From: Phycisphaerales bacterium
Lineage (GTDB): Bacteria; Planctomycetota; Phycisphaerae; Phycisphaerales; UBA1924
NCBI GenBank assembly: GCA_015487555.1
Contig: WFPK01000075.1
Span: forward strand, 1 to 38,535
Length of the DNA: 38,535 bases
Reading direction: 5' to 3'
A program made the position numbers and the translations under genes. This document shows, piece after piece, positions 1 to 38,535 of the stretch (positions within the stretch are counted from its first letter, which is position 1; each line of letters opens with the position of its first letter). Below the pieces are notes generated by a model, which saw nothing but the letters and a program-made list of their open reading frames with translations, did not search any database and had not been told where the DNA came from.

Positions 1-274
1 AAAGATCAGGAAAAGATCAGGAAAAGAGCATCGGCATGCGCACCACCACGCTCTGCCCGACTCTGGGCGATCATGATGGGATCAGTGCCGATTTAGAAAC
101 CCAGGTCGGCCCATACACCAAGCCATCTCCATTGTAAAACAAGCTGCCAACGAGGGGGCGGCGTATGTGGCTCAGAGATATTCGGAGCCTCTTGCAGCTT
201 CGGTCGCCCCGCCAGGGCACCTCGCGATGCACATCTCCTTGCTGCTACCTTGCTGCTTCCTTGATCGAGAACGA
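1..274. other. Left-edge intergenic stretch
   Basis: No convincing gene is visible. Frames entering from the left edge close within about 110 bases, and minus-strand frames are short. The first 26 bases hold an 11-nt unit (aaagatcagga) repeated twice and then begun again. The stretch is downstream of the minus-strand lipoprotein gene, but I see no clear hairpin with a T-tract that would end it. Confidence 0.4.
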
Positions 275-898
275 TTATGGCCCATCCTGCCCGGGCAGGT
301 TGTCCATCACATCCTTGGCAGTATCCGTGAGCTCTTCGATCTTGTTGGTGTAATCGATCACCGTGTCGGCGGGGAGTTTTTCAATCTTGGTGATTTCCCA
401 CGCATTGGCACCTTGCCCGCTCCAATCGACCGCGAAGGTGAACTTGATCTTGTCACCGACAGCAAATCCATCGAGGCTCACGCCTTGACCCACCGGGAAG
501 GGCATCGTCATCGAGCGCATCCCTGAGATTCCATCAGCGGTGACATTGATGATGCCATCTTTGGTTTTGAAGTTCGGAATCTGCATATGACGGATTTTGA
601 GATCGGTATTGGGATTGCCCGCGATGGGCAGGCTGATGATCTCGCCGAGGATACCCGGATAGACATCGAGCGAGCCCGTTGCTTGGGTGTGTCCTTCATC
701 TCCATGATCGTGCCCGGAGTGATCCTCTACTTGGGCTTTTGCTGAGCTGGACTCATCGCCATGGTCATGCCCGTCGTGGTCATCGTGTTGTGCGTGTGTG
801 TCGGTGTTGGTATCCGAGCACCCGACCAGCATGGACATCGTGCTCAACGAGAGCCCAGCGATCGCGATCAGACGCAGTGGAGTGGTGATTGAGTTCAT
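275..898 (-). CDS. His-rich lipoprotein with a CusF-like copper-binding domain
   Basis: This 207-residue protein begins with a lipoprotein signal; the lipobox LVGC puts the lipidated Cys at residue 27. Residues about 35-70 are rich in His, Asp and Gly (HDDHDGHDHG, later SGHDHGDEGH) and look like a metal-sequestering tether. Residues about 80-178 resemble the CusF/copper-binding family: a small beta-barrel with MTMPF at 130-134, then GDKIKF at 148-153 and an ITKIEKLP end. In CusF the Met residues and a nearby aromatic or His bind Cu(I). The likely role is periplasmic or outer-membrane copper binding, which is inference. The start is supported by GAGGA about 7 nt upstream of the ATG. No copper efflux pump genes are nearby, and the left neighbour is outside the window. 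Confidence 0.72.
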   Translation of the reverse strand: MNSITTPLRLIAIAGLSLSTMSMLVGCSDTNTDTHAQHDDHDGHDHGDESSSAKAQVEDHSGHDHGDEGHTQATGSLDVYPGILGEIISLPIAGNPNTDLKIRHMQIPNFKTKDGIINVTADGISGMRSMTMPFPVGQGVSLDGFAVGDKIKFTFAVDWSGQGANAWEITKIEKLPADTVIDYTNKIEELTDTAKDVMDNLPGQDGP

Positions 899-995
899 GG
901 CGTGTTCCTCGTGGTTTTAGGAATGGGGAAACGAAACCTGCTTGCGGTCCCGGAGAAATCATACGCCCACCCGCTCGGCCGGGGTCTTGAGTCCG

Positions 996-1027
996 AAAAA
1001 ACCCGACCTGCAGGTGCAGATCGGGTT
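996..1027 (-). terminator. Rho-independent terminator of the 105-residue gene
   Basis: Read on the minus strand, two 13-nt arms at 1015-1027 and 1000-1012 pair almost perfectly, with one G:U, around a 2-nt gap, and are followed by six T residues (A on the plus strand, 996-1001). It lies between the small basic protein gene and the lipoprotein gene, so the two minus-strand genes are probably separate transcripts. Confidence 0.8.
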
Positions 1028-1082
1028 CGGTTCTTTGCGTTTGGTTGCCCGGGGCGATGCTCAGGCCAATACCGGGGCAGAT

Positions 1083-1400
1083 TTAGGCCTTCTCAAATGA
1101 AAGGTACTGCTCGACCGAGGAGAGGTCCGGGGTGATATCGTGGGTAAAACGCATCGACCACGCATTGCCCTGCTCGCACATGGCAATGCGGGCGGCTTTT
1201 TCGCGTGAGTACCACAGACGACCACCTCGGATGTAGGCATGCATCCGCTGACGACGCATCCGCTGGGCGCGGGCGAGGGAGCGCTTGATATCAGGATCAC
1301 GACGCATCATCCGCTCGATGGTATCACATGCTGCTTTGTTTTGAGGCACCGTGTTGATGGTGCACTTGATGGTATCGCCTGCGTTGAGTGTGTCGATCAT
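1083..1400 (-). CDS. Small basic protein of unknown function
   Basis: The 105-residue product has a short N-terminal stretch that could form beta strands (about 1-20), then a strongly basic helical middle (MRRDPDIKRSLARAQRMRRQ, about 31-51), an aromatic patch (RGGRLWYSRE) and an acidic end (DLSSVEQYLSFEKA). No signal peptide or membrane segment is seen, and it contains three Cys. AAGGA lies 9 nt upstream of the start, and a strong terminator follows at 996-1027. The composition suggests RNA or nucleic-acid contact, but this is only inference. I have an impression of similar small proteins in other planctomycetes that I cannot verify here. It is probably monocistronic. Confidence 0.65.
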   Translation of the reverse strand: MIDTLNAGDTIKCTINTVPQNKAACDTIERMMRRDPDIKRSLARAQRMRRQRMHAYIRGGRLWYSREKAARIAMCEQGNAWSMRFTHDITPDLSSVEQYLSFEKA

Positions 1401-1582
1401 GACCCGAGTCCTTTGCCTAATTTCTTTTCTCTGCCGATCGTTGTGCCAATCTCTGCGATGATGCAGGCTATGGGGATCGGGACGACAAGTTTAGCACCCT
1501 CAACCATTTCGTCCACTCGTGCTCCTATACTATTGGCTCGCAAGTGCAATTCAATACTCCATTTCCGCTCAGGAGAGCAGTG

Positions 1583-2995
1583 ATGACCGACATCCCCCCA
1601 AACGATTCATCAGGCAACCAATCAGGCAATCAGCCTCCCGCACAAACACCGCCCGAGTTTGATCCCAGTGCTGCCCATCAGCATACTCCCAAGCTCCGAA
1701 AGGTCCGAGGCATGCCCATCCCGGTCAAAACGCCTCAAGGCCAACAAACCAATATGCTCGGAATCGCGGATGCTCAACAAATTTCAACCAAAATCGTCGT
1801 CACCCACCCCGCCTTCCAGATCGTCTTGCCCATGATGGACGGCACGCGGGACCTCGACCAGATCGTCTCCGAAGCAGGAAAAGGACTCGAACGACCAATG
1901 CTCGAACAGCTCGTCGCCCAGCTCGATGATGCTGGGCTTTTGTTCGGCCCAACCTATGAACTCCTCGCCCAGAAAATGCGCGATGCTTTCGATGGTTCAG
2001 ATACCCTGCCACCCGGTTCAACCGCCCAGCTCGCCGACATGCTCGTCGCCAAAGCGATTGGAGAAGAGCCAACCGACGAGCAGAAGGCCCAATTGGGCGG
2101 GACAGAGCTCCAGAAACAGTTCGATCTCTGGATCGACGAATCACTCAAAGATGCAGAAAACACCAGCTTTGACACCCTCCCAGCAGCGGTCATTGCCCCA
2201 CATATCGACTATCTGAGAGGGTGGATGAACTACGGGCATATCTATGGGCGGATGCGCGTCGTCGATCGCCCGGATCGGATCGTCATCTTGGGCACCAACC
2301 ACTTCGGACAAGCGACCGGCGTGTGCGGGTGCGATAAAGGATACGAATCACCCATCGGCACCTGCGAGCTCGATGCCGAGCTCCTTGACGCCCTCAAGGC
2401 AGAGCTCGGCGACGAGATGAGCGCCAAAATGCTCGAAAATCGGTATGACCACGAAAATGAACACTCCATCGAGCTCCATATCCCATGGATTCAGCATGTC
2501 TTTGGAACGGATGACTCAGGTGCCTATCCCAAGGTCTTTGGAGCACTGATCCACGACCCAACCGTCAACAACGGCGAGGGTTACGACGAAAATGGACTCG
2601 GGATCGACCCGTTTGTCAATGCCCTCAAATCCGCCATCGCCAAAATGCCGGGTACGACGCTGGTCATCAGCTCGGCGGATCTAAGCCATGTCGGCCCAGC
2701 CTTTGGAGATCAGCAGGCACTGGCGGGCGATTCGGAAGAAGCCAATGCCTTTCGGACACAGGTGGCGACGCATGATCGGGAGATGCTCAAACTGATCGAA
2801 GAAAATCGGATGGATGATCTGATCGGCTCGTTGGCCTGGCAGCAGAACCCCACGCGGTGGTGTTCGATCGGCAATATCGCTGCGATGTTGCGGACAGTTG
2901 AGCCTTCTCGGGTTGAGCTGCTCAACTATGCTGCGGCGATGGATCCCCAGGGATCGGCATTCGTTTCATCCGCATCGTTGGCAGTCTATCGTTAA
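1583..2995 (+). CDS. MEMO-family protein (AmmeMemoRadiSam system protein B type)
   Basis: The open frame extends upstream to 1544, but the ATG at 1583 has AGGAG at 1571-1575 with 7-nt spacing, giving 470 residues. The N-terminal third is a separate domain: a Pro/Gln-rich start, then about residues 55-125 with a winged-helix or PqqD-like feel (DGTRDLDQIVSEA...). The C-terminal part is a MEMO domain: PHIDYLRGW near 206, GTNHFG near 236, ENEHSIELHIPW near 292-303 and SSADLSHVG near 362. These match the conserved His-bearing segments of MEMO1, a fold related to class III dioxygenases whose bacterial role is unclear. The usual partners (AMMECR1 and a radical SAM protein) are not adjacent. Family assignment is strong; the biochemical role is unknown. 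Confidence 0.88.
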   Translation: MTDIPPNDSSGNQSGNQPPAQTPPEFDPSAAHQHTPKLRKVRGMPIPVKTPQGQQTNMLGIADAQQISTKIVVTHPAFQIVLPMMDGTRDLDQIVSEAGKGLERPMLEQLVAQLDDAGLLFGPTYELLAQKMRDAFDGSDTLPPGSTAQLADMLVAKAIGEEPTDEQKAQLGGTELQKQFDLWIDESLKDAENTSFDTLPAAVIAPHIDYLRGWMNYGHIYGRMRVVDRPDRIVILGTNHFGQATGVCGCDKGYESPIGTCELDAELLDALKAELGDEMSAKMLENRYDHENEHSIELHIPWIQHVFGTDDSGAYPKVFGALIHDPTVNNGEGYDENGLGIDPFVNALKSAIAKMPGTTLVISSADLSHVGPAFGDQQALAGDSEEANAFRTQVATHDREMLKLIEENRMDDLIGSLAWQQNPTRWCSIGNIAAMLRTVEPSRVELLNYAAAMDPQGSAFVSSASLAVYR

Positions 2996-3231
2996 TATCG
3001 GGTTGCGATGCGGATGTGGCGGAATATGCGGCTGGTATACAACTGGTATGTCACAGGTGTGTCACAACCGGAGTTGGGATCGGAACACCGGATTCAAAGT
3101 ATCGTATTGTGTGTAGTCTGTTGTGTGCGTCGGTGGTCTTGTTTGAGTACCATTGCGTCCCCTGATCGAGCCCGGTGTTGGACTGGGCACCAGAGCGTGT
3201 TGGGGTGAATAGGTACTGGAGGTATCTTTAT
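2996..3231. other. Intergenic region upstream of the pilM operon
   Basis: This region should hold the promoter of the three-gene pilM operon, but I see no clean -35/-10 pair. It is rich in GT-biased runs (3100-3140). The only firm element is the ribosome site GGAGG at 3218-3222, 9 nt before the pilM ATG. Confidence 0.5.
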
Positions 3232-5193
3232 ATGGCTTCGTCAAATATATGCTGGGGCATCGAAATGGGGTTCGGCGCGATCAAGGCGCTCAAGCTCGAA
3301 ATGGATGGCTCGGAGTTCAAGGTCCTCGACTTTGCGGTGGTGAATCATCCCAAGGTGCTCTCGACGCCCGATCTTGACCAGACCGACGCGATGCGTGTGG
3401 CGCTGGGCACTTTGGTGAATCAGCACGATTTGACCAATGCCCGGATCGCGGTTTCGCTCCCTGGTCATCAGAGCTTTGCCCGGTTTGCCAAGTTGCCTCC
3501 CGTTGAGCCCAAGAAGGTTCCCGATATCGTCAAGTTTGAAGCAGTCCAGCAGATTCCATTCCCGCTTGAGGAGGTCGAGTGGGACTACCAGACCTTTGTC
3601 TCGCCAGACTCTCCCGATGTGGAGGTGGGAATCTTCGCTGTCACCCGTCAGCGGATCATGGATCAGCTCTCGATGCTTCACGATGTTGGGCTCACCCCCG
3701 ATACCGTGACTCTCTCGCCGATCGCAGCTTACAACGCCCTGGCGGTTGATCTGGGATTCACCAATGACACCCCGGGGACGATTGTGCTCGATATCGGGAC
3801 GGTGGCGACGGATCTGATTATCGCCGAAGCCGGTCGGGTCTGGGTGCGGACCTTCCCGATTGGCGGGCACCAGTTCACCGAGGCCTTGGTCAATGCTTTC
3901 AAGCTCAGCTATTCCAAAGCCGAGAAGCTCAAGCGCGAAGCCGAGCAGTCCAAGCACGCCCGGCATGTGTTCCAGGCGATGCGTCCGGTGTTTGCTGATC
4001 TGATTCAGGAAATCCAGCGCTCGATCGGGTTCTACCAGTCGGTGCATCCGGATGCGGATTTGAAACGGCTCATCGGGCTTGGTTCGACCTTCCGTTTGCC
4101 GGGTTTGCGCAAGTACCTCAAGCAGCAGCTCCAGCTCGATGTGTATCGGCTTGAGCAGTTCAAGAAGATTTCGTATGATGGCCCACGGGCTGGCGAGTTC
4201 CAGGCGGCGAGCTTCAATCTCGCCACCGCCTACGGGTGTGTGCTTCAGGCTTTCGAGCATGCCCCGATGCAGGCCAACCTGATGCCTGTGCAGGTCATCA
4301 AGTCCGCGATGTGGAAGAAGAAGGTGCCTTACTTTGCAGCTGCTGCCGGATTGGCCGCCGCGACTGCCGGGGCGATGTTCATTCGACCTTTGATGGATTC
4401 GACCGCCTTTGAGGGGGCAAAGAAGCCACCAGTGCTCGGGCAGGTCGCCTATGAAGCGGGCGTTCTTGCCGAGGAAGCACGCGAGGCCGGGGTGACTGAT
4501 GATGCCCAGCCAAACCTGCAAGGCGCCGAGATCGTGGGGCTTTTGGACGGACGCGAGCTCTATGCCCAGATCCTCGAAGACACCTCGAGACTCCTCTCGA
4601 AGGTCAACGAGAGCGCCTTGGCTGCTGCCCAGACGGATACCCGCTTGGCCGAGTCATTCGAGAATGCTGAGCCGATGAAGCTTTTGAGTCTGACGACTGA
4701 TTATGTGGCTTCGGGTGCGATCGACACGAGCTCGGCGAATCCATCTTTTCGTGGGGGCAACGCTTCGGGCGCTTCAGCGATCGATCCGGTGCTCTCGCAG
4801 ATCGCAGCCAAGCGTCGTATCGAGATCAAAGCCCGGTTCGAGATTCCCCTCGCCGATGTCGGGGTCTTTATGCTCGATCATGTCGATCCGATCCTGCGCG
4901 AGCAGCTCGATCGTGAGGGCACACCATATACGGTGGTGGTGACCAAGAAAGAACCCTGGGAAGTGGAGGATGGTGTCCGTTCGGCAAGACCCGGCGTGGG
5001 CAGGGGCAACACCACGCCTGCTTCGAGGCCCACATTTGGTGGAAGCAGGGGCACCGGGCTCGATGCCCTTGCGCCGATTGCTCGCCCGAGCGAAGACGAG
5101 GCTGCAACAACACCCACAACGATTGTCACCCTCACCTGGTACGCGGTGCTCGATCCCATGGACGAGAATGCCCAAAACGGAGATGACACATGA
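3232..5193 (+). CDS. pilM: PilM-like actin-fold ATPase fused to a membrane-anchored C-terminal region
   Basis: The frame opens at 3175, but GGAGG at 3218-3222 selects the ATG at 3232 (653 residues). Residues 1-350 match PilM, the cytoplasmic actin-like ATPase of type IV pilus and type II secretion assembly: an N-terminal GIEMGFGAIKALKLE, a SLPG...FAKLPPVEPKKVPDIV segment, a phosphate-binding DIGTVATDLII near 186 and GLGSTFRLPGL near 281. PilM proteins are usually about 350 residues. Here a hydrophobic helix at about 364-386 leads into roughly 265 more residues, probably extracytoplasmic. This resembles PilM joined to a PilN-like partner. The gene overlaps the next by ATGA (5190-5193), so the two are translationally coupled. 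Confidence 0.85.
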   Translation: MASSNICWGIEMGFGAIKALKLEMDGSEFKVLDFAVVNHPKVLSTPDLDQTDAMRVALGTLVNQHDLTNARIAVSLPGHQSFARFAKLPPVEPKKVPDIVKFEAVQQIPFPLEEVEWDYQTFVSPDSPDVEVGIFAVTRQRIMDQLSMLHDVGLTPDTVTLSPIAAYNALAVDLGFTNDTPGTIVLDIGTVATDLIIAEAGRVWVRTFPIGGHQFTEALVNAFKLSYSKAEKLKREAEQSKHARHVFQAMRPVFADLIQEIQRSIGFYQSVHPDADLKRLIGLGSTFRLPGLRKYLKQQLQLDVYRLEQFKKISYDGPRAGEFQAASFNLATAYGCVLQAFEHAPMQANLMPVQVIKSAMWKKKVPYFAAAAGLAAATAGAMFIRPLMDSTAFEGAKKPPVLGQVAYEAGVLAEEAREAGVTDDAQPNLQGAEIVGLLDGRELYAQILEDTSRLLSKVNESALAAAQTDTRLAESFENAEPMKLLSLTTDYVASGAIDTSSANPSFRGGNASGASAIDPVLSQIAAKRRIEIKARFEIPLADVGVFMLDHVDPILREQLDREGTPYTVVVTKKEPWEVEDGVRSARPGVGRGNTTPASRPTFGGSRGTGLDALAPIARPSEDEAATTPTTIVTLTWYAVLDPMDENAQNGDDT

Positions 5194-6599
5194 GCAAGAT
5201 CATCGGATTTATCAAAGCCAACCTTATCGTGGTCATCTCGATCGTGTTGATTCTCGCGTTCTTGCCGACGGGGTATATTTTCGCGAACAAATGGAACAAG
5301 AAGATCTACGAAAAGGCCAATGCTGCCTATACCAAAGAAAAGCGTGCCTTGGCCTCGGCGGGCAAGATCACCTACACGCTCCCAGCGGTGCTCGAAGGCG
5401 AAGAGGACCTCTCCGAGACTCGCGCACCGAATCATGCAGTGACCAAGTTCTACCAGACACACAAAGCCCAGCGCGAAGAGCAGGTTCAAGAGGTCGTCGA
5501 TCGGGGGACTGCATTCAATCAGGGCGATCATGTCGAGCTTGTCCCCGGGCTTTTGCCTCGGGCAGCGGATGACCGGACCCAGAAGCGCCTCGGACGCGAG
5601 ATGGCCGAGGCGATCGTGGGGACCAACTCGAGCTCGTCGGTCTATCAGCGCAAACTCCAAAGGCTCAACGCCGGGTCGCCTCCAGACCCTGAGGCACTCA
5701 AGGCCACACTCGAAGATTTCAAGACCAGAGAAGAACAACGATACGAAAACGCCAGTGCCGATGGCAAAATGACCAGTCTGCAAACCGAGCAACTCAACAA
5801 CGATCTTACAGCCCGCCGTCTTGGTGAATACATCGGACGGGCCAAAGCGCTCACCTTCTATTGCACGCCCCAAGCCTTTGTCGATGGGGCCGAATCTGCT
5901 TCAGGGAGCTCAAACACAGGGGGTTCATCAAAGTCGGACTATTCGGTGATTCCCTCAGCCGTGCCGCCGTTGAGCACGATCGACGAGGCGATGGTCTTCA
6001 ACTGGCTCTGGGACTACTGGATCATCTCCGATGTGCTCGAAGCGGCTGCCCTGGCCAACCAGGACCCCGTCTCTGGGGCAATGGCGATCCCTGATGCGCC
6101 CGTCAAGCGTATCGAAAGTATCCGCGTCTCGAAGATTGAGCTTGGTGATTCCTCCACACAGGACACTGTGAGCGACGATCCTTATTATTCCGGTGGCGGG
6201 CGAAGTGCGAGCTCGTCGCGCGGTGGTGCTCAAGCAAACGATGCCTCGGCGGAGAGCTTCACGCAGCGCACCGGAGGAGAGGCAGACAGTGCCTATGACA
6301 TCCGGATGATCGAACTCGTCGTCATCGCCTCCTCGCAGGACCTCCCCCGGTTCATCGACGCCATCGGCAAAACCAACTACATGACCGTCACCGATCTCGA
6401 TCTCGAAGAGGTTGATGTCTGGAGTGATCTTGAGCAAGGGTACTACTACGGCGACGATCATGTCGTACGCGCCACCATCACCATCGAAAGCGTCTGGCTC
6501 CGCTCATGGCTCGAACCACTCATGCCCGACCGGATCAAGACCGCGCTGGGCATCCCGCTCGATACTGGGCGCGATGAGTTTGATGATTCCGATGGCTAA
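5190..6599 (+). CDS. Single-pass membrane protein of the pilM operon, possibly PilO-like
   Basis: The 469-residue product has one N-terminal membrane helix (about 10-32) and a long region predicted to lie outside the cytoplasm. The part after the helix is charged and helical (KWNKKIYEKANAAYTKEKRA) as in the stalk of PilN/PilO. Two Ser/Gly-rich linkers (about 230-250 and 325-350) separate domains, and the C-terminal part (about 365-455) looks like an alpha/beta domain (IRMIELVVIASSQDLPRFIDA...). That layout is like PilO, whose ferredoxin-like domain ends the protein, but sequence recognition is weak. It starts within the pilM stop codon (ATGA), so it is almost certainly co-expressed with pilM. 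A role in an inner-membrane assembly platform is inferred from context. Confidence 0.7.
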   Translation: MSKIIGFIKANLIVVISIVLILAFLPTGYIFANKWNKKIYEKANAAYTKEKRALASAGKITYTLPAVLEGEEDLSETRAPNHAVTKFYQTHKAQREEQVQEVVDRGTAFNQGDHVELVPGLLPRAADDRTQKRLGREMAEAIVGTNSSSSVYQRKLQRLNAGSPPDPEALKATLEDFKTREEQRYENASADGKMTSLQTEQLNNDLTARRLGEYIGRAKALTFYCTPQAFVDGAESASGSSNTGGSSKSDYSVIPSAVPPLSTIDEAMVFNWLWDYWIISDVLEAAALANQDPVSGAMAIPDAPVKRIESIRVSKIELGDSSTQDTVSDDPYYSGGGRSASSSRGGAQANDASAESFTQRTGGEADSAYDIRMIELVVIASSQDLPRFIDAIGKTNYMTVTDLDLEEVDVWSDLEQGYYYGDDHVVRATITIESVWLRSWLEPLMPDRIKTALGIPLDTGRDEFDDSDG

Positions 6600-6625
6600 G
6601 GCGATGGCTAAGGCGATGGATCAGA
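6597..6625. repeat. Short tandem repeat of about 12 nt
   Basis: The unit gatggctaaggc occurs twice, followed by a partial third copy, starting at the stop codon of the preceding gene. It probably arose by slippage or local duplication. Confidence 0.6.
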
Positions 6626-6676
6626 CGAGACGAACGATTTAGATCAGTGCACACCAATCATTGAAATGAGATTGAT

Positions 6677-8614
6677 ATGAAACTCAAAGGCGTCAACCCA
6701 CTCGAGCAACACATCGAAAAGATTGTGCTCGGTATTGTCATGCTCCTGCTTCTGGCGGTGCTCTCGATGCAGTTTGTTACACGCCCCAACGATATTGATG
6801 TGGGCAATCGAAAAGTTGCTCCAGACCAGGTCTACGCCGTGCTCGAAGGGCAGGCCAATCAGCTCCAGAGCCAGCTCACCGACCAGGACCCCGCGATGCC
6901 AGAGATCAAATCGGTCGATCTCGTCAAGCGATACAACCAGGCATTTGAAAACGCTTCGGGGGGCACCATCAGGCTCTCTTCGGCACTGGGTCAAGGCGTC
7001 GACATCACCAATGCATCAGGCGGGGGCACATGGACACCCCCCGAGGTTGATACAGGCCCAGTCCAAGCGCTCCAGGTCCCCATGACCTCCAAGCCCGTCG
7101 CCGCATCGCTCTGGGCAACGCTCGATCCATTCGTTCCCGCGGTGGTTCCCGAGTATGAACAGTTTATTCCCGCCGCCCAACCCTTCGATTTCCCATCGGT
7201 CACCGTCGAAGCGGTATTCAACGGCAAGGACCTCGAAGCAGCGCTGCTCGGCAAGGGAGAAGGCCAAGCTGCGATTCCTCGCCGATTCTGGTCAGTGACC
7301 GGCTTGGCCATCCTGGGCTTTGAAGCCCAGCGCCAAGAGCTCATGCCCGATGGATCGTGGGGGGCATCAGAATCCGTCGTCACCCCGCCTCATACCCCGA
7401 CTCCAACCAAGGCGCTCACTGAAGAAGCCGGGCTTTTGGATCTGACCGCTTTGGTCACCGCTGCTGCGGGCGTGGTTGATGAAGTGGCCCGCCCGATGTT
7501 CCCGCCCACGATCGCAGGCGAACTCTGGACGCCTCCAAGCGAACGGGTTGACTCGGGTGATCACTCGGATTCGGCCATGATCGCCAGACTCACACGCCAG
7601 CTCGATCGCGCCAAAGCCGAGCTCGATCAACTCAACAATGCTCCTGGAGGCAATGCCCCTGCTCCCAAAGGGCGTGGGCGCGATCCGCTGCCTCTGATCC
7701 CCAACACCAGCACCCGAGACAAGAATCGGCTTGAAAAGAGAATCAAAGACCTCGAAGAACAACTCAAAGAGCTCGGCGTCGATATCGACGATTCGCAGAA
7801 ATCGCGCAGAGCCCGCACCTCCAAAGCCGACATCGGGTCGGTACTCGAAGAAGAAGCCGTCGATCTGTGGACACACGATCTGGGGGTCAAGCCGGGGGCA
7901 ACCTACCGGTATCGCACCCGTGTGGTGGTCAACAACCCACTCTTTCGCAAGAGCTCCGAGCTTGATCCCGATGATCCAGCCCAGCAAGCCCTGACCCTCG
8001 ATCCCTTCGCCCGAGGCGACTGGTCGGACTGGTCTGAGCCAGTAGTGGTGGGGGCCCAGGAATATTTCTTTGTCACCGGCGCCGAGACCGATCGTGGCTT
8101 TGGAGCTGAGGGATCAAGGGCAACCGTTGAGCTCTACAAAATGTTCTACGGGCATTATCGTCGATCAACATTCTCAGCAAACCCCGGCGATGAACTGGCC
8201 ACCTCGGTACGGATCTCGGGTGATCTCTTGCACTTCGACCAGGCAGTCATCGACGCCCAAGAGGCAGCCAAAGCAGTCGCCGCCCTTGCCCAAGAGGATT
8301 CTTCCGAGCTTCCCGATGGAATCACCGAACTCTCAAACCGGATGCGGATCAACCTGGGCGTGTTTGTGCTCGATATCTACGCCGGTCAGAACGCCGAAGA
8401 GACCAGCCTTGGCCAGCGCGTCGTTCCAATGCGGATCGTGCTCCGTGATGCCAGCGGGGAAGTGATCGTACGATCGGACCTCAGCGATGAATCTTCCCCA
8501 GCGTACGCATTGGCTTCTCAATCCGCAGCCTCGGCGTCGCGCAATCCACTGCGAGCGCCCGGTGAATCGCCCATCCCGCCCGCTGCCGCCCTCTTCGAGC
8601 AGGCAGAACCCTGA
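6677..8614 (+). CDS. Single-pass membrane protein with coiled coil, third gene of the pilM operon
   Basis: This 645-residue protein has a membrane helix at about 15-36 after a short basic N-terminus (MKLKGVNPLEQH), so most of it is probably extracytoplasmic. Residues about 300-372 form two coiled-coil stretches (RLTRQLDRAKAELDQLNN and RLEKRIKDLEEQLKELG) separated by a Gly/Pro/Arg linker. After them comes a conserved-looking segment, LWTHDLGVKPGATYRYRTRV (about 396-415). I do not recognise a named family. The position downstream of the PilM fusion and the shared single-helix layout suggest a third platform or periplasmic component. The start has no strong Shine-Dalgarno. A terminator follows 28 nt after the stop. 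Confidence 0.7.
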   Translation: MKLKGVNPLEQHIEKIVLGIVMLLLLAVLSMQFVTRPNDIDVGNRKVAPDQVYAVLEGQANQLQSQLTDQDPAMPEIKSVDLVKRYNQAFENASGGTIRLSSALGQGVDITNASGGGTWTPPEVDTGPVQALQVPMTSKPVAASLWATLDPFVPAVVPEYEQFIPAAQPFDFPSVTVEAVFNGKDLEAALLGKGEGQAAIPRRFWSVTGLAILGFEAQRQELMPDGSWGASESVVTPPHTPTPTKALTEEAGLLDLTALVTAAAGVVDEVARPMFPPTIAGELWTPPSERVDSGDHSDSAMIARLTRQLDRAKAELDQLNNAPGGNAPAPKGRGRDPLPLIPNTSTRDKNRLEKRIKDLEEQLKELGVDIDDSQKSRRARTSKADIGSVLEEEAVDLWTHDLGVKPGATYRYRTRVVVNNPLFRKSSELDPDDPAQQALTLDPFARGDWSDWSEPVVVGAQEYFFVTGAETDRGFGAEGSRATVELYKMFYGHYRRSTFSANPGDELATSVRISGDLLHFDQAVIDAQEAAKAVAALAQEDSSELPDGITELSNRMRINLGVFVLDIYAGQNAEETSLGQRVVPMRIVLRDASGEVIVRSDLSDESSPAYALASQSAASASRNPLRAPGESPIPPAAALFEQAEP

Positions 8615-8641
8615 TTTTGATGCCCAATCCCTGTTTTCCTC

Positions 8642-8677
8642 AGCCCCGCGAAAGATTCCTCGCGGGGCTGATTTTTT
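8642..8677 (+). terminator. Rho-independent terminator of the pilM operon
   Basis: A perfect 10-bp stem (AGCCCCGCGA at 8642-8651 with its complement at 8660-8669) closes an 8-nt loop and is followed by a run of six T residues at 8672-8677. It separates the pilM operon from the rRNA operon. Confidence 0.92.
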
Positions 8678-8790
8678 CTATGCCGAGCTTTGGATGACAA
8701 GTTTGCGCCCGATCACGAGCAATCTCGCGCGACCCGATGAATCGTTGTAAAGAATTGTCAGATAAGAGGCTGAATTGTTGCCCATGCAAT

Positions 8791-8818
8791 TTGACGGGCG
8801 ATTTTGATTGCCTATCAT
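8791..8818 (+). promoter_or_regulatory. Candidate sigma-70 promoter of the 23S-5S operon
   Basis: TTGACG at 8791-8796 and TATCAT at 8813-8818 are separated by 16 nt, close to the housekeeping consensus. Transcription would begin near 8825, giving a leader of about 350 nt before the 23S. It is the best promoter match I see in the region between the pilM terminator and the rRNA. Confidence 0.6.
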
Positions 8819-8874
8819 CTCCCCGCCTCTGAAACGGGGCAAATGAGAGTCGGCCAGTTGATCTGGTTGAATCT

Positions 8875-8888
8875 TGCCTCTTTGACAA
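8875..8888 (+). promoter_or_regulatory. boxA-like rRNA antitermination element
   Basis: TGCCTCTTTGACAA resembles the rrn boxA core (TGCTCTTTAACA in Escherichia coli), which recruits NusB/S10 so that RNA polymerase resists termination. It lies about 50 nt downstream of the presumed transcription start, a sensible position. Confidence 0.5.
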
Positions 8889-9158
8889 GTGGATGACGAC
8901 GAGCGGAACTCAGATAGACGGGCTTCAAAGGAGGCCCGGGTGTGCTGTCAAAGGCGTGCCATCTAGGCTGGGTTCGGCAAATAGAAATTAACTGAGAAAT
9001 CTCAAAATGCGTCCGAAATGGTGCTTGTGAAACTCGTTTTCCTTTACGGGAATTTTCCTTCACGGAACGAGTGGATCAGGTTGATAGACCTTGCCGGCAG
9101 GTAAGGGAGGTCATGCGAAAGATTCGAGGTGGTTTCGATTGGCGGTATATTCCGTTGG

Positions 9159-9176
9159 TCGGCATCAGGTCGGATT

Positions 9177-9185
<9 letters not shown>
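9159..9185 (+). other. Upstream arm of the pre-23S processing stem
   Basis: Bases 9168-9185 pair with 11918-11935 over 18 positions with one mismatch, and after a 3-nt internal loop TCGGCA (9159-9164) pairs with 11939-11944. Such a stem bringing the two 23S ends together is the usual substrate of RNase III. The inner end overlaps the mature 5' end of the 23S. Confidence 0.8.
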
Positions 9186-11917
<2,732 letters not shown>

Positions 11918-11926
<9 letters not shown>

Positions 11927-11944
11927 ATTCCGACCAAGTGCCGA
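11918..11944 (+). other. Downstream arm of the pre-23S processing stem
   Basis: This is the complement of 9159-9185: 18 paired positions with one mismatch, then a 3-nt internal loop and six more pairs. It marks the 3' boundary of the 23S. Confidence 0.8.
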
Positions 11945-12196
11945 TAGATTCGTTTGAGTCTGCTGCCTTCGCAGCAGAGGAGAAACAATCCGATCGAAAA
12001 CTGGTCGAGGTGACTCGAAACCATTTCAACGCATTTTTTAGCATTTCAAGAAGTTTTCTAACCGAAGCTTTCTAACAGAAGTTTCTACAGGAAGCATTTC
12101 AAGTTCTATTTGTCGCGAAGGGAGATTCGTCTTCCTTCTCCGCTCGTCGTAATCTTGTCAGTCATGACGAATCGAGAAATCGGTTCATTCGTGATT
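11945..12196 (+). other. 23S-5S spacer
   Basis: There is no tRNA and no credible protein gene. The stretch 12035-12103 is AT-richer than its surroundings and contains loosely repeated motifs, including agcatttcaag twice (near 12041 and 12093) and several tttcta/gaag blocks. Confidence 0.5.
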
Positions 12197-12302
12197 GTTG
12201 GTGACCATAATGTCGGGGTCACACCTGTTCCCATCTCGAACACAGCAGTTAAGCCCGACATGCCGATGATACTGTTCAGCGGGAAAGTAGGTTATCGCCA
12301 AC
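12197..12302 (+). rRNA. rrf: 5S ribosomal RNA
   Basis: The core ggtcacacctgttcccatct and the segments cgaacacagcagttaagccc and gggaaagtagg are the standard 5S blocks. The ends are set by pairing of gttggtga (12197-12204) with tcgccaac (12295-12302), giving about 106 nt; a few more bases at each end are possible. It is about 270 nt downstream of the 23S in the same transcript. Confidence 0.93.
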
Positions 12303-12306
12303 TTTT

Positions 12307-12341
12307 AGACCCTTCAAGGTAATGCTTGAAGGGTCTTTTTT
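12307..12341 (+). terminator. Rho-independent terminator of the 23S-5S operon
   Basis: A perfect 12-bp stem (AGACCCTTCAAG at 12307-12318 with its complement at 12325-12336) around a 6-nt loop is followed by a T-run to 12341. It sits 4 nt after the 5S. Confidence 0.92.
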
Positions 12342-12399
12342 CGTTCGCTTTTTTCATTTTGAAATGTCAAACGATCGACATCCCCTCGTTTTCCTATGG

Positions 12400-12405
12400 T
12401 ACAAT
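12400..12405 (+). promoter_or_regulatory. Possible -10 element upstream of the 237-residue gene
   Basis: TACAAT lies 26 nt before the ATG at 12432. The only -35-like match is TCGACA at 12375-12380, with a long 19-nt spacer, so this is weak. Confidence 0.25.
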
Positions 12406-12431
12406 CGCGATGCATTCAAGAGGAGCACGCC

Positions 12432-13145
12432 ATGCCAAAGACCACCACTGTTCAAATCTACAACGATGGAGCTGACGATCTGCTCTCGGCGGAATCCTTC
12501 CCCGATCGGGTCTCGTTGCTGCCTTCCGAACACGGGGCACCCCAGTCGGGATCACGCATCCGGGTGATGTGGGGGCAGGAGCTCTTGGCCGATGTGCTCG
12601 ATGGGCGATATCGCGCGGTGATCTGTGGCGTCAATGACTCAGACAACTCCCACGGCGTCATCGCCCAGATCGTGTCGCTCTTGACCACCTCGCAATGGTC
12701 GCCTCAGGCTGTCACGAGCTATGCCAAAATGTTCCAGGAATCGGTGCAGGTGCATGCAGCCCACGATCGTGAGCCTTACATTTTGAAGTACGATCTCGAT
12801 TCAGTGCTGGTGCTGGCCCTCTTGAGGCCTCGCGGGCGGGATTACTTTACCGTTGGCGACCTTTCACGCGGGTTCAGGACCATCAACAAGATGCTCCAAG
12901 GCCGGGCCGATCGACGCCCGGTGTGCTCGGTGTCGTTTTTGGGTGCGATGTCGAACAAGCTGGTGACCGACGATCAGCATACCGAAGAGCCGAGCTTTGA
13001 GACGGTGGTGCAGACGATGCACGATGCAGGATTCCGAGGCGATGTCTACCCCTCACCCGCGATGTGGCACTATGCCCATGTCGGCGTCTTCCCGAGCTAC
13101 CCGTTCCCCAAGGGAATCGACCGAATGCGCGCGGGCAGCAGCTGA
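12432..13145 (+). CDS. Conserved-looking hypothetical protein, 237 residues
   Basis: AAGAGGAG at 12418-12425, 6 nt before the ATG at 12432, selects this start over the upstream one at 12396. No signal peptide, membrane helix or known catalytic motif is visible. It looks like a globular cytoplasmic alpha/beta protein, with a strand-rich beginning (TTTVQIYNDGADDLLSAESF), a Gly/Asp segment (YRAVICGVNDSDNSHGVIAQ) and several His and Trp residues near the end (MWHYAHVGVFPSYPF). I do not recognise the family. It stands alone after the rRNA terminator, with its own promoter likely in the 90 nt between. Confidence 0.75.
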   Translation: MPKTTTVQIYNDGADDLLSAESFPDRVSLLPSEHGAPQSGSRIRVMWGQELLADVLDGRYRAVICGVNDSDNSHGVIAQIVSLLTTSQWSPQAVTSYAKMFQESVQVHAAHDREPYILKYDLDSVLVLALLRPRGRDYFTVGDLSRGFRTINKMLQGRADRRPVCSVSFLGAMSNKLVTDDQHTEEPSFETVVQTMHDAGFRGDVYPSPAMWHYAHVGVFPSYPFPKGIDRMRAGSS

Positions 13146-13336
13146 TGTCGGGTGATGCCAGCGACAAATCAGGATTTGATCTCGATGCGTTGCACCCTCG
13201 CCAGCATCACAGTGGGCGAGTTGGAAGCGCCTCTTTGAGAGCTGGCGAAGGTTCGATGCCGAAATATGCGGGAACCTGGTAGCGCTTTGGTTCGAATGGG
13301 TCGGGTGGTGAGCACAAGACCAGAGCGGGGGCGCAG

Positions 13337-14149
13337 GTGAAGAAAAAGCAAGTTGCATTGTGGGTGTTGCTGGGTTTGGTGGGCGTTGCGATGTTCGCGG
13401 GTGTGATCTCGATGCTGGTGCCGACCCGCTTTGTTGATTATCGCGTCATGTCAACGGTCACCACCCTTGGCGCGTATGCGCTGGGGGGATTGATTGTTGT
13501 AGGGATTTCGGGCAAGATGCGTGTGACCTTTCGGCTCTGCGCGGGCGCACTCTTGATCTCGATGTTCATCTTCGTCGGGATGATCTGGCTTGAGGGTCTC
13601 TTTGATTGGCAATGGCGAGATCGGATCCTGAAGATGGCAGCGGTGAGTCTATTTGTCGGGATTACCCTCGCTCATCGCTTGTTGGTGTGCCCGCTCTCGG
13701 CTCCGGTTTTCATCGCCAAGGTGGCCAAAAGATCGGCGCTGATCGCAGCAATGTTGCTCTGTGCTATCGGTAGCTTTGGACTGCTCAATGAGGGATTTGG
13801 CAAGTGGGATGATCTTGTTGAGCGATTGGCCGTGATCTTCGCGATCGTGGCGGCGGGATCAACATTTGCAGCCGCGGCCCTTGCGCTCTTTGGTCCAAAG
13901 CCCGGCGACGACGAACCCGGACTCCTTGCATCGTCGATACCCGTGTCGATGACCTGCCCGCGATGTCAAGCAGCGGTTCAGGCGCAATCGAACCGTGAAT
14001 CACGGTGCAGCTCGTGTCGGCTCAAGATCCGGATCGAGGTCGAGGAGCCTCGGTGCGGGTGTGGGTATTTGTTGTACGAGTTGGAGTCGGATGTGTGTCC
14101 AGAGTGCGGCAAGGGGATCGCGGCTGAGGATCGTTGGCGGGGGGCGTGA
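13337..14149 (+). CDS. Membrane protein with C-terminal zinc ribbons
   Basis: The predicted GTG start gives 270 residues; the first helix (ALWVLLGLVGVAMFAGVISML) begins directly after a basic MKKKQ, which supports this start although the Shine-Dalgarno is poor. Five or six hydrophobic segments fill residues 6-190. The tail carries two or more zinc-ribbon-like Cys clusters: MTCPRCQ with CSSC, then CGCGY with CPECGKG. The CGYLLYE...CPECG pattern is the kind seen repeatedly in planctomycete membrane proteins, as in the gene at 31917. Function is unknown; the ribbons probably face the cytoplasm and may bind a partner. Confidence 0.7.
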   Translation: MKKKQVALWVLLGLVGVAMFAGVISMLVPTRFVDYRVMSTVTTLGAYALGGLIVVGISGKMRVTFRLCAGALLISMFIFVGMIWLEGLFDWQWRDRILKMAAVSLFVGITLAHRLLVCPLSAPVFIAKVAKRSALIAAMLLCAIGSFGLLNEGFGKWDDLVERLAVIFAIVAAGSTFAAAALALFGPKPGDDEPGLLASSIPVSMTCPRCQAAVQAQSNRESRCSSCRLKIRIEVEEPRCGCGYLLYELESDVCPECGKGIAAEDRWRGA

Positions 14150-14155
14150 TCAAAG

Positions 14156-14197
14156 ATTGACCTGTCAGCATTGACCTACCAATATTGACCTATCAAC
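14156..14197. repeat. Three tandem copies of a 14-nt unit
   Basis: attgacctgtcagc, attgacctaccaat and attgacctatcaac follow each other directly after the stop codon of the membrane protein gene. The copies share the first eight bases exactly. Confidence 0.75.
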
Positions 14198-14275
14198 GAG
14201 CCGCGACCGTAAGGGAGCGGTCTTCTCTTTGACCATCCTGATTCAAAGACCGCTCCCTTACAGTCGCGGCTCGTT
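14195..14275. repeat. Long inverted repeat of the AACGAGCCGCGAC family
   Basis: The left arm (14195-14232) and right arm (14243-14275) are near-perfect complements, each about 33 nt with the core CGAGCCGCGAC-GTAAGGGAGCGG and differing by one base and a CTCT insertion. It lies between two converging genes and could also end transcription from both sides, though T-tracts are lacking. The form is that of a REP/BIME-like dispersed palindrome; only one copy is in the window. Confidence 0.75.
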
Positions 14276-14283
14276 CGGACGAT

Positions 14284-15975
14284 TCAGCGCGTCCATCGGT
14301 GGGCGATAGGCATGCGCCGCCCGGGCCCGAAGGCTTTGGTGGTCACTTTCAATCCCACCGCCATCTGCTGACGCTTGTATTCGTTGCGATCAATCAGCGT
14401 ACAAATTCGGTTGACAACCTCCTCGTCGAATCCGGTTTCCTCGATAATCCGCGATGCGTTCTGGTGCCCTTCGATATGCCGATGCACGATCTCGTCGAGC
14501 AGCTCGTAGGCTGGCAATGAATCCGAATCGAGCTGGTCAGGCGCCAGCTCGGCGCTGGGTGGTTTTTCGATGGTGTTGATCGGGATCGGGGGCGATTCAT
14601 ACCCGAGCGATTGGAAGTGTTCGTTCATGTATCGGCAGACTCTGAAAACCATGGTCTTTGGGATATCGGCGATGACGGCCAGTCCGCCGTTCATGTCGCC
14701 ATAGAGTGTGCAATAGCCTACAGCAATCTCGGACTTGTTTCCCGTGGTGAGCACCAATGCCCCGGTGCGATTCGACAGGGCCATCATCATCGTGCCTCGG
14801 ATGCGCGATTGGAGATTTTCTTGTGTGAGATCGGGCAGGGTTTCGCCCAATGCTGGCTCGTCGATGGCGAGGAAGGCGGGGTTGAGTGACTCGCAAACCC
14901 CTTGAAAACCAGTCTCGATCGGCATCGTGATGCAGTTGATGCCCAGGTTGTCAGCCAGGTCGTAGGCGTCGGTCTTTGAACCTTCGCTTGAGAATCGCCC
15001 GGGCATCGAAGCACCAAGGACATGCTCTTTACCCAAAGCACGCACCGCGATGGCTGCCACAATCGCCGAGTCGATCCCGCCCGAGAGCCCGATGCAGACC
15101 TTCCCGAATCCGCACTTGGTGACATAATCATGCACGCCGACGGTGAGCGCTTCGATGATGATCTGTTCATCGGGCAATGCCTGATGAGCGATGGGCTGGA
15201 GCTCGTCGGTGTCCACCACGATCAGGTCTTCGTTGAATCGCTGGCACTGGGCGCACACCTGTCCTTGCTGATCGACCGCAACGGATTGCCCAGCAAAGAT
15301 CAGATCATCATTGGCACCAATCTGATTCACCGAAATCACCGGCACCGCGTGTTTGCGGGCATGGGCAGCGAGGATGCTGATGTGCTTGTGTTCTTTGCCG
15401 AGCACAAACGGCGAAGCAGAGGGCACGATAATGATGTCGGCATTGGCTTTGATGAGCTCATCAACCGGATCAGGATCGGCATGATATCGCGAAGAAAACC
15501 CCGCATCGGCACCCTTCCAGAGATCTTCGCAGATGGCCAGCCCGATCCGGGTGCTGTTGATCTCGATGATCCGGCGTTCATCGCCGGGCGTGAAGTACCG
15601 ATCCTCGTCGAACACATCGTAAGTGGGGAGCAATCGCTTGTCATAATACCCGAGGTATTCGTTGTTGCTGTAGACAACGAGTGAGTTGGCGATGCCGATC
15701 CCGCAGGTCGCTGCAACGGGCAAAGGCGTGCCCAAGATGATCGTGATGTCTTTGGTGTGCTCTTCGCCGATGAACTTGGTCATCGCGGCGCACTGCTCGA
15801 CAAACCCTTCGACTTGCAAGAGGTCTCTTGGCGGATACCCACAAATCACCAGCTCCGAGAACACCACCAGCTCGGCGCCTTGCTCGCGGGCTTTGGCGAT
15901 GGCCTCGATGATCTTTCGGCTGTTGCCTGCGATGTCGCCGACGGTCGGGTTGAGCTGTGCGAGTGCAATTTTCAT
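14284..15975 (-). CDS. nadE: Glutamine-dependent NAD+ synthase
   Basis: The 563-residue enzyme makes NAD+ from nicotinic acid adenine dinucleotide, ATP and ammonia released from glutamine. The N-terminal nitrilase-type amidase domain carries the triad Glu41 (FSELVICGYPPRDLL), Lys113 (YDKRLLP) and Cys149 (GLAICEDLW). The C-terminal synthetase domain has the ATP-pyrophosphatase loop LSGGIDSA near residue 297 and later the TTGNKSEIAVGYCTLYGDM block. Both domains are complete and the length is normal for the two-domain form. The ATG at 15975 begins directly at the conserved MKIALAQLNP. No Shine-Dalgarno is apparent. The gene ends next to the palindrome at 14195-14275. Confidence 0.97.
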   Translation of the reverse strand: MKIALAQLNPTVGDIAGNSRKIIEAIAKAREQGAELVVFSELVICGYPPRDLLQVEGFVEQCAAMTKFIGEEHTKDITIILGTPLPVAATCGIGIANSLVVYSNNEYLGYYDKRLLPTYDVFDEDRYFTPGDERRIIEINSTRIGLAICEDLWKGADAGFSSRYHADPDPVDELIKANADIIIVPSASPFVLGKEHKHISILAAHARKHAVPVISVNQIGANDDLIFAGQSVAVDQQGQVCAQCQRFNEDLIVVDTDELQPIAHQALPDEQIIIEALTVGVHDYVTKCGFGKVCIGLSGGIDSAIVAAIAVRALGKEHVLGASMPGRFSSEGSKTDAYDLADNLGINCITMPIETGFQGVCESLNPAFLAIDEPALGETLPDLTQENLQSRIRGTMMMALSNRTGALVLTTGNKSEIAVGYCTLYGDMNGGLAVIADIPKTMVFRVCRYMNEHFQSLGYESPPIPINTIEKPPSAELAPDQLDSDSLPAYELLDEIVHRHIEGHQNASRIIEETGFDEEVVNRICTLIDRNEYKRQQMAVGLKVTTKAFGPGRRMPIAHRWTR

Positions 15976-16000
15976 TGCGGTATCGTACGCACACGATGGC

Positions 16001-17056
16001 TTATGGATCAGATTCGTCGGGGGGATCGTGGGGGTTTCCGTTTAGCCCCGGGCGGGCCTTGAGCCAGGCGAGCCCGAAGGCGGCGCAGGCAAGGTTGACG
16101 ACGGATTCGATCGCCGTGACAAAGAGCACCGCGATGATGATCGGCGTTTGCCCCGTCGCGTCCTCGGCGATGGCAGCCGACGAAATACCAACCATCGACG
16201 CGATGGCGATCGTCCCCGCTTCGCGGGTGCCGAGCATTCCCACGGGCGAAGCCATGCCGATGAGGAAGTAGGTCGCGCCCAGCAGCAGCGAGTCCGAACC
16301 CGAGATCGGCAGATCGAGCACACGGGCTGCGACATAGAACCGCAGCGCAAAGGTTAGGATATCGAGGACGCGGAAGAGGTTTCCTGCGAGGGCTGCTCTG
16401 GTATTGGCGAGCATCTCGAATCCGACATGGACCTTGGCGTAGTGTTCGGTCGAGGTGATCTTTTCGCCCAGAAGTCTGGCAACGCGTCGCGTGCCGATCT
16501 CGCCTTCGAGTTGGCGAGCGATGAGCGAGCCCACGAGTGTTGAGCCCAGAATCCCGATCCCCGAGACGATCCACCAGATCGCGTTGATTTCCCGCTGCCA
16601 GAGGCTCGCGATGGTGATGGGCCCAAATACCGCAAGCATCAGGAAAGTCACCGCGACAATCCACGCGCCGATGCTCAAGATCGGAATCTTGTCGCGCCGG
16701 TTGTGGATGACAAAGCGCGAAACGATCGAGAGCTTGAACGGCAGATACGCCAGAAGTGTCGAGATCGCGTTGACCGCGATCACATCCGTCGGGCGGAGCT
16801 TGTGGACGGGGTTCATCACCACCCAGAAGAGGAGGCCGTTGAACGCGACAGAAATCGAAGCGAGCGACATGAGCATCATCAACTCGCCCGGCGTCGCCTG
16901 CGAGAGCTTGGCGAGTTGTTCGCGGTTTTCATCTTGCAATGCCACGCTCACCGCCCACCCGAGCACAGCGATTGACCCCGCGAACCCAACGACCTGAATC
17001 ATCAGCATCGGGATGCTGCGCCTGGTCTTCGGGATGGACTCGGTCGGGTTGCTCAT
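16001..17056 (-). CDS. Polytopic membrane protein of the LPG-synthase TM / flippase-like type
   Basis: The frame opens at 17143, but the ATG at 17056 overlaps the stop of the upstream gene by ATGA (17053-17056), so translation is probably coupled; the product is 351 residues. About seven or eight hydrophobic segments are visible, with charged loops such as RFVIHNRRDK and a late GMASPVGMLGTREAGTIA motif. The overall look and the glycosyltransferase partner fit the UPF0104 / lysylphosphatidylglycerol synthase transmembrane family, whose members often act beside envelope glycan genes. The exact substrate cannot be told. Assignment to the family is moderate; membrane location is firm. Confidence 0.65.
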   Translation of the reverse strand: MSNPTESIPKTRRSIPMLMIQVVGFAGSIAVLGWAVSVALQDENREQLAKLSQATPGELMMLMSLASISVAFNGLLFWVVMNPVHKLRPTDVIAVNAISTLLAYLPFKLSIVSRFVIHNRRDKIPILSIGAWIVAVTFLMLAVFGPITIASLWQREINAIWWIVSGIGILGSTLVGSLIARQLEGEIGTRRVARLLGEKITSTEHYAKVHVGFEMLANTRAALAGNLFRVLDILTFALRFYVAARVLDLPISGSDSLLLGATYFLIGMASPVGMLGTREAGTIAIASMVGISSAAIAEDATGQTPIIIAVLFVTAIESVVNLACAAFGLAWLKARPGLNGNPHDPPDESDP

Positions 17057-19182
17057 TTGGAAATGCGGAATGCTGCCCGGATCGGCTCGGGGGTGTTGGG
17101 GAATGTCCAGACATATATCGGCTCGCCGAGCGTTTTGATCCACTCATTGAGCATCGCAGGCTCGATCGACCCGGGCAACCAACCTGAGTTTGCGAATCGC
17201 CCCAGCTCGGAAAAACTAACGACAACGAGATCAATCCCCTGCTCGCGCAGCGTCTGGGTCCACAACGAAGGATCATTCGGATGCGCTTCGATCGCCTCTT
17301 CGATGATCCACCGATCGTACACGGTGTTGTAGAGCACAGGCGAGCGGACATAGATCGGCGTTGCGTCGCCGAGGAGATAAATCGTCTCGCCTGGCTCGGC
17401 GATGGTGTCGAGCGTCGCAGTCCAAGGCGCGTCGCCAACCTCAACCTCGCCCGTAAACACACCCGCCCCCAGATCAACAAGCATAAACGGGTTGCCCGAT
17501 GATTGACTCGTTGCGATGAGGATCGTCCATCCGATACTGACCATCGAGATCGCGCCGATCAGTCCTCGCTCAAGTGTTGCACTCGGCAGGCTGGCGAGCC
17601 CAAGGACCCCCGCCCCGATCAATATCGGCGTCATCGGCACCAAGAATCTTGATTGCAGGTGCGTGAGCATCATCCAACTCAAGATCGGCAGCGCGATCGC
17701 CCCGGCGAGCACCAGCCCGAGCCTGCGGGTTCGCTGCTGGGCCAGAAGCACCACGCACCCGAGCAGCCCAATCCAAGGCGTCAGCCCCCACTGAAGATTC
17801 GTCAACCCACGATACCGCGAAACATGCACCGTCCCATCAGGATCGGGCACGAAGAGCATCATCAACCGATCCGTGATCGAGCCATCAAACCGATGGGCGC
17901 CTGCATAGATCGCATGTTGGGCATCGCTCCAGTGCCCATCGCCAAAGACCGACGCGAGCTGAGGAAACACTGGGTTCCCCGTTGCCATCTCATTGCGCAC
18001 AAGCCAGGGCAACAGCGTCAAGAATCCGACAAGCATCCCCAACGCGATCACCTTGCCCCATCGCCGAATCGGGATCGTCGAAAGCAGCACCACACCAACC
18101 CAAGGCCCGAGCAGGAACAACGCCGTGGGTTTGACGCTGCACGCACCCCCAACAAGCAACGCTGCGCCGATCGCACGCACCGAACCCGACACATCGCGAT
18201 CCATCGCAACTGCCAACGCGCCAATCCCCAGCAACACCACACCCATCTCGTTATACGCCAACGACCCCACAACCACAATCCAAGGCGTGCCCACCATCAA
18301 CACCCGTGCGCACAAACCGGGATACCGATCCTCAAGATCCGCATCGGGCAGGTAGAGTTCAATCGCCCGCCGAGCCACCGACCGGGCTGCACAAGCACTC
18401 ACAATCACCAATAGCGCCGAGAACAACTGCGTGCTCATCAGCACCCGGGCATCATTGACAAGGAAACCCGACAACCCATCAGCAGCCGTCTTGGGCGCAC
18501 CGGCAAGGTACCCAAAGTGCAGATACGCACCCTCAAAATAACCCGGCAAGAACGAATACACATTGTGCTCGCTGGGCCAGATTCGACCCATCTCAAACCA
18601 CTCGCGCGGGAGTTGGAGGTGATAACTCATCGCATCGTACCCGCCGAACTCCGAATCCCAAAGCACCCCCGGCGGGTTGAGGCTCATCGCCACCACCAAC
18701 ACACTCCCAATCACAAACCCAATCCCAGCGATCGAAATCGTGACGCGCCCGATTGAAGCGTTGAGCTGGGATGTATGGGCACGAAGATCGAACCCGACGA
18801 ATAGGCACCCAATCCCGGTGATGATCCAGGCACTGATCGGATTGAGCACCCCCAAGACCCCAAGCCCATGCGTGAGCGAAAGGGTGATCGTCAGCCCGAT
18901 CCCGAGTTCAATCACCCAACGCGTCGAGCGCGCACCAGCCCACCGCCGAGCGATGCGTCCGATCCCCAGCGACCCGATCAGATAGATCGCAGGCAGCCAG
19001 AAACTATTGAGCATCGTGAAGACCGCCCCGATGATCCGATCACCGATCGACCCGCCCATGCCCATCGAAAGCAGGATCAGGGCGAAAACCGTGCCGATCA
19101 AGCTGTAGACAAGCACCGCTCGCGTGCCGACGAGTCCGGGGAGCTGTGTTGGATTGGTTTTTCCGGGTTCCGATTTGCTCAT
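17053..19182 (-). CDS. GT-C type membrane glycosyltransferase-like protein
   Basis: The 709-residue protein has a dozen or so membrane helices through the first 570 residues and a soluble C-terminal part of about 130 residues. Between early helices sits LWDSEFGGYDAMSYHLQLPR, an extracytoplasmic loop with acidic residues of the sort found in GT-C enzymes (ArnT, PMT, family 39), which use polyprenyl-phosphate sugars. This fits transfer of a sugar to an envelope lipid or protein, but the substrate is unknown. The gene is divergent from the Fur-type regulator, with only 38 nt between starts, and is coupled by ATGA to the membrane protein downstream. Confidence 0.7.
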   Translation of the reverse strand: MSKSEPGKTNPTQLPGLVGTRAVLVYSLIGTVFALILLSMGMGGSIGDRIIGAVFTMLNSFWLPAIYLIGSLGIGRIARRWAGARSTRWVIELGIGLTITLSLTHGLGVLGVLNPISAWIITGIGCLFVGFDLRAHTSQLNASIGRVTISIAGIGFVIGSVLVVAMSLNPPGVLWDSEFGGYDAMSYHLQLPREWFEMGRIWPSEHNVYSFLPGYFEGAYLHFGYLAGAPKTAADGLSGFLVNDARVLMSTQLFSALLVIVSACAARSVARRAIELYLPDADLEDRYPGLCARVLMVGTPWIVVVGSLAYNEMGVVLLGIGALAVAMDRDVSGSVRAIGAALLVGGACSVKPTALFLLGPWVGVVLLSTIPIRRWGKVIALGMLVGFLTLLPWLVRNEMATGNPVFPQLASVFGDGHWSDAQHAIYAGAHRFDGSITDRLMMLFVPDPDGTVHVSRYRGLTNLQWGLTPWIGLLGCVVLLAQQRTRRLGLVLAGAIALPILSWMMLTHLQSRFLVPMTPILIGAGVLGLASLPSATLERGLIGAISMVSIGWTILIATSQSSGNPFMLVDLGAGVFTGEVEVGDAPWTATLDTIAEPGETIYLLGDATPIYVRSPVLYNTVYDRWIIEEAIEAHPNDPSLWTQTLREQGIDLVVVSFSELGRFANSGWLPGSIEPAMLNEWIKTLGEPIYVWTFPNTPEPIRAAFRISK

Positions 19183-19220
19183 GCACTCGGATTGTACACG
19201 CTCGGCTCCTAGAATCGGGC

Positions 19221-19694
19221 ATGCCCCTCGAACCGATCAAACCCGCCTCTTCCGAGCAGACCGAACCTATGGACATCATCGAGCCTCTATGCGCGGTTTT
19301 TCGACGGGCGCTCAAAGCTGAGGGGCTCAAATACACCCCCGAACGGGCCCGCATTCTCGACACCATCATCGAGTTCGACGGACTCTTTGAAGCAGAGCAG
19401 CTCCTCGAATCGCTCAAAGAAAAAGGGCACCAGGTCTCCAAAGCCACCGTCTACCGCACGCTCAAACTTCTCGAATCCTGCTCGATCATTCAGCATGTGC
19501 TTTTCGATCGCGAGCAATCGCACTACCAGCTCGCCTTCGGCAAGCAGGACAACACACTCTTGATCCATGTCGAGACCGGCGAGGTTCAAACCCTCGAACT
19601 CCCCGAACTCATCGCCCTGCGCGACCAAATCTGCAAAGCCCGAGGCCTCAAAGCCCAAGGCCACAAACTCCAAATCTTCGTCACCGACGCCTAG
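19221..19694 (+). CDS. Fur-family transcriptional regulator with degenerate metal sites
   Basis: The frame is open from 19146; I chose the ATG at 19221 (157 residues), although the ATG at 19269 is possible and neither has a good Shine-Dalgarno. The N-terminal winged helix is typical: LKYTPERARILDTIIEF, then the recognition helix VSKATVYRTLKLL at about 72-84. In the dimerisation domain the usual His-rich HHxH stretch is replaced by KQDN (108-111) and the CxxC after it by HVETG (116-120). The late His (AQGHKLQIF) remains. It may therefore sense something other than iron or zinc, or act without metal. It starts 38 nt from the divergent membrane glycosyltransferase gene, a natural candidate target. 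Confidence 0.85.
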   Translation: MPLEPIKPASSEQTEPMDIIEPLCAVFRRALKAEGLKYTPERARILDTIIEFDGLFEAEQLLESLKEKGHQVSKATVYRTLKLLESCSIIQHVLFDREQSHYQLAFGKQDNTLLIHVETGEVQTLELPELIALRDQICKARGLKAQGHKLQIFVTDA

Positions 19695-19729
19695 ACCGTT
19701 TCTGACGGCTGGTTTACCAATCCAAATCT

Positions 19730-19763
19730 GGGTGCCACGACTCGCCCGAAGGGCGCAGTCGTG
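19730..19763. repeat. REP-like palindrome, GTGCCAC family
   Basis: A single hairpin unit: CACGACTCGCCC, then gaa, then GGGCGCAGTCGTG, preceded by GGGTGC. It matches the arms of the elements at 21454 and 36223 apart from central bases. It lies between the converging fur-type and exbD genes and could also act as a terminator. Confidence 0.7.
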
Positions 19764-19789
19764 CTCTTTATCTTCCCTCTGCCTTCTCC

Positions 19790-19816
19790 CTCTGTGTGCT
19801 CTGCGTGCTCTGTGGT
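19790..19816. repeat. CTCTGTG-type dispersed repeat
   Basis: The 27-nt run begins CTCTGTGTGCTCTGCGTGCT and ends CTGTGGT; a second copy differing at two positions is at 36361. Similar CTCTGTG/TCTGTGGT sequences are known as scattered repeats in many bacterial genomes, and produce TTE-type spurious peptides when read on the other strand. Confidence 0.7.
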
Positions 19817-19849
19817 CAAATCTTCTCCCTCAAACTTCCCTTCAAAAAC

Positions 19850-20308
19850 CTACCGAATCGCCACCTGCATCTCACGCGAAGCCGCCGCATCGTGCAGCGA
19901 AACCACCGCCGAGTACGGCACATCGTCGCCGGCGCGAATTCCTAAGATCAATCCATCTGCCACCTCAGCATCCATATTCCGGATCTGCTCGATCACTGTG
20001 TCGATCGGCCGAGCCTCATCGCCAAACCCGCGCACAAACACCGCTCCATCACGGACAAACAACTCCGCGCTGAGCATCGGCGTCGGAAGCGAGAACCCCG
20101 ACGACACCAGATCCGGGTCCTGCACCTCGGGCAGATGGGCACGCAGGAACCATTCATGCCCCGCGATCGACGCGCTGGCCATGAAGAAAATCAGGATCAC
20201 CAGCGTCACATCAACCATCGGCGTCATGTTTGGGCCAAACCGCGACGAACACGCAAGCACATTGCGCCGAGCAAGCGGACGCGATCGCTTTGGAGGATGC
20301 CCGATCAC
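19850..20308 (-). CDS. exbD: ExbD/TolR-type proton channel subunit, second copy
   Basis: The 152-residue protein has a cytoplasmic N-terminus, one membrane helix (about 30-50) and a periplasmic domain, as in ExbD/TolR. The helix holds the conserved Asp in PMVDVTLVILIFFM, the proton-carrying residue. Together with ExbB it uses the proton gradient to energise an outer-membrane or cell-wall process. Its ATG overlaps the stop of the preceding exbD by 4 nt (20305-20308). It is slightly longer at the N-terminus than its neighbour and ends with a domain including IEQIRNMDAEVADG. The gene is the last of the three in the operon. Confidence 0.92.
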   Translation of the reverse strand: MIGHPPKRSRPLARRNVLACSSRFGPNMTPMVDVTLVILIFFMASASIAGHEWFLRAHLPEVQDPDLVSSGFSLPTPMLSAELFVRDGAVFVRGFGDEARPIDTVIEQIRNMDAEVADGLILGIRAGDDVPYSAVVSLHDAAASREMQVAIR

Positions 20309-20721
20309 CGTTTTCGCTCCGTCACAAGCTCAACTTGTTTTACCCCCGCATCGCCAAGCCGGCGCATCACCGGACGCACTGCCCCAAAGGGGGCATCCCG
20401 GTGCGCACGGACGCGGATCGGCGTTTCCGGGGCGCGGGCGTGCATGCCTTCGATCTCACCTGCGAATCGCTCGGCAGCGATCGCATTCCCATTGATCGAG
20501 ATCAACCCTTCAGCGGTGACGCCGACGATGATCGGGTCTTCTTCCTGAGTTTCGTCGATCCCGATCATCGAGGAAGGCAACACAATCGAGGCTTTGCGAT
20601 CAATCGCCAGCTGACCAACCAACAGATAAAACACAATCAGCACCATCACCACATCAATCATCGGCGTCACATTGATCCGCGCGCCGGAGCCTTCGACCGA
20701 GATGATCGAACGATTTCTCAC
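20305..20721 (-). CDS. exbD: ExbD/TolR-type proton channel subunit, first copy
   Basis: The 138-residue protein carries the family motif INVTPMIDVVMVLIVFYLLV, with the membrane Asp, and a periplasmic domain ending in VMRRLGDAGVKQVELVTE. It overlaps exbB upstream and the second exbD downstream, both by ATGA, so the three are made from one transcript in fixed proportion. Two different ExbD paralogues behind one ExbB are common in planctomycetes and other groups and may form a mixed dimer inside the pore. No TonB or Tol-Pal partner gene is in the window. Confidence 0.94.
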   Translation of the reverse strand: MRNRSIISVEGSGARINVTPMIDVVMVLIVFYLLVGQLAIDRKASIVLPSSMIGIDETQEEDPIIVGVTAEGLISINGNAIAAERFAGEIEGMHARAPETPIRVRAHRDAPFGAVRPVMRRLGDAGVKQVELVTERKR

Positions 20722-21386
20722 CGGTTCTTATCCTCATCCTTCACCGGGATCATGTCCACAATCTCACCCGCCTGGGCCATCGCAGCATTGCAGTATTTTT
20801 CGACAATCGAGCGGTACAACCCATAGACCAGCAAGCAAGGCACCGCGAGCACCAACCCGAGCATCGTGTGGAACAATGCTTTCGAAATCCCCAGCGACAA
20901 ATCCGTAGGCCCCGCCGATCCCCCCGCCTGCCCAAGCCGAACGAAGGCAAGAATCATCCCCCACACCGTCCCGGCCAATCCGACCAAAGGCCCAAGCTCA
21001 CCAATAATCCGAAGCATATCCAAAGGGCGAACCCATCGGGCGCATGCATTCGACGCTGCAAGCTCGGCAGCATCGCGCATCGCATCCTTCCCCTTGTCCC
21101 GCGCCCGATATGCAGCATTGGCCGCGACCGAAACGACAGCCGAGTCCTCAGCAAGCCCCTTCTCAAACCGACCAAGATTCCCCTGCATCAGATGCTCGCG
21201 GAGGTTCTGGTAGGTCGATTCGGGCGCGATCACCGATCGGCGCGCATCGATCATGATGCGCACAATCAGCGTCATCGCAACGAGCGATCCAAGGATCAGA
21301 GCGACAGAGAAGACATCGAACGAATCAACAAAGAGCGTCCAGGCATTGGCTGGCGTTTGGGGGTTGGCTTGGGCAAGTGTGGGCAT
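20718..21386 (-). CDS. exbB: MotA/TolQ/ExbB proton channel protein
   Basis: The 222-residue protein has a hydrophobic segment near residues 25-47 and two more in the C-terminal half (about 125-150 and 165-190). The latter contain the family signature GPLVGLAGTVWGMILAF and ALFHTMLGLVLAVPCLLVYG. ExbB/TolQ forms the pentameric cytoplasmic-membrane channel through which protons drive the ExbD dimer. The protein starts without a Shine-Dalgarno after an intergenic region filled by a palindromic repeat, which may hold the operon promoter at its edge. It heads the exbB-exbD-exbD unit. The energised partner cannot be named from this window. Confidence 0.93.
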   Translation of the reverse strand: MPTLAQANPQTPANAWTLFVDSFDVFSVALILGSLVAMTLIVRIMIDARRSVIAPESTYQNLREHLMQGNLGRFEKGLAEDSAVVSVAANAAYRARDKGKDAMRDAAELAASNACARWVRPLDMLRIIGELGPLVGLAGTVWGMILAFVRLGQAGGSAGPTDLSLGISKALFHTMLGLVLAVPCLLVYGLYRSIVEKYCNAAMAQAGEIVDMIPVKDEDKNR

Positions 21387-21453
21387 GTGTGTAGGGTATC
21401 ACATCGAGCGATCCGTTTCTCGCTCGGCGGGACCAAGGGCGAAGATGAAACGC

Positions 21454-21547
21454 CCGGTGCCACTACTCGCCGTCTTCGGCGCAGTAGTGTCTTTGGGATG
21501 CTTTCTCTGTATGCCGCACTACTGCGCCCTGCGGGCGAGTAGTGGCA
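21454..21547. repeat. Paired inverted REP-like element, GTGCCAC family
   Basis: Two hairpin units face each other: GGTGCCACTACTCGCC ... GCGCAGTAGTG (21454-21487) and the inverse copy from CACTACTGCGCCC to GTAGTGGCACC (21515-21547), separated by 27 nt. The whole forms a BIME-like 94-nt element between tsaE and exbB. Confidence 0.8.
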
Positions 21548-21561
21548 CCCGAGAGGAAGCT

Positions 21562-22203
21562 TCAATCGCTCTGCTCAATATCCGCCTGCTCGATCGGGCG
21601 CGAGATCGTGTGCTTCTCGTCGAACCACGCATTGAGATCCGCCATCCGCGCCTGTTCAGAAACAAACGGCCAGGTCAGGCAATCGCCGGGCACTTTGACC
21701 CCCGTCGTCGGGCAGGTGGTGTCAGGGCGCGGGCGGATGGCATCGAACCCGGCCCGGTCGAGCCAGGCATCGGGGATGGTCAAGGCGAAATGCCTCGATG
21801 TTTCATCCACATGGTCGATACTGATCGTCAGCGCATCGTCGGGGATGGCATTGGCGATCCGGTCGGGCCATTCGATCAGGATGATTGCGCCGCTGTCGAT
21901 GATCTGATCCCACCCCAGCGCATCGAGCTCGGATTCATCGCCAAGCCGATAGCAATCCATATGCGCAATCGGAGGGTGATCCTCACCTCGATCATAGAGA
22001 TTCATAATCACAAAGGTCGGCGACGACACCGCATGCTCAGCGATCCCAAACGACTGGGCCAGCATGCGCACAAAGGTGGTCTTCCCTGCGCCCATCTCGC
22101 CGACGAGTTTGACGACATCGCCGGGGCGCAGAATGGCAGCCAGGTCGTTGGCGATGACCCGGGTGTGTTCGAGTGATCTGGCAGGACGATGAATCTCGAT
22201 CAT
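21562..22203 (-). CDS. tsaE: TsaE-type ATPase of tRNA t6A synthesis
   Basis: The frame opens at 22371 inside a repeat, but the conserved part begins at the ATG at 22203 (213 residues). TsaE (YjeE) works with TsaB and TsaD in making N6-threonylcarbamoyl-adenosine at position 37 of ANN-decoding tRNAs. The Walker A loop is GEMGAGKTT (35-43); SSPTFVIMNLYD and the HMDCYRLGDESELDALGWDQ block are typical, as is IILIEWPDRI. TsaE proteins are usually about 150 residues; the extra 60 at the C-terminus (from about 155, with a Pro/Thr-rich patch) are not part of the family core. It is 161 nt downstream of serA, from which it is separated by a REP-like element. Confidence 0.93.
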   Translation of the reverse strand: MIEIHRPARSLEHTRVIANDLAAILRPGDVVKLVGEMGAGKTTFVRMLAQSFGIAEHAVSSPTFVIMNLYDRGEDHPPIAHMDCYRLGDESELDALGWDQIIDSGAIILIEWPDRIANAIPDDALTISIDHVDETSRHFALTIPDAWLDRAGFDAIRPRPDTTCPTTGVKVPGDCLTWPFVSEQARMADLNAWFDEKHTISRPIEQADIEQSD

Positions 22204-22271
22204 GCGAGGATTGTTCGCATGAAAATCCACAAAAACCGAGTTGGGCAGTGATGATTCCGCGTTCGACCGAC

Positions 22272-22356
22272 GGTGGCCCGGCTCGCCGAGCCGGGTTCTT
22301 GTTTTTATGAGCGTGTTCAATGCATCCCAAGACCCGGCTCGGCGAGCCGGGCCACC
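22272..22356. repeat. Paired inverted REP-like element, GGTGGCCCGGCTCG family
   Basis: GGTGGCCCGGCTCGCCGAGC (22272-22291) and its inverted copy ending GGGCCACC (to 22356) flank about 35 nt of unrelated sequence. Each arm is itself a palindrome (CCCGGCTCGCCGAGCCGGG). The 85-nt element lies between serA and tsaE; relatives are at 34874 and inside rimO at 37251. Confidence 0.85.
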
Positions 22357-22364
22357 GAAGAAAA

Positions 22365-23623
<1,259 letters not shown>

Positions 23624-23627
<4 letters not shown>

Positions 23628-24559
23628 TGGCTGATATCCAAAGTTGGGGCAGGTGCAGCATCGGGTGCATCGAGCGAAACAGCGCCCGCAGCGATCAGTA
23701 TGCCCAGCAACGCTGCGAGCGCTAAACGATAGTACCCAAAGAGTGCCAGCCCGTGCTTGTTGAGGAAACTCACCAGCCAGCGCACCGCCAGGGCAGCCGA
23801 GATCGTCGCGACGATCATCCCCGCGAAGATCGGCATCCATCCGAGCACCTCGAACATATTGGGCGTGCCTGCATCCGATGATTCTTTGAGGTTTTTCGCC
23901 AGTGAATAAACACACGCGCCTCCGAGGGTTGGCAAGCCGAGCAAGAAGCTGAACTCGGCTGCTTGTTTGGGTTTGAGCCCGACGAGGACGCCGCCTGCGA
24001 TGGTCATCATGGATCGGCTCGTGCCGGGCCACATCGCGATGGTCTGCATGAACCCGATGAAGAGGGCCTGTTTCCAGCTCAAGCTGGTGATGTCCAAAGC
24101 GTCGTCTTTGTCATCTTCGTCGTGTTTGTTGAATTTGATTTTGTCGAGCGCGATCATGAAGAGGCCGCCGAGCGCCAGGGCGGTGATGACGGCTGGGGTG
24201 TTGAAGAGTTTCTCTTCAATAAAGTCATTGAAGAGCACGCCCAGGATCGCTGCGGGGAGGAAGGCGATGATGATGTTGAATGCGAGCTTGCGCCCGATCT
24301 TGTCTTTGCCTGCCAATCCTTTGAGCATCTGGATCACGCGCGGGAAGTACAATCCCAGAACCGCGAGGATCGCGCCGCCTTGGACGACGATGTTGAAGGT
24401 ATCGACCGCGGATCGTTGGGTGGCGCTCTCGCCAAGCCCGAGCAGGTCCGATACGATGATCAGGTGCCCGGTGGAGGATACCGGGAGGTATTCGGTGATG
24501 CCTTCGACGAGCCCGAGTACGATGGCTTGGACGACGGTCATGGTTTCGGGCTCGAGCAT
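23624..24559 (-). CDS. uppP: Undecaprenyl-diphosphate phosphatase
   Basis: The ATG at 24559 (311 residues) is preferred to the one at 24622, which would lie over the divergent neighbour; the ATG at 24541 is also possible. The enzyme recycles the lipid carrier for cell-wall glycans by removing a phosphate from undecaprenyl diphosphate. It shows the two signature loops GITEYLPVSSTGHLI near residues 19-33 and PGTSRSMMTIAGGVLVGLKP in the second half, plus about eight hydrophobic segments. It is somewhat longer than the 273-residue E. coli protein because of an acidic insert (FNKHDEDDKDDALDI) and a C-terminal tail. Its stop overlaps the serA start. Confidence 0.95.
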
Positions 24560-24609
24560 GGGGTGGTTCTCTGATGGTTCTCGAATAGAGAGATGGCGGT
24601 GCTTGAACG

Positions 24610-25464
24610 ATGATCGGCTCAATGATTGAAATCCATGATGCGAAAGACCCGAGAATTGGGGTGTTTCTCAATCAAAAAGATGCCTGGCTCAAAGCGGCCC
24701 ACAATCCGGAGACGGATTCAAGTGCTCAGTACGCCTCGGCGGGCGGATTGTTCATCGCTGAGGGCGTCCTGGTGGTCGAGCAGCTGATCCGCTCGGGGTT
24801 CCCCCTGCACTCGGTGCTGGTCTCGAACAATCGGGCCAAGAACATCGCATCAGTGCTCGAAGAGGTGCCTCAAGGCACGCCCATTTATACTGCCTCGCAG
24901 GAGGTCATCGACAAGATCGTCGGGTTCCCGATGCACCGCGGGGTCCTCGCCTGCGGGCAACGGCTGCCCAATCCTGATCCGATCGAGCTGGCCAAGGGAT
25001 GCCGGGCGTTGGTGGTGATGGAGGATCTGAGCAATCACGACAATGTCGGCTCGGTGTTTCGTTCGGTCGCTGCACTCGGAGGCGATGGGGTGGGGGTGTG
25101 GATGACTCGGCGGTGTTGCGATCCGTTGTATCGCAAAGCGCTGCGTGTGTCGATGGGGCATGTGCTCAAGGTGCCCTTTGCGATCGTCGATGATCTGGGG
25201 TCCAAACTCGACGAGCTGCGCGGGCTCGGGTTTACCACGATTGCTTTTACCCCCGGTTGGGATTCGGTCACGATTGACGAATCGCTCGATCGTGGTGTGG
25301 ATCGTCCGGGGCTGCTCTTTGGAGCCGAGGGGGCGGGGTTGAGTGATGAAGCGCTGAACAAAGCCGACCAAAAGGTGCGGATTGAGATGGCAAAAAATGT
25401 CGATTCATTGAATATCGCAGCAGCAGCAGCGGTTGGTATCCACAGATACATTCATCCCGCCTGA
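24610..25464 (+). CDS. SpoU (TrmH/RlmB)-family RNA 2'-O-methyltransferase
   Basis: The 284-residue protein (280 if the ATG at 24622 is used) has an N-terminal RNA-binding half followed by the SPOUT trefoil-knot domain. The latter carries the three SpoU motifs: SNHDNVGSVFRSVAALGGDG (about 139-158), GLLFGAEGAGLSDEALNKAD (about 236-255) and VDSLNIAAAAAVGI (about 266-279). These bind S-adenosylmethionine in the knot. The substrate, rRNA or tRNA, cannot be fixed from this. The gene is divergent from uppP with only about 50 nt between the starts, so the promoters of both lie there or overlap. Confidence 0.9.
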   Translation: MIGSMIEIHDAKDPRIGVFLNQKDAWLKAAHNPETDSSAQYASAGGLFIAEGVLVVEQLIRSGFPLHSVLVSNNRAKNIASVLEEVPQGTPIYTASQEVIDKIVGFPMHRGVLACGQRLPNPDPIELAKGCRALVVMEDLSNHDNVGSVFRSVAALGGDGVGVWMTRRCCDPLYRKALRVSMGHVLKVPFAIVDDLGSKLDELRGLGFTTIAFTPGWDSVTIDESLDRGVDRPGLLFGAEGAGLSDEALNKADQKVRIEMAKNVDSLNIAAAAAVGIHRYIHPA

Positions 25465-25486
25465 AGTCACATGCGGGCGTCAACTT

Positions 25487-25525
25487 ACGATCAGTTTTCA
25501 CGATCAGTTTTCATGATCACTTCTC
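25487..25525. repeat. Three tandem copies of a 13-nt unit
   Basis: acgatcagttttc occurs twice, followed by atgatcacttctc, ending directly before the ribosome site AGGAG (25526-25530) of the thioredoxin gene. Copy number changes here could alter the leader of that gene. Confidence 0.75.
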
Positions 25526-25538
25526 AGGAGCATCCGCA

Positions 25539-26204
25539 ATGAACCTTCTCACACTCATCATCGCATCGGCTGGGATGTCACTGGGGCTTGTCGGCCCCGA
25601 CCATGACCACAGCAACCATCAAGGCATGGACAAAGATCAAGGGGCGATGAAAGAGCACGCGACCCACGATGGCATGAACCATTCAAACCCCCTCCCCAAG
25701 ATCGACCGCGCCCTCTATGCACAAGCCGACTGGCCCGCGCACAATATGGCAAAAAAGCTCGGCGCCAAGAGCTTCCAAGGCAAAGAGCTCCCTGTCGCGC
25801 TCGGGAACGAGACATGGATCTCCGAGAAGGTGGATCTTGAGGGCAAGGTCATGGTAATCGAGTTCTGGGCGACCTGGTGTCCGCCATGTCGAAAAGTGTC
25901 GCCGATGCTCTCCGAGCTTCAGGAAAAGTATGAGGAGAACCTCGCGGTCCTGGCAATCAGTGGCATGAACGACCCCGAGGAAGATGTCCGCGCCTACATC
26001 AAAGAACACGAAGTCGCCTATTCCAATCTTTATGACAGTGAGCAGACCATCGCTTCGAAGATGGAGGTCCGCTCGATCCCCCATTCGGTCATCCTCTCCA
26101 CCGATGGCACCATCCGGTGGCAGGGCAACCCGCTGCTCCCCGAGTTCAAAGAAGCACTCGAGCAGGTCCTCGCATCCGATCCGCTCATCAAAGCCAAAGG
26201 CTGA
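25539..26204 (+). CDS. Secreted TlpA-type thioredoxin with His-rich linker
   Basis: The 221-residue protein starts at an ATG with AGGAG 8 nt upstream. A short signal peptide (about 1-19) is followed by a His/Asp/Met-rich linker (DHDHSNHQGMDKDQGAMKEH...), then a thioredoxin fold from about residue 80. The active site is WCPPC (Cys114, Cys117) in FWATWCPPCRKVSPM, and the cis-Pro region is RSIPHSVILSTDG. TlpA-type proteins reduce or oxidise disulfides outside the cytoplasm. The His/Met-rich linker recalls the lipoprotein at the left end and suggests metal contact. It is a paralogue of the C-terminal half of the next gene (shared ADWPA, FWATWC and IRWQGNPL). Confidence 0.87.
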   Translation: MNLLTLIIASAGMSLGLVGPDHDHSNHQGMDKDQGAMKEHATHDGMNHSNPLPKIDRALYAQADWPAHNMAKKLGAKSFQGKELPVALGNETWISEKVDLEGKVMVIEFWATWCPPCRKVSPMLSELQEKYEENLAVLAISGMNDPEEDVRAYIKEHEVAYSNLYDSEQTIASKMEVRSIPHSVILSTDGTIRWQGNPLLPEFKEALEQVLASDPLIKAKG

Positions 26205-26248
26205 AATCCGAAGATCAAATCAGCACCGAGACGCTCCTCGCACCACCG

Positions 26249-26272
26249 AACCCGTCAAAAGCGGGTTTTTTT
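26249..26272 (+). terminator. Rho-independent terminator between the two thioredoxin genes
   Basis: A 6-bp stem (AACCCG with CGGGTT) around a 7-nt loop is followed by a T-run to 26272. It suggests that the two paralogues are separate transcripts. Confidence 0.8.
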
Positions 26273-26385
26273 GTGTTCAAAACCGGAATTCTGAAGATGA
26301 TGAGCCGTTTGCGCATCTGATCGGTTAGGATATTGCAGCCAATGCAAGCTCAACACCATCATCATTTTTTGAACGAGGCGACAAC

Positions 26386-27576
26386 ATGACACGCAAGTCA
26401 ACACGCAACATGACATCGAAAACAGCCACAAAGAAAACAGCGTCGATACTCGCAGCACTCCTGGGCGCGGGCGCTTTGCTCAGCGTGGGGATGAGTACCA
26501 TCGAGATGGGAACCGCCCAGATGGGCCCCGGGATCGCACGCGAAGGCGATGCAGCCCACCAAGAGGCCCTGCGCGAGATCGAGACCAAACCATTCGCAGT
26601 CGAGCTCTTCGAGGGGCTCGATGAGTGGACACTCGGGCAGGCACTCACCGCCGAAGCGATCGCGGGCAAGGTCGTGCTCATCGGGGTGGTGGCCAACGAC
26701 CCGCAATCCATGATGACCTTCTCGAGCCTGGCCCGGCATCAACGCCAGAACGCTGACGAGGGACTCGTCGTGCTGGCGGTTCATCCCGAAGCAGGGTGGG
26801 ACGCGATCAACGAGAAGGTCAACGCCGGGCGGATCAAGGTGCAGGTCGCCCGCGATGTTGGGGGCGCCTTTGCTTCTGGCGTCCTGGCAGACAACTACCC
26901 CGATCTCTTCCTGATCGACCGCGCTGGTCAGCTCCGCTATGCCGACATCACCAATAAATCACTCAAGGCAGCGGTCGCGCAGCTGTTGCGTGAATCGGTT
27001 GAAGAAGCGATCGCCAATGCCGAGCTCCAGGCCCAGGGCATCGAGGTGGCGATCGAAGAAGCCAAGCCTAAGAAGAAGGAAATCCTGCCCGCCAAATACA
27101 CACGGGCGGATTGGCCTGCGAAGAATACCGGCAAGCTCAACGCCAAAAATGTCCAAGGCAAGCCGCTCCCCGTCCCATTGGGCAACGAGGAATGGCTCAC
27201 CAAGGAGAAAGACCTCGAAGGCAAGGTGCTCGTGCTCGATTTCTGGGCGACCTGGTGTGGCCCATGCCGAAGAGCATCGCCGATGCTCGATAAGCTTCAG
27301 CGCAAGTACGAGGGCAAGCTCGAAGTGCTCGCCATCAGCGGGCAGAGCGAGGACGAGGGCACCGTACGCAAATACATCGGCAAAAAGAGAAATGCCTATT
27401 CGCACCTCTTCGACAAAAAACAGAGCATCTATCGCAAGCTCGAAATCCGCGCGATCCCGCACACCATCATCATGTCAACCGATGGCGTGATCCGGTGGCA
27501 GGGCAACCCATTGAACCCGGCGTTCGAAAAAGCAGTCGAGCAGGTCATCGCCCAGGACCCGATGTTTGCGGATTGA
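26386..27576 (+). CDS. Secreted two-domain thioredoxin-like protein, one domain active
   Basis: The 396-residue protein begins with a basic region and a signal peptide (about 19-45). Residues about 70-205 look like a thioredoxin fold without catalytic Cys: the place of WCxxC is taken by VVANDPQSMM. A helical, Glu/Lys-rich linker (about 205-232) leads to a second thioredoxin fold with WCGPC (Cys291, Cys294) in FWATWCGPCRRASPM. The second domain is closely similar to the neighbouring protein at 25539. The active domain should handle disulfides outside the cytoplasm; the inactive one may bind substrate or a partner. The start follows a GAGG about 10 nt upstream. Confidence 0.85.
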   Translation: MTRKSTRNMTSKTATKKTASILAALLGAGALLSVGMSTIEMGTAQMGPGIAREGDAAHQEALREIETKPFAVELFEGLDEWTLGQALTAEAIAGKVVLIGVVANDPQSMMTFSSLARHQRQNADEGLVVLAVHPEAGWDAINEKVNAGRIKVQVARDVGGAFASGVLADNYPDLFLIDRAGQLRYADITNKSLKAAVAQLLRESVEEAIANAELQAQGIEVAIEEAKPKKKEILPAKYTRADWPAKNTGKLNAKNVQGKPLPVPLGNEEWLTKEKDLEGKVLVLDFWATWCGPCRRASPMLDKLQRKYEGKLEVLAISGQSEDEGTVRKYIGKKRNAYSHLFDKKQSIYRKLEIRAIPHTIIMSTDGVIRWQGNPLNPAFEKAVEQVIAQDPMFAD

Positions 27577-27601
27577 TCGCAAGAGCGCACACCCGCAAGG
27601 C

Positions 27602-28225
27602 ATGACGAGCCAACAATCGTGCATGCCCACCGAAGATACATCCACGAACAAGTCCAACCCCGCAGCCAACCCATCAGAATCGGCTGCGGGGTTTTCGGTG
27701 CCTGTGGGCAGCCCGTTGGTGACCCCCCGCCTGCACATCGTGCTCGTCGAGCCCGAAATCCCCAACAACACCGGCAACATCGGGCGGACCTGCGTGACAA
27801 CGGGGTGCAAGCTCCATCTGGTCAGGCCTTTGGGCTTTGAGATTGACGAGAAGGCCTGTCGGCGGGCGGGGCTCGATTATTGGCCAAGGCTCGATCTCGA
27901 AGAGCACGACTCGCTCGATGCGTATCTCGATGCGCATCCACCGGCAGGAAAAACCTGGTTCCTGACGACCAAAGCCACGCAGACGATCTACGACGCGCCG
28001 ATCGCCATGGGCGATCATCTGGTCTTTGGTCGCGAGAGTGCCGGATTACCCGATTCGATCCACGAGGGGTATGAAGATCAGCGGGTGTGTGTGCCTTTGG
28101 TTGTGGGCGAGCGATCGTTGAATCTTTCGACCTGCGTGGCGATCGTGGTGTACGAAGCGATCCGGAAGATGATCGGATCGGGCGAGGTGGCGGTGAATAG
28201 GGCCGGGAGGCTTGTTGACCCTTGA
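27602..28225 (+). CDS. trmL: TrmL-like tRNA 2'-O-methyltransferase (SPOUT)
   Basis: Three starts are possible (27566, 27602, 27623); I list the middle one, giving 207 residues. The conserved domain begins only at about residue 43. Motifs are those of TrmL, which methylates the ribose of nucleotide 34 in certain leucine tRNAs: HIVLVEPEIPNNTGNIGRTC, LVFGRESAGLPDSI and ERSLNLSTCVAIVVYEA. E. coli TrmL is about 157 residues, so the Ser/Asn/Pro-rich N-terminal extension is unusual unless the true start is further in. It follows the thioredoxin gene closely and may share its transcript. Confidence 0.9.
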   Translation: MTSQQSCMPTEDTSTNKSNPAANPSESAAGFSVPVGSPLVTPRLHIVLVEPEIPNNTGNIGRTCVTTGCKLHLVRPLGFEIDEKACRRAGLDYWPRLDLEEHDSLDAYLDAHPPAGKTWFLTTKATQTIYDAPIAMGDHLVFGRESAGLPDSIHEGYEDQRVCVPLVVGERSLNLSTCVAIVVYEAIRKMIGSGEVAVNRAGRLVDP

Positions 28226-28385
28226 TAGAGTGGGTCGACGGAGGTATTTCTGGAAAAAACAGGCAGATGGGCGAACAGGCATCGGGCGGTGTTCGTATAT
28301 ATGGCGTAAAGTTCTCTCTCATCGGCGTTTGAAACAGCGTCGACGGATGCGAATGAGTGCAGTTCGTATTCTCTCCTCTCTCCAG
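28226..28385 (+). other. Trailer without protein gene, ending in a terminator
   Basis: No credible frame is seen in these 160 nt after trmL. The stretch contains ggaggtatttctgg and a possible TATATGG near 28298, then runs into the terminator at 28386. It is either a long 3' untranslated region or a small RNA gene. Confidence 0.4.
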
Positions 28386-28425
28386 AACAGTGTGCCGTCG
28401 TCTTTGGCGGTGCACTGTTTTTTTT
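28386..28425 (+). terminator. Strong rho-independent terminator
   Basis: AACAGTG (28386-28392) pairs with CACTGTT (28413-28419), and the stem extends inward with further pairs including wobbles. A run of eight T residues follows. It ends transcription coming from trmL or from a small RNA in between. Confidence 0.88.
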
Positions 28426-28491
28426 CGTCGATGATGTTTTTAGGCTATGATTTCATGTACGCGATTAAACCCGATCAAGGAGCAGGTGCGC

Positions 28492-28746
28492 ATGCCAAAG
28501 ACGCGTCAACAGAACACTCGGGCCAAGGGGCATCAGGCAGCGATGGGCATCGGGGTGCTCTGCCTTGCCGGGCTGCTCTGGGCGATGGGGGGGTGCCAGA
28601 AGACCGCCCTGCGTCCCAAGGACACCCGAAGCCAGTTCGATCAGTACGACCAGGCACGGAATCAACGGGCCCAGCCTTTTCTTGAGGATGAGTTTGGGCG
28701 ACGGACGCCGAATCTTTCCCAGCGTCTGCGCGAACGCCGCGATTGA
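28492..28746 (+). CDS. Small lipoprotein
   Basis: AAGGAG at 28477-28482, 9 nt upstream, selects the ATG at 28492 over an earlier one at 28447; the product is 84 residues. A basic N-terminus (MPKTRQQNTRAKGH) precedes a hydrophobic stretch and the lipobox MGGC, with the lipidated Cys at about residue 35. The mature part of about 50 residues is charged and Arg-rich (TRSQFDQYDQARNQRAQPF...RLRERRD) with no recognisable domain. It probably sits on the periplasmic face of a membrane and may contact peptidoglycan or another protein. Confidence 0.72.
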   Translation: MPKTRQQNTRAKGHQAAMGIGVLCLAGLLWAMGGCQKTALRPKDTRSQFDQYDQARNQRAQPFLEDEFGRRTPNLSQRLRERRD

Positions 28747-28948
28747 CGCGACTGGTGCGAGGGGTGCGAGGGGTTGGTGTCTTTGTTGTCTGTCTGTGTT
28801 GTGGTGTTTGTTTGCCGCGTCCGAATATCTGGAGAACCTGTGCACAGAGTTGGGTTTGTTCGGGATATGCAAGTGGGAGCGGGAGCGTGTCCTGAGTGTG
28901 TATGCGGGGTTCGAGAATTTATGAGAGAAAGTGCAAGAAAAAGCCTCC

Positions 28949-28963
28949 ACCATTCCGAATGGT
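28949..28963. promoter_or_regulatory. Small perfect inverted repeat upstream of the amidase gene
   Basis: ACCATTC-C-GAATGGT is a 7-bp perfect palindrome with one central base, 40 nt upstream of the amidase start. It could be an operator, but chance is not excluded. Confidence 0.25.
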
Positions 28964-29003
28964 ATTGATACTGTAAAGAGCAAGCAAGGAGCGCGCGCAG
29001 GCG

Positions 29004-29669
29004 ATGGGATCAGCCAGAGTGACAACACGATCACGCACCAGCATGAGGACCAAGGTTGTTTGGTCGGTGCTTGGTATCGGTATGTCTCTGGGGGTCGCAG
29101 CACTTTCGATTCTTGATCCTGGGGTCTCTGGCGCTCGTGCCGGTGGCGTGAGTCTTTCGCCTTTGATGGGGATTTCAGGTTCACTGGGGATGGATTCGAT
29201 CTTTCAGACTTCCACGCCGATCGAGGAATCCCGTTGGGACTCGATTGTGATTGTGCATTCGGGGACGCCTTCGGGGTCGGCTGCCGATATTGCTCAAGAA
29301 CACCGCGGGCTTGGATATGACGGTCTCGGATTCCACTTTGTGATCGGCAACGGCACCCGGATGGGGGATGGCGAGATCCATGTGGGGTATCGGTGGATCG
29401 ATCAGCGTGACGGTGCCGAGCTCGCAGGTGTGCGCGATGGTTTTTCATCGGCCGGGGTGATCGAAATTTGCCTCGTCGGCGACGGCGATCGACGCCCGTT
29501 TACCGACGAACAGCTCCATCGGCTTGCCCAGGTTGTCACTGCATTGGCCAAACGACTTGATATCCCGTCTGAAAAGATCAAGTTGCACAAAGATTTGGCC
29601 GGCACGACAAGCCCGGGGCAGTATTTCCCCCAGGCCGAGTTCGAACAGCTCCTCGCCTCGATGGGGTGA
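29004..29669 (+). CDS. Secreted N-acetylmuramoyl-L-alanine amidase-like (PGRP-type) protein
   Basis: The 221-residue product has a basic N-terminus and a signal segment (about 18-46), with AAGGAG 12 nt before the ATG; the ATG at 29043 is an alternative. Residues about 78-215 match the amidase_2/PGRP fold that cuts between muramic acid and the stem peptide: IVIVHSGTPSGSAADIAQEH with the first zinc His85, GLGFHFVIGNG, then LHKDLAGTTSPGQYFP with His195. Where active enzymes have Cys or Asp as the last zinc ligand (TxCPG), this one has Ser203. It may therefore bind peptidoglycan without cutting it, or use another ligand. Confidence 0.82.
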   Translation: MGSARVTTRSRTSMRTKVVWSVLGIGMSLGVAALSILDPGVSGARAGGVSLSPLMGISGSLGMDSIFQTSTPIEESRWDSIVIVHSGTPSGSAADIAQEHRGLGYDGLGFHFVIGNGTRMGDGEIHVGYRWIDQRDGAELAGVRDGFSSAGVIEICLVGDGDRRPFTDEQLHRLAQVVTALAKRLDIPSEKIKLHKDLAGTTSPGQYFPQAEFEQLLASMG

Positions 29670-30017
29670 GTCTGAAGGGTACATACGCATCGAAATTTCA
29701 TTCTGCTGCCTGATCCGGGCTCGATTCTGTGCGTAGAGTCTGTTGTTGTCTGGAATGCCACGAACGCCCTTTCTCGCACTGGGGCGTTCGGTGAGGATGG
29801 GCACTCCATGTTGACAATCTCCTGAAAACAGAAAGTCTCGGTGTGTTGAGTCGGCCAATGGCACACCGGGCGGATACGATCAGCACGCCGATAACGGTGA
29901 TTGTGGCACTTGTGGCTGGAATCCAAGGGTGAACTTGCCGAAATAGACCTTCACGCGATGCGTTGAGCATCCATGCTCGTGGGTGTGTGTTCCGGGGAAT
30001 GTGAGAGCTTTGCACAG
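29670..30017. other. Intergenic region between the amidase and kinase genes
   Basis: No credible protein gene is seen. A perfect 9-bp hairpin (CGAACGCCC at 29761-29769 with GGGCGTTCG at 29782-29790) has no T-tract, so it is not a standard terminator. TTGACA occurs at 29811 but without a matching -10. The promoter of the kinase gene is presumably here. Confidence 0.5.
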
Positions 30018-30902
30018 ATGACTGAACTGACGGCAGCATGGAAAAAAGGCGATACCGTTCAAGGGTACCGGGTCATGTCCGAGATCGGACGCGGGGCCGC
30101 TTCGGTCATTTATCTCGTGCAAGACCCCAAGAGCAAACAGGTCTGGGCGCTCAAGCATGTCGTCAAAAAGAACCCCAAGGAACAGCGATTTCTCGATCAG
30201 ACCGAAGCCGAGTACAAAATCGCGTCCCAACTCGATCACGAATCCATCCGCAAGATTCCGCGCATCATCAAAAAGGGTTCATTGCTCAAGACCAACGAGC
30301 TGTACCTCGTCATGGAGTTGGTCGATGGAATCTCGCTTCACGAAGAGCAGCCCGATGATCTGGTGACGACGGTCGATGTTTTTCGTCAGACCGCGTCGGC
30401 CTTGGCGCAGATGCACGATCGCGGGTTTGTCCATGCGGATATGAAGCCTCACAATGTGATTGTGGGTGTTGATCTCGATGGACACCACACTGCCAAGCTC
30501 ATTGATCTGGGGCAAAGCTGCAAGATCGGGACGGTCAAGAAGCGGATTCAGGGCACGCCTGACTATATCGCCCCCGAGCAGGTCCACCGCCGGGCGATCA
30601 CGGCCAAGACAGATATTTATAACTTCGGCGCCACGATGTACTGGGTGCTCACAGGCAAGAACATCCCGACAGCAATGGGTACCAAAGGCGATTCGCTGGT
30701 GGGATCGCTCGATGATGCGTTGATTACCAAAGCGACACCTGTCAACGAGATCAATCCTCTAGTGCCCGATCGACTCAATGATTTGGTGATGCAGTGTATC
30801 GAGATTGATCCTGACGATCGGGTCGAGGACATGCACATCGTGGCCGACAAGCTTGATCTGATCTTGGGCATCCTCCGTGCCCCATCGATCCAGGCGGACT
30901 GA
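30018..30902 (+). CDS. Soluble Ser/Thr protein kinase (Hanks type)
   Basis: The frame opens at 29973; the ATG at 30018 gives 294 residues and begins just before the kinase fold. The Gly loop is EIGRGAASVIY, the ATP-binding Lys is Lys46 (WALKHV), the catalytic loop is FVHADMKPHNVIV with Asp141, the metal-binding DFG is DLG (Asp163), and the APE motif is IAPEQ. Thr/Ser sites are present in the activation loop (RIQGTPDYIAPEQ). There is no membrane helix or extra sensor domain; the protein is almost only the kinase core. The metallophosphoesterase gene 91 nt downstream could reverse its action. Start choice is moderately sure, family very sure. Confidence 0.93.
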   Translation: MTELTAAWKKGDTVQGYRVMSEIGRGAASVIYLVQDPKSKQVWALKHVVKKNPKEQRFLDQTEAEYKIASQLDHESIRKIPRIIKKGSLLKTNELYLVMELVDGISLHEEQPDDLVTTVDVFRQTASALAQMHDRGFVHADMKPHNVIVGVDLDGHHTAKLIDLGQSCKIGTVKKRIQGTPDYIAPEQVHRRAITAKTDIYNFGATMYWVLTGKNIPTAMGTKGDSLVGSLDDALITKATPVNEINPLVPDRLNDLVMQCIEIDPDDRVEDMHIVADKLDLILGILRAPSIQAD

Positions 30903-30992
30903 CTCTGCTGGAGTTCTCCATTGTGCACCTCGTCATAGTATAGGTTCATATTCGAGGCACTCCCCAAGTCGATACGCTACACTCCCGTTGCA

Positions 30993-31880
30993 ATGTATAC
31001 GCTCGATCTCAAAGATGTCGACGAAGTGGTGGACGCGCTGCGTGCGGGGGCATCGGCGTGCCGCAATGCAACTTGTCGGCAGGGGTCGATCGAGCTTATC
31101 GAAGCGCCCGGAAAGCTCATCGCTACCGGCGACACGCACGATCATCGGAAAAACTTCAAAGTGGTGCTCGGCGCTGCCGGGCTCGATGGCGAGTTTGGAG
31201 CCGAGGAAAAACACCTCACCCTCCACGAGATCATCCATCCAGATCTGCCCGAATCACGCGAGCTGCCCTTGGACCTGTCCTACCGCGGCTTGACCCGGAT
31301 CGCGTATCTCAAATCCCAATATCCTGAGCTGGTCCATGTGCTCTTGGCCAATCACGAGCTCGCCCAGGCGATCGGATCAGGGATCATGAAAAACGGGATC
31401 AAGGTGGTCGATGCTTTCAACGCCGGCGTGGAATCGGTCTTCACCGATGAATCACAGCGTGTCCACGATGCGATCAATGACTTTGTGATGTCCATGCCCA
31501 TCGCCTTGCGATGCCGGTGCCCCCAAGGTGATATCCTCTGCGCCCATTCACTCCCAGGCCCGGCGTCGATGGGACGCTTCGATCCCTCGATCCTCGATCG
31601 TGAGCTAACCCCCGACGATTATCAGCCTCGCGTTGGCTCGGCCCACCTGATGGTCTGGGGACGCGGATATGACCACGATCAGCTCGAAGACCTCACCGAG
31701 CGGTGGGGGGTCAATCTGTTCATCCTCGGGCACGAGCACGCCCCCAACGGGTATACGGTGGTGAATCCAAATACGATCGTGCTCAACACCGACCATGAGC
31801 GTGCGGTGTATCTGCCGATTGATCTTGACGATGAGCCGACCGTTGCGCAGTGTGTGAGCAAGATGGTGCATATTCGATAA
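30993..31880 (+). CDS. Calcineurin-like metallophosphoesterase, possibly a PPP-type phosphatase
   Basis: The 295-residue protein carries the two-metal phosphoesterase motifs: GDTHDH (46-51), a NHE (120-122) in VHVLLANHELAQ, and GHEHAPNGY near 246. The stretch LKSQYPELVHVLLANHE resembles the block before GNHE in PPP-family Ser/Thr phosphatases (KxxYPxxxxLLRGNHE), and GDTHDHRKNFKVVL resembles their GDxHG block. The second PPP motif (GDxVDRG) is not recognisable; this region reads LHEIIHPDLPESRELPLDLS. It starts 91 nt after the kinase and is probably in the same transcript or a neighbouring one. Soluble, no signal peptide. Confidence 0.82.
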   Translation: MYTLDLKDVDEVVDALRAGASACRNATCRQGSIELIEAPGKLIATGDTHDHRKNFKVVLGAAGLDGEFGAEEKHLTLHEIIHPDLPESRELPLDLSYRGLTRIAYLKSQYPELVHVLLANHELAQAIGSGIMKNGIKVVDAFNAGVESVFTDESQRVHDAINDFVMSMPIALRCRCPQGDILCAHSLPGPASMGRFDPSILDRELTPDDYQPRVGSAHLMVWGRGYDHDQLEDLTERWGVNLFILGHEHAPNGYTVVNPNTIVLNTDHERAVYLPIDLDDEPTVAQCVSKMVHIR

Positions 31881-31916
31881 GGCAACCGGCAAACCTCCAT
31901 CGGGTATGCTCATTGC

Positions 31917-32882
31917 ATGGCCCCTTCTGATCCCTCCACACTGTCCACAACGCCCACCTGCCCCAAATGTGGCTATGACCAATCCGGCGAGGTTGCGACT
32001 TGGGAGTCCCAATGCCCGCTCGAAGGGCGATGTCCCGAGTGTGGGCTTGTGTTTGCGTGGGGCGAGGTGTTTGATCCGGTGCTCAACGATTTGTACTGGT
32101 ATGTTGAGCATGGGAAGTCATTGATGGCGATGGTTCAGCGGACGCCGAGGACTTTGGCTTGGCTGATCCTGCCGCACCGTTTCTGGCAGGCGGTGGATGT
32201 CACCAAACGGGTGGCGATCTGGCGATTGATGATCTGGGTGCTTTTGCTGATGGTGGGGGCACATCTGCTGGTATCGGTTCCGTATGGATTTGGAGCATGG
32301 CATCGGTATAACTGGCGAGGTGTGTCCTTTGCCGACTACTACGCGAGCAATGGCCTGCATGGCGTGGGGAAGATATTCATTGACGGATTGGCCCACCCTG
32401 CGTTAGAAACAAACTTCCGTGGTGGCGGAAGATGGCCGACTTCATTACACTTTGGTGTTGGGCGAGCCTATGCAATTTACGACCAGATCGTCAAGCCGAC
32501 AGCTTTTCAGATCGGGTTTGTGCTGCTCTGGATGATCGTGCTGGTTGTGATCCCCAAGACACGCGAGCTTGTCCAGGTCCGGTGGAGCCATATCGGGCGG
32601 GTATTGGCTTTGAGCGCTTTGATGTTGGTTCTCTGGTTTGAGTTCTATCGCTTGTTTTATGCGATGATGATGTGGACGCAATACCGTTCAGGGCTGGTCC
32701 GTGATATCCACCAGCTCATCATCCCCATCGCCATTCTTTGGCAAATCGTGTTCTGGAGCAGTGCGATCGCCATCGGCTGGCGGGTCTATTCTTGGAGGCT
32801 GCTCGTTGCCCTCGGCACCGTCGCCGCTCTGCTCGGCGGCACCGCGCTGCGGGTTTATGTCTTTCTTGCGAGCACCATATGA
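31917..32882 (+). CDS. Membrane protein with N-terminal zinc ribbon
   Basis: The 321-residue protein starts with a zinc ribbon: CPKCGYDQSGE at 15-25, then CPLEGRCPECG at about 35-45, so two Cys pairs bind one metal. After a segment that may lie on the membrane (AWLILPHRFWQAVD), about five hydrophobic helices follow. The ribbon should be cytoplasmic. I know such ribbon-plus-helices proteins as a recurring planctomycete type without assigned function. Its stop overlaps the start of a short gene with a near-copy of the same ribbon (ATGA at 32879-32882). There is no Shine-Dalgarno at the start. Confidence 0.75.
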   Translation: MAPSDPSTLSTTPTCPKCGYDQSGEVATWESQCPLEGRCPECGLVFAWGEVFDPVLNDLYWYVEHGKSLMAMVQRTPRTLAWLILPHRFWQAVDVTKRVAIWRLMIWVLLLMVGAHLLVSVPYGFGAWHRYNWRGVSFADYYASNGLHGVGKIFIDGLAHPALETNFRGGGRWPTSLHFGVGRAYAIYDQIVKPTAFQIGFVLLWMIVLVVIPKTRELVQVRWSHIGRVLALSALMLVLWFEFYRLFYAMMMWTQYRSGLVRDIHQLIIPIAILWQIVFWSSAIAIGWRVYSWRLLVALGTVAALLGGTALRVYVFLASTI

Positions 32883-33055
32883 AGCCAATCACCCCCACCT
32901 GCCCCAAGTGCGGCTACGACCAATCCGGCGAGATCGCAACCTGGGAATCCCAATGCCCACTCGAAGGGCGATGCCCCGAGTGTGGGTTTGACTTTGTATG
33001 GGCCGATGTGATGGATCCGGTACCCAAATGCGAGACAAGCAGCTGGATCGCGTGA
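32879..33055 (+). CDS. Zinc-ribbon microprotein, duplicate of the preceding ribbon
   Basis: This 58-residue frame starts in the stop codon of the previous gene and repeats its ribbon: CPKCGYDQSGEIATWESQCP then LEGRCPECGFDF. A 108-nt block here (32894-33001) aligns without gaps to 31953-32060. Most differences are at third codon positions and leave the residue unchanged; only the end (VFAWGEVFD against DFVWADVMD) and a Val/Ile differ. This pattern argues for selection on the protein rather than a decaying copy. The four ribbon Cys are all kept. It lacks membrane helices of its own but overlaps a membrane microprotein frame. Confidence 0.6.
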   Translation: MKPITPTCPKCGYDQSGEIATWESQCPLEGRCPECGFDFVWADVMDPVPKCETSSWIA

Positions 33056-33147
33056 TCCTGTGGAGTGTGCTCGTCGTCGTTGTTGCTGTTGTTGTTGCCA
33101 TTGCTTCATATGGAATCTTCGAGCGTTGGCTTGCGCATCTGGGCTGA
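33028..33147 (+). CDS. Overlapping 39-residue membrane microprotein
   Basis: The short frame starts at ATG 33028 inside the end of the zinc-ribbon microgene, in a different frame. It begins MRDKQLDRVILWSVL, has one clean membrane helix of about 20 residues (Val/Ala-rich) and ends YGIFERWLAHLG. A charged start, a helix and a charged end are what a real small membrane protein looks like. Alternatively, it is the second half of a single ribbon-helix gene broken by a frameshift, since the longer relative at 31917 also has helices after its ribbon. It is short and low in complexity, so chance is possible. Confidence 0.4.
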   Translation: MRDKQLDRVILWSVLVVVVAVVVAIASYGIFERWLAHLG

Positions 33148-33177
33148 GAAAAAGCTCCAATGCGTCTATGATCCGCC

Positions 33178-34473
33178 ATGACAACTTCTACCCAAACCAT
33201 CGACAACGCCATCCTCGACACCATCGCGGCCACGGATCCGCAGGTCGCCCAGATCGTCCGCGCCGAAGCCCAGCGCCAGGAATACACGATCGAACTCATC
33301 GCCTCCGAGAACCACGCCTCGCCGGCCGTCACGGTGGCCGCCGGGACTTGCATGACCAACAAGTACGCGGAAGGCTACCCCGGGCGCCGATACTACGGCG
33401 GGTGTGCTCACCATGACCAAGTCGAACAACTCGCCCGCGATCGGGCCAAGGAGCTCTTCGGGTGCAAGTTCGCCAATGTTCAGCCTCACTCGGGGGCGCA
33501 GGCCAACACCGCCGCCTTCATGGCCATGATGGAACCGGGCGATACCTTCTTATCACTGGTGCTCAAAGACGGCGGGCACCTCTCGCACGGCATGTTCCTC
33601 AACTTCAGCGGCATCTTCTATAAGCCGGTGCATTACGCATTGCACTACGACAAAAACCACCCCCAGCACGAGCAGATCGACTACGACTCCGTGCTCGCCG
33701 CGGCCAAAGAACACAAGCCCAAGATGATCCTCTGTGGGTACTCTGCGTATCCGCGCCAGATCGACTTCGCCAAGTTCCGCGAAATCGCCGACGAGGTGGG
33801 CGCGACGCTGATGGCCGACATTGCGCACATCGCCGGGCTCGTCGCTGCCGGCGAGCATCCTTCGCCGTTCCCCCATGCCCATATCGTCACCACCACGACG
33901 CACAAATCCCTGCGAGGCCCACGCGGCGGGCTGATTATGACCAATGACGAAGAGCTCAACAAGCTCATCAACCGCAATGTCTTCCCCGGCGTGCAGGGCG
34001 GCCCATTGATGCACATCATCACAGCCAAGGCTGTCGCGTTTGGTGAGGCGCTCAAGCCCGAGTTCAAAGTCTACCAACAGCAGGTCATCAAAAACGCCCA
34101 GGCACTCGCATCGGCCATGACCGAGCACGGGTTCCGGATTACTTCAGGCGGCACCGACAACCACCTCATGCTCGTCGATCTGACGGTCAAAGATGCCGAC
34201 CTCACCGGCAAGGATGCGGAAAAATGGCTCGAAGACGCCGGGCTGATTACCAACAAGAACGGGATTCCCGATGACCCGCGTTCGCCGATGGTGACATCAG
34301 GCTTGCGACTCGGCACCCCCGCAACGACCACACGCGGATTCAAAGAACCCGAGATGGCGATGATCGCCGCGTGGATCAATCGCGTGATCGAATCCAAGGG
34401 CGACGAGGGAACGATCACAGCGGTCCGCGCCGAGGTCAAGTCACTCTGCGAGCGATTCCCGTTGCATCACTGA
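33178..34473 (+). CDS. glyA: Serine hydroxymethyltransferase
   Basis: The 431-residue enzyme converts serine and tetrahydrofolate to glycine and 5,10-methylene-tetrahydrofolate, the main source of one-carbon units. The pyridoxal-phosphate Lys is in [14 protein letters not shown] (about residue 243). Other signatures are [40 protein letters not shown] and [20 protein letters not shown] (with MADIAH here). The length is normal and all blocks are present. It starts about 30 nt after the membrane microprotein and overlaps the end of the converging small gene by 7 nt. Confidence 0.97.
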
Positions 34474-34796
34474 GGCAGCGCTCGGCTCTTTCGGCTCTCA
34501 TCAATATTGATATCGCCCCAACTGAAGTACCCATTGGCCGTCCGTTCGCCCTTGGGGATGCGGAGATAAGTCATCGACCCGTCCTGGTGGAGCCGAAACA
34601 CCCGCTCGGCGGTGCCGGCGAACCCGACGACTGCTTTGGGATCGGTTGTGTTGGGTTGCGCGCCCATGCCTCCGATGAGCACCCCGCCCATCAAGGCGAT
34701 CGAGGCGATGGCAGCGAGTCTCCAACGCCCAGCAGAGCGTTCGAGGGCAATGAGACGGGTTTCGGTGGATTGGACGATAGGTGCTGGCGTATTCAT
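34467..34796 (-). CDS. Small membrane-anchored protein of unknown function
   Basis: The frame opens at 34949 in a repeat, but the ATG at 34796 gives a plausible 109-residue protein. After a polar N-terminus ([20 protein letters not shown]) there is a single membrane helix at about 27-46 ([20 protein letters not shown]), then about 60 residues with short strands ([20 protein letters not shown]...). It may be anchored in the membrane with the tail outside. It has no clear Shine-Dalgarno. Its 3' end overlaps that of glyA. I do not recognise a family. Confidence 0.6.
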
Positions 34797-34873
34797 ATCA
34801 GGAGTATGACCGCATCGGGGCGCGGGTGCTGACGGAAAAAAGAGATTTGATGCAAGATTCTCCCTCTGGCTTT

Positions 34874-34950
34874 GGTGGCCCGGCTCGCCGAGCCGGGTTT
34901 CTTGCTGTTGATATGACCAAAGAAGCCCCGGCTCGGCGAGCCGGGCCACC
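34874..34950. repeat. Paired inverted REP-like element, GGTGGCCCGGCTCG family
   Basis: GGTGGCCCGGCTCGCCGAGC at the left (from 34874) and the inverted arm ending GGGCCACC at 34950 flank about 30 nt of unrelated sequence. The 77-nt element lies between rarD and the small membrane protein gene, as the one at 22272 lies between serA and tsaE. Confidence 0.85.
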
Positions 34951-34953
34951 GAG

Positions 34954-35910
34954 CTACTCCAGCATCTCGACCCCAGCCGACTTCATCTCCCGGTGCCCAC
35001 GCAACATATCCCATGAATAAATCGTGATCGCGACCCAGATGATCGCAAACGAAGCAAACTTCAAAGGCGTAAACGATTCGCCAAAGGCAACAAACGAAAG
35101 CACCAGCTGACCCGTCGGCGCGCTGTATTGCAAGAGCCCGACCGTACTCAAAGGCAACAGCCGAACCGCATTGGTAAAACACACCATCGGGATGATCGTG
35201 ACGATCCCACCCAGGAGCATCACACCCACGAGCCATAATGGGGTTGAGTCGTGGAGAATAATCGCAGTGTTCTTCTGCGACAGCCAGATCATCAGCCCGA
35301 TCCCCAAAGGCATCAAAAGCATCATCTCGAAGGTCAATCCAACCGTCGGGCTCACCTTTACATTCTTGCGCAGCAACCCATACAACCCAAAGCTAGTCGG
35401 CAACACCAACGCAATCCAAGGAAGACCCTTCGAATCAGTCGCGGTAAACTCGGCATATCCCATCACAACGACAGCCACCCCGGCAAGTGCAACAGCAAAC
35501 CATTGGACCCGGCGCATCCGCTCGCCAAGAAAAAAGAAACCCAGCGCGATCGAGAACAGCGGATTGATGTAATACCCCATCGCAGCATGGCTCATCCGAT
35601 CCGTTGCGACGGCATAGATAAAGAAAAACCAGTTGAAGAAGATCAATCCCGTCGAGGGGATCAGGTATTTGAGCGTGTGCCAGGTGGTGAGTGCTTTGCC
35701 AAACTCGCCGAGCTGTCTGGAGAACGCAAGGATCACCAGCAACACCGGAAACCCAAAGAGAATCCGCTCTGCAAAGGCTTCGAGTGGCGGCGCGCCGTAG
35801 TGGCTTAGCAACCTGAAATAACTCGGAAGCACAAACGCCCACCACCCAAACGCCCCCATCGCATAGGCAAAGCCCTTGGCTTTGTGTGGGTATTGGGTGT
35901 TCTGGTGCAT
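34954..35910 (-). CDS. rarD: RarD-type EamA permease
   Basis: The frame opens at 36021, but the ATG at 35910 begins the conserved part, giving 318 residues. It aligns by eye with E. coli RarD (296 residues): GFAYAMGAFGWWAFVLPSYF at the first helix, NWFFFIYAV, the GYYINPLFSIALGFFFLGER block, FGLYGLLRKN, and LLQYSAPTGQLVLSF near the end. Ten membrane helices fit the drug/metabolite transporter fold. The substrate of RarD is not settled. The last 15 residues (WDMLRGHREMKSAGVEMLE) are polar. The 3' end is close to the REP-like element at 34874, which could end its transcript. Confidence 0.93.
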   Translation of the reverse strand: MHQNTQYPHKAKGFAYAMGAFGWWAFVLPSYFRLLSHYGAPPLEAFAERILFGFPVLLVILAFSRQLGEFGKALTTWHTLKYLIPSTGLIFFNWFFFIYAVATDRMSHAAMGYYINPLFSIALGFFFLGERMRRVQWFAVALAGVAVVVMGYAEFTATDSKGLPWIALVLPTSFGLYGLLRKNVKVSPTVGLTFEMMLLMPLGIGLMIWLSQKNTAIILHDSTPLWLVGVMLLGGIVTIIPMVCFTNAVRLLPLSTVGLLQYSAPTGQLVLSFVAFGESFTPLKFASFAIIWVAITIYSWDMLRGHREMKSAGVEMLE

Positions 35911-35990
35911 AGCGGCAATGGTATGCGTGGGGGAGGGGATGGGAGGCAATAGGCAATAGGGAAGAGAGGAGAAGAAGGATATCCTTCGGA

Positions 35991-36074
35991 GTGCCACGGC
36001 TTGACCCGAAGGGCAAGCCATGTCTTACGAACAACCCAAGACACGGCTTGCCGAAGACGGTCAAGCCGTGGCAC
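35991..36074. repeat. Paired inverted REP-like element, GTGCCACGGCTTG variant
   Basis: Left arm GTGCCACGGCTTGACCCGAA... (35991-36023) and right arm ending TCAAGCCGTGGCAC (36061-36074) are inverted relative to each other. It shares the GTGCCAC start and central GAAG-type loop with the elements at 19730, 21454 and 36223, but has GGCTTG in place of TACTCG. Confidence 0.75.
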
Positions 36075-36075
36075 C

Positions 36076-36212
36076 TGCACCCGCACCAGGCAGCCCGGAA
36101 CCTGTACCTGACGAATCAGCAAGCCCACATCCCCCTTGACCAAGCTATTCGATCCATCGTCGAGTCCATCGAGCACAACGAAGGCCGATTCATCACCAGC
36201 CAGATCCCATAA
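36076..36212 (+). pseudogene. Coding-like remnant, uncertain
   Basis: In one plus frame this stretch reads as plausible protein (LTNQQAHIPLDQAIRSIVES followed by IEHNEGRFITSQIP and a stop at 36210-36212), but the only start in that frame is a GTG within the palindrome at 35991. A second frame from the ATG at 36020 gives a Pro/Ala-rich 39-residue peptide. It could be the 3' end of a gene broken by the repeat, or chance. Confidence 0.25.
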
Positions 36213-36222
36213 TCCAGATTCA

Positions 36223-36312
36223 GGGTGCCACTACTCGCCCGAAGGGCGCAGTAGTGCGGTCAACGACGATAAGAAGACACGACTGCGCCGAAGATGGTGA
36301 GTAGTGGAACCC
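36223..36312. repeat. Paired inverted REP-like element, GTGCCAC family
   Basis: The left hairpin (GGGTGCCACTACTCGCCC ... GGGCGCAGTAGTG) and the right, more diverged unit (CACGACTGCGCC ... GTAGTGGAACCC) form a 90-nt inverted pair. It is the third clear member after 19730 and 21454. Confidence 0.78.
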
Positions 36313-36360
36313 GCACCCAGTTCTCTTACCAATCTTCCTCACTTCCCCTTTCTCATTCTT

Positions 36361-36391
36361 CTCTGTGTGCTCCGCGTACTCTGTGGTGAAA
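36361..36391. repeat. CTCTGTG-type dispersed repeat, second copy
   Basis: CTCTGTGTGCTCCGCGTACT and the following CTGTGGTGAAA match 19790-19816 with two differences. It starts 48 nt after the palindrome at 36223-36312, just as the first copy starts 26 nt after the palindrome at 19730-19763. It lies 28 nt upstream of the rimO start. Confidence 0.7.
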
Positions 36392-36419
36392 TCCCCGCCC
36401 CCGGCATACCATCCCTCCA

Positions 36420-38186
36420 ATGTCCACCGACCCATCCAACATCAAAACCATCTCCTTCGTCTCCCTCGGGTGCCCCAAGAACCTCGTCGATTCCGAGAAG
36501 ATGCTCGGACTCCTCGCAGCTGACGGGTTGATGCCCGTTTCCGCCGAGATCATCGAAGACCAAGAGCACGATGATCTGTCGGTGTCCGGCTCCGAACAAG
36601 ACGCATCCGCAGCCGATGGACGCGTCACGCCCGCCGACGCCGTCGTCATCAACACCTGCGGGTTCCTCGAAGCATCCAAGCAAGAATCCCTCGGCGTCAT
36701 CAACGAAGCGGTCAAACTCAAAGAGCAAGGCAAAATCAAACGCATCGTCGTCGCCGGGTGTCTGGTGCAACGCCATCGGGCCAAGGTGCTCGATTGGGCA
36801 CCGGGGATCGATTCGATGGTGGGGGTGTTTGACCGTGAGCACATCATCGAAGCCGTCCGAGGCGTCAAGTCCGAGCGCGAGACACTTGAAGAATCACCCA
36901 AATACTGGATCAACGCCAATGCGATTACGAGTGCCGAATCCCAAGGCATGGAAACCGTCGGGCTGACCGTCGCAGGCAAAGACGGCAAGGGCATCGGATA
37001 CTTCGAGTCCGACAACGCCCGATTGCGCCTGACCCCGAGGCATTATTCCTACCTCCGCATTTCCGAAGGCTGCAACCAGAACTGTGCCTTCTGCACCATC
37101 CCCTCGATCCGAGGCAAGATGCGATCCAAGCCTCAAGAACGCATCATCGAAGAAGCCAGAGAGCTCATGCGCGATGGCGTCTTCGAGATGCTCATGATCG
37201 GCCAAGACACCACAAGCTACGGCGACGACATCGGCGTCGGGTTGTACCCCGGTGGCCCGGCTCGCCGAGCCGGGTCTTCTCGAGCCGGGTCTTCTTCAGT
37301 AAATACAACCAATACAGATCCCGGCTCGGCGAGCTGGGCCACCGGGGATAAGTTCCACGCCGGGCTCCCCAAACTCCTCAAATCCCTCTCCGACGCCATG
37401 ACCGAAGAGATCGGCAAGGGCTGGCTGCGGATGATGTACGCCTACCCGACCTACTTCAGCGACGAGATCATCGACGCCTTCGCCGAGATCGCCGATCGCG
37501 GGAATCTGCTGCCGTATTTGGATATCCCGCTCCAGCATGGCTCGGATCGCATGCTCGATCTGATGCGCCGCAATGTGAGCAGTGCTCATCAAACCGAACT
37601 CTGCCATAAGCTCCGCGAGCGCATCCCCGGCATGGCCATCCGCACCACCTTCATCACCGGCTTCCCCGGCGAGACCGACGCGGACCATCAGCAGCTGTTG
37701 GAGTTCATCGAGGAAGTCCAGTTCGATGCCCTCGGGTGCTTTCAGTATTCCCAGGAACCCGGCACCGTCGCCGGTCGGATGGAAGACGATCCCAAACTCG
37801 CAGTCCCCGCCGAGATCAAACAACAACGCCACGACGAGATCATGGCCCTCCAACAGCAGATCGCCTTCGACCAGGCTGAGTTCGTCGCCAGCCAGTTCGA
37901 TCCAGAAAAACCAACCGAGACCGGCGCTCAGTTCGATGTGCTCATCGACAAGTCCACGGGCAATCGGGTCGAAGCAACGCCCGGCGTTTCCGATGGCGGC
38001 ACGCTCTACAGTGGTCGCACCTACTTCCAAGCCCCGCAGATCGACGCAACAACCCATGTCATCGCCAAGAACCCACGCTCGCCGGGCGAGTTGGTGCGCT
38101 GCACCATCGTCGCCAGCGACGGCTACGACCTGATCGCTCGCCCGATCGAAGAACTCGAACGCAAAGTCTCGTTAAATATCATGTAA
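36420..38186 (+). CDS. rimO: Ribosomal protein S12 methylthiotransferase with an internal REP-derived insert
   Basis: RimO is a radical SAM enzyme that methylthiolates a conserved Asp of ribosomal protein S12. The MTTase domain holds its three cluster Cys (C18 in SLGCPKNLVDSE, C80 in INTCGFLE, C114 in VAGCLVQRH); the radical SAM motif CNQNCAFC gives C218, C222 and C225; a C-terminal TRAM domain fills about 510-585. At 588 residues it is far longer than the 441 of E. coli. Extra pieces lie at about 43-70, about 160-205 and 278-308. The last, GGPARRAGSSRAGSSS and so on, is exactly a palindromic repeat read in frame, after GQDTTSYG at a loop that varies in the family. The frame stays open and all key motifs are kept. 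Confidence 0.94.
   Translation: MSTDPSNIKTISFVSLGCPKNLVDSEKMLGLLAADGLMPVSAEIIEDQEHDDLSVSGSEQDASAADGRVTPADAVVINTCGFLEASKQESLGVINEAVKLKEQGKIKRIVVAGCLVQRHRAKVLDWAPGIDSMVGVFDREHIIEAVRGVKSERETLEESPKYWINANAITSAESQGMETVGLTVAGKDGKGIGYFESDNARLRLTPRHYSYLRISEGCNQNCAFCTIPSIRGKMRSKPQERIIEEARELMRDGVFEMLMIGQDTTSYGDDIGVGLYPGGPARRAGSSRAGSSSVNTTNTDPGSASWATGDKFHAGLPKLLKSLSDAMTEEIGKGWLRMMYAYPTYFSDEIIDAFAEIADRGNLLPYLDIPLQHGSDRMLDLMRRNVSSAHQTELCHKLRERIPGMAIRTTFITGFPGETDADHQQLLEFIEEVQFDALGCFQYSQEPGTVAGRMEDDPKLAVPAEIKQQRHDEIMALQQQIAFDQAEFVASQFDPEKPTETGAQFDVLIDKSTGNRVEATPGVSDGGTLYSGRTYFQAPQIDATTHVIAKNPRSPGELVRCTIVASDGYDLIARPIEELERKVSLNIM
37251..37343. repeat. REP-like element inside rimO, GGTGGCCCGGCTCG family
   Basis: The 93-nt element has the same arms as those at 22272 and 34874: GGTGGCCCGGCTCGCCGAGC at the left, and an inverted arm with one change (GAGCTGGGCCACC) at the right. 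It is 31 codons exactly and contains a 15-nt tandem duplication (cgagccgggtcttct at 37266-37280 and 37281-37295). It adds residues 278-308 to RimO. Confidence 0.88.
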
Positions 38187-38264
38187 TCATGCAGATACAC
38201 GAAGACGATCCTGCCCTGTCCAAAACCCCGGAACCATCCTTGATCGAGGCGCGTAGAGGACGGC

Positions 38265-38535
38265 ATGACTAAACGGCATCGACGGCAACACGGGCTCTAC
38301 GGACAAACCATCATCGACGCATCCGACCAGCCGATCGTCCGCATTGCCCGGCTCGCCACCAGACTCGCCCGCGGACACATGACTGACTACGCCCACAAGT
38401 ACGCGCCCAAGAAGTTCACCCAGCCGCAACTCTTTGCCTGCCTCATCATCAAGGCCCACATGGGCTGCACCTACCGCAAGGCCGAAGAACTGCTCACGCT
38501 CATGCCCGCGGTGCGTGAGGCCATCGGACTCGAGG
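38265..38535 (+). CDS. Transposase, N-terminal part (cut by window edge)
   Basis: The 90 visible residues start at the ATG at 38265, with AGAGGA 4 nt upstream. The stretch YAHKYAPKKFTQPQLFACLI followed by IKAHMGCTYRKAEELL resembles the N-terminal helical region of IS4/IS5-type DDE transposases (typically FSPKxYTQHQLFALLxLK...YRxLEELL). The DDE catalytic core would lie beyond the edge. The sequence just upstream (cctgccctgtccaaaacccc, 38209-38228) could be the left end of the element. The start is 78 nt after rimO. Confidence 0.72.
   Translation, partial: MTKRHRRQHGLYGQTIIDASDQPIVRIARLATRLARGHMTDYAHKYAPKKFTQPQLFACLIIKAHMGCTYRKAEELLTLMPAVREAIGLE

Follow-up and report, generated by a model that had tools for sequence, protein, structure and literature searches.

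Inverted doublets of REPs, the REPINs, have been described together with their RAYT transposases as primarily extragenic elements, with 14 16-mers overlapping genes (PMC3116915), and one model holds that a REPIN copied into a gene destroys it (PMC8049555; see also PMC2817692 for background). The original prediction for the locus studied here took REP/BIME elements to be normally confined to intergenic DNA, which is too strong, since REPs inside genes are documented: GTAG/CGTC REPs and their dimers occur within ORFs, where they encode 20-30 amino acids, a good number of them in repair genes (uvrA and uvrB among these), and in two Xanthomonas different REPs lie at approximately one recB site (PMC3733652). 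The same work cites the Rickettsia palindromic elements as palindromic repeats found in many ORFs. Among the TnpA_Y1 transposases, class 2 is characterized by an HUH and a Y---NP motif, while class 3, reported from Planctomycetes, is REPtron-like; the survey that described them set aside a few proteins of unexpected length, which it regarded as gene fusions or annotation errors (PMC6006769).

Here we analyze a 38,535-nt stretch of DNA (the window) from a Phycisphaerales bacterium, along with the organism's own draft genome (G000; 2.64 Mb in 115 contigs, 93% complete) and those of its relatives. Since REPs lying in frame within genes have been published before (PMC3733652), the insertion in the rimO gene of this window is by itself not new in kind.

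A REPIN-like element in rimO and its family

The rimO ORF scores 391.6 bits against the TIGR01125 (RimO) model in profile searches (cut-off 356.95). It contains a block that, as had been predicted, is 93 nt long and codon-aligned with the 588-residue frame. The parts of this block and the other members of the same family in the window are:

36420..38186, + strand: rimO, 588 aa, the host gene (ORF; TIGR01125 over cut-off)
37251..37343, + strand: REPIN-like insertion of 31 codons in the rimO frame, made up of a spacer between two inverted REPs (absent in 16/16 parsed same-genus rimO genes)
37251..37274, + strand: left REP arm, identical to the family arm: a GGTGG head followed by a palindrome of 19 nt (9+1+9)
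37266..37295, + strand: 15-nt tandem duplication (CGAGCCGGGTCTTCT twice), in frame, overlapping the end of the left arm (repeat detection)
37275..37319, + strand: 45-nt spacer between the arms, no stop in the rimO frame (sequence)
37320..37343, - strand: right REP arm, inverted, one mismatch (arm match)
22272..22356, no strand assigned: REP pair of the same family, 85 nt; no frame whose flanks are both coding in composition runs through it
34874..34950, no strand assigned: REP pair of the same family, 77 nt; here too, no frame whose flanks are both coding in composition runs through it

Each 24-nt arm is palindromic and the arms are inverted relative to each other; therefore, the rimO block comprises two inverted REPs, which match the family arm at 24/24 and 23/24 nt. 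The sharing of arms between this block and the two other pairs, as originally proposed, is borne out by six matches in the window (over 20 nt: 37251-37270 on the + strand, 37324-37343 on the - strand with 1 mismatch, 22272/22337 and 34874/34931) against 0.00 expected in 100 shuffles, though the arm measures 24 nt rather than the 20 nt first given. The 15-nt in-frame duplication is likewise real (period 15, 2.0 copies, 100% match) and missing from the other two copies in the window. RNA-fold z-scores for the three window pairs are -7.2, -12.5 and -10.8.

Across G000 the arm of this family, which we term family A, is found 68 times in the forward and 66 times in the reverse orientation (134 in total at up to 3 mismatches), with a reversed-pattern control yielding 0. 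These form at least 68 units, namely 49 inverted pairs, most of them 76-85 nt in length, and 19 singles; the units were counted in 45 stretches around the listed arms plus the window, and elements with two diverged arms were possibly missed. Family A thereby meets several criteria for REPs and REPINs, namely a palindrome with a head of the GT[AG]G type, the canonical REP head (PMC6006769), inverted doublets and high copy number, along with a RAYT flanked by the same REP (at C25:63750-64415, see below). We are highly confident that the 93-nt block is a REPIN insertion.

The window also holds an inverted pair of another REP family at 14198-14272 (the GAGCCGCGACCGTAAGGGAGCGG type, with 54 arms in G000); despite these 54 arms, G000 yielded no match at 1e-15 to the type of transposase present in the relative G015. 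Related palindromic repeats of the CACTACTCGCCCGAAGGGCGCAGTAGTG type are seen at 19727-19764, 21456-21550 and 36220-36311, the last just upstream of rimO. Directly 3' of rimO, positions 38265-38534 read as an IS-transposase-like ORF that is cut by the window end and has no Pfam match.

A RAYT between family-A arms inside valS

Two Y1/HUH transposase matches were recovered in G000, one on contig C12 and the other in the valS gene on contig C25. The valS ORF encodes 1352 aa and scores 922.9 bits as a valine--tRNA ligase (cut-off 704), with the NF047646 RAYT family matching its residues 563-693 (96.8 bits, cut-off 80). The family-A arms on either side of the RAYT are perfect, 28 nt long and inverted (C25:63750-64415, 666 nt); further along the same ORF lies another REPIN in frame. 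This is the only ValS in the assembly, barring weak matches on C113 (~28% identity). The ValRS structure 1gax aligns to its residue 302 and resumes at residue 377 past the insert, within which the TnpA_REP structure 4er8 is matched (E 4.3e-4); when the RAYT domain was modeled (pLDDT 86), the best solved structure was 4er8, TnpA_REP on a REP hairpin (E 1.9e-8, TMq 0.67). Thus, the curated family score, the HUH (PDHVHM) and Y---NP (YIVDNP) motifs and the TnpA_REP fold all meet the criteria for a RAYT, while that of a stand-alone gene with its own start is not met, the domain being embedded. With only ATG, GTG and TTG considered as start codons, none is present in frame over the 76 codons that precede the RAYT core, which is likewise true of 9 of 16 embedded copies. 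No intein model was found among the Pfam and NCBIfam matches of the valS ORF.

We consider it probable, if well short of certain, that the valS RAYT is the mover of family A. Alternatively, the family might be spread by another transposase, coded either in the unassembled 7% of the genome or by the stand-alone RAYT on C12, with the valS RAYT as a mere passenger. An unseen RAYT is possible because G000 is a draft, and the second RAYT at C12 and the presence of A arms in G008 without an A-flanked valS RAYT lend this alternative some weight; however, the perfect A arms on both sides of the valS RAYT oppose it, as does the absence of any family-A arm (at up to 6 mismatches) from the 10-kb stretch with the C12 RAYT. 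We hence view it as unlikely, though still viable.

A comparison of REP families with the transposases they flank covers A and two further families, B and C. Family A, with 134 arms in G000, has 29 in G008. Family B has 52 arms in G001, 26 in G016, 23 in G015 and 17 in G011, and flanks the valS RAYT of G001, G011 and G016. Family C has 68 arms each in G015, G044 and G047, 54 in G000, 49 in G016 and 104 in G051; it flanks the valS insert of G015, G018 and G044, with a C variant doing so in G047. There are exceptions to this correspondence: G008 has its 29 A arms, yet a different REP surrounds its valS RAYT; G015 has 23 B arms, yet carries the other transposase type in valS; and neither G016 (49 C arms) nor G000 (54) has a G015-type match at 1e-15. 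These exceptions indicate that arms can outlast their visible mover or occur without one.

Recurrence of embedded transposases

The REP-flanked RAYT inside valS is not confined to G000 but recurs in many genomes and in several host genes. In the ValS of G000 and of the relatives read, a class-2 RAYT occurs in 11 proteins and another HUH transposase in five, all in one common loop, which in others is short and empty. The HUH motif is present in 11/11 class-2 inserts and Y---N in 10/11, the motif Y being missing in the G023 valS RAYT. We rejected the tyrosine of KRYTA as the catalytic residue, as it is F or H in most rows; the published Y---NP motif fits class 2 instead (PMC6006769). The second transposase type resembles the published class 3 by its motifs, and Y1_Tnp was over cut-off in all three class-3-type ValS ORFs tested. 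Inverted repeats flank all 16 ValS inserts (18 nt or imperfect in G051 and G039), and those of the class-2 inserts start in one codon register, as judged by reading. In G018, the valS with a class-3-type insert (L184) is divided between open frames of 1131 aa and 393 aa, scores just below the ValS cut-offs and is either a broken gene or an assembly error; hence, not every host copy is intact.

The G016 RAYT domain used as a query found 60 matches in 49 of the 301 genomes of the order, 52 of them lying in open frames that are 399 aa or longer. Thirty of these loci were fetched: 22 have ValS on both flanks, seven have Ham1/RdgB and one was unparsed. The G015-type query gave matches in 67/301 genomes, and 30 of its loci comprise 12 with ValS on both flanks, nine in which this is not the case and nine unparsed, so that this transposase type is often outside ValS. 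RAYTs embedded in LeuS exceed the family cut-off in G028 (91.5 bits) and G032 (82.6 bits). The 31 classified loci (of 80 named) include four from Planctomycetota with the RAYT in PurH, one from Phycisphaerales with it in IleS and two with restriction-type hosts, the RAYT score being below cut-off in two of the PurH loci and the IleS locus. The RAYTs of L331 and L300 share a frame with restriction genes of the MmeI type and of type ISP, L300 being from a Deltaproteobacteria MAG. Of the classified loci from other phyla, 10/14 are in frames of at most 256 aa. A candidate at G040:C54 was set aside as a chance open frame, and the lack of internal stops in long-frame transposase copies was not used as evidence, being circular.

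Evolution of the valS inserts

In the RAYT tree, the 11 ValS-embedded class-2 domains and the LeuS-embedded one of G028 (the row G028_alone) form a single clade (98/94) with G056 as its sister; the remaining 28 RAYTs in the sample, all best matches, fall outside it. Apart from that of G028, the rows not taken from valS each represent the best match of one genome and are not proven to be stand-alone; one of 30 loci was unparsed in the extraction and left out. On two ValS trees, which have long branches and were used for interleaving alone (G013 being left out, as its ORF lacks the ISRQ marker), the RAYT, class-3-type and empty states are interleaved: the RAYT label requires at least five or six changes and clusters no more than shuffled labels. 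Comparison of G016 and G000 gives identities of 92% for the left ValS flank, 42% for the RAYT and 60% for the right flank, while that of G016 and G001 gives 62%, 88% and 48%, respectively. The disagreement of the right flank with the left suggests that ValS itself may be mosaic. In the G008 valS (L179), the left flank is 96% like G001 and the right 93% like G016, pointing to either recombination or a chimeric draft contig.

Pairwise dN/dS of the RAYT is 0.08-0.13 among G016, G001 and G011, 0.15-0.22 between G014 and its closer relatives, and higher (0.31-0.44) in pairs with G000. The low values among the three relatives, coupled with the wide spread of the valS RAYT in the order, could also be read as signs of domestication, with the RAYT being a synthetase domain (an additional module for RNA binding, for instance) and not a guest that moves. 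That reading fits poorly with the patchy and interleaved states on the ValS trees (notwithstanding their long branches), with two transposase types at one valS site, with the discordance of the RAYT and the left ValS flank (for which the right-flank figures disagree) and with RAYTs in unrelated hosts such as Ham1 and PurH, and we deem it improbable. As far as can be judged from these comparisons, the pattern looks more like a turnover of selected elements at one valS site than simple descent.

In-frame REPs in core genes

Open frames that run through family-A units are observed in a range of core genes. Domain searches place 13 insertions in frame in 12 G000 genes, encoding a UbiD-family decarboxylase, a Kbl-type acyltransferase, UvrA, UvrB, SMC, NrdJ, a glycogen debranching enzyme, MqnE, a glycosyltransferase, an amidohydrolase, ValS (twice) and RimO; those in UbiD, Kbl and the glycosyltransferase are single arms rather than pairs. 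The 11 genes other than rimO strengthen the proposal that repeats can create protein segments. Only genes with domain support were counted: UvrC (L103), RNase R (L090) and the amidohydrolase L099 were excluded, as the element is upstream of the domain or its flank is non-coding in composition. Sorting units into genic and intergenic by the coding potential of their flanks was too weak to be of use: it scored 65 of 68 units (three being at edges), called five in-gene and overlooked established cases, UvrA and NrdJ among them, so that the units outside the 12 genes have no firm assignment. In MqnE (L083), the final residues (GPARRAGPPGMEMALTIL) of the 480-aa ORF look, by reading, as if encoded by another REP arm, so that a REP may supply the protein end.

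We compared the host genes with six same-genus genomes plus an alignment, rows being missing for some combinations of gene and genome. The inserted segment is missing in 6/6 relative rows for UbiD, in 2/2 for the glycosyltransferase and in 3/4 for UvrA, the fourth having a different short insert. The debranching enzyme and the amidohydrolase had no relative rows in the local alignment, and the empty site of the latter rests on contiguous matches in relatives. REPs of other families, scored in DNA at up to 5 mismatches, occupy some of the same loops. For instance, G015 and G016 each have a C pair in the MqnE loop, where G013 has none, and in the NrdJ loop a single C arm is seen in G016 but not in G010. 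The UvrB loop has a C pair in G016 and G014 and a B-like pair (4 mismatches) in G015, with no REP found in G010, G011 and G013 at this threshold. SMC of G016 has a decayed family-A pair. Since the SMC relatives and UvrB of G013 have loops of similar length without REPs of the three families, some loops, probably including those of SMC and UvrB judging by the relatives, were already long before a REP arrived.

The rimO site itself is empty in relatives. The loop has 35 residues in G000 and seven (SQVKGSD type) in 16/16 parsed same-genus genes, none of which has a trace of the repeat; the short loop is also evident at the DNA level in all six aligned (G009, G010, G013, G014, G015 and G016). Four further same-genus genomes had no full rimO match and are not among the 16. 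The original prediction would have been refuted by related rimO genes having a segment of the same length but unrelated sequence, which was not the case; the short, repeat-free loops therefore indicate insertion, not convergence. From these alignments the segment is a lineage-specific in-frame insertion: 31 codons are encoded, as first stated, and the net gain is 28 residues. The predicted move into a tolerant surface loop is thus upheld for the insertion, on account of the relatives' seven-residue loops, while the loop part depends on an AlphaFold model with pLDDT <50 at residues 262-308, and its support for a flexible loop is weak because confidence is low overall (68.3 for the entire model). 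In line with the intact catalytic motifs noted in the original prediction, C18, C80, C114, C218, C222 and C225, which we take to be the cysteines tied to RimO catalysis, are invariant in a 24-sequence alignment.

The predicted rimO hairpin is very stable, and the segment could have been kept as an RNA hairpin or regulatory element, or have given RimO a new function. Its absence from the 16 parsed same-genus genes and the presence of family A in unrelated genes leave this quite doubtful. An assembly or binning artefact might be suspected given the draft assembly and some elements at or near contig ends; however, the rimO copy, with its mismatch and duplication, differs from the other two copies in the window, and the valS arrangement recurs in other assemblies, including the single-contig genomes G095 and G069, rendering an artefact very improbable. 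Chance resemblance of an old rimO loop to the repeat, for which we found no supporting point, can effectively be dismissed given the 24/24 and 23/24 nt arm matches, with 0.00 expected, and the short, unrelated loop of the relatives.

A proposed history and its relation to known systems

The explanation that we prefer, and in which we are fairly confident, is that a REPIN from the 134-arm family lies in rimO, is read through, and was likely moved by the valS RAYT. The REPIN would have been inserted into the rimO frame once this lineage had separated from the compared relatives, and the 15-nt tandem duplication would then have lengthened it; it would be read through as a flexible segment of 31 residues, translation being an inference. 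Family A would most likely be moved by an HUH transposase, a RAYT, the only A-flanked one found being that inside valS. Its HUH chemistry is presumed to act on single-stranded REP hairpins, cleavage being inferred as well. Selection would keep only stop-free, in-frame insertions in permissive loops, and the valS RAYT may be translated as a fusion with its host. In the absence of expression, proteomic or transposition data, the movement, translation and function of the REPs and the embedded RAYT remain inferred.

A wider proposal, to which we give only tentative credence, somewhat short of an even chance, is that a lineage of REP transposases in Planctomycetota exists mainly as in-frame guest domains of enzymes that are essential or conserved widely, namely ValS, LeuS, IleS, Ham1/RdgB and PurH. 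These would be translated with the host, active and sheltered by its frame, and would seed REPINs tolerated in core genes, with the loops being re-colonised, in an intein-like manner without splicing.

Like the REPIN/RAYT systems, family A has inverted REP doublets with a spacer, many copies and a REP-flanked RAYT; unlike them, to judge from the accessible part of their description (PMC3116915), the REPINs of G000 are in frame in core genes and the RAYT is inside valS. With the intragenic GTAG/CGTC REPs it shares REPs and dimers in ORFs, including uvrA and uvrB, but a whole RAYT embedded in a host gene is not described in the available portion of that report (PMC3733652); moreover, A, B-like and C pairs here share one uvrB loop in different species. 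The ValS inserts have the HUH and the Y---NP (class 2) or Y----Q (class 3, by reading) motifs of TnpA_Y1, and in contrast to the survey of these, as far as it was accessible (PMC6006769), transposase fusions are numerous and their sites shared. The Rickettsia palindromic elements are alike in being palindromic repeats inside many ORFs, though without a sequence comparison. To our knowledge, no resident transposase is known for them. Inteins and homing endonucleases are mobile nuclease-type ORFs that lie in frame in essential genes and recur at one site. The valS RAYT is similarly a mobile-type ORF in frame in a conserved gene at one recurrent site; however, no intein family is among the host ORF matches (residue-level splicing was not considered), and a REP-flanked HUH transposase is found instead.

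In a literature with few subscription journals, we found no report of a RAYT or transposase inside a tRNA synthetase, of in-frame REPtrons or of Planctomycetes REPs in coding DNA. What is new is the gene-embedded, in-frame REP transposase, together with in-frame REPINs in core genes and several families re-using loops, its mobility, expression and enzyme activity being inferred. This suggests that some mobile elements shelter inside genes that the host cannot lose. For annotators, it is a warning that long "fusion" RAYT proteins should not be thrown out. Should the mover prove to be an integral part of valS, with its in-frame offspring being tolerated, this would offer a testable explanation for the persistence and tolerance of REPIN/RAYT systems. 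It would also, if true, give mobile DNA a natural way of extending core proteins by new segments, and the replicate insertions at shared loops could be compared with one another.
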